A DNA stretch of 64,000 nucleotides from Golubevia sp. BC0850 (taxonomy: Eukaryota > Basidiomycota > Exobasidiomycetes > Golubeviales > Golubeviaceae), in NCBI GenBank assembly GCA_012976225.1, contig JAAVVG010000003.1:186001-250000 (forward strand), written 5' to 3'. The position numbers and the translations under genes are program-made. Positions within the stretch are counted from its first letter, which is position 1; each line of letters starts with the position of its first letter. Shown one piece after another: positions 1-64,000 of this stretch. The notes under the pieces were generated by a model. It was given only the letters and a program-made list of their open reading frames with translations, was not told the DNA's origin and ran no database searches.

Positions 1-189
1 TTTCTCCTCTCTCTTCTTCTATTCTCGTCAAATCTCTTCCAACTCTGAACGTCCTGAATCACTTCAAAAAAAACACGAACTCAATTCATCTATCAATCTT
101 GATCAACCTTCCTCCCTTCGAACCTAACCCCTCAACCTCAAAACCTGCAACCGGATAAATCCTTCAAAAACTCACCGAAAAACCAATAG

Positions 190-1321
190 ATTCTTATCGC
201 AAACAATGTGTCATCGATGAAGAAGTTGCTTTGTTGGATGTTTTGGATACCGCTGGACAAGAGGAATATAGGTTAGTAATGAGAGAGAGGGGGGTGAGAG
301 GATCAAGCCTAGATAGGGGAATCAAACCAATCTTGAAATGGGAGATTGATGGGGTGGGGAGGAAACGATCGTGATTGGTTGAAGTTGTTCCAATTGAATC
401 CTTGAACAAGGGACTGGAAAAGCGAAAGCCCAAAGTGGAGGAGAGGAGAGAGAGACAGAGATTGAAGGGAAGGTCCAGCCCCTCCTCTAGATGCTGATAA
501 GCAACATGTTGAAGTTTTTCTGTGATGATTCAAAGCTAGGAATTTCCAGAAAGAAGGGAATTTTCTCTGGGAGATGAGAATCCAACCCTCTAGTCGAAAC
601 TCCACTAACCTCTTCCCAAATCCCCACTCTCACTTCTTCCATCCCTTTCCCTTTCCTTTCCCTTCTTTCATTTCATCTCTTCCTCTCCACTCTCTCCTCC
701 TTCATCTCTCCTCCTCTTTCGCTTCCTTAGTGCAATGCGTGAACAATACATGCGTACAGGAGAAGGTTTCCTATTAGTCTATTCCATAACCTCTCGAAAT
801 TCCTTTGATGAAATCTCAACTTTCCACCAACAAATCTTAAGAGTCAAGGATAGAGATTACGTTCCAGTGATTGTGGTGGCTAATAAATGTGATTTGGAAT
901 ATGAGAGACAGGTTGGGACTCATGGTGAGTTTTTTTGTTTCTCGCTTCCTCTTCTCTCTACTCCTTGAGAAGCAAATCAGCATTAAAGAAAGAAAAATTT
1001 CAGAAAGGGAGGGAGAAGGAGAATTCATGGATTCTGATAGGCTGACTCTGTGTTTTCTTTTTCTTTTGAACGATGAATTCGCTTTCTTCAGAGGGTCGCG
1101 AATTAGCCAAACATTTCGCTTGTCGTTTCATTGAAACCTCAGCAAAACAACGAATCAATGTCGATGAAGCTTTTTCGAATTTAGTTAGAGAAATTAGAAG
1201 ATATAATAAGGAACAAACTATTGGTAGACCTGGTGCACCTGGAAATGAAGGTGGAGAGATGCCGGAAAGAGGTTCGAAGGAAAGAAGAGGTGGTTGTAAG
1301 GGTTGTTGTATGGTGATGTAA
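190..1321 (+). CDS. RAS1: Ras family small GTPase (3' part; 5' exon outside window)
   Basis: Membrane-anchored GTP switch for growth and cAMP/MAPK signalling. Three exons are visible: 190..271, 731..924 and 1092..1321; phases agree across both introns. The first visible exon opens in the switch I/II region (DSYRKQC) and carries the G3 motif DTAGQEEY with the catalytic Gln. Exon 2 has [14 protein letters not shown] and the guanine-specificity motif NKCD. Exon 3 has ETSAK (G5) and a C-terminal CMVM CaaX box, preceded by another Cys that could be palmitoylated. The P-loop exon must lie upstream of base 1, because nothing in 1..189 encodes GxxxxGKS; that stretch reads as intron. The 459-nt intron at 272..730 is long for this window. 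Assignment to Ras rather than Rap or Rheb rests on the switch and CaaX sequences. Confidence is high. Confidence 0.93.
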
Positions 1322-2107
1322 GAAGAAACGTTTGGGATGAGAGGGGCAAGTTATGATCCGCTGGGGTTTCTTTCTCCCCTCACTAAACATCAACTCCTTC
1401 AATTCTTCATCAACACACGAAAAAAAATACCCTCTTATGACCCAATTTCTCTAAAACATCAAGAAAAACTACAACAGAATTTCCGACCTCTTCAAACCCC
1501 AAGTCTACTCACTCTCCGTTCCCTTTGATATCCAACCACTCTCCCCTTAACGACCCTCCTTCCCTCTCACCTCATCTACTAAGCTATCAAGACTCTACTC
1601 CCAAAATCCACCTCAAAAACCAGGCTCATGGCCCTTTCTCTCTTCCTACATCGACATCCCAATCTTCCCATCTTTTATTTTCATGATCTCTTCTCTCTAC
1701 TTTCTTTTGTCTTCTTTATTACACTCTCTCTTCTCTCTTGTTACGATTTCTCTTTTTCTCTCTCATTTCGATACTAAGATTCACACTCTTGTTACAATGC
1801 TCACTTTTTGTTCTCTTTCTCTTTGATGAAGCTGTTTCACGCATTGATCGAAAAGGAAGAAACCGAGTTATAAGCGATTCGCGCTATCCTTCTCTTGCTC
1901 CGCTTCATTTCCGCTCCTTCTCTCCAAAGGTTCTCACTTTCTTCTCTGTTGTTTTTACGGCGTACCAAAGCAACTTGATCCGGAAAACAGCAACGCCTTT
2001 GCTGATTAAAAAGGAAGCAAGCAACCTTGTCTCTCTCAGTCTCTCTCTCTCTTCTTGTCCTACCCCGCCTTTTTCTATTCAGCTCTCCCTCGATTTCCAC
2101 CCGGGTG
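1322..2107. other. intergenic, pyrimidine-rich
   Basis: Contains the RAS 3' flank and the upstream region of carnitine acetyltransferase. It is strongly CT-rich on the + strand towards the CAT2 start, as is common in fungal promoters and leaders. The open frames here are low-complexity and resemble nothing I know; no gene is called. Confidence 0.5.
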
Positions 2108-5100
2108 ATGCCACTTCTCCAACATTCACTATCAAGTTCTCTTTCTACTTCTAAATCCTCTTTAAGATCAACTTCCAATTTGAACTTCTTCAGCCGTACC
2201 TTGACTTGCACCTCTCCTCAAATGTTCGCTCTAACTCCCTTTCGTTCTAAACCAGGTCAAGAAACTCAACCAAAGACCTTTTCTCGTCAGCATGAATTAC
2301 CAAAATTACCCGTTCCACCTCTAGAACAAACTTTACCCAAATACTTGGCTTCTTTGGAACCTATACTGAGACAAAAGGAGAAGATGGGAGAATTGAAAGG
2401 AACTGATGCTAAGAAGGAAATGCAAAAAAGACAACAATGGGCTCAGGAATTGATGAAACCAGGTGGAATTGGAACTAAGTTGCAAAATCGATTGGTTGGT
2501 GAGTTATAGTCACAAGGGAGAAGGGTTTGATAGGGTAGCCAGTTGATAGGGTAGAACAAGGCGAACCTTCCAGTGATAGCCGGAAGTCTAGAGAAAGGGC
2601 TCTAATCTCATTCCCTACCTCTCCATTTCCATTCCAATTTCTTCTCCGTTAAGATGTCGATCGTACAAGCCCAAACAACTGGCTAAACGATCGTTACTGG
2701 TTGGTCGCTGCCTATCACTCATGGAGAGTTCCACTTTTAATCAATTCCAATTGGTGGATCATGTTCATTGATGATCCTAACATGCCACCTGAAATCTCTC
2801 AAAACAATGGTTCTGGAGTAGCTGATCTCCAAGGAACTACCGACGCAAAACAAGCTTTGGGAGATCAAGCTTGGGATGAGGGTAAAGGTTGGGGAGTTAG
2901 AAGAGCTACTTGGATGATTGGAAGATTCTTGGAGTTCAAAAAGAGATTGGATGAGTGAGTAGTTTGGAATCTGATTTGAGAAAGGGGCAACCAACTTGAG
3001 GAATCTTGGAGTGAATTGGTGCATGCTTTTAAACTTGACATTCAATCCTAACCCCTCCCACTCCAATCGCTTTTTCCCTCTCTCCTCGCAGTGAGGATAT
3101 CATGCCAGATGCGAGTCGGGCAGGTGCGTTCTGCATGCACCAATACACTAGGTGAGTTTTCTCTTTTCTCTCTACTAATCCGGCTTTCTTTCTCCCTTTC
3201 CCCCTGCATTTATCTTCCTACTCTCTCGAATTTCTTTCTCCCGTCTCTTCACTAACTCTTAGCTTCCCCTTCTGCTTTCCCACGTCCTACTCGACCTTCA
3301 ACTCACCTCTGCTACGCCAAAAGAATGTTTGGGGTCACTCGTATCCCTGCTCTACCTCACGATTGGAACACTGAGCCAAACCCAAAAGCAAACCACATTA
3401 CAGTCATTGCTAGAGACAATTACTACCATCTAGATGTCATGAGACCTTCTTCAACTCAGCCTGGAAGGAAAGAGATCGTTCCTTTGGATGAAATCGAAAG
3501 AGCTTTGGAGAAGATTGTCGAGGATGCTAGAAAGGGAGATGGAGCTGGAGTTGGAGTTATGACTAGTGATCACAGAGACACCTGGGCTAGAGTGAGTAGG
3601 ATCATGAGAATAAGGCATATCAGAAGACCTTGGAAGATCTCACGACTGGCGATGCCGATTCTTTGCTCATTTGAAAAAACTCTCTGATCTTTGTCTCTCC
3701 GAATCACAGTCAAGAGAAGAACTTCTCAACTCTTCTCCAAAGAACGAAGCTTCTCTTCGATCAATCGAAGACTCTCTCTTCGCAGTTTCTTTGGAATCCT
3801 CAGTTCTACCTTTGCCATCCGGTCATCTACCACCTCCTCACACAGCGACTCCAGCTGCAGTTGATGCTCACGCTAGGAACTGCTCTGGAGCAGGTAGAGG
3901 AGGTCACAACAAATGGTTCGACAAAGCTTTATCTCTAGTCATCGAACCAAACGGAAGATGTGGAATGAATGGAGAACATTCACCTTGTGATGCTCTAATC
4001 CCATCAATCCTAACCGATTACGCAGTAGCTGAATATTGTCCTCCTCCAGGATCTCCTTTCCCATCTTCTCATTACTATGGCCCTTCTGCAAACCCAGATT
4101 CAGAGAACTCTCCTCCTTTCAAGAAGTTAGAATTCGAAATCTCAGAGAAAACTCGTCAAAACATTGAGGAATCAAGAGCCAATGCTAGAAAGATTTCAGC
4201 TGAAAGTGATATCGGAATGTTATGGTTCGATGAATATGGTGCTGACTGGATTAAGAAAGTTGGGAAACATTCTCCTGACGCTTATTTACAAATGGCTTTA
4301 CAATTGGCTTTCGCTGAAATGCACGGGAAACAAACTCCTACTTATGAAACTGCTAGTACTAGACTTTATAAACATGGTAGAACTGATGTTATTAGAACCT
4401 TCAGTAATCAAGCTTACGATTTCGTTGATGCTGTTAAGGAAGGAAAGAAGGTGAGTTCTTGAGAACGGACAGATGCGGCTTTCACTCGAATAAGTCTGTC
4501 TTTCCATCGTCAATTATTCCCTTTCACTAACCTATTCTACCCTTTTCATTTTCCTCGACCTCTCTCAGTCTCCATCCGAGCTCTACGCTCTTCTTCAAGC
4601 TGCAACCAAAGCTCACAACACTTTGACTCGTGACTCTTCTATGGGTAAAGGAGTAGACCGTCACGTAACTGGTCTCAGACTGGTTTACAACGCCGCTGAA
4701 GATGGAGAACCTCCTCAACTTCTAGCTGATCCTCTTTTGGGAGAAAGTCAAACTTGGAGGTTGAGTACCAGTGGTCTTTCAGCTGGAGATCGATTCGGTG
4801 GTACTGGATTCGGTGCTGGTTATGAAGATGGATATGGATGTAATTGTGAGTTGAACTTCATGGAAAGAAACGGAGGTGACAGCAGAGAAATTCCAATTCG
4901 CTGACGACGAGATCTTCGCACGATCTCTTCTTCTCCTTTCTTTTATCTTCAGACCTCGCCGGAGGAAAACTCTTGAAGTTCGGTCTGGAATCAAAGCACA
5001 CCAATGCTGAGACTTCAACTAACAAGTTCGCTCATTCTTTGGTCAACGCTCTGAGAACTATGAGAGACATCTGTGAACACGGAGCTCCAGCTGAAGAAGT

Positions 5101-5116
5101 TAAACAGAAACTTTGA
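2108..5116 (+). CDS. CAT2: carnitine O-acetyltransferase
   Basis: Transfers acetyl groups between CoA and carnitine, moving acetyl units between peroxisome, cytosol and mitochondrion. Seven exons: 2108..2498, 2654..2954, 3092..3151, 3324..3591, 3710..4450, 4569..4845, 4953..5116; 733 aa, all phases consistent. The choline/carnitine acyltransferase fold is recognisable throughout: LPKLPVPPLEQTLPKYL near the N-terminus, NNWLNDRYWL, a His-containing catalytic motif NGEHSPCDA (His about residue 430), and LTRDSSMGKGVDRH in the C-terminal half. The N-terminus, MPLLQHSLSSSLSTSKSSL onward, is Ser/Arg-rich and lacks acids, like a mitochondrial presequence. A second in-frame Met at 2222 follows it. The protein ends QKL, a weak match to the peroxisomal PTS1. 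In yeasts one CAT2 gene serves both organelles; the same is plausible here but is inference. Introns 1 and 3 end in AAG. Confidence 0.95.
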
Positions 5117-5807
5117 ATTTCACGACAACAAATAATGTCTCCGGCTTTTATTCCAACTTCGAACGTGCTCTTTGCAAAATCTAGAAGAAGCAGGCTCTCT
5201 CTCTCTCTCCTCTAAATTCCTCCACTTTCACCTTCCTTATTTCTTTGGTTTCTTTGTTTTGATCTCTCTGAGTCTTGGAAAGCAATATCTCTCGTCCCTG
5301 TTCTGTTATTCTCTCTGTGAAATCGAGCCATGTCTTTTGAGACCTAGAAGGCAATACAAAGCTCACATATTGTCATAAGTCTTTCGGGTAGAGCCAAAGG
5401 AGCTCTTATGAAAAATTAGAAAGGAGCGAGGAGCGATGCTGGAAAAGTGAGAGGAAGAAGGTGCGGACGAGGAGAGAAGGTATATACTTCTATTCCACTC
5501 TCCTTCTCACCACAACACATCTATCTTCGAACGACTGTTTGGATTCGGAATAGCACTGAGGTAAGTAGTAGATCGTCACACCTGAATGAGAACGCAGGGA
5601 GTGACAGAAGGAGGGGAAGAGAGGGAGAGGGACACGGAGAGAGAGAGAAAGACTACTCTGATTGATTCATTCAGTCGCTGTACCAGCCATCTTCTCTTAG
5701 CTAAATGCCTAGGAAGTTGTAAACATCAGCATCATCTTTCCTGCCTATTGCCCAAGAGACTCAAGATCTAGTTCTTTCCATACCTCGGATCTCCCATTCC
5801 CACAGAC
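5117..5807. other. intergenic
   Basis: Low-complexity GA- and CT-rich stretches between CAT2 and the F-box-like remnant. No credible coding frame, RNA gene or repeat element was seen. Confidence 0.5.
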
Positions 5808-7017
5808 ATGCCTTCTCCCCAAACGGTCTCGATCGAATAACTTCCTCACGACGTAGCCTCCAAGGTTGCGGAAGAGATTTTCTCTTGGGTAGAAGAGATC
5901 TCACCGGCATTTATCAGCCTTCTCAAGAACAGGATTCCGACTGAAGACGATAAGCAGGCTGAAGGAAGAAGGTGAGTAAAAGTCCAATAAAGATGGTAAT
6001 AAGGCTAGAAGGAGCTTCGGAAGTAGCAAGTTTACCAGGCAAATATCAGAATATCTTTTGAGAAGAAAGCCAAAACCTGACAATATGGATAGGGGCTGAC
6101 GTAGTTGGGGAGCATTCGTGGCTTCGAGACTTCATCTCCCCTCTCTTCTCGCCGCTTGACGAACTCGTTCACTCAATTCAATTCAGTCCCATTCAAGCCC
6201 GGAAATTTGAGCACAATCCTATCTTGACGCTAGCCATCACTCATACGACTTCTCTCTTTCTTGCTCTCTGCAGACTTCGAGACAGAACCTTCAGCTCTTT
6301 AGTCAAAATTTCCCGGAAAGGATGCGGTCTTTGGAGGCAATTCATGCTAACCCATGTTAGATTGCGTACGATTGATCTCCCCTACGTTCAGGAGTTCCTC
6401 AATCGTTTCCCTAACGCTTGCGACTACGTTGAGCATCTCGTCCTCCTCGATAGACCTCATCTGTTTAGTAGCAACTGGAATTCAGACTTCAAGAATGCCA
6501 CCCAATACTTCAAGAGCTTTGACAGCATAGGAGACTACGGAAAAATATGCTGAAAGCTCATAAAGAGGAGGAGAGGATTGCCATGGCAGCTGCCGTCGTC
6601 AATTCTATCGCAGCCATGAATGCAGTTCATAAGGACGAGCTTCTCTACCAAGCCAGGCACGAGATGAGCGCAGCTTCCGGACCAAGAGATGAGAATACTA
6701 GTCACGCAGAGTATAGGATCGTCGCCTTCGCTCGGAGCTGTTTGCTCAATCGGTTCAAGAACCTCAAGTCTCTTTCTGTCTATGGAAGAGATACCTGCTT
6801 TCCATCCTGCAGGAGGATCGGAGGGGATCCAAAGCCGCTCATCGCTCTCGTATCTTCTCTGAAGACCATCGATTTCAGAGCTAGAGATCAATGTGGGCCT
6901 TCTCTCTCGATTCGCAACTTGGTTTGGTTGATGAAACTTCCGCATCTTCGTACGGCTGCTCCTTACGGAGAGCTGAAGCATGAGGCTATCCATGATATCA
7001 TAAACCCAGACTTCTGA
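5808..7017 (+). pseudogene. F-box-like protein, apparently broken
   Basis: An F-box-like start is visible at 5841: LPHDVASKVAEEIFSWVEE, of the LPxDV...I type that binds Skp1. The only upstream in-frame Met (5808) is separated from it by a TAA at 5838..5840. The downstream segment has one frame from about 6100 to 6553 (ends DSIGDYGKIC) that continues in a different frame from 6547 to 7017 (KAHKEEERIAMAA, then the leucine-rich FKNLKSLSVYGRD and LVWLMKLPHLR). The switch falls at a run of five A's near 6540. The donor at 5972 and candidate acceptors near 6102 also do not match in phase. Together these suggest a decayed member of an F-box/LRR-like family. A sequencing error at the A-run could explain the frame change but not the early stop. 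Confidence 0.45.
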
Positions 7018-7019
7018 TG

Positions 7020-7416
7020 GGAGGTTGGTTAGATTGCATCTTATCTTTGCCTCTTCTGATGTCTTGGCTTGAAGGTAGACGGTTTGGAAGAGGCGGCATG
7101 CACCACGAATCGATCTAAGTTGAAGAAGATCAAGTTGATTGAGAATCCTGGCCCAGTAATTGATTGTTAGAGGCGAATCTGGTTGATCGGAGTTTGAAGT
7201 TGAGTTGAAGGAAGTGTCTGGAACGAAGCTTCGCTCGAGGTTGGAATGAGTGATGCTGCTTTGGCAGATGATGGAGTTTCGACGGATGGTGTCATGTTGG
7301 AATACCTTGAACTTGAAATCGATGATTCGCTGAAATGGAATGGAGGGAAGAAGAAGAAGGATGAAAGACTTCTTTCCCTCTTTTAAAGGGCCTCTTGAAC
7401 GAACGAGATTGCGCAT
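7020..7416 (-). CDS. possible F-box-like fragment on the opposite strand
   Basis: Minus-strand open frame whose first ~120 residues include INYWARILNQLDLLQLRS then IRGACRLFQTV, resembling the F-box pattern (xxWARILxxLDLxxLLxxRxVCRxF). It stays open below 7020, but there it is antisense to the + strand remnant and looks like a shadow. It may be a second decayed F-box copy lying tail to tail with the first. It may also be chance; I cannot decide from sequence alone. Confidence 0.22.
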
Positions 7417-7891
7417 TCCCCTTGAGCTACAGCGCTACAGCCTATAAAAAGCAACTTCGGTCCTCTTTTTTCTTTCTTCCAAAATTATCAGTCTTCTGAG
7501 CACTCAGTTTTCTAATCGTCCACCACCGTACCTTCAAAGAAAGCAGAAGTGAATAGTGAATGCATACTTTGTTGACATCACAACGTGGACAAACCATGAG
7601 TCTATGCTGACCTTTTACCTAGATCTTTCATCTTTCACACTTTGAGATGTGGGATAACTTCGAAAGCCAGTACTCTTCTTTCCCGAGAAGCTACAACTTA
7701 TGAAGCATGAACCGAAAAACACAGATTTGATGAAAACAGGTGGTGAACAATTGCGTAGAGAATCCAACAGAAAGCAGGCTTGGTGATGATGGGAAGTCCA
7801 AGGAAATGGGTCAAAAGATATATAAATACACAGGACGCTCTCAAGTCTATCCCCTTCTCTTCTCTCTCTGAAGACTAAGAAATGCTCTCTA
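7417..7891. other. intergenic
   Basis: Between the F-box remnants and the 3' end of the BRR6-like gene. An AT-rich stretch with a TATA-like 'tatataaat' lies near 7818. No gene is seen. Confidence 0.45.
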
Positions 7892-10244
7892 TCATTTCCA
7901 ACTCAACCCACCCGGACCACTTTCATCTCTCAAAGCTTCTTCATCTTCCCATCCTCCCTCATCAGCCTTTCCTGAACCCAAAATCTTATCTCTATTCCTA
8001 GCAACTCTTTTCCTAGCCGGAGTGTTAATTGAATTTCTCTGATAATTCGTACTTGCCCAATGAGCTTGAGCGTGCATGTTCGGATGATGTTGAATAAAAG
8101 GTGGACCGTGACCATATTGATTTGGATGACCATATCCATATCCATTCGATTGTTGATATTGAGTTTGAGTTTGATATTGAGCTTGAGAATGTGATTCTAT
8201 CCGATCAGAGTTGGAATTGGAGTTTGAATTTGAATTTGACGAATCTTGGTTTTTCTTTTTCTTCAAAGATTGTTTTCTGGATTTCAATCTAAAGAAGGAG
8301 AGAGTAGAATTGGTGGCTCCTACTAGAATGCAAAGAGTTGCTAATGAGAATAACTTTAGAACGTTGAGCAAAGAGGGAGGCGAAAGAAAGGCAAAAACAA
8401 AGAGAATAAACAAACTGCCTCCTTTTCAAATCACTTTCTTCTTCTCTTCTAAGTCCGTCATCTTCCAAATTTCTCAAGACTCACCATACTCCTCCAACTA
8501 ACAGTATCCCCAAACCCATTCAAGATCTCAGCAAAAGTTTCAGCTGCTACTCTAGCTCTTCCAACAACTGCCACATCTCTAATCTTACATCTCTCCCAAC
8601 CATTACATTTCGATTCCAAAGCTGGAGCTTGATTTGCAGTTCCACAATGGTTTGAAGAGTAGAGGGTTGCACAGGCTCGGTTTTCCGAGAGGAGCTCTGA
8701 GAGGTGAAAGCAGTAGAAGTAAAGCAGAGAGATCCGGTAGGGTAGAAACAGAAAAGGAATGAAAACGAATGAGATAAGTTCAGTGAGCAAGATAGAATGT
8801 AAACTCGTGATTGAAAGTATGGAAGCAAGGCCTCTAGTTGCATTCTTCCAGATTTGACCTACTTACCAAACGTATACTCCCTAACTTTATCTTCTATATC
8901 CATTTGAACAGTCCTTATTAACAGGTAAAGTAAATAAAGGAAAGACAATAAAAGTGAAGCGTTGAATAAGAATTGAGCGTACCTGTTTCCAAGAAACGCA
9001 TTCCACGAAAGACCCAATTCAGAGAGAAAGAGGGATTTTGGAAATCAGCAAACCAACCTCGACGCTCTTCTTCCAGACTCTTTTTCCTTTTCTTTAAACG
9101 GTGCAAAACATAGAGGAAGAAAGACTCACCCCAACAAAACCTCGGGCCAATCCAAATGACTGATTCCAATTCCAACTGCTCCTGCAGAATTGGGAGGATG
9201 AAGGTTCTCCATTCCAGGTGGTAGCAAATATTGAACTGACATGAATTTTGAAGTCAGAGATTGAGGATCTTGAGTTTCTTCTGCGGAGGTAATTGAGGAC
9301 TGTGACGTTTTGAAGAGTGCGTGAGAGGACAAAGAGTCACGGAAACAGGGCGAAGGATTCAATGGGAGAGCAGGTTAGAGGAATGTCGTCATTCGAGAGG
9401 AAACCCCATAGAAGGAGAATAGAAGGAAAGGCCATCAGGGGAGGAGAGTGGGAGATTGCCTGCTATTTACACTTGACCTTCCTCTCTCTTGAGCTCCGCC
9501 CTCTCATCTCCGATCTTAGAGCTTCAACGAACATCCCCTGAAGATCATTCAAAGCTCAAATAAGGGGGGGACATTACTCACCTCATCGTCATCTCTAGAA
9601 ACTCTAGAACTTCTCTTTCTTTCCCTCTCTTGATTGCCTCTTCTCTTTCTATAGACTCTAGAAACGGCTCTTTGACTTGATTTCCTCTCCCCTATTGAAT
9701 TGTTCCTACCTACTCTATCCATATCTCTACTCCCGCTCCCACTCCCACTTCCACTTGCAACTACGACTGCATCTCGACTAACGTCTGCAGCTTCCATGGT
9801 TGTATCTTCTATCTGATCCTGATCCTGCCCAATCTGCCTGACATCTGATTTTGTAGGAGTTACGGATTGCATTTCAACCTCTGGAGAATCAGTAGTTTGA
9901 GGAGGTAAGGCGGAAGGAGCGTGGAAAAGAAATGGAAAGTTGTGATTTCGATTCGAGGTGGAAGTGGAAGTGGAAGTTGAAGAGGAGCTGCTACCTTGAA
10001 ATGAAAATGTTGATGATTGATCGCTTGAGGCATTCCCTGAGAATGGGAATCATTTCAAAAGAAAGGAAGGATGAACAAACTGATGGTAATGCTTACTTGC
10101 AGCTACTCTACTGGCTAACTCTTACTCACTTTTTCTGATGAAGGGAGAAGTATTTGTGTTTGCAAGTTGAGCTGGATCTTGATCATAACTGAAATCCATT
10201 GGTGCTTCAGTTGATCGCTGAGAATATGAATTGGAATAACTCAT
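7892..10244 (-). CDS. BRR6: Brr6/Brl1-family nuclear envelope protein
   Basis: Integral protein of the nuclear envelope/ER needed for nuclear pore complex assembly and membrane lipid balance in yeasts. Six exons (coding order): 10244..10130, 10036..9582, 9299..9130, 8982..8867, 8696..8485, 8353..7892; 509 aa, all phases consistent. A Ser/Thr-rich N-terminal half is followed by the first membrane segment (YAQFLFNASLLLSFLYLLYL). Next comes the family's lumenal domain with four cysteines at about 294, 303, 316 and 322 (...ENRACATLY, SNHCG, ESKCNGWERC) and AETFAEILNGF, then a second membrane segment (LFSLATLCILVGATNS). The last intron must use a CTAAAG acceptor at 8354 to keep the frame. The C-terminal tail after the second membrane segment is unusually long (about 130 residues, basic then SN-repeat, Gln/His/Tyr-rich). 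Head-to-head with BUB3. Confidence 0.9.
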
Positions 10245-10376
10245 CTTTTTACCCCATAAAGGTGAACGGAGAAGAGAATAGAGAAGGAAGCAATTCCTTC
10301 TTCAAACACAACACACCAACACTTGAACGCTACCTCGCTCTATCGGTATCCTTCATCTAACCTAACCTAAAACATC
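10245..10376. promoter_or_regulatory. bidirectional promoter region of BRR6 and BUB3
   Basis: Only 132 bp separate the two divergent start codons, so both promoters and both 5' leaders must fit here or overlap. A direct repeat 'taacctaaccta' lies just before the BUB3 ATG. No TATA box is evident. Shared control is inferred from geometry. Confidence 0.5.
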
Positions 10377-12570
10377 ATGTCACTCAAGTTGAATGAATTC
10401 GACTTAGATTCACCACCATCCGATCCAGTCTCTTCCCTCAACTTTTCACCTTTTGATTCAATTTCATCTGACACCAACAACGATGCTTCTGCTTCTACTT
10501 CTTCAAGTAGTCGAACCTATCATCTTCTAGTCTCAAGTTGGGATTCAACCTTAAGACGATATAGAATTCAAATAACTCCTTCAGAAACTCAAGAACTGGA
10601 TCCACAGACACCGACGCAGCAGAAAGTTGAAATCTTGAATGAATTCAAAGCTGAAGCCCCAATCTTGGATGCTTGTTGGATAAATCAGAACACTGTAGCA
10701 AGTGGTGGAATAGACAGGAGAGTTAGACTGTGAGTGTATACACATCCAAGAAAGGTTGTTAATGATCTTGTATCAGATTTCATTTACTTCTCGGATGGTG
10801 GTAGTGGATGATGGCGGGTCAAGAAGAAAGATTCATGGCTTGGGTCAAGAGTCGTTTGGAAGTGTCATCAGATAGAAACCGATTGGTAGATGAATTTTGA
10901 TTTTAGGTAGAGAAGGTCTTGTCTCCTCTGAAAAGGGATGAGGCAAGTGGAACAAGGTAGAGAAAAGGCTTTTTGGCTGAACGTGAGCAGAAGGCAGGGA
11001 AAGTAAGGGAGGACATGCTTGAGAGTAGCAGAAAAGGACTTCTTGGACCTACTGATGTCAGAGGAAGCTAGAAGGAGGAGGCTTGAAGAGTGCCTAGGAG
11101 ACATGAAAAGGATGAAGGTAGACCAACCCTCTCCTCTCTTTCGACTTGCAGCTCTATCCCTCCTTCCTTGACTTTCAGTGTCTATCTTGTCAACGATTCC
11201 TCGTTCCTTAAAGTCAGCTTGGTCTCTCTGATGCTCCTCAAATCTCACACCTGACTCTTTCTCGTCTCCCATCTCCCCTCACAGTCACAACCTCCAAACC
11301 TCTCAATCTCAAATCTTAGGGAAACACAAAGCTCCAATCTCTAGAATTCGTTATCATCCAAAAAACAACCTTCTCTTCACAACTTCCTGGGATTCAAGTT
11401 TCTCAATCTACGCTCTCGAAAACCTTGAAGCTCCAGAATTGTTGGTGAATTTAAGTTTACCAGATAAGGTTTTAGCCATGGATTTGAGTTGTTCTGCTAA
11501 TCCTAAATCGATGATTCCAGATAATGAAAATGGAGATGGAGATGGAAATGAGAATGAAAATGGGAATGGAGATAGAATAGTAATAGGTATGACAGGTAGA
11601 ACCGTTCATATTTACAAGATCAATGATTTAGCTAAAGCAGCTAGAGAGAGTAGAGGTAAAAAAAAGCAAATTCAAGAAAGGTTAGGAGGAGAAGGGGAAG
11701 CAGAGGAAATGGAAAAAGAATTGAAGAAATTGGAAGATAGTGAAAAAGAGGATTTCAAACCTGAACAGAGAAGGGAGAGTAGTTTGAAGTTTATGTTGAG
11801 AGATATTAGGTGTATGCCAAATGGTGAAGGTGAGTCGTTCTTTTATGATTTCTTCTGAGCTTCCAAAGTTTGTCTTGTCATGTAGAATTTGGTTCGATGT
11901 GGATAGAAGGTCTCTTTGAGGGAGTCTAACTTCTTTTGCCTCCCTTCCCTTTTCTTACTTTCTTTTTCTTCTTCTTAACCTTTTCAGGCTACGCAACTTC
12001 CTCAGTAGAAGGACGTATAGCAGTAGAATTCTTTGATCCCTCTCCAGAAATCCAACAAAAGAAATATGCATTCAAATGTCATCGTCAAACGATTCAAGGA
12101 ATCGATACCGTTTATCCAGTCAACAACATTTCTTTTCATCCAAGGCATGGAACTTTTCTTTCTTTAGGTGGAGATGCAGTCCTTTCAATTTGGGACGCTT
12201 TGGCAAAGAAAAGAATCAAACAATTCCCTAAATTCCCTAGTCCTTTGACTTGTGGTGGGATCAGTTGGGATGGATCTTTAATGGTTATAGCTAGTGGAGG
12301 TGAAAATATTGAGGATACTAGAAGTGAAGGTATTGGGAAAGGTGAAGTTGGAGGAATGGGTCAGGGAGGAGAAGGGAAGGTTAAAATCACTGTGAAAGCA
12401 GCTTGGGAGGATTGCTTGGTGAGTTTCTTTTGGCAAAGATCTGGGTTTGGATTCTTGGGTTGTTAGTTCCGGATGACCGGAAATCCAATTTACTTACCCA
12501 CTCTTCTTCTCTCTTTGCTATCTTAAAGCCAAAAGCAAAGCCCTCGACGGCCCCAGCTCCATCAGCCTAG
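10377..12570 (+). CDS. BUB3: spindle assembly checkpoint WD40 protein Bub3
   Basis: Kinetochore beta-propeller that binds GLEBS motifs of Bub1/BubR1 and phosphorylated MELT repeats. Four exons: 10377..10729, 11285..11829, 11988..12418, 12529..12570; 456 aa, phases consistent. Diagnostic stretches are LLVSSWDSTLRRY, LDACWINQNTVASGG, RRESSLKFMLRDIRC, EGRIAVEFFDPSPEI, KKYAFKCHRQ and DTVYPVNNISFHP. The tail KPSTAPAPSA parallels the short Pro/Lys tail of other Bub3 proteins. It is longer than the usual ~330 aa because of inserts: a Ser/Thr-rich N-terminus, a Gly/Asp/Asn/Glu repeat followed by a very charged Lys/Glu segment in the middle (exon 2), and a Gly-rich loop at the end of exon 3. The last intron ends in TTAAAG. 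Its stop codon is 19 bp from that of the P450 on the other strand. Confidence 0.94.
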
Positions 12571-12589
12571 ATTCAAAAGGGTTAGCTCG

Positions 12590-14878
12590 TCAAAAACTTC
12601 TGCAATTCTCTTTCCTATCTTCAAATGGGAGAACCAGAAGTAGAAAATAGTTTGTATTTTGGGCGAGAAATTGACCGAGACAAAGCTGTTTGGAAATAGA
12701 ATAGAGTATCAGAAATTAGTCCAAGAAATGGAGTGGAGACTGCAAAAAACCCTTGTGATCGTCAAGGTAGCGAAATGAAGGAAGGAACTCACTCTTGGAC
12801 CGTGGTTGAAGGAATGGAACAAAGCAGATCCTAGATTCTTATGGACTTTTCTCCTAAGATTTCTCTTCGATGAATCGTTCTGGTTTAAACTTGCAGCAGT
12901 CTGGAGAAGATAGAAGATCGAAGTGAGGTGCGTCAGCCTACGAGACGGTTGCTATCTCTTCAGTCCGAGACTTGAGAATCAAGACTCTCACCTGGTCCCC
13001 AAACTTCGGGAGTACGAGTCATGACATAGTCACTCCAAGAAACAGTTTCACCTGCTTTTACTCCGATGTCTGGCAGCCTATCTTGGAGACCTCCTTCCTC
13101 GACCATGGTAGATTTAGACATGTCGAATCCTTTTTGTTGATATGGTTTGATGATATCGTCTTTCAAAGCTTTCTTGATGTTCCTTGCCACTGTTGAGTGT
13201 GAACTGAGGAGAGGAGAAAAGCACAGCATCGAAAAGGGATCAGTCAATTAAAATAGTCGACACCCAAAAAAGGAGAGAACAGGCATCGCCACCTAAATAA
13301 AAGACGATCCTCAGCCTCTCTCGAACACTCACCTGCCGGGTGCAATCTCGTGGCTTCGTAGAAGACGCCTTGTAGATATGGAAGAGATTTGATGTCGTCG
13401 TGATCCATCATTCTGCCCTCTAGAACCGAATCGATCTTCTCGCGGATCTTTGGGATGACCCTGAACAACAGGAACGTTAGAACGAGGTTAGATGGGCTCA
13501 TCTTTTAACTTCCTTTTAGGAAACAACTCACTCAGGATTCAAGAAGAGCTCGTAGAACCCCCATCCTAAGGTTTGAGCGGTCTAGAAAAAGATGTAGAGA
13601 GAAAGGGCGAGAGAGAAAGGGTGAGAGAGAGAGAAAGGGTGAGAGAGAGAGAAAGGGTGAGAGAGAGAAAGGGTGAGAGAAAGAAAGGGTCAAGTCGGCT
13701 GGTCCACCCATTAAGCATTCTCCAGGTTCGATTGTTGATACTTACGGTGTCACGTCCAGCAATCAAAAAGTTGATGACGCAAATTCTCAATTCTTCTCTT
13801 TCACCTCCCTTCTCCATAAACAGATCAAGGAGGTCCTTTCTTAGGTTCCCTTCGTTCCTTCCATAGGCTTCCCCAGATGCTAATAATTGAGCGTTTCTCT
13901 TTATTTTGGCATCGATCAAATCGTAACAATAATCCTCAAGGAACTTGGTTGCTTTTCTCATTTCACGTCCTTCTGTAGACCACATTTCAATCAGCTTAGC
14001 CATCGGGTTCGAAAGTCGGCTGTCCATCACCAGCTGAGCGAAATCGAAAGCGTCGGCGAAGGGTCCAGAGGGAGCGAGCTGAACGGGATCGGAACTGTAA
14101 GAAAGGGCGAAGTCAAGAAATGTAAGATTAAAAAGAGTGGAAAGAAAGCTATCGAGGAGTCGCCAGAATCCAGATACGTGACGAGACTCACGGCAAGCAT
14201 CCCACAGTGGTACTGAAAGCCATAGTAGCAAACGAACTGAGATTAAAGCTGAAGAAGATGTCTTGTAGATTGACTTCTTGACCCTTTTCTACCAAGTTTG
14301 TCATCAAACTGTTCAAAGTTGTCAGATCTCCGTGAACGGTTTCTTGAACGTGGTTTCTGAAGTTCAATACAAAGAAGATGTTGGAGGCCAGCTTTCTTTG
14401 AGCTTTCCAAACTTGATATTTGAACCCGATTAATGTAGGTAGGCTGGAGTTTGGTGACAAGAGGAGGTGAGAATCCACTTTTTGTCTCTCCAAGATCCAA
14501 AGACACTGAACTCACATGGTTGATGTAAATAAATCTACCGCCAAAGACAGGTACACTGGCTGTCCAGGGAAGGGCTCCTTTGGTGAGAGTCTTCTGATGT
14601 CTCTAATACTCAACAAGCAGTCTTACTTTCTTGTTGGCGACCGTCATCAACCAAGGCGTCGATCCTATCGATAGGTAAGCTTTCGGAGATGAAAGCTCTG
14701 AACGAGTTGCAACGAAGAGCAGGCGATCATTGTAGATTAGCGAGAGAGTGATAAGAATTACGATTGAAACCCCTAGACTCAAAGCCGAAGTGGATTGTGA
14801 GGCTAAGAAGGGAGAGAAGGAGTTGGCCTTGAGGGTCGAGTTGGCTAGAAATGAAGACACTGATGAAGCTTGAGACAT
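12590..14878 (-). pseudogene. cytochrome P450 (CYP52/CYP63-like), apparently decayed
   Basis: Family hallmarks on successive exons: KAQRKLASNIFF (helix C), 14094..13746 with FAFDFAQ-like ADAFDFAQ and AGRDT, 13581..13532 (TAQTLGWGFYELF, helix I), 13460..13333 (YEATRLHPA, ExxR), 13189..12992, 12900..12793 (CKFKPERF, then SFNHGPR), and 12685..12590 (LCLGQFLA, heme Cys). Two defects are visible. Exon 12900..12793 has one base too many to join its neighbours: reading in frame from FKPERF meets a stop, while SFNHGPR lies in another frame. About 40 residues normally between the N-terminal region and helix C are not found, and the first exons (near 14878 and 14590) do not join cleanly. Either a recent pseudogene or an assembly error plus missed exons. 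The intron at 13582..13745 is filled by a GA minisatellite. Confidence 0.62.
13604..13690. repeat. GA-rich minisatellite
   Basis: About four imperfect tandem copies of an 18-20 bp unit, 'gtgagagagagagaaagg', inside the helix I intron of the P450. Each unit contains a GTGAG-like donor core only on the non-coding strand, so it is not obviously tied to splicing. Unspaced, direct and purine-only, hence not a CRISPR. Confidence 0.8.
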
Positions 14879-16891
14879 GATCGTTCGAGACTTGAAGGAG
14901 AGCGGAGAGGAAGATGGAAGAGGAAAAGGAGAGATTGGGACATGTCCCTTTTATATAACAAAGGCTCGGCTTTTCGAAGGGATCTCTTCACGATGGCAGT
15001 AGAGACCCGCGTCCTCGTTGGACCAACATCCTGAAAAATGCAAGAAGCGTCACAGGACAGCAATAGGACAGCTCTCCTTCGAGAGCTAAAGCTAAAGCCC
15101 GATCTGTGAGACTTCGGTCTTGTCTTGGTGTTTTGACTTTTGTCCCGTATTCTTCCAGCAGGCTAAGAACCTTCAATTTATGTAGCCTTCAAGTTTCAAA
15201 AAATGGGGATTGCTAGCGACGCGTGACGGAAGTCTTCACACCCCTGGCTTAGTTTCATTTCGTTGTTCGTTCCTCTTGCCGCTTGCTGATCTATGAATGC
15301 ATGAAACCTGGTAGTGGTGAGAGGTCTTCAGACTCTGTCATCCCTCGATGGGTACCACTCGTTTCCTCCTGGCTTGAAGGCTAGGTAGCTTCTTCCACTC
15401 TCTTTCTTGCTTGTGCCTTCGTTTTGGAGCGATCAGCCATGACAAATGCATTCCTCAGCTTTCTGAATCTTCCACTTGATCTGTGTGATTAGACTAGAAA
15501 AGCAGAATCTGATGGATGTCCCGACTTCTCGAGACCGAGCTCCTCTTTGCTCCTTCAAAAACAGAGAACCAGTGAAGATTGCGAAACTCGCTTGAACACA
15601 AAGTAGTGAAAGTAAAGTTACAAAACCGACTTCCAAATGGGAAGGAGACAGATTGTTCAGCTGTGGGCATCTATGGGAGAGATTTTGATAGAAAGAGAAA
15701 GCTTTAGGACAATCAAAGCACATGTTGATTCCGATCAGTGAGGAGGGTCGAAGAAGTGCTCAGTGACTCCCTCTGAAGCTTTTAAGGGGCTGAAGTGGTT
15801 TCTTCCAGTATCAGAGATTGTAACGTAGTGATCTCCAGCTGAAGCATGGTCCGAGTCGACTCCTCCGTGCTCCATCACCGATGCCCTCTCTATTCTCTGG
15901 TATACACATTGTCCCTATGAATCTAAGTTTTCTAGCTCTCAATGCAACCATCGCAGGGAAAGCAATGCTAGGAGAACAAGCATCACAGCCCAGAGTCGAT
16001 GCACTCACTCTGATCTCCAAGCCCGCGCCGAATTTGATCATGATTTACTACCACTGAATGAGTACATCAATCACCAGCTTATCTAAACACCATACTCCAA
16101 TTTTCAGTGAGAATCTTCCTTCCAAGCAAACTTGACCTGCTGGGAAAATTAGACGCTAAAGATGAGTTGACGCAAGCGCGGACTTTCAATCGTTGTTCCC
16201 CCAGTGCTTGAGGTTCGGACGTTTGAACAGGAATTTTCAGCCATTAGAGATCCATGATAAATGATTTGAAAGACTCCTTTCACTAGAAAACAGCAAGGGG
16301 TGAAGCTCGGTAGCCGATAGCCAGTCGATCATCCCTTGTTCTCTTGTTTTGGATTCCTTTCTACATCTACCCGTCATTCCTATGAGATAATAAGCCCGTT
16401 GAATCAATTCCGTCCTTTTCCGGGGCCCACTCTTGAAATGCATTATGGCTGAGAAGTAGGCAGGCCTGTGTCGTCGTAGACCTCACGCTGAAAGTTGAGA
16501 TATTGATTCCCATTGATTCTCATTGACTTTTCTTGACAAATTTTGACATTTCCACATTGATCCTTATTGACCTGCTTAAAATGATCGAAATGATCGCTGA
16601 GAACTTTTAAAAGTGAAGATTTCCCAGCAAACGCTCTTTCTTTGCAGACTTTCTCCCACTTTTTTACGATACTGACGGTTTCTAGGTCAAAAGAACGATA
16701 TTCAGCTAATGTTTTTCACTAATCAATAAGAAAAGAGGAAGCCTCTGGAGGCGAAATGGTCTTTTGGGGGCTGTCTTGACGAGAATCGAGAATTCGTAGA
16801 GACAAAAAGTCATTAACCAACTTTGCTACGACCACTAACAAATCTTGCTTTCCTAACCAAAGTCTCTCAGCACCTGCAAGCTCCCTTCAAA
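14879..16891. other. gene-poor stretch
   Basis: Two kilobases upstream of the P450. Minus-strand open frames at 15433..15723 (with a hydrophobic run), 15811..16041 and 16237..16443 do not join into a credible protein and match no family I recognise. Apart from the TTGAC array near 16.5 kb I see no structured element. Confidence 0.45.
16502..16571. repeat. 10-bp periodic TTGAY array
   Basis: Seven TTGAT/TTGAC cores in about 70 bp, the first five spaced at 10 or 11 bp, so they face one side of the helix. The same core, inverted, dominates the array at 18215..18360. Confidence 0.7.
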
Positions 16892-17622
16892 ATGGCCAGG
16901 AAATCAAAGAACGAAGCATTACTGATCATTCATCCTCCTCAAAAGTGGCTTCTCATCGTGGATACCGTCAGCGAGGAAAGAGCTGCTGTGCTTGCTGACC
17001 GAACCGTCAATCACTCTCCTCAGCTTCTCTCTTTCTCTCTTTTTGCTCTTTCATTCTAATCTCAAGCATTCAGACCACCATTTTCTCAAATCCAAAGCGC
17101 CTTTGAGATGGAGAGGGACTCGTGAAGCTTGCATTGTGGTCCTCCGTTAACATCCAATCTCTTACCCGCTCTTTCTCTCTTGCTTCACTTTTACCTGCTC
17201 TGGAAATTGCTCTGTGAGTCGGAATAGACTTACCAAGGTTGTTTTGGGTGTTTACCGGGTTTGGGGAAGAAGCAAGAAGGATCGCGGAAGCGAGTAGGAG
17301 GGTGGTGTCTATTGGTTCCCTGGCCACTAATCCTCACTTGGATTGCTACCAGAGGGAACAAGCGGGAGATATGGACCTTGAAGAAGCAATAGTCAGACAT
17401 AGAGGAGCGGTAGACCCTTTGCATAACTACTTGCCTCCTCCTCCTCCTCCTTCATCCCTTCAGACAATCCTTCTCAGATCAATCTGGGCTGGAATCAGTG
17501 AGTGGATCTTATCCAGTAAATTCAGGAGAAACTCCGTTCTTGAACTGGCCGGGTGGGGAAGTCGGGAAAGTGAAAGGAAGATAGAAGAAGTCAGGGAGGA
17601 GGGGCAGAGGCCAGATCGATGA
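16892..17622 (+). CDS. uncertain hypothetical gene
   Basis: Two open stretches could be exons of one gene. 16892..17059 starts with ATG (MARKSKNEALLIIHPPQ). The 3' part of 17239..17622 includes EARRIAEASRRVVSIGS, a run of seven prolines and SIWAGISEWILSSKF, ending in stop. Splice sites linking them could not be fixed with confidence, and I do not recognise a family. It lies between the two TTGAC arrays (16.5 and 18.2 kb), which could make it cargo of an element or be coincidence. Confidence 0.25.
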
Positions 17623-18214
17623 GACACAAGGGGAAGTCACTGAAAAGCAGGTGGGATTGTCTTTTAAAGAATCCAGAAGTCTCTTACCTCAGCTTTAGAG
17701 CTTGGATTGATTTGTTGAAATCGTGAAGGACGAGCGACCTTCTTTTCCCATCTGCCTAGAGGATCATTTCAACTCACCTCCTCTCTCCAACTTCTTCTCC
17801 TTCTTTCTCAGCTCGGACATCTGGTCTTCATTTTATCAATTCTTTCTACAACATCTCGTGTGGTAAATTAGCCTCTGTTAGTGTCTTGCTCTTGCTTGTT
17901 TCACAAGTCACTTCTAGCTGACTATATGCTGTCCACATCATTTCAACGCTCAACAGTACGTCTTCAATTTCTTGTGAGTAATAATTGAGCTTTTCTCTTC
18001 TCTTTCTGTCTGTTCTCCAGGAAACTTTTGTTCCTCCATCTCCTTTTTGTCTTCTCTCCCTGTATCTCTCCCCTCCAACTTCCAAGTCTTTTGTCCTGCC
18101 TTCTTCTTCACTTTTGTAGCTTCATTAACTTCATATAACGAATGAATTAACATTAAATCAATTTATTCACTAGTTAAAAGCGAAGGAAAAGGGGAGAAAT
18201 GGGCTTTTCAAGAA

Positions 18215-18286
18215 AGTCAATAAAAGTCAACAAAAGTCATTGGGATTTTTCACCGAATTATTGACTTTTGTTGATTTTTATTGACT
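18215..18286. repeat. long imperfect hairpin of TTGAC/GTCAA motifs
   Basis: A 25-nt left arm (18215..18239) made of AGTCAAYAAA units pairs with a 26-nt right arm (18261..18286) of TTGACTTTTG-type units with about one mismatch; loop about 20 nt. Within each arm the unit recurs every 10 bp. Confidence 0.8.
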
Positions 18287-18290
18287 CTGA

Positions 18291-18360
18291 TGTTGACTTT
18301 TAATGACTTTTTGAAGTCAATACTTATCAAAAAGTCAATAATTGTCAAGAAAAGTCAACA
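18291..18360. repeat. second TTGAC hairpin with perfect 11-bp ends
   Basis: The segment begins tgttgactttt and ends aaaagtcaaca, a perfect 11-bp terminal inverted repeat, with further inverted TTGAC motifs inside. It starts 4 bp after the first hairpin, so the two form a compact palindromic block about 420 bp upstream of the citrate synthase ATG. Confidence 0.78.
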
Positions 18361-18780
18361 TTTCAACTTTACTGAGGTAATACCTTGGGCTAGTCTAGGA
18401 TTTTCTGGAACAAACATGCTATATAGGATCTACTGAAAATCACCCTGCAGACGACTCTTGGTGGGTTGACAAAAAGTCACCGCCGTCCGATGGATCTGAG
18501 ATTTGTGAGAGAGACTGCTTTCCCCCCCCCCCTGATCTACCCCAAAGTCTTGTGACCAACTTGTTCAGAAGAAAAGATACACAGCCGGTTGTATGAACAC
18601 GATTTTACGTTGGAATGCTTACATTTATCAACGAGACCGGTTGCTGAGGACACGGCTCTCTCCGATCGACGAGAATGGCAATCTCGAATGCGATCTTCTT
18701 CCTTTCTTCCTTCCTTCCCGGACCATCACTCCTCTTTCCCTTCAATCCCTACATCCTTCTCATCCATCTCATCCATCATT

Positions 18781-21164
18781 ATGCTATCCTTAGGTGCTCG
18801 TTCCACTCTAAGAGCTTCTCGTTCTTCTCTCTCGACCGCTTCCACAGTTCGTTATGCTTCAACCAAATCTTTAACTCAAGCAGTTGGTGAAGTTATTCCA
18901 GAAAAGCAAGAGAAGTTAAAGCAACTCAAGGCAAACTACGGAGATGCTTCCCTAGGTGACATTAAAGTCTCAGGTCTTTTAGGTGGAATGAGAGGCTTAA
19001 AAGTCATGCTTTGGGAAGGTTCAGTTCTAGATGCTGATACTGGAATCACTTTCCATGGGAAATCAATCCCTGACTGTGAGAAGGTTCTACCAACCGCTAA
19101 GGATCTAGGTCACCAAGGAAAGGAAATGCGTGAGTAGAATTGGTGAAAGTGAGGTGGGAAGAGTTAACAATCAGATCGAAGGAGCTGTGTTGGGGGTAGG
19201 ACGAAACAGGAAGAAACCTGGCAGAGCCTTCAATCCTTCAAACTCATCTTTTGTAGCCGCTTCTTTCGAAAACCTTTTCTAGTTATCATGATACTGATAT
19301 TTTTTGAATGCTCTTTCCATGCGTATCCTTTTCAACCTGATAGTCCCAGAATCCATGCTCTGGCTACTCCTCACCGGAAACGTCCCAACCGTCGATGAAG
19401 TTCGTGGACTCTCCGAAGAATTAGCTGCTAAGGGAAAGCTACCAAGCTACGCTGAAAAAATCATTGACTCTTTCCCAAAGACTATGCGTGAGTACACAAG
19501 CTTGTTGAAGTTTCCGAGGAGGGACGAGTGTTTTTTGGGGCAGGTGGAAGGAAGAAGTTGGAAGCAGTAGATGTTAGCTGAAAGGAATTCCGAAATCTTC
19601 CGACAAGAGATTGAATAACTCAAGAATAGAAATTGGATCATCTAGGCTACAGTCTTGAGCTGCTGCCCATCATTCCCTTGCTCATTTCCCTTCTGATGCT
19701 AACATCCTCTCCTCCTTCCCTCTCCAGACCCAATGACCCAATTCGCTGCTGCCGTCGCTTCCCTCAACCACGATTCCAAGTTTGCTGCCGCCTATACTAA
19801 GGGAATCAAGAAATCCGAATACTGGGTCCCAACTCTCGAAGATTCCATAGATCTAGTCGCTAAGCTCCCAGCTATCGCTGCCAGAATCTACTACAACGTT
19901 TTCGGACGTGGAGATGGAACCCAAGCTATTGACCCAAAGCTTGATTTGATCGGAAACTACACCAACATGATTGGATATGGTGGAAACGAGGGAATGACTG
20001 ACTACATGAGACTTTACATTGCTATTCACGGAGATCATGAAGGTGGAAATGTTTCTGCTCACACCGCTCGTGAGTATCTGTATTCGTTAGGCGGAAGGAA
20101 ACGAGAATTTAGAATCGAGAGGTGCTGGGAGATAGAGTAAGACGATGTTCTTGGGGCTGGAGGTTGGAGAGCCTGAAGAATCGAAGATCCGAAACTGATA
20201 ATTCTTCCTTTACCCTTCTCCCCCCTTTCTTCCTAATCAGACCTTGTTGGATCTGCTCTTTCAGACCCATATCTGTCCTACTCTGCCGCTCTTCTCGGTC
20301 TAGCTGGTCCTCTCCACGGGTGAGTTTTCAAGCCGAAAGAACAGGATATTTTGAGCTTTGTTCGCTGCCAATCCAAGCTTGGATCCCCATCTCGTCTCTT
20401 CTCTCAAGTTCTCAAACCCGGAAACGAGGGCTTGGAGATAGCTCAAAAAAGAATCAAGTGGCATACACTCATTTTCTGAGAGAAATTAGAACTCGCACTA
20501 ATTCTTCCCTCTCTCTTTTGCTTCTCCCTGCCTTCCTTATATTCTTCTTCGACATCAGACTCGCTAACCAAGAAGTTCTCGGATGGGCCCTTGCCATGCA
20601 AAAGGCCGTTGGTGATGATATGAGTGACGAGAAGATCAAGGAATACCTTTGGTCTACCTTGAAGAGTGGACGTGTTGTCCCAGGGTGAGTTTGCATTTTC
20701 TGATTCTGACTGGGAGGCAATGGAGGCAACAGGAACGAGCTCTTATTCGGCGGGAGACATCTTCTAACTCTGCTCTTCCTCTCCCTCTCCCCTCTAGATA
20801 CGGACACGCCGTTCTCCGTCAACCAGACCCACGTTTCACCGCTCTATCTCGTTTCTGTGATACCCGCCCAGAACTCAAGGATTCCAAGATTGTCGAGCTA
20901 GTCAAGCGTGTCTCTCAAGTCGCTCCAGGAGTTCTAACCGAACACGGAAAGACCAAGAACCCATTCCCAAACGTCGACGCTCAATCCGGTTGCGTTCTTT
21001 ACGAGTACGGAATGTCCGAGTTCAAATACTACACGGTCGTCTTCGGAATCTCAAGAGCTCTTGGTGCTCTACCACAGTTGGTCATGGACAGAGCCCTCGG
21101 AATGCCAATCGAGAGACCCAAGAGTATGAGCATGGCTTCCCTAGAAGCTTTCCTCAAGAAGTAA
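18781..21164 (+). CDS. CIT1: mitochondrial citrate synthase
   Basis: Condenses acetyl-CoA and oxaloacetate to citrate in the TCA cycle. Six exons: 18781..19129, 19344..19487, 19728..20069, 20241..20319, 20559..20684, 20798..21164; 468 aa, phases consistent. The N-terminus ([18 protein letters not shown]) is a typical Arg/Ser mitochondrial presequence. Catalytic residues are present: His in GPLHGLANQE (about 304), His in YGHAVLR (about 350) and Asp in PNVDAQSG (about 407). [16 protein letters not shown] and [10 protein letters not shown] confirm the eukaryotic type. The residue two after the catalytic Asp is Gln, where most citrate synthases I know have His (VDAHSG). Codons are richer in C-ending forms than in neighbouring genes, as expected for high expression. 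2-methylcitrate synthase is a related alternative and cannot be fully excluded. Confidence 0.93.
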
Positions 21165-21540
21165 ATTAAGTGCTAAAATTAAATGGTTCAATTCAAGCTC
21201 TTGTTTAGTTGGATCTTGAAGATCTCTTCAAAACTTGATATTGGTCGACTCCTTCATTCTGTTCTCTCCCTTGATCAAAAATCCGTAACCGTTTCTCTCC
21301 TTTGCTTTATACTTCTTCCCCTACTCCTCTTTTCATCCTTTGTCTTTCTCAGTTTCTCGCTCTTTCTCCTCGTAATCAAAACCTATAAACCTCGAAAAGT
21401 TCACAAACATCTCCTTTGAAATGAAATAGAATACGACTCTCTCTCTCCTTTGTTGCGACTTGTGACATTCTCCCAACAGCTCAGAGCCTTCTATACGTGA
21501 ATCGTATTCGTGAATTGCGGTCTATGATCAAAATTGAAAT

Positions 21541-23481
21541 TTATCGACTACCCCTTAAAAGAGGTGTGGTTTCGTCTCTCTCGTCGACTCCACGTTGATC
21601 CTCTCCTGCTTGTTCCTCTTCCTCCTCCTCTGTTTCAAAATCCCTGATCAGCAAAGTGTTGTTCACCCCGAGGATCCCGACACCGACAAGCCCCCACCAA
21701 ATAAGCTGCCCACCCAAAATCTGTTTAGAGACCGAGAGAGCATAAACAGAGGATGTCAGAGCAGGCCCAATAGTTCTCATGATACTGCCAATTGTAACAC
21801 CTAATCCATTGAGGTTCCCTAGGTTGGAGGATGAATCCGAAGAAGAAGCCAGGAGCTTGGCTGATTCGTTGATCAGAATCGTGTTGCATGCGAACGACAA
21901 TCCGCTAACAACTTTAAAGAAGCCTGCGATTGCGACTGAAAGGAGAGGAGAAGATTGAAGAGGACGTCAGAATTAGTATTGAGCCATCCCGAGGGGCGCG
22001 AGGGGAGTCAGAACAGACTTGGAAATCGAGTAGAGAAGAAGAGACTCACGAAACAGCCAAACCCAAATTCGAGCTTCTTCCCCAACGACTTCGTCAAATT
22101 CTCCATCTCCATCCCCTACCATCCCATTCCTGGCTATGGAATTGCAGATCGGCAGAATCCCAGCCATAGCAATCCAGCAGCTCATGGCCACGACGAAGAT
22201 CCTTTTCGTTCCATATCTCTTCTGGATCAGAGGGAAGAGCAGCAGTTGAATCAAAGCTGAATTGATGCCGACGAGCGCTAGGAAGATACCGGTCTGCTTG
22301 GATTTGAAGGCAAGTCCACCTAGTCTGACTGGAGTGTAGAGGAATAGAACCAACGCCGCATCGGTACAGACTTGAGATATTGAGAGATAAGAGTTCGTGA
22401 GCATGACAGTTCTGATGTGAGGATTGCGAAGTAATTCCCAGACTGTGGAGCTCTGAGGAGGCTCTACTTCGTCTTCGTCTACGTCTTCATGTTGAGCTGA
22501 TCCACTGACACTTGCTGCTATTTCTAAGGGCTCTACAACTTGGGACTCTTCTGTCCCTTCTCTTTCTCGTCGGTTTTTCTCCTCTCTAGCTCTTAAGATT
22601 CCTGGATGTGTCTCTTTCAAGAAGACTAAACCTAAGAGGAAGCTGAAAAAAGTTACGAAAGAAGCTGTTAAGCATGGTAGAGCATATGGATAGACTTCAA
22701 ATAAACCGAGGAAGTAGAAAGGGGAACCTTTCCCAAATAGGTCTGGAAGATTGAGAACCGGCTTCGATAAGTAACCACCGAGCAAAGATCCGAGAGTGAA
22801 TGCTATACCCCAGGTTCCTGAATACAGTCTGATTCGTATTGAAACCACGAACGAGACATAGAATTTAGCAAGATGAAGAAGGTGAAGGGGCAAGTGGGCA
22901 CCGTTGGAAGCCGCGATCTCCCTACCAAACTCACGAAAAAGCAAGAGCTCTGTTGGTCTTATCGGAGAGCTCAGAAAGAAGACTAGTTACCACTGCAACG
23001 TTCCCGTTAAGAGCTCCCATAATTGTACGAGAAACAATCGCCCATATCAAAGACTTTGAAAATCCAAAGAAAAGGTTCGAAAGGGCGACTCCCGAAAGTC
23101 CCATCAAGATGACCTTTTTCCTGCCGATACGATCTGACAAACGAGCCCAGTGAAGTATCAAAGCTGCTTGGGCCAGAGAGAAGATCGATTCCTGCGGAAG
23201 AGGAACAGAGTTAAATTCGCTGGCAAGTCGTGACGGAAGCGGAATGTTCATTTTCTACTTACTATCAATCCAGCATAGAATCCGACTTGAGACTTATCAG
23301 ATACTACTCCCAGCTCTTCTTCAACCATTTGAGAGATGAAAGGGAAGATGATAGAGAAGGAAAGTGGCTCAGCCAAACGCATCAAAAGAATGATCGTGAT
23401 TTGAAGTTTTGGCAGAGGTGTGGCTTTGTGTTGAGGTCGAAGATGATCATGTTGGTTCTGATTTGCTATGGAAGAAGACAT
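21541..23481 (-). CDS. MFS transporter, ZIFL1/Zrz1-like (DHA family)
   Basis: Twelve-helix major facilitator, probably a proton antiporter at the plasma or vacuolar membrane; substrate unknown. Four exons in coding order: 23481..23263, 23191..22935, 22828..22050, 21935..21541; 549 aa, phases consistent. LPKLQITIILLMRLAEPLSF begins helix 1. RLSDRIGRKKVILMGL is the loop 2-3 signature (GxxSDRxGRR-type). FSLYSGTWGIAFTLGSLLGG covers helix 5. Between helices 6 and 7 lies an acidic loop (EDVDEDEVEPP). The tail is acidic (DFETEEEEEE) and ends RDETTPLL, where ETTPLL resembles a dileucine vacuolar sorting signal. Related plant ZIFL and fungal proteins handle zinc, organic acids or drugs; I cannot choose between them. 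Confidence 0.88.
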
Positions 23482-23801
23482 TTAAGGTGGAACTGATGTT
23501 GATGAAGAGTGGAAGCCTGCAAGGATCGGATGCCTTCTCTTCCAAGTTCTAACGACCTCTTTTCCTCTTTCCAAGCTCCTTTGATTATGAAGCTGGAGCT
23601 CTTTAGCTCTCTTCCTTGTTGTTGTTGTTGAGTGTTTGAAGATGTTTAGATGTTAGGAAAGAGGAGACAGCATGACTCGAGACGTTGGAAAGCGTCTACG
23701 AACACCGAACTCAGGTCGGGCCAACTCCTAATCAAGATCTTCTCTCTCATGTCCAACAGAAGCAACAAAAGTCAAATTGTGTTCAAAATGTCAATTACAA
23801 A
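23482..23801. other. intergenic
   Basis: Region upstream of the MFS gene and downstream of the small gene on the same strand. No coding signal was seen. Confidence 0.45.
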
Positions 23802-24284
23802 TCAGAGAACCGCGAAGATTGCCGCTACGTCCGGAGGCGTCTCATCAGGCCCAAGTCGTTTTCTGAACCATTCATCCAAATATTTCCCCACCCGCCTCTT
23901 TTCTATGGAAGCGCGACGTCTCAGCACTTCATCATTACGATCAAATCTTTCTTTCCTAAGTCCTGGGAGGAAGGAAGCGAAGGTGGTCAGCAAGCGAGCT
24001 CATGGTCGCCTCTCCGGACTCTCGTTCCACTCACTCCTCTCTTCAGTGTTCTCGAAAGGGTCGTAACTGTAAGGCGTCAAGTCTTGCAGGTACTGCTTCA
24101 TCCCCTCTGCTCCCGGCCCATATCTTCGAGCAGCGTCCCTCAGAGGATTGTCAGAGAATCCATCTTTCGATTCGTTTTCTGAGCCTGACCTCGCTCTTGA
24201 TTCCTCCTGAGCCTTTTCAGCTTCTCTGATCCGATAGGTGATATTCCTATGTGCCCATTTACTGTTATCTGCATGCCATGGCAT
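23802..24284 (-). CDS. small conserved-looking protein of unknown function
   Basis: Two exons, 24284..24035 and 23962..23802, join in phase through a GTGAGT donor and CCTCCCAG acceptor to give 136 aa. The first exon has ADNSKWAHRNITYRIREAEK, then a polar stretch and LQDLTPYSYDPFENTEER. The second is very basic (RLRKERFDRNDEVLRRRASI, then EKRRVGKYLDEWFRKRLGP) and ends in a hydrophobic tail. The amphipathic, charged helices would suit a small mitochondrial or ribosome-associated protein, but I do not recognise it. The frame is open for about 22 codons above the chosen Met at 24284, so an extra 5' exon is possible. Confidence 0.5.
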
Positions 24285-24841
24285 ACTAGAATAAGCCACC
24301 TTCTTTTGGGAAGAGCATCGCTCGGGGAAGGCGGAGTATCTGACTCCCAATAACGAATCTCCCGCTGTACCAAGAGGATGAATCCAGCAAAAAAATTAAT
24401 TCAATTAGTGACAGGGCGAGGAAAAGGAGCAGATCAAGTAGTCAGCTGCTTGGAGAACATGAGGACTGACGTCTTTTCACTGCGATTCTCTGTCAAGTGA
24501 TTCCGTTTCCCTGTGAGTCTGGAGCTAGCAACAACATGTCTACAGGTGAGATACTGAAGATATACCAGCGTGTAGGCTTCTCTCTTCCTCTTTATCTTGA
24601 TGAACTCTGCAAGACGCAGGGAAGGAGGGCGTGTTAATCAATGTTTTATTCTCGTCGCACAGCGTCGGTCACAACTCACCTTTATCTATTGCCTCCTTTT
24701 TCTCGCTACCACAGGGATCCCTTTCATGTAGAAAGAAGAAAGATCGATGGCGATGATAAAGTTCGTGAAGAAGAAGTTATTCACGCTTCTTCACAAGGTG
24801 CTCGCGTCGTTGCACAACACACACACACCAACTTTTGAGAA
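24285..24841. other. intergenic between divergent genes
   Basis: Separates the small minus-strand gene from DAD4. A start-like 'atgtctacag' followed by a GTGAGA donor at about 24537 is noted, but no partner exon in frame was found. Confidence 0.4.
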
Positions 24842-25604
24842 ATGGAGAATCCACACGTACGTGTTCATCTTTACTCTCCTTTGGCTTCGTTTTAAGTTCC
24901 ACTCCAGTCCGGCTGACCCAACCCTCTTTCTCTAGGAAGAACGTCAATCGCTGCTGCTAGAAAGGATCATCAAGAACGTAGATCTACTCAATGAATCTCT
25001 GTTGGATTTGGATAGATCAGTAGCCGAGATCAATGCTCACAATAGTAGTATTACTATCGTGGCTGAATTGTGGGAAGGGGTGAGTATCAGAGCTGAGGAG
25101 GTGGGGTGAAGGATGGGGTAGGACAGAAGTGTGAGGGGGAAGAGAGGACGAGTCAGAGCAGAACAAAGCAAGGTAGAAAACAGCAATTAGATTCTGGTTC
25201 AAACCTGGGTTCAACGAGAGTCAGGAAGAGGTTTTCACCTTCAGAGATTGAGATCTTGCTCACCCGAGGAAGTCGCAGCTGCTTTCACTTAGAGAAGTCT
25301 GGGCGATCCAGTACTTCGAACTGTGCCACCTTTCTTCTGGGTTTCTAGCTCGATAAACTTCTCGATTTCTGTTCCTCAGAGGAAGGTCAAAGATGGGTGT
25401 CTCTCATTGATCTCATTCTGACTTACCTCTCCTCCTCCCCCTCATCCTCGGTCCCTCCTCACCCGTCTCCTTCTTGACTCATCTTCACCCAAACAGTACC
25501 GAAGAAATGTAGCATTCAATCTTCAGAACATGGATGAAGCAGAAAAGGAAGAAGCAGAGAGGTTGAAAGCGGAGAACAACTCTTCAGGTCAAGATGGACA
25601 ATAG
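24842..25604 (+). CDS. DAD4: DASH complex subunit Dad4
   Basis: Small subunit of the fungal DASH/Dam1 ring that couples kinetochores to spindle microtubules. Three exons: 24842..24856 (15 nt, five residues MENPH), 24936..25079 and 25497..25604; 88 aa, phase 0 at both junctions. The sequence follows the family almost end to end: MENPHEERQSLLLERIIKNV, then DLLNESLLDLDRSVAEINAH, VAELW and YRRNVAFNL, followed by an acidic/Lys tail. The family has about 70-80 residues; the extra length is in the tail. Easily missed by gene finders because of its tiny first exon and 417-nt second intron. Confidence 0.93.
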
Positions 25605-26451
25605 ATCGTTGTATTATCGTTGTTCGATCTATTTTAATTCCCTGGCTACATGGCCAACCTGGTAGAGGCGTATGCCTTGATAGATCCTTTCGTGGGTGCC
25701 CTTCAAGAAGAAGTTGTAGAAGGTGCTTTCGAAAATCTGCCTCTCTCTGCCTCCGAACCTCCTGCCTTCTCAAGCTACGACTCCTTCATATGTATTCATT
25801 TTCTCATTCTGAATTTTTGTAATTGTATCAAGCTGATTTCCATCTGACATGCCTATTCAAGATTGTATAGGTCTCCATCCTTATCAGTGCTTTCTGACCC
25901 TCTCTTCCTCTTGCACCTCCAATTTATAATCCCTTCTCCTTCTCACTTTCCTCATTCCACTTTTGATCCTACCCTTCACACGGGTCAGATCCTCGGACTG
26001 AATAGCAGATGGAGATTGAGCAAAAGAAAGGGGTGATAAGGTCACGCGAAGTCCGCCTTCAAAAATCCGAGCAGTTTCATCCAAAAGACTACCAACTATC
26101 TAATAAACATCTCCTATTGAAATTTGGCTAAAGTTATGAAACATGTTGAGAGACAACTTTAGCCAAATTTGACGTCGTCAGCTCAAGACAGGACCAACGG
26201 CCAGCCTTTCGACATCTGAGGAGATGAGGATAAGCCAATCGCGAACTGCTCGCTGGATCTGCTGACCGACTTTAAGGTTAGTTGATATCAAGTTCGTATA
26301 AAAGGAACTCAAATGACAGGATTTCACTATTCAGGCTCTCTTCTAAACTCTTCCCTCTCCCTCTTCTAGTACTTTCTTTCCCTCGCCTTCTTCTTTCTTC
26401 GTCGCTCGTATTGTTCTCCCCCCTCTATCACCATCCTCCTCTGCTGCACAA
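25605..26451. other. intergenic with one perfect inverted repeat
   Basis: Between DAD4 and the DHTKD1-type gene. The minus-strand open frame at 25884..26084 (66 aa, basic) is not recognisable. The inverted repeat at 26120..26170 is the only structured feature. Just before the next ATG the leader is very CT-rich. Confidence 0.5.
26120..26170. repeat. perfect 16-bp inverted repeat (stem-loop)
   Basis: Left arm aaatttggctaaagtt (26120..26135) and its exact complement aactttagccaaattt (26155..26170), with a 19-nt loop. It lies about 280 bp upstream of the next start codon. It could be a regulatory palindrome, a remnant of a small MITE, or a factor binding pair. Confidence 0.85.
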
Positions 26452-29400
26452 ATGATAGCTTTTCATCACTTGAATCCAACAACAAGACTTTCACGGATCT
26501 CATCGGCGAGGATCTCATCATCCCGTTTCATTTCGACTTCTTCAAGACTTTTAACTCCTTCTCACACCTCAGATTCAAGTCCTCTCAAGAATTCTTTAAC
26601 TTCAGAGAAGAACCCCTATGGCTACTTCCCACCACCCAGGATCGGAATCGAAGATTGTGAGTACATGTTCCATTGCATTCTCTTTCGGATCTCTTGCGAT
26701 TGGGTCCGCTGACCCAAAACTTTATCACCTCTCTCCCTCCTTTTCTTTCCTTCTCAGATCCCCCATCTCATCTTCAGAATCGCAATGCCTCAGCTCCGCT
26801 TCTCAGATATGTGGACAACGTCAGAAGACATGGACACAGAGCTGCAAACATCGATCCTTTGGGTTTGATGGAAAGAGAAGAAGAAGTCAAAGCTCTTGAT
26901 CCTAGAAGATACGGTTTAGGAGATGATGAATCTCATGACATTAGTGGTATTTTAGAGTTTCCGAAAGAGGTCATGACAAAAGATGGGGATGGGATGAAGA
27001 TGAAAACAAGGGACATCACTTCACACTTGAAGAAAGTCTATGTTGATAGAATGGGAATTGAGTTTATGCATTGTGGTAGCAAAGCTGTTAGAAATTGGGT
27101 GAGTATATGAGGTAGACATTTCAAGGATCGATTCGATGATTGACTGACTTTGCTCCCTCTTTGTTTCACAGTTTATGTCTCTGTTGGAAACTCAATCGTC
27201 GTCAAGTCTTCCAACCGATCAGCAGAAGATCAGAATCTGGGAACTTTTGGCTAGAAGTGAAAGTCTAGATAGATTCTTACAAGCCAAATTAGGAAACGTT
27301 AAACGGTATGGACTAGAGGGAGCCGAGTCAATGCTTCCTTGTATCGACAGGCTGTTTGAGAGAGCTTCCGAAGGTGAGTACTCCTTTTCAATTCCCTCTG
27401 GAACTCTTTAGCACCAAAGATTTAATTTTTTCCCTGCTCTATCTTTCAACTCACTCAGATGGAATCGAAAGCGTGCTGCTATGTCTACCACACAGAGGTA
27501 GACTTTCGCTTCTAACCGAACTCCTGGAATATCCTCTCGAGAGCCTGATCAACAAGATGAAAGGAAGAGCAGAGATTCCAGAACTGTTCGGAGCCACTGG
27601 AGACGTCCTTTCGCATCTAGCCGCTTCACCAACTCTTTCTTACGGAGATTCAAAGATCAAAGTTGAGCTTCTGCAGAACCCATCACACTTGGAAGCTGTT
27701 GATTCTCTTTGCATGGGAAAGGCAAGAGGTAAACAGACTTTCCAATCATATTCTTCCGATTCTTCTCCAGTCTCGATGGGATCCAAGGTTCTGCCTCTTC
27801 AAATTCATGGAGATGCTGCCTTTACAGGTGAGAGGATTCGGAGAGAGGAGGGGCAGTGCGATCGGAACTGACCCGATCTGCTTTCTTCTTCTCTTGATTC
27901 ATCTGTATCCAGGTCAAGGAGTAGTAATGGAAACTCTAGGATTGTCAGAGCTTCCTCACTATGCAGTCGGAGGATCTATTCATCTCATCATCAACAACTC
28001 GATAGGCTATACTACCTTAGCAAGTGAAGGAAGATCTTCTCTATACGCCTCTGATTTAGCTAAAATGATTGACGCTCCTGTTATCCACGTCAATGGAAAC
28101 CACCCTGAATCAGCGGTTAAAGCTGTGGAGGTCGCTCTCAAGTACAGGCAGAAGTTCAAGAGAGACGTCGTAATCGATCTTCTGGTCCAAAGGAAGTATG
28201 GTCACAATGAGCTTGATGAACCCAGATTCACTCAGCCTTTGATGTACGAGAAGATTCTCAAGAATGGAAGTTTACCAGAAGCTTACGAGAAAACGTTGAT
28301 TGGAAACAAGGTCTTAACTAAAGAGAAAGCAGAAGAATTTAGATCTAGAAGGAATAAAGATTTTGAAGCTGCTCTGATTAGAAGTGAAACTTTTGAACCT
28401 ATAGCTGATCATTTAGGAGGAAAGTGGGGAAGAGCAGGGATGGTTTGGCCTGCTGACGAGAAAGCGAATCACAATCCTGATACTGGGTTAGAGAAAAAAG
28501 TTTTAAGAAAAGTTGGATTACAAAGCGTTGAAGTTCCGAAAGGGTTTAACCTTCATAGTAGATTGAATCGACATATCAAACAAAGAATTGAGAGTTTGGA
28601 AAGTGGGAAGGGGATTAATTGGGCGACTGCTGAAGCTTTAGCTTGGGGTTCGCTACTCGAAGAAGGTCAACATGTCAGAATCTCTGGCCAGGACGTCGGA
28701 AGAGGAACCTTCTCTCATAGGTGAGTAGTTGAGAAGTTCCAAAGATTTGTGAGATTTCGAATCTGACGATGATCTTTCTGCCTCTTTTCTCTTCAGGCAC
28801 GCCGTCTTGGTAGATCAACAAACCGAACAAAGCATCGTCCCACTCAACAACACCTCTGCCTCCACTTCCAACTCCATCACTCGTGGGACTTTCGAAGCTG
28901 CCTCGTCCTCTCTTTCAGAATCAGCAGTCTTAGGATTCGAAGTTGGTCTCTCTTGGGAACGCCCGGATCTTCTTCCGATCTGGGAAGCTCAATTCGGAGA
29001 CTTTGGAAATGGTGCTCAAATCGCCATTGATACTTTCGTCTCCTGCTCCGAAGCCAAGTGGCTCAAGCAATCTGCTTTGACCATGATCCTTCCACATGGA
29101 TACGATGGAGCTGGACCTGAGCATTCAAGTGGTAGAATCGAAAGGTACTTGAGTCTCTGTAACGATCCTTTCGAGGTGGAAATTTGGAACCCTAACATGG
29201 GAGTGGTTAATCCAAGTACTCCAGCTCAATACTATCATGTTCTGAGAAGACAGATGAAGAGAAATTACCGGAAGCCTCTGATTGTCTTCAGTCCTAAAGG
29301 CCTACTACGTTCTCCGTAAGTAGATGGTTCGAGTGGCGGGAAGGGTCTCCATTCTTTCGACTGAACCCCCTCTCTTTCTATTTTTATGCCTTCAGTCTTG

Positions 29401-29876
29401 CCACTTCAACTCTAGATGATATGTCATCAGGTGCTCAATTCCAGCCAGTCTTACCCTGTTCAACGACTTCTTCAGCTCCATCTTCAGTTTCAAAAGTGAT
29501 TCTGTGTTCAGGAAAACATTTTTACACTCTTCAATCCGAACGAAACGCTCTCAAGTTGGACTCTAAAGTCGCTCTAATCAGAGTCGAAGAACTTTCACCA
29601 TTTCCTTTCAAAAAGCTCTCGGAAACTTTGAGACCTTACGTAGAAGAAGGGAAAGAAGGATTGGAGATGGTTTGGTCTCAAGAAGAGCCTAGAAATCAAG
29701 GGGCTTATCCTCATGTGATGCCTAGATTGGAGAATGTTTTGTTGAATGAATTGGGATGGAAGGATAGAGTGAAATACGTTGGAAGGAAAGAAAGTGGGGT
29801 TACTGCTACTGGAGTTGGAGAGTGGTATAAGAGGGAGGCGGAAGAATTGAGAAGGAAAGCTTTCGAAGGGTTGTAG
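26452..29876 (+). CDS. DHTKD1: 2-oxoadipate/2-oxoglutarate dehydrogenase E1, DHTKD1 type
   Basis: Thiamine-diphosphate E1 component of a mitochondrial 2-oxoacid dehydrogenase. The DHTKD1 branch acts on 2-oxoadipate in lysine and tryptophan breakdown. Seven exons: 26452..26656, 26758..27098, 27172..27373, 27459..27827, 27913..28720, 28797..29315, 29396..29876; 974 aa, all phases consistent. The N-terminus is a Ser/Arg presequence ([16 protein letters not shown]). Conserved blocks are [45 protein letters not shown], the ThDP motif [40 protein letters not shown] and the C-terminal [19 protein letters not shown] and the length near 920-970 aa favour DHTKD1 over OGDH, which has FGLEGCE. The large middle exon carries most of the catalytic core. 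Confidence 0.92.
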
Positions 29877-30314
29877 GAGTCGCCACCTGTTTGACGTTTG
29901 TCTTGCTTCAGAGAACATAATGAGATTGAACACTGTAGCTCCGCTTGAGAAGAGATGGATCAACTATCAGGATCGCTTTTCAAAAGCTAAGATCGAGTCC
30001 TCCTTTGAAAGAGTGGCGAGACGACCGGTCTAGAAAGCTCTTCTTGTAGCGCCTTTCCTTCTGTCTTCTCACCAAACACCACTCAAATCAAGCACTCAAC
30101 TTCATATCCAACATAGTATTCAAAGTAAGTTAGTAACCACATCAATTGACCTCACTTGATTCATTTATCACCTCTGATCCTTTCACCCACAACCTTCCCT
30201 CTGACCTTCGCTCGCACCCTCTCAATCACTATCACTCCCAGACAAACGACAAAGTAGAAGTTGCTGTTAACTCCAAGACTGAATTTACCAAATAAGGAGT
30301 TCTTGGTGACTGGC
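29877..30314. other. intergenic or 5' leader
   Basis: Downstream of the E1 gene. A GTAAGT site at about 30124 and CCCAG at about 30241 look like a leader intron for the next small gene. No ATG opens a useful frame before 30315. Confidence 0.4.
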
Positions 30315-30714
30315 ATGATGGTCCAAAGGAAAAAAATGTGGTAAGTTCACTAAGTCTCTTCTTCAACAATCTTCCATCCGCTATGACCTTCTACTTCTGA
30401 ACCTCACACTTCTCCCCCTCCCTGTTCTCTCACTTTCTACTCACTCAGGAAGGTCACCTACACCAATGACAAGGTCATTGAAATGCAAGCCACCAAGGGT
30501 TTGTTTAAGAAAACGCATGTCTCCTCTCTTCCGCAGTTTCTGACCTTTATGCCTTCTCCTCCCTTCTTTCCCCTTCCTGAACAGGTGAAGTGAGTACTTT
30601 GAGAGTTTTCGTTGATGATAAGAATTCAACTGCTGATCACAAATTCCGATTTACATCATTCGTCCCCCCCCCCCCCCCCCCTTCAGAGTTTCCTTAAGAA
30701 GATCAAGGTGAGCC
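30315..30714 (+). CDS. possible small multi-exon gene, unrecognised
   Basis: Exons 30315..30340, 30449..30498 and 30585 onward join in phase (GTAAGT/CTCAG, then GTTTGT/AACAG) to read MMVQRKKMWKVTYTNDKVI..., then ATKGEVSTLRVFVDDK, NSTADHKFRFTSF. Coding quality is good, but I do not recognise the protein. The 3' end is unclear. After FTSF the sequence enters a run of about 18 C's and TTCAG, then 'agtttccttaagaagatcaag' (read in pieces as SLKKIK) with a GTGAGC donor. The C-run could be a very short intron's tract or an unstable coding tract. It sits alone between DHTKD1 and the PQ-loop gene. Confidence 0.4.
30664..30683. repeat. poly-C tract (about 18 C)
   Basis: An uninterrupted run of C inside or at the edge of a candidate coding exon. 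Homopolymers of this length are prone to both slippage and sequencing error, so the local frame cannot be trusted. A shorter poly-G run lies at about 30991. Confidence 0.85.
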
Positions 30715-31266
30715 AACTTCCCAACTTCTGACCCATACATTCGACTTCAATATCCAACCGGTAACTTCACAACTTCTCCTTTGGTTCCTTCTCTCAGTGA
30801 TATCTATCTCAGGAGTTGCCTCCGTTTTGCCTTGTGTTAAATGCCGCAATAAATGACTCATAACAAATTCCCAAACCTTTTCCAAATGTAAAAAATTTCC
30901 AAATGCACCAATACAAACTGGTTCTCTCGCCAAATCTAACGCTGCACAATGCACTGCATGCGACTTGCTTGCAGTCGTGTGACGCGAAAGGGGGGGGGGG
31001 TGATAACCTTATAAGGGAGTCTCTCTACACTTCATCATCCTACGGAATCAGAACAAAGCAGAATGCTTTGAATGGCTCAGAATTCTCAAAAACATCAACT
31101 GATCGATCAAGAGTAAGAAGGAAAGACAGAGAGAAACTCAAAGCAGCCCAGACCTTTATCTCTCAGCCTCAGTCTTTCCAATTTCTCGACTTCAAGAGTT
31201 TCCCACCAGCTCTGTTCAGCATCAATCTCAATCTTTACCTCTATCTCTTTCTCTATCACTGGAAAG
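30715..31266. other. intergenic or 3' remainder of the small gene
   Basis: Holds a further possible exon near 30812 (ELPPFCLVLNAA), a poly-G run, and the CT-rich leader of the PQ-loop gene. No firm gene is called. Confidence 0.4.
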
Positions 31267-34200
31267 ATGGGACAGCTCCTCTCCTCCATCCTTTCCAACG
31301 TTGATAGGCAGTGGCTCTCAGACGCAACTGGAACTGCTTCTTTTGTAGTTTGGCTCTTCGCTCAGAGCCCTCAGCTGTACGAGAACTATAGTAGATCTAG
31401 TGTGGAAGGTCTTAGTCTCGTCTTTTTGGTTCAATGGGCTGGTGGGGATTTGACAAATTTGTGAGTAGATAGAGATGCTTGGGTGGAAGTCCATCGCTGC
31501 TGGACGCGAGAGGGAGGGGAAGAGGAACGCAAGAGGATCGAATGGGAGATATTAAAATGAGAACAAGAACGCAAGAGAACAGGCTTGAGGTTGCGATAAG
31601 AGAGAGGTTTTCATAGAGTTGGGTCAGGGTCGATCGGAGCTTGAGAAGAGGAGCACACTTCCTTGTTCTTCAAGTATGGACGATACAGATCATCTGAGCT
31701 CTTTTAGATGTCGTTGGTGTAAGGAAAGAGAAGAGACGAAAGAGTGTTGAGAGATAGGGAGTGGTTGGAGCTTTCGAAGTCTTCCCACCTCCCCTTGGCT
31801 GAGACTATTGGCTCCATCAGCTGCTGGAACAGAAGCCGATCCGGTGAAACTGGAACACGTCTAGAAGACCGATGAAAGGCTCAGCAGGCAGACGCAGAGT
31901 GACAAAGATCTCTGACCTTTCTCATCCTTCTCAAATCTCTCATCTTCACTTCTTCGCCTCTCAGAATGGGTTGTCTTTTGACACATCAATTGCCTTTCCA
32001 GATAGCAGTTGCCACTTATTTCTGCATGGTAGACTGCTGTATCGCAATGCAATACTATTATTACTGGAGAAGAGACAGATTGTTAGAGATAAAAGCTGCA
32101 AAGAGAAGATCGAAAGTTCATGCTCGCCGATTCGAACAACCGTCAGCGCTAGAAAACTCAGGCCTTTTAGATAGAGTAGGAGGTGAAAGAAGTGGGAGAG
32201 ATTCAAGTCGATCGTCCTCAAAACCGACTAGGCAACGAACGAATTCCAACTGGAGTTATCATAGTTGGAGAGCTGGATCTTTGAATAGAGGAGTCGGAAT
32301 GAGTTCTAGAGAACAATCCCAGGACGAAGGTGAGGATTTAGACGAGTCGGATTTAGAACTTGGCAAAGGAAAGTGGAAAGGAGATTATTTCAACTATCAA
32401 TCAACTTCTCCCCCAAGAAGGAGAGTTCCGGTTTATGCTAATGAATTGGTTGGAACTACGAGCTACAGGGCTTTGAGTCAAGCTGCAATTTCAGTGGCCG
32501 AATTGGCCGAAGAAGCTGCTAGGAGATCATTGGAAAACTCTAGAATTTATGAGGACAGAGAAAGCAGGAGTAGGCCTGGTTCGACTAGATCTTTATCTAT
32601 CGACTGGAAGAAGGAAAATAGAAGGCTAAGAAGTGAGGCTAAGGGAAACAAGAGCTCTAAATCTAAATCCAAGTCTAAATCTAGTAAGATTGATGATGAA
32701 GAATGGAAGAGCACTCATCCTCATACTGATTTGAGTCCTACTAGAGAGAACAGAGCTGAAGGTTCAGCATTTAGAAATGGAAGTCGAGGCAAGGGTGAAA
32801 TTCCTCATAACATGATCGACAGTCTAGTCAGTTTGAAGAGTTCTGATAGTAGAAGTAGTCAAGGTTATTCAAAATTCGATTTCGGGACCAAGAGAAGGAC
32901 TAGAAAGCAGAAGAAGGATCAAGACGCCGACAAAGATAGGAAAGGGAAACAGAAAGAACAGACTGGATTAGAGCAGAGTATCGAATCTTTGAGTAAAGAA
33001 AGCATCAAGAGCAACAGTACAGCTATTAGCAGTTCTAACTCGTCGATCTCAGAGAAAGAGGGAACTCTTAGGAGAGGTAGAGATATGGTCAGAACAGCTC
33101 AAGCAGTTGCCATGTCACCTCAAGACTACTTTGGAAACCATGATGAACATAGCCCTTGTCCTTCTGATTTCACTACTGTTCCTGGGACTCGTCAACAACA
33201 GCAGCAACAACATCAACATGCTCAGATCCGAAGTCACGATCAGAGTAGACCTACTACTACTTCTAGAACTCAATCCAAACGGAGTCTCTCTAAGAGACTT
33301 TTGCCTTTGAGTTTCCAATCTCCTACCAAGTCGCAGAGTCCAAGTGCTGCTCGAAGAGGGACCGGAATGGTACTTCTCGCCGCGTTTGGGTTCTTAATCA
33401 TTAGAAACAATACTTCAACGTCAGGATTGGAAGGAACAGAACGAAGGGATTTGGGCTTGGGAAAAGGTAGAGTCCTATTAGATTTCAAGACTGAGAGGTC
33501 TTCTCCGGAGGTACTTTTCAACTCCAACTCCAACGACTTTAGTATCAACCTCAATCACAGCTCAAATCCAAAGTCCTATCTCGATCATTCATCTTTCACT
33601 CTTCAAACAACCTTCAGACACCCCCTACTACTTTACCAAATCCCAATCTCCAGTTCGAATCTACTCTCATTAATTAAAGTCGAAAAAGGGGATGATGACG
33701 ACGATGGAGAAGGACCCGGTCGAACTGCTCCGCCGCCAGTCGACGCGTCTTGGGAAAGGATCATTGGTCGAAGTGAGTCATTGATACAACCAATTTCGTC
33801 TCTCTGCAGGTTACTGCTGACTGGCTACTGACCGGCTTTCGCAACTCCCCACCCCTCTTCCTTCCCTTTCCAAAGTCTCGGCATGGACATGCTGTCTCCT
33901 CTACATGACGTCTCGGATTCCTCAGATCTGGGAGAATATGAGAAGGAAGAGCATCGCAGGACTCAGTATTCTGTTATTCATCGCTGCTTTCACCGGAAAT
34001 CTACTCTACACGATTTCGATTCTAGCGAATCCCCTTTCGTCTGGTCCGACTTCCAAGAGTTATCTCTCAGAATCAGTGCCTTTTCTTCTTGGTAGTGGTG
34101 GGACTCTCGGATTCGATTTCATCATCATCTTCCAGTGGCTACTTTGGAGACACAAAATCGAAGGTGTCGGAGGGAAAGAGGAACCAAGTGTTTCAACCCC

Positions 34201-34480
34201 TAGCCATCATCATAGCAGATCCTCTTCAAAGCCAAGAGCCAGTAGGAAATCGTCCGAGAGGGGTTACGGAACTTTCGAAGGATGGAGAAGCAGGGAAGAT
34301 AGGGGACCACGTTCGGGCGACAGAGAAGCTATGAAGAAGACTTGGCCTTCGAAGACCAGAAGTAGAGGGACCATTTCTCCAGAATTCAAACAGCAGCCGG
34401 TCTTCAGGGAGACTAGACAAAGGGAAGAAAGTAGAGTTTCCTTTGACGGGTTGAAGAATGCTGCTGCGGTCGATTCGTGA
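31267..34480 (+). CDS. YPQ1: PQ-loop vacuolar basic amino acid transporter (Ypq1/PQLC2-like)
   Basis: Seven-helix PQ-loop carrier, expected to export cationic amino acids across the vacuolar membrane. Three exons: 31267..31460, 31965..33772, 33876..34480; 868 aa, phases consistent. PQ-loop 1 is in exon 1 (WLFAQSPQLYENYSRSSVEG). Helices 2-3 follow (IAVATYFCMVDCCIAMQYYY). PQ-loop 2 is in exon 3 (MTSRIPQIWENMRRKSIAGL, then LLFIAAFTGNLLYTISIL). Family members usually have 300-400 residues. Here a linker of over 500 residues, rich in Ser, Arg and Lys, lies between the two halves, with one hydrophobic run near its centre (MVLLAAFGFLIIR). The second intron ends in CCAAAG. The C-terminus is basic and polar. 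Convergent with VPS16. Confidence 0.88.
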
Positions 34481-34727
34481 TTTATTACTTCGTTTCATTT
34501 CGCTCTAGATCCCTTTTTTGTATTCGCACATCTTGTCTCATGTCTCATCCACTTATGCAACTCGCATCACATTTCTGTAAGCACGCAATGAAACGAATCG
34601 AACGAACATTCTGAGAGAATGTAGAGGAGGATGATGGTATTGAGAGCAGTGAGTGACTAGATACATTTGATGAATAGAGAAATCTGGGAGCCAAGGATGA
34701 AAGAACATGATGCTTGACTTTATAAGA

Positions 34728-37700
34728 TCAAAGGCCTTCCAAGAAGTTGACGATGTCATTCGCCACATTTTGCTGAGGAATCCGTTGACAAAGGGAACTT
34801 TTGATATGAAAACAAGACAGTTCAAGAGAGGAAGGGCAAAAGGCTGTCAATACAAGAGCAGATATAGCTATTTCTATTCTCCAAGTCTTCTGAGCTTACT
34901 CACCTCAACTTCGCCCTATCATTTCTGTCCTTCCCAGCCAAAGGGACGTATCTCATAGCTTCCTCAACATGATCTCCTCGGATGAGCTTCGAAACAAAAG
35001 GCTCGAATCCGATTGGGCTCTTCTTCGAATTTGCGAACGACCAAAGAGTCTCAAACTCTTTGTTCTCAATGAGTGTGATCATCTTGAGAGTCCAGAATCT
35101 TTTTTCTGGAATCTTGAACTCGTTTCTCAATTTTTCTACCTTCGTCTTGTGAGAGCTAGCAGTCTGTTCCATTGACAGACATTTCTTGAGGGTTGCATTT
35201 AGAGAAAGTCCCTCGAATTGGGCAACCCGTCCAGCAGCGACCTCTTCTCGATCTAAGGCTGTTTGGAATCCTATCAATCGGATCTGCTCGTCCGTCATCT
35301 GAAAGAAACAGTTGAAGAGAGGAGATGGTGTCAGCACTTCGTAGTCGTTCAACAGAAGGCTGCTGCGAGGTCTACTCACCTTAGATTCTAGAGCTCTCTC
35401 TCTATCCTCTGCAAACAGCTTCATCGCCTCTTTCAGCTTGAACACTTTCTCCTGCACGTCCTCCTCCATCTTGGCTTCATCCAAAATCAAGAGAGCAGTT
35501 TCAGTCCTTCTGTCGTCTTGATAGTAAAAGTCTTTCAGAAGTTCTCGGTCTTGTTCTAGAGCGTAGACTTCCAATAGATTTGCAGCTAAAGATAGATGGC
35601 TTGGATTGGAGGTTTGAGCGTCATGGAATTGAGAAGGATTGGCGCTGGAACTTGCATTGGAGGCGTTGAAATCTACCACAGGCGATTGAATAATTCGGAA
35701 GAAGTCTCCTCGTGAAAGCTGGGATTTCAATCGAAGAATGACGTGGTAGACTGTGGAATTCCAAGAAGCCAAGCGGGATCAGAAAGCGCCTGATTTGGAT
35801 CAGAGAAAGGTAAAGACTCACTCAAGTCTGTGTCTCCACTTTCGATCGCTTTGACCAAGGCGAGCTTGTCCTCGTGCATGTTCAACAGCAGGGGAACTTG
35901 ATCAACAGCTCTCGGCTCGTGATCCAGCAGCTGTAACGTTGAGAGAAACAAGGAAGCAAGGCCAACATCAGATCAATGGGAAGTCTCTACGTCAAAGAGT
36001 AGCAAGATGTCGAACATCTTTGAATTCCACTCACCTTGGTAGCCAGACGAATTCTTCCAGCTTTCCAAGCAACTCTAGCAATCTCAGAATAGCTAGCAGC
36101 AGGTTGCTTCTCAAATTTCTCTACGATAGCTCTGCAGATTTGATCCTCGGCTTCCACGTTCGAAGACGAAGTCCCATTCAATTCCAAGCTCGAGGTTTTC
36201 AGAGGTCTGAACCTAGCAATCTTGGCTCTAGCCCAATGTTTGAGAATAGGATCGGGCCTTATAGATAAGAATTCGGAAATTTTGAGCGCGAGTAGATGAT
36301 GATTCCTTGAAGAGAGACGAGAAATGAGGGGAGTTGGCGAAGTAGAGATATACCTGGAAAGAATTGGAAGAGGAGAGCTGCTGTCAGATCGGTAGATCGA
36401 TCGATCTTTTTCGAGACAAAACAGAAACTCACTGCTCATAGGAGATAGGTATTCCAATCTCATAATTCCTGCAAGCGTTCAAAACTCTAAGAGTTCGGCC
36501 CATCTCCACAAACCCCTTGACGTCATAATTCTCCAGAAAGCTTTTACCAAAATTGGCAGCTTTCAACAACTTCTTCTGCCAGCTCACATCGAATTCGAAT
36601 GCAGCTGCTGTGCAGCAGGTATCGACTGCGATGATCAGATCATCGTTCTTGGAAGAGGAGGAGGAAGATGAACGAATGGCTCGAATTCCGTCGTCAGCTT
36701 TTGGATTCTTCATGGCGAAATGTTGAGAAGCTTCGAAGAGAATGGCAGATGGATGAGTACTTCCAGGTAAGAAGACTGAAGTTGAAGATGATGGAACTTT
36801 GGTGATGAATTCATGTTTGTCAGAAGAGATGATCCTTAGTCCATCGAGCTCTGGAACTAGGTGAACCGGTGATTGGTATTGATATCTTGAAGGGAGAAAC
36901 GAGAAAGACAGAGAAGAAGATCAACACTGACTGCACAAAGTTGGAATTGAAATCGAATGCGGGCCTTGACTCACCTCAGAGAATCACCGAACGGACCAAC
37001 CATCAAAACCTCATTGATCCAAGCCAAAGCAACAGTATTATTCCCACACCATTCAATCTGTCGAATCCCAGTTCCTCCCAATCCTCCCCTATCTTCAAAG
37101 CCTGGTAGGAGGTTGTTCTTGCTCAAACTGCTCTCGAGATTTGGTTCTTGCTGATGACTTTGAAAGATAGAAGAATCATTGACGTCGAATTCTGATAGAC
37201 TTCGTTGGAAATCAGAAGAGACCACCCAAAGTTTCCGATCGAAGGTCAGGAGTGCGAGAAGCTTCCCATTGGGCGAAGGTTTGATTGAATAGAATGGTCC
37301 CCTTGACAATCTCATGTCAGTTAGACCTGAAAGAGAATCTAGAGTGCAGATAGTTCCACCACCTTCATTTGCAGCTGAAGAAGAAGTTGATGTTGAAGAA
37401 GAAGCATTTGAAGGGTTTATGTCGAGGTTCTGATTGGTGGTTGGGTTCTGGACGGGAGTAGATGAAGGAGAGATGAAGATTTCCAGTAATCCAGATGAAG
37501 AAGCTTGAGGGGAGACTATGTTCCAAGAAGAAGGTGGTTGAATAGAGCTTGATGCTAGATTTCCGGGATTAGAAGAAGAAGGGTTGTTGAAATCTGCCAA
37601 AGGTAGCAATTTAGGTTGAGGGAAAGAGGAAGAACTCTCATCTGGACTCCAATTCCCATCTGAAACTCCGCCTGAACCGCTCAAAGATTGATCGTCATTT

Positions 37701-38562
37701 GGAAATCTCCAATCAATGAATCTGCCGTTTGAAGTCAAAGCCACTAAACCTCCGTTCCAGATCTTTGAATCTATCACTCCAGTTTCGGTAGCTTCTTGAC
37801 CTAAGCTGTATGAAATGTAATAGGAATTGGCTGTAGCTTCTACTGGAATTGGATAGAATGCTTTTGATGATGAAGAGGGATTGGAGTTGTTGGAATCGGG
37901 ATCGAGAGAGGTGGATTGAGTTGAGGTTGAGGTTGAGGGTGAGATAGGGCAAGGTGATAAGAGAGTGTAGATTCGGACAAGACCTTCTTCTAGGACTAGA
38001 ACCAATTTCTCAGAAGAGGTGAAACCTAATCCTACTATTCGATTAGAAGGATCGAGCTAAATAAGAGAAGAAAGTAGAAGTAACGAGTTCACCATCAGCA
38101 TGATGAGCATCGTAGAACAAGCTCTTCTTCTCTCCTTTCGTTGTCCAAACCCCTTTCCCATTTCATGTTTCATCGAATTGCATGCGAACTTTACTTCTTG
38201 CCATCATCGGCCTTTCTGCCTTGCCAGTCCTAGGATCTGCTCCAACCCCAACCCCCCGACTAACTCACTGGAATGCTCTCCACCAATTGACCAGCCTGAG
38301 TGTAGATCTGAAGTTGAGGTTTGAGCCTACTGAGACTAGAACTCAGGTTCACCTTAGTGAAATTTGAGTTATTAGTCCTAAGTAAAGCGATGAAACCACC
38401 TGAATCTGCAGTGGCTAAAGAATAGTGATTCAAGAAATCAGATTGAATCCCCCAACTTAGGGAATAGATTTGTGACTTTCGATAGAAAACATCTTGAAGA
38501 GAAGACCATTCTAACGTAGGATGACTTTGCGATTGAGAGTAAGTTTGACTTTGAGTCGGCAT
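34728..38562 (-). CDS. VPS16: vacuolar sorting protein Vps16 (HOPS/CORVET core)
   Basis: Class C core subunit of the CORVET and HOPS tethering complexes; binds the SM protein Vps33. Eight exons in coding order: 38562..38269, 38056..36975, 36885..36433, 36353..36035, 35930..35822, 35750..35380, 35298..34904, 34797..34728; 1030 aa, all phases consistent. N-terminal beta-propeller: [53 protein letters not shown]. The C-terminal helical half has [78 protein letters not shown] and [14 protein letters not shown]. The propeller has low-complexity Ser/Asn loops that add length over yeast Vps16 (about 800 aa). The final 70-nt exon is reached through a CAAAAG acceptor and ends [12 protein letters not shown]. 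Another intron ends in TTCAAG. Confidence 0.94.
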
Positions 38563-39070
38563 CGAAGATTAGGATGGTGTGGGTGAGAGAGAGAGCCTTG
38601 AGTAGTTGACTTGGTGGAAGATCTAGAGATCTACAACTCAAACCCTGTTGAACGTTCAAATCTAATACTATGAAGTCAAAGCGCTTCTTCAGAATAGGAA
38701 AGAACACAATTCACACCAGAAAAGAGAGTGAGCAAGTTGTAAATTGGAAAAATCATCAGTATCCTATGCTGACGCGAAACTTAGAGAGAGGGGTAGATTA
38801 GGGTTGTACAGATGAAGATAAATCTAAGTAGATGATGATAGGCTTTAGACGAGGATGAGGATGAGGGCGAGTAGGTGAGGTATAAGAAGGAGGGAGAGGG
38901 ATCAAAGAACGAAAAAGCTTTCGGTTGCTGTGATTGAAGGGAAACGCATGTAGGAAGTAGGAAACCTTCAGACTAGAGAGAAAGAATGCGGAGAAAGAAA
39001 ACTGGAAATCGAAACTTGAAGACATGTGGAGATAGTTCTTTTTGTTTTGAAAGACTTGAAAGACTCTTGA
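38563..39070. other. intergenic
   Basis: Upstream of VPS16 and downstream of the hexose transporter, both on the minus strand. No credible coding frame or structure was seen. Confidence 0.5.
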
Positions 39071-42000
39071 CTACGAAGATCCACTGGCAGAGGATCCAGA
39101 ATTGCGATGAGCTGCCTTATCTTCAGCGACATCCTCCCTGAGAGCAGCAGCACCGGCCTTTTCGGAAAGGTTGGTTCTAGTCTTCTCGAGGTGTTCAGCA
39201 CCGAATCTCTTGATCAATTCGGCATCAAGTTCGTCTGAGGTGAGATGAGGCTTGTTGAGGGAGAGGTAACAAGCAGTAGTCATCATGTGCTTCTTGTTCC
39301 ACCATTCGCCTTCGTGAGATTCGGCGACTGAGGAAGGGGAGAAAGAGGAAGGAAGATAGGACAGGAGTTAGCATGTGGCAAAATGAGAGAGTGACGCTGT
39401 CCTCTAGCGATCAGTAGAACAGGGAGACACTCACAGATCAAATCAAGCTCCTCGAGACCTCTACGCTTGGTTTCTGGGAAGAAAGCCCAAATGACAGGGA
39501 TGAAGGCCATGTTGAGGACGGCGAAGATCTAGAGACAGTGGAAAGCGAAGGAAGAGTCAGTCAGGAGATTCGAAAAGATTGCTTTACTTCTACTCTGCTC
39601 TATCTTCGCGTACTACTCACGATGTAGGTCTGGTACCCGATGTTCTCGAAAGCTGGAGGAGTAATCATGACGATCAAGAAGTTGAACAGCCAGTTGGCGG
39701 AGGTGGCGATGGCGGAAGCTGGAGCTCTGATACGGATTGAAGTAATCTCAGGTGGGTACAACCAAGTCATACCGAGCCATCCAAAGGCGAACATAGTGTT
39801 GAAGAAGTAGAGGAAGACGGCGGCGACGTAACCGTAGGCTCCAGCGTTTCCTTCTCCTTGAGTTTCGGTTCTATAGTCGACGACAGAGATGACTCCGGCG
39901 AGGATAGCCATTGAAGCACCCATCATGAAGGCAGTTGACATCATTAGGTTTCTACGTCCCAGAGTGTCGATCATGAAGAGAGCTACGATGGAGGCGGCGA
40001 AGTACTCGGTTCCGTTTCCAGCAGCGAGGAGTCGAGCTAGGTTATCGTCTGGTTGAATGGACTTGAAGACAGTTGTGGCGTAGTAGGTAATCAAGTTGAT
40101 ACCAGAGAGCTGCTGGAAAGCCTGAGCGGTGAAGGCTGAGAAAAAAAGAAAAGGAAACTCATCAGTCAAATGTTGGAGAAACCGAACAAAGCAAAAGATC
40201 GACTTACCGATAGTAGTACGGTAGAAGTTCTGCTCTGGTCCATTAGTGAGTAGCTCTGAGTACTTGAACTGGTGAGACAAAGAAGTCATTCGAGGAACAG
40301 ATTCAGTTGGAAGTCTACTTTGAGGCTACAGCGAACGACAACACTCTACTCACGTCTCCCATAAGCTTGTCAGAAGCAACGATAGATTCCTCAAGTTGAC
40401 GAACGACAGTTTGGATAGCTGGATCGTCGACAGTGGTTCTGTCCAAGTTGGCAAGAATCTGTGCAGCCTTGTCGGATTCTCCCTTCTTGATTAACCAACG
40501 CGGGGATTCTGGGAGCATTAGGATTCCAATAAGAAGTAATCCAGCGAAAGCTCCTTGGAAAGCGATAGGGAATCTCCATTGGACTTCACTGTTCTTGATC
40601 TGGAAGAATCCGTAATCAGTCCAGTAAGCTGAAAGAGACGTGAGGGAAGTAGAGAGAATGATGAGGATGAGAACATGATTTGCAGAATTCGAATTCATTG
40701 TCTATGCAGACTCACCGATCATGATTCCACAACTGATAAGGGATCCTTCGATGAGTACGAGAAGACCTCTGTTGTGAGCCTTGGAGAGTTCTGATTGCCA
40801 CCTATGAAGAGGGGAGATAGAGATAGAGAGAGGAAGGTGGGAGTCAGTTGTGTGTGACGGAGAGACAGCACATGAGCAATCTAGGAGAGGAAGATACCCC
40901 AGCATGTTCAAGGGACATACTCACATAGGAATGGTAGAGGTGTTCATTCCATTCTATGAGAGGGAAATTAAGAAGAAAGAGGGAGGTTGTTAGTGATCAA
41001 TACATCAGAGGGAAGTCACAAAGTTTATCTGTACTCACACTATTACGTGGTAAGGAAGGGAAATAAGTCGAGAAAAAGTGAATGGAAAGGGAAGCTGTGA
41101 GTTGACAGAACGAGGGAAGCGTCGCTTTGAGGATCGAAACGTTTACTCACCCGATACCAGTGATAATACGTCCAGCGGTGAATTGTCCAAGAGAGAAAGC
41201 AGCAGTCATGATAACGGTTCCGACAATCATAGTCATGGCGCCGATAGCAATAGAAGTACGACCTGAAGAAGAGAGGAAGTGGCAGAGTCGAAGGTCAGAC
41301 GAGATGCTCGCTTCATGACAAACATTTCGGGTCTTTTTCACTCACGTCCAATAGTATCTCCTTTCCAAAGGACAATGAGAGATCCAAGGAGGGCACCAAT
41401 TTCGTAGATAGCAACAACGACTCCCTGAACAGGAGTGCTGAAACTTGGATCTTTGTGTCCGTCTGGTGTTTCTCCGATAGCTGGGAAAGACATTTGAAAT
41501 TGTTCTTCGGTCAAAAGACCGGACATAACTCCTTGATCATAACCGAAGAGAAGCTGGAGAGAGAGAGAGAGAGGAAGGGGTTGGGCGAAGATGAGCAGGG
41601 TGGAGGGGAGGATGGAATGGACAGGTGGGACATGATTCAAAAGACCCAGGTCCGTGAGATGTTAAGTTGGTAACAACAAGGTCTTGATCAGGAACCCTGA
41701 GCAGATACCTATAGATCGCTCAAGAAGGCCACACTCCTCTCGGCAAGCCTCGAATTCCTCCCCTGCACCTGATTCTTTCCCAAACGTCCATCTTTTCCTC
41801 AGCGAATAGATCTCAAGAATCTCTCCCCCGAGTTTGCATTCCAATTAGTACTCACGAAACCTATTAGAAGTTGAATAAAAGGGTGAGTGAAAAAGGTGAT
41901 GTTTGAAGAAGGGAGGTGATGAGTTAATTTTAAGTCGAAACTTCTCAAAGTAGAAGTAGCCCAACACAAGCTAGTAGAATATTTGGAAGTGAAGAGGAGT

Positions 42001-42220
42001 TGACCTCAAGGTGTTCGCGTGATAAGCTGCTGCTTGAATCACTTTCCCAAAAGCCACACCATCTGATGAGTGAGTGATTGGTGGAGGAGGAGGGTAGGGA
42101 GTAGGGGATGAAGACCAACACTTTTTCTTACTCACCAACACCAGAGACTAGAGCGATCATGGCAGTTAAGGCTCCACCCTTGAAGAGGTTCCCAGCAATG
42201 ACTGGTAGTTGTGCAACCAT
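39071..42220 (-). CDS. MFS hexose transporter with 5-nt and 1-nt exons
   Basis: Sugar:proton symporter or facilitator of the plasma membrane, 575 aa, twelve helices. Coding order: 42220..42136, 41860..41856 (5 nt), 41553..41346, 41262..41151, 41039 (1 nt), 40953..40925, 40801..40716, 40628..40354, 40268..40208, 40135..39621, 39528..39435, 39327..39071. The sum is 1728 nt, exactly 576 codons, with no internal stop. Signatures: GFLLFGYDQGVMSG, DTIGRRTS, AGRIITGIGNGMNTSTIPMW, PESPRWLIKKG, QQLSGINLITYY, DTLGRRNL, GWLGMTWLYPPEI and PETKRRGLEEL. Without the 5-nt exon (GTTTC) the frame is lost before FGYDQG. Without the single T, TGIG|NGMN reads into a stop within four codons. The C-terminal tail is about 85 residues and charged. 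The substrate is probably glucose or another hexose, from family likeness only. Confidence 0.9.
41039..41039 (-). other. single-nucleotide exon of the hexose transporter
   Basis: On the minus strand the sequence reads ...cgtaatag|T|gtgagtac. The flanking introns are 111 nt (41150..41040) and 83 nt (41038..40956), both GTGAGT...TAG. The T completes the third base of Gly in TGIGNGMN. Confidence 0.7.
41856..41860 (-). other. 5-nt microexon of the hexose transporter
   Basis: On the minus strand the sequence reads ...aatag|GTTTC|gtgagt. It lies between a 275-nt and a 302-nt intron, and supplies the end of one Gly codon and the Phe codon of VGFLLFGYDQG. Confidence 0.78.
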
Positions 42221-43145
42221 GTTTGAATTTGTTGCTAAGGTTTTGAAGTCGAATTTGGTTACCAGTGAGAAGAGATGGTTGTAATGAATGTGAAGGAGGT
42301 AGAGACTATGAGAATAGAAGAAGAGAAGAGACCTATCCTTTGGGTTCAAGTAGGAATAGCTCTGTTGGTTTCTAAAGATGGTTGGTAGGGAAAGAATGAG
42401 GAAAGAAAGAGTGGAACGGATTTTCTTCAACCTGGAAAAGGGGGTTTCCCTTCCCTCCCTTCCCATTCCTTCCACCGATCTGCCATTCCACCCTAGTTTA
42501 CCAAAGTTTGATTAACACCCAACCCCCTGTTTCCGTCCCCCACGTCATTCCCTCAAATTCAACAAATTTTCAACTCCAAAAACGGAAGATTTATTCCCAA
42601 AATATGACAAATTCGAGAAGGACGAACCCTTTTCGTCATTTTCAACCAACCGTAGGTTCGAAATCGACCGCGGAAATTAGTGGCGGCAGGGAGGTGGTGG
42701 CGCGGCTTGGGTGATGAACCATCAACTCCACCTCGAAGTTCCTACCCATATCTCCTCTTTTCTCATCATCTCCGCCTTTGTTCTCAATTTCAAAACAGTT
42801 CCTGACCAATTTCCCCGCCCTGGGTGAGATGTGAGATCGAGAGGGACAGGAGGTGAGAAGTGGGATGGTTTCCAGAGAACCTCTCCCTTGTTCGTTGAAT
42901 ACGAGTACGCTCCTCTCCTGCTTCTAGCAGATTCCTAGGTCTAGTTCTACAATCACTCTTCTGCAGAATTCAGATGAGGAGAGAAAGTGCTTCGAGGTTA
43001 GGCGTCTTGTCATTTCTGGCGCGCTGCAAACAGACAGGGACTTCGAGCTTCAATTCCGAGAATGGTGTTCAATTATAGACCCCTATCTTTACACAAGTTG
43101 ACTAGATGCAAGTAGAGAGCAGTATCAAGAGGAGTTGCGAACCGA
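42221..43145. other. intergenic, hexose transporter upstream region
   Basis: 925 bp between the transporter start and the 3' end of the P450 on the same strand. Relatively rich in short homopolymers. No gene, repeat or palindrome of note was seen. Transporter regulation would be expected to sit here. Confidence 0.5.
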
Positions 43146-45196
43146 TCAAAACCCTGTAGCTTGAAGATCAGAGGTCAGAGTGACCTCTTCTTCCACGACC
43201 TGGCGACGTTGATCCGAGCGATACTTGAAATGGCTGTGTTTCATCGAGAAATACAGTAGGATCCTGCTTGTCAGATTGTCAGAAGGTAAGAGTCAGGCTT
43301 CGAGGGACGCTACTCACGCTTGAAAGGGAAGGGGGTGAGAGTTTGCTCCAGAATCAAATGCGAGAGTGTCAACGTCCTCAGGCTTCATTCCCTCCGGAGG
43401 AAGAATGTCAAAAGCCCAAGCTAAAGCAGCAATGTTGATCCAAAGAGATCTCTCAGCGATATTGAGACCCGGACAGATCCTACGTCCGAAACCAAAAGCC
43501 ACTGATCCTCTTTGCTTGGAAAACCATGATCCTTCAACGACAGATCCATCTTCAGACAAAAATCTTTTTGGGTCGAAGGTGTCCGCATTGGGATACTCTT
43601 TTTCGTCTAGAGAGATTGACCTGGAAGTACACAACAGCGAGACGTATCAAGGTTAGAGAATACAGAGAGGTGAAAAAGTCGATGACGCCGAATACTCACC
43701 AGTGATTGCCTACAACAGCAGAGCCTTTAGGAAGTACATAACCGTTGTAAGTCACGTCCTCAGTCAAGGAGTGCATAAACCCACCAGAACTGACCGGTCT
43801 CCATCTCAGAACCTCTTGAACAGTTGCTCCAACGAATGGAATTGAACCAAAGTCTTCGAAAGTTGGCATTCTCGTCTCATCGCATGAGGCATCGATCTTC
43901 TCCTGGAGTTGCTTCAAAGCTTCTGGGAATCTACAGACGGCCATCACGAAGATTGAGAGCTAAGAGGGCGAAGAACCTTGGAGTCAGCAAAAATCCCAGC
44001 TGCTTGTCTCTGTTTTGACGAACTCACAGCGGACGCGGTGGTGTCGCTTCCAGCACCAAACAAGGATCCACATAGATAAGCAGCTTCTTCATCTAATAAG
44101 CCTAGCTCCTTTTGTCTGTTCTGGAGTTTGCTTGCGAAAGAAGGAGCGCTTGACTTTCCATCTGCGACTCTCTTTCTAACATCTTGATACTGCCCCATGA
44201 AGAGTTCCAATTCCAGTCCGTGAAGTCTTCTTCCCTCCCTCTTCCAAGGATTCATGAACTCCGGAAGATGAAGAAGAGGAGGAAACTTGTCCAAGACTGA
44301 CGCTCCTGGTTTGATGTGGGCAGCTAACGCTCCAAGACGATCGCTGTTGCAAGACCAAGTGAGAGGGTCAGCGCTGGAGGTCCCTTCCAACAGGAGAGAA
44401 GTGAAACTCACTTGACAGCCTGCACCCTTTTGTCCCCGAGGCTCTTGACAGGTTGATCATAGGTGATAGTCATGATGACGCTGGCAGAATAGCGCTTGAA
44501 ATGATCCTGGACGTGTCGAGAATGACGAAAAAGAAGTCAGGGATCAGTTTTAGAGAATAGAACGAATGGTACTCCATTGATGACTCACCTGAAACTTAGA
44601 AGGTTGAGAGCCAATTTGTTGAATCGCTATTCTAGACTCTTTCAGTTGGATAGGTTCAAAGCTCCTGGCTGATTTCTCTTGAAGAGTCTCATGCATGATC
44701 TTTCTAAACGTCCTCCAACGATCTCCATGAGGTAGAATTAGCATTCTCTTATTTCCACTCATGAGTTCTCCAGCCATGATCTGTCTTGGTCGATTTGCAG
44801 TCAAGCCAGCATTCTTCTCCAAGATGGCATTGGCCGAAGAGGCAGTCCCGCAAACGAACAGAAGTTTGCTTGGACCCAATCGAATAGTCATAATGTCTCC
44901 ATACTGAGAAGTCCATTTTTGAAATTGTCTCCATGGATGTTGAGAAGGAATGTCAGTTCCGGAGAAGCTGAAGAAGAAGTAGAGAGGAGATGTGGAGCAG
45001 AGGGAGTCAGCACGCAGGTCTTATCAGCGTTGGTACTTCTTTGATTTCTTTGAATAACTCACAAGCTACTTGAAGGAGGACCTGGAGGTAGTTTGGCGAG
45101 AGTAGAACGAGAAGGTAGAGCATTGAAAAGGAAGAGTCCAAGTGCAAGGGTCAGAGCAAACAGAAGAACTGGGGTGGAGGGGAGCTCGAGAGCCAT
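43146..45196 (-). CDS. cytochrome P450 monooxygenase, fungal O-methylsterigmatocystin-oxidoreductase-like
   Basis: ER-anchored heme-thiolate monooxygenase; substrate unknown. Seven exons in coding order: 45196..45063, 44967..44589, 44506..44412, 44343..44028, 43959..43700, 43620..43318, 43263..43146; 534 aa, all phases consistent. It has an N-terminal anchor (VLLFALTLALGLFLF) with a proline hinge (LPPGPPSS), WRTFRKIMHETL (helix C), AGSDTTASA (helix I), VQEVLRWRP (ExxR), NADTFDPKRFL (PERF region), and the heme loop FGFGRRICPGLNIAE with its Cys. The C-terminal exon carries FKYRSDQRRQVVEEE. Every hallmark is present, in contrast to the decayed P450 at 12.6-14.9 kb, which is of another family. 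No biosynthetic cluster partners lie beside it. Confidence 0.92.
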
Positions 45197-45465
45197 CTTG
45201 AATGCTTGACTGTTTGGACTTGAAGGGTGTTTCAATCTTTTGAAAAGAAAGGAGAGCCTTTCAAGTACTTTCTGCGGGGGAAAGGGAGAGAAGAGAAGTG
45301 GAAGAGGTTCTTGGTCAGAGCTTATGAAGGTAAGGAAATAACGGGATCCCACGTATCTTCCCTACATGACGCGCTGACGCATAACGAAGTCACACCTGTT
45401 AGAATCGAGAGTCTATGGTTTTCGAGATGAAAGTAATACAAATTTGAAAGTTGCGGAAATGTGAC
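45197..45465. other. short intergenic spacer
   Basis: 269 bp holding the P450 promoter and the cystathionine gamma-synthase 3' flank. Nothing distinctive is seen. Confidence 0.4.
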
Positions 45466-47996
45466 CTACGACCCTTCTTCCGCGATTTCCAAAGCCTTCT
45501 GAACCATTTCCTTCAACTCTTTACTATCCTCCAACCCAACACTAATCCTAATCAAACCTCTCTCAACACCGAATTGTTCCACCCAATCCAATTCAGCATA
45601 ATGAGCTAAAATAGCATAAGGAGAAGCCAAAGTGAAATTGGTTCCCAAACTTGGACCTTTTGCACATTTCAAATTGTCATAAAACACTTGAGAAGCTTTT
45701 AGAGAAGTAAAGGTGACTGTTAAAAGACCTCCGAAACCTGATGAATAATTGGTTTCTGAATCTGGAAGGTTCCTTGTATTTGAAGGGTGACGTCTTCGAC
45801 ATGAGTTATAAAGATCTGTAGTGACGTATTTTGGGTAAAATACTTCTTTGACTACTCTAGTTCTCTTCTCTTCAGGTTGTTTTGAATCGATTTTGGAATT
45901 CCATAACAAGTCTGCTATCATTTCCGCATTCTCATCTATTTTTAAAACTCTCTCTTTTGCATCTCTTGAGTTCCTTTCTAAGAAGATGGCGTCCTCGTCT
46001 TTGAGATTATCCTCCCATTCTACCTTCATAATCTTCCTTAATTGATCGATGTACTTAGATCTAGGATTCAAAACCACGGCACCAGCCATTCCATTTGCTT
46101 CTCCAGAGAAAATCTTGGTCAGAGAAGAAACGACAATGTCTGCAAATGGAAGTACGTTGACGTTAAGATAATTTCCAATGGTTTCATCTACCACTATCAA
46201 GAAGTGATGTTTGTTTGCTAGTTCTCTGAGTTGAGCAAGAGGTGGACACCTCAAAAGTGGATTGGAAGGGAATTCGCAAAAAAGAGCTTGAACTCTTGAA
46301 GGTGAAGAAGCTTCTTGAGATGAGAGTAGGGAGGTGAAAGATTCAATATCCGTTGAAGTCCCATGTCCAAAAAAGTGACATCCTGGACCCCACTTCTGAA
46401 GAATCTTCAGAGTATCGGTGTATGGGAAACTTTGATTGAAGGATAGTTAGGGAGGAAGACTGGGTAAGAACGACATACGCACTCATACTTTTCAACTTCG
46501 AAACTCACCCAAAGCAAACACTCTTTCCAAGTTCCTCCCCTCGGTTTCCAGTTTCTCGTCTCCTCCACTCCATAGCCACTTGATGAGCATGGAATATCGC
46601 ACTCATTCCAGTAGGCATCAACCAAACGTCACTCTCATTGACTCGAGCTTGATCAATCTCAGCAATGCTTCCAGAGACTCCAATATCTTCATTCACCCCA
46701 TCTTCCAAAAGGTCTTGAGTGGGATTGGAACCCGGAGCTAAATCTTCGAGTTTTCCAGCTATCCTTCTTCTAAGGGCTTTCTTAGCTAAAGAAGCCGAAG
46801 TCAACGGAAGGTTCCTTCCATAACGTTCCTCCAGATAAGTAGTTGCGTCCGAGTTCAGGATCTCCGGCTCTACTGTTTCGAAGGGTTGGTTGCTTCCATT
46901 CAGCTTGAAGGTTGAAGAAGAAGAAGAACAAGCTTTAGGGGAGATTGAGAGGTTTTTGAGTCCAGTATCGGAAGGAGTTGGAGTGGAAATTGAAGTGGGA
47001 GTAGCAGTTCCAGAGATTGGAGTCGAATTAGTTGTCGCACCTCTTGAGTAATGTTTGTTTCTACCATAACTTCTTGTTCTCTGATTTGAAGCCAAAGCAC
47101 CTGCTCCACCCTCTACACTTGAAATCCCATCTAGAGCTGCCGAAGAAGAAGAGAAGAAAGTAGAAGTGGTCGGAGAGACTGGACCACTGCTTCCAATCGG
47201 AGAAGTTGATCTTGGAGGTGAGCCAGCTGAACTTGATCTGACATCCACTTGATGAAGTTGATTTGATTCTGAAGAAATAAGAGTCGTACTGGAAGTTGAG
47301 GTTGAGGAAGAGATGGAAGAGCTTTTCAAAAGAGATAGACACTTTTCAGCAAATCTACTTGAAATTCCATCTCCTGTATGTTGCCAATAGCTCTTAGCTA
47401 AAGGAAACAGTTCGATTGGAAACAAAACTATTTGAATGTTCAAATCTGAATTGGAAGATTCTGGAAAGATGTCGAAGTGAACTATTCTAATGGTTGGTGT
47501 AGGAGAAGATGACTCTGATTTGGAATGTTGATCTAAGATGAACTCTCGACACCTCCTGGCTGCTTTGGAAGATGGTAGTAGAATGCAATCTTCTGAAGGT
47601 TGTCCAAATTTACTCTTCAGGAGAGTTGATAGCTAGAAAGATGGAGGAGTGAGCGAGTGAAAGGATCAGTTCTTCCTATCATCTCATTCCTTTTGCATTG
47701 GCTTTAGTAGCTCTTCTATCCCTTTCCCTTTCCCTGATTAGACAGTCTGATTGAGCTCATATGATTACTCTACTCACTTCCTGAATCATCTTGTGAATGA
47801 AGAACCTTGGATAACCAATTTCCATGGTTTCCTTCAATCTACCTTCTTCATAATCGATGTTATCTTTCCAAAGTGGAAGTGAAACAGAGACTGCGTGAGG
47901 TGTATTGGCTGGAACTGATGTCCCTACTTTATAATCTCGTCCATGTCCAGGTCCCAAGCAAGAATTGCTGATGGAACTTGAGGAAGTTGCTGTCAT
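45466..47996 (-). CDS. STR2: cystathionine gamma-synthase (PLP-dependent)
   Basis: Joins cysteine to an activated homoserine ester to make cystathionine in transsulfuration. Three exons in coding order: 47996..47778, 47632..46509, 46429..45466; 768 aa, phases consistent. The fungal type begins with VPANTPHAVSVSLPLWKDNI and EGYPRFF-like EIGYPRFFIHKM. The PLP domain has WLMPTGMSAIFHAHQ, FFGHGTSTDIE, EFPSNPLL, VVDETIGNYLNV, and the Schiff-base Lys in SSLTKIFSGEANGMAG (about 553). The C-terminal domain ends with RISVGLED. A Ser/Thr-rich, low-complexity insert of roughly 150 residues separates the N-terminal region from the PLP core and accounts for extra length. The second intron ends in TCAAAG. 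Divergent from TIM21 with only 105 bp between starts. Confidence 0.92.
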
Positions 47997-48101
47997 AGAA
48001 AGAGGATAGTGATTGGTCAAGTGAAGGAAATTATAGGAAGGAAGCCCCACCTTCTTCCCTCTAGCTTCTACCCCAATCCAATCCAATACCTCTCTGATCA
48101 A
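47997..48101. promoter_or_regulatory. compact bidirectional promoter of STR2 and TIM21
   Basis: Only 105 bp separate the divergent start codons. Either the two genes share one core promoter, or their transcripts overlap at the 5' ends. No classical element is apparent. Inference from geometry. Confidence 0.5.
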
Positions 48102-49703
48102 ATGAGTTTGAACTTATTCAGTCAACTTTCACTCAAATCCGTTCTGTCGTCAAATGCTATTCTGATCGGTTCAAGATCGATCTCCGCCTGTTGCTCTCAC
48201 TCGAATCAATCCTCCTCATCTTCCAGAACTGCTTTTCAACAAAGAGAAATTTTAGATCAACTTCGAGGCTCTTCATCTTCCTCTTCAAGCGTTGGGACCG
48301 CAAGGCAAGTTGATCCGAACAAGACTGCCAATGAAACTCTCCGAGCACTTAGCAGTGGAGGATTGTCAGGCTCAATGCTTGGAGACTCTTCTTTGAGGAT
48401 GAACAACAGGGGCAAAGGTCTGAAAAGTAGAATGACAGCAGAAGGGAAAGATTGGAAAGAGATTGGAGCTGGTCAGAAAGGTGAGTAGAAAGCAAGGGAA
48501 GAGAGTAGAGCTTGAAGGTTGGCTTTGAGCCGGGCTGTCTTCGATTCCAATCTGCCTTCATGAGTGATGGTCAACTGTATGATTATGATTGTATACGATT
48601 ATGAATGATCACTGAGCAGGAAGAGATGATGAATGGCCGTGCTCGCAGCACCTTCGCAGCACTGATGCTGTCCCCTCCTCCTCTCCTTTGATTTGGACAA
48701 CTCTTTATGTCATCATTCTTAATCTAAAATTGTAGTTGCAAGAGCCACCCTCTTCTCCTCCAGAGCAGTTTTGGTCTTCGGAGGTGCCACTTTCACTCTC
48801 ATCCTGGTCTACTGCCTGGCCACAGAACTTTTCAGTCCTAACTCTCCGACAGTGGTCTATGGAGAAGCTTGCAAATTGGTCAAGGCTAGTGACTCTGTGA
48901 GTGACCCTTGAGGTTCTGGTATTTCAAGCTGGGAGATTCCCTAATCACTCAACTTCTCTTAGGGAAGGCCCTTGGCTCTCACTTTGCTCACTCGATCTTT
49001 TCCTCTTCCATCCCTCTTATTCCAGGTCGCCGCCCATCTACTGCCTCCCTATCGATTCCACACTTCAGTCTCCTCAATCTCCAGCACCCAACTCCCAGGA
49101 ATCTCGAATCTCCCTTCGAGAAATGGAGGTAGACATCAACAAGTTTCATCTCGAATGACTTATGATTCTCAAGGAAAAGAGATCATGCTCTTAAGGTTCT
49201 TCCTAGAATCAAGAGATAAAGATCGAGATCTTTCAATTCTTGAAAAGGCAAGGTCTTTAGTTGTTGAAAATTCAAGTTGGATTTGGGAGAGAACTAAAGA
49301 CATAGCTTTTGAATTGAGAGAGAATTGGAGAGAGAACCTTGCGGATCAAGATCCGGGATTGAGGGAGAAGTTAGATCTTTCGAAGAACTTGGGATCGCGT
49401 TCTAGTCTATGGGAAAGGGAAGAAGAGAAGTCAGAAAAGAATGAAGGAAAGAGTTGGGGAAGTTTCTTTTCTTCTACTATTGGGTCTTTTACATCTGGAT
49501 TGGCAAGGACCTCTTTGGACTCCATTGACAATATCACTAAAATTCAACCTGGAACCTTTAGCTCTGGAGAAGTTCATGGTGAACTGATTAAGGATGAGAA
49601 TGGAGTTTTGCAGTGGGATAAATTGTTTATTGATGTTCCTTCAAGTTCGGCTACCATGAGGACTAGGGTTTGGATAGCTAAAAAAGGGGATATTCAGAGA
49701 TAG
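48102..49703 (+). CDS. TIM21: mitochondrial import inner membrane translocase subunit Tim21
   Basis: Subunit of the TIM23 presequence translocase that contacts Tom22 and respiratory complexes. Three exons: 48102..48480, 48736..48896, 49026..49703; 405 aa, phases consistent. A Ser-rich presequence (SVLSSNAILIGSRSISACCS) is followed by a Gly/Lys matrix segment, one membrane helix (AVLVFGGATFTLILVYCLA), then the intermembrane-space domain: YRFHTSVSS, SSGEVHGELIKDENGVLQW, RTRVWIAKK. A charged insert of about 130 residues lies inside the last domain (between VSSRMTYDSQGKEIML and the TFSSGEVHGEL block), making it longer than the usual 230-300 aa. It is likely a fungal extension. Confidence 0.9.
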
Positions 49704-50784
49704 AGAAACTTTGTAGTTTTCTGTTTCGCTTGGAAGAAATGAATTGACAAATCTGCTTGAAGGTTACCTCCTGCTTGTGCATTCTTCCTTCTCTGTCTCT
49801 GCATCAATTTCAGCCTGAAGCTCTTTCGATTTCGGCTCAAATTGAGAGAGAAACAACAAAAGTTGCATGAGCTTCAGAACTGATGTTGAGAACTTTAGAT
49901 CTGTTGCTCTTTCTCTCGGTGACCCCTGGCTGATGCTGAGCCTTACCTATCGACAATCCTACATCGTTGAGACCGATTCTTAGGTTGGAACTCTCGAGGT
50001 TCACTTCTTCACTAGCTGGTCAGTAAGGCTCCGGTATTTACCAAAAGAGTCTACAAGTCTTAGTCTGAAATCTGAATCTGAATCTGAATCTGGATGGATC
50101 TTCCACCTCCAACGTTTCGAATCTTATCCTTCCATCGATCTGATTGCGAGTCAAGTCCACGATCCACCCAGCATCTCCCAGTCCCAAGTAGCGAATTCTC
50201 AGTCAGAGCCTGAAACATCTTGAGGGTGGTTATTCGAGAGATACAAGCTGAGCTCGAGTCGAGGAAGACGTGTGGGATATGGTGACACGGCCATTGAATC
50301 TGAGTGAGACTTCTGTCGAAGGAGATGGATGGAGTGAGCATAGAGTGTGATTGAAAGTGAATTGGAAGGAGGAGAGAACGAGGTGTGTAATTAAAGGTAT
50401 GTGGTTTGGGAGGAAGAAGTTGAAGCGAAGGAAAATTTGCCCACCTCCGTCCCCTCTCGGGAATCCTTTTCCGTTGACCTGAGTTCGCTTTGTTCGGAAA
50501 CGAGTGGAAATTTGCAAAACAAGGTCTCACTGTGACCTGCATGAGACTTCGGCGTCTTGTATCGCAGAAGAAGGGAGGGAATCACTTTTCCTTGGATGAG
50601 TTGATAGATAGAACTTCAAAGAGAGCCAAGAACCTCAAATTCTGAAAATTCTTTGGGGAGTGATGACACTATGAACTGAATTGTGAGATTGGATATAGCA
50701 ACAAGAAAGGGGAAAAGATTGAAAGGAAATGAACATGAACGGAGTGAAAATTAGCAGAAGGGGCTAGCAGAGATTATAGAGGAT
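49704..50784. other. intergenic between convergent genes
   Basis: 1.08 kb between TIM21 and the 3' end of BCK1. It contains a short (gaatct)n repeat at about 50067..50095. A 160-codon minus-strand open frame at 50060..50542 starts with ATG but ends in the repeat (IQIQIQIQ), looks unlike any protein and is probably chance. Confidence 0.5.
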
Positions 50785-53700
50785 CTAAAAACGTCGTTGG
50801 TTGAATTTCCAATCAACAGGGGGGTATGGGAATCTGTGTTCTAGTAGACGAGCAGCTGTAGGTCGCTCTGAAGGGTCGATGGCGAAGCATTGCTTGAGGA
50901 AGTGGGCGGAAACGGGAGTTAGGTGGACGTCGGGTGGAATGGGTGGAGCTCTTCGTTCAGCACCAATCTGTAAGAGAGTGAATGAGGAGAGAGTGAGATG
51001 TCAGATTGTGCGAAAGTACGATTTGTTCACACTATCGTGCGACTCACCTTGAACATGGCTTGAACAGCCTCGTCGTCGGACCAAGGTCTTCTTCCAGCGA
51101 ACATCTCCAAAACCACGCAACCGATGCTCCAGATATCGACCTTGGCACTATATCCCTTCTTGGAAAGGCTGACTACTTCCGGAGCCATCCAAAAGATGGA
51201 ACCTTGAAGGGACATGTTCTCGACATTTCCGTAAATGTCGTCACTTCTTCTGACCGTTCCGAAATCAGAGATCTTGCAAGTCCCGGTGAAGTCTACGAGA
51301 ATGTTGTCCGCTTTGAGATCTCGGTGAAGGATTCCCCTAGCATGGAGATACTCCAAGCCTTCGAGAATTTGGTGCAGGAAGGATTGAACAGTTGGTTCTT
51401 CGAACTTTCCATGCTTGCGAAGACAACTTCCTACCGATCCACCAGGAACGTACTCCAAGAAAATGGATAAGAACTCGGGAGTCTCTTCGAACCCTAGATA
51501 AGAAACGATGTGAGGATGATCGAGGTCTTTGAGAGTCTCGATTTCGGACTTGAGAGCGGCGACCATTCCCTTCTGTCTGATATCTTCTCTATCGTGAGCC
51601 GTTCTGGGTAATTCGACCTGCTTGACTGCGATCATCTCTCCGGTGGTCGCGTTCAGAGCGAGGTAGACTCTTCCGTAAGTTCCCTTTCCGATAAGGTCAC
51701 CTTTTACCCATTTGAAGATAGCTGAGGTTAGGATAAGGGGGAGGCGAGTCAGTGTCATGTCGATCTCTTCAATCAGGCTACAGCAAAGGAACTACTCACG
51801 TCTAGCGCCACTGTCAGAAGAAGGTGAATCGCTAACCAGAGAAGAGGGTGTCAGCTGGTCTTGACCAGGAGTCATTTCCAGCACTTTGCTACCCCAGAGC
51901 TTAGTACTCCTTCGTCTCGCAAGCCCACCACCTTGAGTGGCTCCTTGAGCTCGTCTCTTCTCTGACTGCTCAAGGAAATTCTTTCGATCTTGAGCTACGA
52001 TACGAATAGATTTCTTGTGTCTTGAGCGGGAGGGGAAGACTCCAGGAGCAGCAGAGGCTGCCGATAGAGGTTGGATGGTATGGCTTGGAGAGCTCTCTTC
52101 CGGTTTTGGACTACCGAGCAGAGGGCTTCCAGGAGCAGCAGAGGCATCCAGGACTGGTTTGTCGAGATCATGCTTGGGGAAGAAGTCGTCCAGGTTCTCG
52201 TAGAGCTGTTCGGGAGGAGGACGGAAGGCCCAATCCGACTCTCTACGAGCGAACGAGGTTCGACGATTGATTCCAGGAGAGGGAGTCGGGTTCGCAAACT
52301 TGCTGACGGATGCGGATGCAGAGCCAGTTTGAGGAATGGGAGAAGTAGCTCTCGAACGAGACTTGGATCCGCCGGGAGTCTCGATCGTGAGACGCAACTC
52401 AGGTCTTCTGGGACTGGATGTGAGAAGTCGACTATTTGGTCCAAGAGTGACACCTGGATCTTGGAGTGAGATGGCATCCCCAGGACCAAGAGTGCGGTCG
52501 AGTCTGTCTTCTTCAGCTCCAGCCTTGTTCTTGAGACCAACAGGGGCAGACGATACGTCTGGCTGGAGAGGTTGAGCCCAAGTCCCAGTCTCGTCATCAT
52601 CGTCGTCGAAGGATTGGAAAGAAGCAAAAGTGCCCCCGTCAGCAGGTCCTCCCACGTCGTACTCTGAACGGGAAGAAGGCATTGCAGTGGAGCTTGAGCC
52701 TTCAGAATGAGCTAGAGAGTCAGATCGAGGGGCAGCTCTAAGCGTGTCACCTCCAGAGCTAGAGGTGCCTCCTTGAGCAGCGTTCTTGTCCTTCGAGAGG
52801 ACGTTGAAGAGAGCTCCCCAATGAGGGTTGTTGCTTGGATCTTCTCCCGCTTTGTTCATGGGATCCGGAGTCTCCAGACGAGGAGTTTCAGATGAGCCAC
52901 CGCCTTGTTGAGGTGGACGAGGAAGAGGTCTGATGTTGAGCAGATCGATGTCTTCCAAGTCCTCTCTCGATTCCTGTTCTTGCCCATAGTACTTCTCCGA
53001 GTCTCCAGAGGATCGCTGGATCGTCTTCTGGTGGTTGTTGGAAGCGTTTTGCTTGGCCTCGCTCCTCCTAGACCCATCTGGACTGATGGGCCCGCTTCGA
53101 GAGCTCCTTGCCGAAGTAGGGGCACTTCCAGCGGATTCTTCGGTAGAACCAAGGACGCTCTTGTCTTCGTTGGAGAAGTTACGGCGATGAGAGCTCGAAG
53201 ACGTGAAAGAGGATCCAGAAGATCGACCGGAAGTGTGGGTTGAAGCTTGAACCATACCTTGACCTTGACCGGCTCTCTGCTGCTGCTGCTGCTCAAAGCT
53301 CTGGAGGTTCGAATTTGCTGAAGGAGAAGCATGAGGATGAGGATGACCTTGATGTTGAGACGGTTGCGCCTGGTATTGAGGTCTAGCAAAGGTTTCGGGG
53401 CGTCCTCCAGCGAGAGGAGTTCGTTCGTAACGTTCGTAGTCGCTTTGAGGTCTCCGAAGCTCCCTTGGATCTCGAGGACCAAAGGGATGAGCAGACTGTC
53501 CTTGTCCTTGTACTTGGGGCTGCTGCCCCTGACTTGCATGCCTGGTAGAGAGAGACTCTTGGACAGTCATTCCTGGAGAGAGAGATACGGCTCCAACCCT
53601 TTGGCTTTGGAACTGGGATACCTGCCTTGCACTTGAGGCTGGGAACATGGCGGCTGTGAAAGGATCTTCTCGATTGTGCACCTGCATCGCCATTCCACCC

Positions 53701-56700
53701 TGCTGCGGTCCCATCTGGTTCTGGAAAGGTCGTTGATGTTGCTGATGTTGTTGTTGTTGCTGTTGCTGGTATTGGATGTGTTGTTGCTGTCCTTGATGAG
53801 ACTGAGGATGAGGACGATAGCTTATCTGCTGATGTCCGTCGTGGTAGGTGTGAGGTCGACTGGGAAAAGGCGAACCGAATCCATTGTTCCCAACAGGTCG
53901 AATTGGAGTGACTCTTGCTCCGAATTCATTCGTGTAAGGCATTAGGGGAGGAGGGTTAGGTCCGACGTGAGGATCGTAATGAAGCTGTTGCTGTTGGTAG
54001 CCAAAGGAACCACCTGAAGCGGCCATCGGCGGTCGAGCGGGAGGAGGTCGAGCATAGGCATTAATCCTAGGATCGACTGATTGATGATTGAATCCAGGAT
54101 CTGGTCGAGGACCGTAGGATGGAGTCATCTGTGGACTTCCTTGATACATCTCGGCAGCAGCGCTCGCGTACCTGATTGGTGGCGATTGGAGACTCCGACC
54201 ACCTAGAGAAGCAGGAGAAGCTACCATTCGAGGATCGTGACCTGACGAAGGTAAGGGATGAAGCGGAGGGGGTGGTCCATTTCCTCTCAACGACGGAGAG
54301 TCGGCGCTCGACTGTCTGAGGATTTGAGCACCCAAAGATTGAGGAGCTGGCTTTGATCCCGAAGCTCCTGGACCTGGAACCAAAGAAGAAGGCACCCCCT
54401 GAGCTGAAGAAGACCCAGTCGATCCTGAGCCTCTCGAGACCGCTGCAGTCGGGTATCTACCATCTCTCTGATCGAGTGGATGGACAGAGAAGAGATCTGG
54501 GGCTCCAACGCTAGAGCCTTGAGAAGGCCTTCTCGCTGACGAGTCTCTGGGGGAACCTATTCCGTCGTCAGCTCTTCTCATGTCCTCCAAGCTTCGAGCG
54601 TTGTGGATTGACGGCGCCTCTCCACTCCCACTGCTAGAGACTGACTGTCGGTTTCCGTACGCGCTAGCATGGCGAGACTGAGGTGAAAGATTGTCATTCC
54701 GAAGTAGGCCCAACTCCTCGGAACGGATTCGATCGTGGGAGCTTGAGACGTTGCCTGGGAATTGAGCGGCAGAAGCAGAGTATGGCATTGGCTGGTCCTC
54801 GTCCATCTGTTGAGAGGCACTACGATAGACGGCAGGTCTACCAGAGGAGCTTTCGATGGGTCGAGGCGAGCTTTGAGAGCTCTGGCTCCAGCCACCGTTT
54901 CTAGAGGAGGAGATGGCCTGACTCGTCACCGGACGCGCTAGAGGTCGAGTCCCGGCAGAAGGAGAGGATTGACCCGTCGAAGAATTGCTGTGACCAAACG
55001 GCGGAGGAGAAGTTGTTGCGACGTTTCTGAAAGAAGGGGAGCCAAGGTCGGAAGGTCTTCTCTCGGCAGAGGAAGACATGATCTCTTTTCCAGAGTGAGA
55101 CTGATCTGCATTCCTGGTATCGGAAAAAGCGTGGTTGGATTCGATGGGAGACGATTCCGAGACCGATTGACCTGCTGTTCCTGGCCTTCTAGCATGAGCT
55201 CTTGATCGGTGCAAGCCTGAACCTCCATCTGGATCTCCGCGCCTCCCTAGACCTCCTGTTCCAGTGAAAGAAGAGCTCGAAGATAAGCTGTCTGACTTCC
55301 CGTGAGTTTGAGATGGCAAGTCTTTCATCCTCCTTCGAGGAGAAGGAGAGGCAGTGGCTGAGAGGGGAGGAGGTGGAGCCATCGCTTGATTTCCGTGGGA
55401 AGGCGGAGACGTCAAAGACTGCTGGACTAAGAATTTGAGGTTTCCTTTGTCGTCTCCTATCTGCATGCAGAGTGCTAGAAGCTCGTCGTCGTCCACTGTC
55501 GGAGACGTGACTTCAGACATCCCGATCTCCGTTCGGAAGAGACGACAAGAGGAGTGGAGCTCATCGTAAAGATCTGATAGAGAGGTAGCAGAAAGTTTGA
55601 TGAGAGATCAGAATGATTGCAACGAGTAAGACAGCGTCATCGAATACCCACGAAGCTTGCTGAACATTCTCTCTTTGATAGCTTCAGCCGTAGATAGACC
55701 CGAGACGTCCACTACAGCGAATCGCTCGTTGTCTTCCGTCACTTGAATCAAGACGCTGAGGAATCGAATGAGGAGAAAAAGGGATCAAAGTCAGTATGCC
55801 ATCAGAGAATTCGTACCATTCAAAAGAGCTCGAGCTAGACTCACCGTTCCAGGACACTGATTCTTCTACTTTGAACGAGCTCTCTTCTAGCAGCCGCACC
55901 TCCGCTGAACTGTCTCCGAGCATTAGGTCTGGGCTCAATGGGAGAAGAAAGTTCTTCAATCTCGTCGATCGATCTCTCGTTGACGTGACCTTGCAAGCGT
56001 CTGGCGTTGAAGCCAGCCCCAGATTCAGCAGGCGAAGAGTGAGAGAGAGTTGGAGTGGTCCGAGCAGAGGTGCTAGCCTTCGAATCCGAGAATGATTGCG
56101 CTGACTGAGAATGAAAGGAGTAGAGAAGGGACAAAGGCAAGAATAGGTCCGAGGCCCATGTCAGCAAGAGAACGAGCAAGGATGCGAATGGACTCCTGCT
56201 CGTAAGAAGGGATTGGTGCTTCGTCATCGAATGGGAATGGTTCAAGAACTCACGAACTCATCTTCAGCCTCGGCGCCCTCCTCTGCTACGTCTAGAGCAC
56301 TCCCACTCAGAGCCAGGCTGCTTGAGCTAGCAGAGCCCCAGAAGCCAAAACCAGGTAGCGATCTATCAGCATTGCCAGATCCGTTTCCAGGATTGAGCAT
56401 ACTAATTCTTCTAATACTGCCTCCTGTCTGAGAAGAAGAAGAGACGTCGCTTCCTCTGCTCTCGCTTCGTGAGTGAACCTTTTTCCCGATCCAAGATCCA
56501 ACGTGTTCGAAGACTGAAGATGACCTTCTGTTCCTCTCCTTCTCTTGAGCCTTGTCCTTGTCCTTTTCCCTTTCTCGTGGAACAGCGGCCGGTAGAGGAG
56601 TTGCCCCATTCGAAGAGGATTCTCGGCTAGATCTGAAAGAGAGATTGGCATCTGAAGTGCTGGTATTTGAAGAGCTTCGATCTCTCTGCTTCTTCCCTTT

Positions 56701-58137
56701 CTCTTCCTTCCTATCGTTGGTTTCCTTCTCGGCCTTTTCGCTCTTGATGCTACTTCCGCTGACCTTTGGACTGCTCGGTCTGAAGTTGGAAAAGAAACCT
56801 GTGCCTGAAGGAGATTTTCCACCAGCAGATAAGGAGGTCGGCGTACTGGCGCTAGAAGAAGTGGGTTGATGAGAGAGATAGTCCTTTTCCTTCTCTTTCG
56901 AGCTGTTCGTTTCAGAGAGAGCTGGGGACAGAGGACTAGGAGCGGTAGCACTTGCAGGAGAAGTTGAAGAGGAGGCTGAGCTTGCGCTTCTGTGAATCGG
57001 AAGTTGATTGCCCGACACGGAAGTCGGCGAAGGACTAGGACTGGCGGGTCCAGAAGGAAATGAAAGCGTGGAGGAAGTCGGAGGATGAGTTTGAGTTGAG
57101 GAAGCGATAATGGGAGAGGGAAGCGATAAGGGTCCTTTTATGGAGGGAGTGGTAGGAGTTGAGCTTGAGACTGAAACCAGAGGAGAGTTGTTGCCACGAT
57201 TGAGCAGGTTTGAACTTGCAGAAAGTGGCGAAGGTGGTACGACTGGAGAGGTTGAGGAAGATGCTCCAGTTTTCGTTTCCGAAGCTCTTTCGGTGCTCCC
57301 ATCCCTTCTTGTGGTTGAAGGAAGAATCGGACTTCTTGAACTTGGAGAGGCCACCGGGGAAGAGGCAGAAGAGGCAGAGGAAGACCTCAACATGGAAGGT
57401 CCTTGGTGAGTGGGAGAGGACAAGGAAGAGGAGGGAGCTGTAGGAGACCTCAATGAAGAGAGAGTCGACCCAGTACTAGAGCTCATGGTTTCCTGTTGGA
57501 GTTCAGAAGAGCTCTGATGGATGGCTCTGCTTGCTTTGTCCTCCTCCTGCCGCTGGTCAGCTGCTTGCTGCTGCCAGAATGGTGCTACTCCCTCTCGACC
57601 ATCATTCCCATCCGACGTCTCCTGTCCCTTTCCCTTCTCGCTGATATCTGAGGATGCAGTATTTCTAGAGTAAGGAAGCCCTGTATCACTATCATCATCC
57701 TCCTGATTGTACTTGCTGGTTGAGATTGACCTGGGAGGGGTTCTAGCATAAGGAAGCTCGGAAGGTTCACTCTCGCTGCTCGACATCCCCACTTGGTCCT
57801 CCATTTTGATAGTGGAAGATGAATTGTCTTGATAAGGACTTGTACTGTTGTGAGGAGATGATGGAAATTGAATTGACGCCTTGTGGGGAGAGGAGGAGGA
57901 AGAAGCAACCTGAGCCTCATCACTGTTCGCCAAGCTCGAGTGGGCTACTTGAATTGGGCTTGAGTTTGAAGCTGAAGATTGATTTGATGGATTCGGTCCA
58001 GAAATGGCCGCTTCTCCTGCTTGCATCTTGTTGCTTGAGAGATCAGCTTCTCCTTCCATTCCCATTACGCTTCCTTCCAGATCTCTGGCCATGCTCATCT
58101 CTAATTCAGATCCAAGATCAGAGATCCCAGGATCCAT
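50785..58137 (-). CDS. BCK1: Bck1-like MAP kinase kinase kinase of the cell-wall integrity pathway
   Basis: MAPKKK acting below Pkc1 and above Mkk1/Slt2. Six exons in coding order: 58137..56254, 56104..55845, 55755..55652, 55573..51800, 51721..51048, 50967..50785; 2292 aa, all phases consistent. A long Ser/Pro-rich N-terminal region is followed by the Bck1-specific ubiquitin-like/RA-like module (QVTEDNERFAVVDVSGLS, LFRTEIGMSE, IGDDKGNLKFLVQQ). A further ~1200 residues of disordered sequence include a Gln-rich tract (IQYQQQQQQQHQQHQRP). The kinase domain occupies about 2010-2285: GKGTYGRVYLALN, AVKQVELPRT, HRDLKADN, DFGTVRR, GSIFWMAPEVV, and a C-terminal PPVDWKFNQRRF. VKQVELPRT favours Bck1 over Ste11 or Ssk2. 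Yeast Bck1 has 1478 residues; this one is long. One donor is GTGGGT (at 55651). A still earlier 5' exon is possible. Confidence 0.9.
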
Positions 58138-58576
58138 TGAACTCCAGACTGGAGAATCCTTGACACTTGAAATAGGGGTATCGGAGGTTGACTGAAGAAA
58201 GAATGAGGGAAAGGGGTGGTGCCGTGGTGGTGCTGAAGATCTTGCTCTGTTCCTTTCCCTTTTCTAATTCTTGAGTTTCGGCTTGAGGAGGATCCAGACT
58301 TGACTTGAGCCAGTTCAAAAGAAGAAGATACAAAGAGGAAAGGAGGAAGAATCTATAGGTTAAGACGCAATTGTTAAGATGTTAAGATGAAAGGTATCCA
58401 TCGGACCTCAAGCTCGTGGCTCCGTATTACTAGTCAAAACCGCCGAGCTGCAGAAAATGTTCTCTAAATTTTTGTTTTAATTCCAAAAGCAAGTCTAGAA
58501 ATAAGCTACAAGAAATCGGAGAAATTAGGTCTAATTACGCTTCGGTTTTTTTTTGGCTCCCCAGTCCTACCTACTT
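58138..58576. other. intergenic spacer
   Basis: Upstream of BCK1 and downstream of SPF1, both on the minus strand. AT-rich, with a run of T's near 58546 that could belong to the SPF1 3' end. No gene is seen. Confidence 0.45.
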
Positions 58577-61500
58577 CTAGGTCTTCTTCTTTATCTCCTC
58601 AACAATGTAATTGATGTTGTTCATTCGATTCCTCCTTCTCTCCGCTCTCCTCTCTTGACCTTTCAAAACTAGTGGACCAGGTTTGGTATCGAGGAAGAGG
58701 AACTTGAGGACGTTTTCGATCACGTAACACCCAATGAAATCTCCTGCCATGACGGCAGTCAAGGTGAATTGGAAGTTCCATTGCATGTCGGCAATTTGAA
58801 GCCAGGAGTTCAACTCTGGAATCAACGTGAGAGCAGAACTGAAAAGAAGTTGATTGAGAGGGGACAAGAGTCAGAAAGATACAAGCGACTGAAGCTTTTC
58901 TCAAGATGTAAACTCACGCATAGGCAATGGCTGCTGGTCCCATCAATCCCCAAAACATGTACTTGTTCTCGGTAAGAGCTTCTCTCCAAGGAGCACCGAT
59001 CTGTGGAAGAGAGAGACGGAGAAGGAGGCGTAAGTCGATTATGAGCTTCAAAATGTCGACGACCCTTCGTCAAGAGGAGTGAGGACTCACGAAGTTGATA
59101 GCAAAAGTGGAGACTTGCTGAGAGAGACCGAGTAGAAAGACACTTGGAGAATGAAGAAGTGGAGAATCAATGAGTTAGTCTTTGTTGAAGCTGCAGCCGA
59201 ATGCAACCCTCTCTTTCAAATACTCACGAGGTGTTCAACAAACTTGGAGCGAATTCCTTCTCAAAGTCCACGACTTCATCCCTAGGTTCAAAGCTGAAAG
59301 AGAGATTGCAAACGTAAAGCATAGTAGCCAAATGAAGAGCAGATTGAAGTAAAACCGAAAACAGAACGTAAACGCTCAAAACTTTATGAGGAGGTCTTTC
59401 CTTTGATAGAGGTTTAACTTCAGCTCTTGAAATCAAAAGGAAACAAACTGTTTGCATCATCCCTTCTATAGTCTTTTGATAATCTCCGTATTTGATTCCA
59501 TTGAGATGAAGATAGGAAAGAGAGTGGGCTTGAATGAGACAGTTCTGAAAGAGATAGAAGGGGAAAAGGAATGGTCAGTGTGGCCGAAAAGGTTTCTTAC
59601 GAAACTGTCTCTCGAAGAACTCTTTGAATGGTCATCTTGCCGGGCATGCACTCAAGCGAAGAACAAGATGAGAAGAGTTCCCTTCTCAAAAAACTCACCA
59701 AAGCCAAAATCTTATGCATCTGAAGCATAGAAACCAAAGTAGATCTACCTTGACTAATAATCTTATTAACAGAACCGACATTACTTAATTTAGAAGTAAA
59801 AGGAGCAGCCACTGAAGCATCTCCCAATTTAATTTGAGGAGGACCATCATCTTCCAAATCAGCCATTTGACTAGTGATAGAACTCAAATCGAATTTAGGA
59901 GGAGCGGTTGGATTTCCAGCTTTGGCAACTTGCATTTGTTTCAAAGCTTCATCTCTAGCAGTTTCCAATTCTGGATATTTTTGTTTCAAAGCAGCGGGAA
60001 CTTGAGGTGGAGGTTGACCCCATCTAGAAGTCAAAGACAATTGAGATTCATAAACTTTTTTCATCCTTTCATTTCTAGCATGTTCTGCTATTCTTTGAAG
60101 ATCTTCTGGAGAACCATCTAGGAGAGCTACTCCTATGTTAGCTGCTTTTAAAGCTCCAACATCATTGGTTCCATCTCCTGCCATTAAAGTAACATAACCT
60201 AAAGCTTTCAAAGAATTTAAAATCATTTCCTTTTGAGCTGGAGAAACTCTGGCATAAACCCAAGTGTTTTGAACCAAGAGGTTTAAAACTTTAGGTTGAG
60301 TTTCATATTGTCTCAAAGCTACTCCAGTTAAACAGATGTCGTACTTGTCAAAGAGTTTCTCATCGATAGGATCACTTGCTAGAACAGGAATGATCTTGCT
60401 TTCGTCTGGAGTCTTCCATTCTAATTCTTGTTCAGAGGTTGCGTTCTGTCTTGCGTCCAAGATTAAAGTCTCTCTATCGACGATTTCTACCTCTTCTGCT
60501 ACGTGAACAGCAGTCAAAGGGTTATCTCCTGTAATCATGATACATCTATGACTTGAATCTACCAATTGCCTGATACTAGAAACGGCATCGGCTTTCAAAG
60601 GACAATGGAAAACCAAAAACCCAGCGAAAGTCAACTCGCTTTCGACGTGATCTCTAGATAAATCTGAAATCGATTCCTGCTTGACGTTATCCATATATTT
60701 GTAACCTAAGGCCAAGACTCTACTTCCACGACGAGTGAAACCTTTGAAAGTTGCATCATAATTGGTTGGTAAATTGATAAACATTCCTCTAAGAGTTTCA
60801 GGAGCTCCTTTAACAGCTGCGAAAGTTCTACGATTGGATCCTCCTGCGTCTACAGAGACTCTACTGACAGTTGACATACGTTTTAAAGCTGAAGAGAATT
60901 GGAATCTACGTCTGATTGAGACTAAGCCTGCGTGAGGAGAAGTCTTGACGTTTGCAGGTTTGATGATATCTCCTTTCTCTAATTTCCAATCCAAAGCTTC
61001 CAGCGTAGTCTTCTCCATTGGGTCTCCGACCAAACCATCTTCTAGTAGAACTAAAGCGTGAGCTGAAGCTAAAGTTAAAGTGGTTTCTCTGGAAGTACTG
61101 GTGACTCGAACTAGATCTTCAGGTCCACGAGCTCCATCATTTGCAACTCCTTGGACGACCAAATCCTCTCCAGTGATAGTCCCAGTCTTGTCAAAACAGC
61201 AAACATCGACTCTTCCGGCGTAAGGGATTCGGAAAGGTTCTGTGCAGAAGATTGCGAATTTGGCCAAAGCCATTAGAGAAGCGTTGACGGCCATTGAAAG
61301 TTCCATAGGAAGTTCAGGGGGAACGACACAGGTGATGATCATGACGCAATCTAACAGAAGCTTTCCTTTGGCACGTCCCATCTCGTTACCTGGAAGAGAG
61401 AAGGGAGGTCAAAGTCATGAGTGACTTTCTCTTGAACTAAAAGCCTGCTTTCAATTGTGACTACTCACCCTTGATCCAAACATAAGCACTTGCCAAGATG

Positions 61501-63197
61501 GCAAAGAACAACAAGAAGGCGATAAATAAGAAACTTTCCCAGTTGTTAGCACTGACTCTACCTTCGTTATTGAAAACCATTAATCTAATAAGTTGTCCTT
61601 GACTTGTACCGAATCCAGTTCTTAAAACCACAGCACAAGCTCCAGCATCTGGAGCAGCTGGAATAACATTTCTAGTGACGTTTCCATCTGATCCAGGAGC
61701 AGTAGTCTGTAAGACCTTAGTTCCGCCAAAGACAACATTATTTCTATCTGAACCATTAACGTCCAAAATATCAGAAGGTTCTCTAAGATCGATAGATTCC
61801 TTCAGTAGAGGAGTCGATTCTCCAGAAAGCATAGCTTCATTGACGATCGTGGTTCCTGATAAGAGAAGCAAATCACAGGGAGTTGCTGAATCTTCTTTGG
61901 AACGAACGATGGAAACTACATCTCCTGGAAGAAGATCTAAAGTTGAAACTTCGGTCCATTGTTTAGACCTGTAAACGTAGATTTGGAAAGGCTTGATTGA
62001 CATGGTACGGAATTCGTTGAGAGTACGTAGACGCTGTGGGGGAGAAAAACAGGAAGGAAGAGAATTGTAAAAGAGCACTTTTGGAATTGAAAAGAGCTTC
62101 TTCTAAGCCAGTTCATGTACTCACTTGAAAAACAACTGTACATTCGAAAACTACCAACATGAAAAGAGTGAATAGTGAATAATACCAATAATCATCTAAC
62201 ATCCAAAGACCAACACAAAAGACTTGAAAAACGAAAAATGGAGCTACTGCATGTTCAATGAATAAATCCACGAACCTAGGTAATGGAATATCGAAAGCAT
62301 TAGGTCCAAAAGTTCCTAAAGCGTTTGCGGTTTCTTTCTCATTCAATCCTCGAGAAGATTGGAATTCTTTGAGTGAAGGATTTGAATCTGCTGGATAAGG
62401 CAATCTTCTAAAAGTTGGAACTTTGATTAAAGGGGATGAGGTTGTGTCTAGGATTGAAGCTGATGGATTTGGATTTGCTAGGATGTATTTGTCCGCTTGA
62501 TAAGTGAAGGAAATCTCAACAGGTAAATTTGGTCTTTGCTTTCGATTTAGAGGTAACATTTCTCCTTCTCCACGATGAGCGTGAGGGAAAACTCGGACTG
62601 TGTCTGCTTGGTCTAATGATTTGACCTATCGAACAGAGCATCGAATAGAAGATTGGAAGATAAGGGAGAGAAGAAATTGGTGAGCAGGAAGATCTTCCCG
62701 GGAAGAGCTCTCAGCTAATGGCCTTTCTCATCTCAAGCTCGATGCTTCTTCCGTCTATTACTACGTCTCCGAAAGCTACTTATCTCATTCATCTCACATA
62801 TCATACCACTCTGATTCATCAGTACTCACGCTGCTAGTAGTGATTAAAGCCTTTGCCCCAACGTTCCACCTAGTGGCTAAGAAACTCAAAGCATGAGCAC
62901 TGACTAAACCTACAGTGTAAATGAAAGTCCACTCTTCTGATTTCACCCATTGATCATATTTGATGTAGTAGGCGAAGGCTAAAAGTGGATAGAGTGTCAG
63001 AAAGGGAGTTGTGTAGATGTGAAATTCTATTGGGATTGACTTGTGAAGGGTCACCCTAGAAATATCAGGTGATTGAACTGCTAGCTTGGACCTGAAGAGA
63101 AGAGAAGAAAGTGTTGAGAGTAACAATGAATAAGAATGATTAGAAAGATTAGAAGTATAGAAGGATTAGATGGAACAGGGTGGAACTCAACTCACAT
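58577..63197 (-). CDS. SPF1: P5A-type ATPase Spf1 (ER membrane)
   Basis: ER-resident P-type ATPase that dislocates mis-inserted transmembrane helices and affects ER homeostasis. Nine exons in coding order: 63197..63196 (AT), 63091..62830, 62625..62125, 62033..61469, 61389..59699, 59544..59228, 59142..59091, 59000..58918, 58838..58577; 1244 aa, all phases consistent. After an intron-split ATG the protein begins MSKLAVQSPDISRVTLHKSI, like other Spf1. Hallmarks: LLPGDVVSI, MLSGESTPL (actuator TGES equivalent), VPPELPMEL (P5A PPELP, about 467), the phosphorylated Asp in CFDKTGTITGEDL (about 510), MITGDNPLTAVHVA, and MAGDGTNDVGALK. The C-terminal helices contain SLSYLHLNGIKYGDYQ, APWREALTENKYMFWGLM and MQWNFQF, and the protein ends in a basic cytosolic tail with a KKKT terminus, which resembles an ER-retrieval dilysine signal. 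Confidence 0.95.
63196..63197 (-). other. initiator codon split by an intron (AT|G)
   Basis: The first coding exon of SPF1 contributes only A and T. A GTGAGT donor follows directly, and the G is the first base of exon 2 at 63091 after a TTCAG acceptor. Supported by the family-like N-terminus and by lack of another in-frame ATG before the conserved region. Confidence 0.72.
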
Positions 63198-63442
63198 CTT
63201 GACTCTGGGACTTTGGTGCTCTCTCCTCTCTTGAGACCCAGTCTACCTTGTGATGCTAGAAAGATTGTATTGAGTTGAGGGTTGATTCAAATGAAGCTCT
63301 TTAGGTCTCCAACGAGCTTATTCGTTCAGAGTTTGTGACCCGAATTCGATTGGAAGTGTCGAGGGAAAGAAGCTTCCACCACGTCACAAAGTTTCCTCTC
63401 TTCTTCTTCCACGACCCGCCATCTTCATTCATTCTCTCTGGA
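63198..63442. promoter_or_regulatory. bidirectional promoter region of SPF1 and PFA4-like gene
   Basis: 245 bp between divergent starts. Contains CT-rich leader sequence on the PFA4 side. No TATA element is clear. Shared control is inferred only. Confidence 0.45.
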
Positions 63443-64000
63443 ATGGTTAATGATTCTATCACTAGGAAATGGTCAACATCACAGAGGATATGGTGAGAGA
63501 CTAGTCATGCTTCCTTAGGCTAGGCATCCAACCCCTCTTCTAACCTGCCCTCCTAACTCCACTTCTCAGGGTATCATCAACGACTCTTCTAATCTCCTTC
63601 CTAATTTTTACCCCTCAATTCTTCATCATCATCCCTTATTTCTATAATCTTCACAACTATTCTCAAAGAGCAGCCAAGTTGTCAAATGCCTTCCCATTAA
63701 CAGCTCTTGAAAATCAAAAGTCTTTCTTCGGCTTTGGTTTGAATGGAGATCTACTGCTTTCATCCTTATCAGTTCTTCTTCCCTTCAATTTTGGAGCCTT
63801 TCTAATCTTTTACAATTATTATTTATGTGTAACTACAGATCCAGGTCGAGTTCCAAATGGTTGGCAACCAAATTGGAAAGCTGCAACTCTTTCTTCTGAT
63901 CCTTCTTCTATCGGAGTTACTACTTCCACTTCCACTTCAACTTCCACTTCAATTTCAATCCCTTCAGAAAGAATCAATCAAACATCAATAGAAAACGATC
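63443..64000 (+). CDS. PFA4: palmitoyltransferase Pfa4-like (5' part; runs off the window)
   Basis: DHHC S-acyltransferase of the ER; in yeast Pfa4 palmitoylates Chs3. Exon 1 is 63443..63492 (MVNDSITRKWSTSQRIW) and exon 2 starts at 63570; the intron joins in phase 2. The start contains membrane helices (VSSTTLLISFLIF, PQFFIIIPYFY), then LLLSSLSVLLPFNFGAFL. Next is the family motif YYLCVTTDPGRVPNGWQPNW (TDPG plus Pfa4-type VPxGWxP). The DHHC-Cys domain itself lies beyond base 64000. The last visible stretch is a Thr/Ser repeat (TSTSTSTSTSIS). The alternative ATG at 63471 would give a phase that does not match exon 2, so 63443 is chosen. Confidence 0.8.

Follow-up and report, generated by a model that had tools for sequence, protein, structure and literature searches.

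The hexose transporter gene in the window, a 64,000-nucleotide stretch of the Golubevia sp. BC0850 genome (25.8 Mb, 64 contigs), very probably contains a constitutive exon of a single nucleotide, T41039, located between two short GT-AG introns. By a wide margin this is the best reading of the locus, and the base is most likely spliced in this form in vivo. Two further one-nucleotide exons appear to lie elsewhere in the genome, in genes for an ABC1-type kinase and a PRPP synthetase, and the basidiomycete lineage of Golubevia probably uses one-base exons repeatedly.

The transporter gene and its tiny exons

The spliced model of the gene comprises exons of 85, 5, 208, 112, 1, 29, 86, 275, 61, 515, 94 and 257 nt from 5' to 3', and with T41039 included its coding sequence of 1728 nt is open throughout, giving 575 codons and a stop. 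All 11 introns begin with GT and end with AG, ten of the donors reading GTGAGT and one GTAAGT. The product is a sugar porter: residues 25-491 align with positions 4-452 of the 452-position Pfam profile Sugar_tr (PF00083, E 7.6e-114), a full-length match that scores 381.5 bits (cut-off 22.3). The nearest named protein among the 120 homologues listed, from Violaceomyces palustris, is 74% identical with 100% of the query covered. The whole model matches 39 sequences in the PDB, and a PDB search with an exon fragment alone returned no match.

Table 1. Predicted features of the transporter locus and of three further loci (scores are those of the splice-site matrices; nats are finder margins)
Feature	Position	Strand	Basis
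Sugar porter (hexose transporter type) gene, 575 aa, 12 coding exons	39071..42220	-	spliced model
Exon 2, five nucleotides, GTTTC	41856..41860	-	acceptor 8.3, donor 8.4; frame requires exon
Exon 4, 112 nt, 3' end GGT ATC GG	41151..41262	-	spliced model
Intron 4, 111 nt, GTGAGTAAAC...TAATAG, phase 2	41040..41150	-	donor 8.4, acceptor 6.9
Exon 5, 1 nt (T), third position in Gly codon GGT	41039	-	only frame-compatible canonical join
Intron 5, 85 nt, GTGAGTACAG...CTCATAG, phase 0	40954..41038	-	donor 8.4, acceptor 12.0
Exon 6, 29 nt, 5' end AAT GGA ATG AAC	40925..40953	-	spliced model
Predicted 1-nt exon G, ABC1-domain kinase gene	C64:565877		acceptor 10.4, donor 8.0; +22.2 nats
Predicted 1-nt exon C, PRPP synthetase gene	C34:10016		acceptor 11.7, donor 8.4
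Candidate 1-nt exon G, gene without family match	C13:462019		+14.5 nats; weak upstream donor 0.9

T41039 is needed for the transporter because skipping it gives an immediate stop: exon 4 joined straight to exon 6 translates as ...TGIGME-stop, just as the first-pass annotation had stated. Canonical joins between the two exons were listed with GT or GC donors, AG acceptors and positive scores, for one intron or two, none shorter than 40 nt, and exactly one in-frame open solution was obtained, the one via T41039. The base has a usable site on either side, AG before it and GT after it, and the introns next to it are of normal size (111 and 85 nt, against a predicted median of 104). The acceptor of intron 4, at 6.9, stands near the lower quartile of predicted introns, which counts against a one-nucleotide exon. 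The splice sites, coordinates and frame arithmetic given earlier are correct, except that the second intron measures 85 nt and not 83; the frame of 575 codons is indeed open with T41039, but it also requires the five-nucleotide exon GTTTC, which had gone unmentioned. The predicted junction sequences are GGTAATGGA with T41039 included, GGGAATGGA with the intron displaced by one base and GGAATGGA with T41039 skipped.

The base is likewise needed for the conserved protein across the junction. The motif xGxGNG runs ungapped through 112 of 112 homologues that cover the site (8 of the 120 listed, in which the site is not covered, were dropped), the introns of these relatives not being visible in protein models. 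The two printed alignments with the best PDB relatives show no gap at the motif. In the paralogues on C10 (VSGVGNGM) and C3 (GGIGNGV), the motif lies inside one predicted exon.

In the predicted exon 2, GTTTC between CTAATAG and GTGAGTAC yields VSGVGFLLFGYDQGVMSG, matching the V. palustris protein. The next-best model places a 20-nt exon there instead and brings extra residues before LLFGYDQG. Five of the 120 listed homologue models begin at a Met just downstream of the place of this exon, late starts that hint, though no more than suggestively, at annotation failure there. The flanks TAATAG...GTGAGTAC are common to both tiny exons of the gene, and a shared signature was considered and set aside: TAATAGN{1,12}GTGAGTA occurs at 12 genome sites against 8 in the control, two of the 12 lying in the transporter gene, and no clear class emerges. 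The C10 paralogue (~319-322 kb) carries a predicted 10-nt exon, GTCTGGCAAA, that supplies the conserved VWQ and lies a few codons from the position corresponding to the one-nucleotide exon.

The nearest named proteins to both the transporter and the citrate synthase of the window come from Ustilaginomycotina. The citrate synthase (18781-21164) matches Pseudozyma flocculosa at 82% and a metagenome protein at 84%, among the matches listed. None of three listings of 120 homologues, those for the transporter and the citrate synthase included, contains a near-identical protein. Gene-finder models at 12854-14517 and 43089-47996 (-) resemble cytochrome P450 sequence, the second being fused by the finder to another gene.

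Gene-finder and shuffle controls

The gene finder combines matrices for donors and acceptors with a codon-position Markov model and intron lengths; it is free of homology and sets no minimum exon length. Long open frames taken from 200 kb of C11 and from the window supplied its first coding model, and it was then retrained in three rounds on 60 kb of C11 together with the window, the transporter gene thus being inside the training set. The finder returns the 12-exon transporter model, including the one-nucleotide and five-nucleotide exons. Across 264 kb and 77 genes, T41039 is its only one-nucleotide exon; the other tiny internal exons predicted there have lengths of 0, 6, 7, 14 and 15 nt, some of them surely wrong. 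When one-nucleotide exons are forbidden, the score of the region falls from 180.9 to 163.6, a loss of 17.2 nats, and the transporter gene is split. Forbidding the five-nucleotide exon as well lowers the score to 155.1, a further 8.5 nats. A 7-nt exon predicted at C11:248318, in a gene whose DUF1746 match is marginal (23.0 bits against a cut-off of 22.3), counts as plausible but weak.

The 197-nt interval between exons 4 and 6 was subjected to 5000 dinucleotide shuffles. An equally strong acceptor-N-donor pair arises in none of the 5000; two give an equally strong pair once spacings up to 28 nt are allowed, provided they equal 1 mod 3; spacing-1 pairs with positive scores of any strength are found in 49. 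Within 308 predicted introns of the 264 kb, three strong acceptor-donor pairs are present (both scores at least 5, less than 20 nt apart), and two of these are the one-nucleotide and five-nucleotide exons of the transporter. For this count exons below 20 nt were forbidden beforehand: an earlier count of 0 in 136 introns was biased, since the finder would turn such pairs into exons, and forbidding short exons avoids the bias.

Further one-base exons in the genome

A signal-only pattern (eight pyrimidines, 0-12 bases, then YAG-N-GTGAGT) run over the whole genome matched 83 times, at 41 separate places; its reversed control matched 127 times, and the motif is hence not enriched. Five pattern searches covered the whole genome, and in each of them motifs of acceptor, one base and donor were outnumbered by their reversed-pattern controls, which counts against the exon; the depletion reads as if such motifs were selected against. 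The GTAAGT-class search returned 12 distinct sites. For 24 of the 41 places the finder assigned a class: four are one-nucleotide exons, eight are ordinary donors at exon ends, one lies within an exon, four fall on the strand opposite to coding sequence and seven lack a coding signal, and none of the 24 belongs to the ordinary-intron class. By eye, the site within an exon and one of the signal-less sites are ordinary donors too.

The four one-nucleotide calls are T41039 in the window and those at C64:565877, C34:10016 and C13:462019, the last being a candidate. Given a known false call of the finder, a one-nucleotide exon was counted as supported only where a conserved protein backs it. That call, at C62:433329 in a gene that presumably resembles Exo70, was rejected by eye, an ordinary intron being followed there by an exon that begins in frame with AGTGAGTAT. 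A CTNAC-anchored search gave 49 matches, 47 of them distinct after merging, and 15 were viewed besides the window site. At 12 loci of this search the finder called no one-nucleotide exon in complete genes with a CDS of at least 200 nt, and none was called at two further loci.

In the kinase gene, the predicted G restores NFE-CVILDHGLYFDID, within the conserved NFE..LDHGLYFDID, and a direct join runs into NFDA-stop. All 120 listed kinase homologues are ungapped across this junction, predicted as TTTGAGTGC. Weak sites included, 39 joins keep the frame open, and the one-nucleotide solution is the best of them (39.6 vs 24.4). In the PRPP synthetase gene, the predicted C restores the motif PVDNLYAEP, and a direct join shifts the frame into a stop. 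The junction, predicted as GACAACCTT, is gapless in four printed PDB alignments with ribose-phosphate pyrophosphokinase 1 and 2 chains. A listing with a laxer donor threshold returned 15 open-frame joins, weak sites included, the one-nucleotide solution again being the best (30.0 vs 13.2). The finder margin here is just 5.2 nats, in a 701-base piece, and the upstream donor is GTCAGT (4.0). The 59-residue fragment has no match in Pfam; in NCBIfam, all ten of its matches are ribose-phosphate or phosphoribosyl-pyrophosphate synthetase families, below the whole-protein cut-offs. Among the eight joins printed for each of the two genes, the one-nucleotide join alone keeps the conserved motif, and both loci lie outside the training sequence of the finder. 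All three supported exons supply the third base of a codon (GG|T, GA|G and AA|C), with a phase-2 intron upstream and a phase-0 intron downstream, the latter opening with GTGAGT.

For the candidate at C13:462019, eight joins keep the frame open, weak sites included, and the one-nucleotide solution is the best (33.9 vs 20.7); its gene has no family match in NCBIfam, Pfam or PDB.

Alternative readings, splicing order and precedents

If one base had dropped out of the assembly where exon 4 ends or exon 6 begins, there would be a single ordinary intron of 197 nt, with the internal AG-T-GTGAGT present by coincidence. Such a length is unremarkable, as 17% of the 301 predicted introns (median 104 nt) reach or exceed it, and the missing base would belong to a brief stretch of G residues at the donor. 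The coincidental pair, however, is absent from every one of the 5000 shuffles, and the assembly slip is very improbable because two more genes, found by signal, also need exactly one base, with conserved protein supporting it, so that three slips at the same type of site would be required. Still less probable is a 197-nt intron whose ends fall one base away from the canonical sites, as TG-AG or GT-TA, which would give the codon GGG rather than GGT. A G does follow exon 4 and precede exon 6, and the two products would be identical; but a non-canonical terminus is required, and nothing would then explain the internal acceptor and donor, both strong, or the other two genes.

The early stop produced by the direct splice of exon 4 to exon 6 would also be expected of a true frameshift in a pseudogene. 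With all 11 introns GT-AG, 575 codons open and the V. palustris protein similar over the whole query, this explanation is extremely unlikely. Programmed frameshifting was dropped by reasoning alone.

Under the reading of T41039 as an exon, introns 4 and 5 would be recognised by intron definition and spliced out in turn, because the factors for both splice sites cannot share one base simultaneously. If intron 4 left first, GGT|GTGAGTAC would remain, with a complete donor; if intron 5 left first, TAATAG|TAATGG would remain, with a complete acceptor. Sequential removal is likely, and the sequence is compatible with either order.

One-base exons as a kind are already known, and the new part is the presence of several in one basidiomycete nuclear genome. 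The closest precedent in the literature searched is Fusarium CYP621A, a nuclear gene whose one-base exon is confirmed by RNA reads and kept by ~20 orthologues (PMC12940212). The two share GT-AG flanks, a role in completing a conserved Gly codon, the need for frame and an interval longer than the usual intron; they differ in phylum and gene, and the base is the central G of the codon in Fusarium, whereas it is the third base, T, here. The Fusarium exon is backed by reads and orthologues, and T41039 is predicted from genomic sequence. The origin proposed there, in which a base lost from the edge of an exon is rescued (PMC12940212), fits T41039 and may apply to it.

The plant precedent named in the first-pass annotation, the one-nucleotide exon of Arabidopsis APC11, is in print, verified by cDNA and reporter constructs (PMC4674806). 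That of plant VPS55 is verified by cDNA, with emphasis on a GTRAGT-type donor, a further likeness to T41039 (PMC8831610). Both share with T41039 a base that the frame requires and the existence of intronless or exon-fused copies elsewhere; they differ in belonging to plants, with conservation across land plants (PMC4674806, PMC8831610). The accompanying remark that none was known from fungi does not stand, given CYP621A (PMC12940212) and a one-nucleotide 'A' exon between group II introns of the mitochondrial rnl of Ophiostoma adjuncti, with two Ceratocystis species cited as alike (PMC12308204). The latter is also a fungal one-base exon between neighbouring introns, but in a mitochondrial rRNA gene with group II introns of self-splicing type, not in a spliceosomal protein gene (PMC12308204). 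Placozoan mitochondrial cox1 has a one-base exon as well (PMC5436844). In the part of the open-access literature covered, searched by wording and in many cases through listings, no nuclear one-base exon was found for Basidiomycota, and only plants (APC11, VPS55) were found to have more than one such gene in a nuclear genome.

One-base exons probe how small an exon can be and still be recognised; usual annotation misses them, leaving truncated or broken gene models. If the predictions are true, the spliceosome copes well with exons of a single base, and the loss of one base at an exon edge within a conserved motif has been rescued recurrently. Several such exons in one 25.8-Mb fungal genome would then offer a tractable system for the order of steps, for intron versus exon definition and for origin.

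The proposal that the T regenerates a donor through recursive splicing is not borne out, GTGAGT being already complete in the downstream intron. Recursive splicing (PMC6224609) also uses an adjacent acceptor and donor in succession, but T41039 is retained and its donor is present before the first step. In TAATAG|T|GTGAGT one base is kept and is needed in the product; since GTGAGT is complete without the T, the site is not one of zero-length recursive splicing. Apart from the transporter gene, the finder predicts a zero-length exon at C11:159232, where AG is followed directly by GTGAGT.
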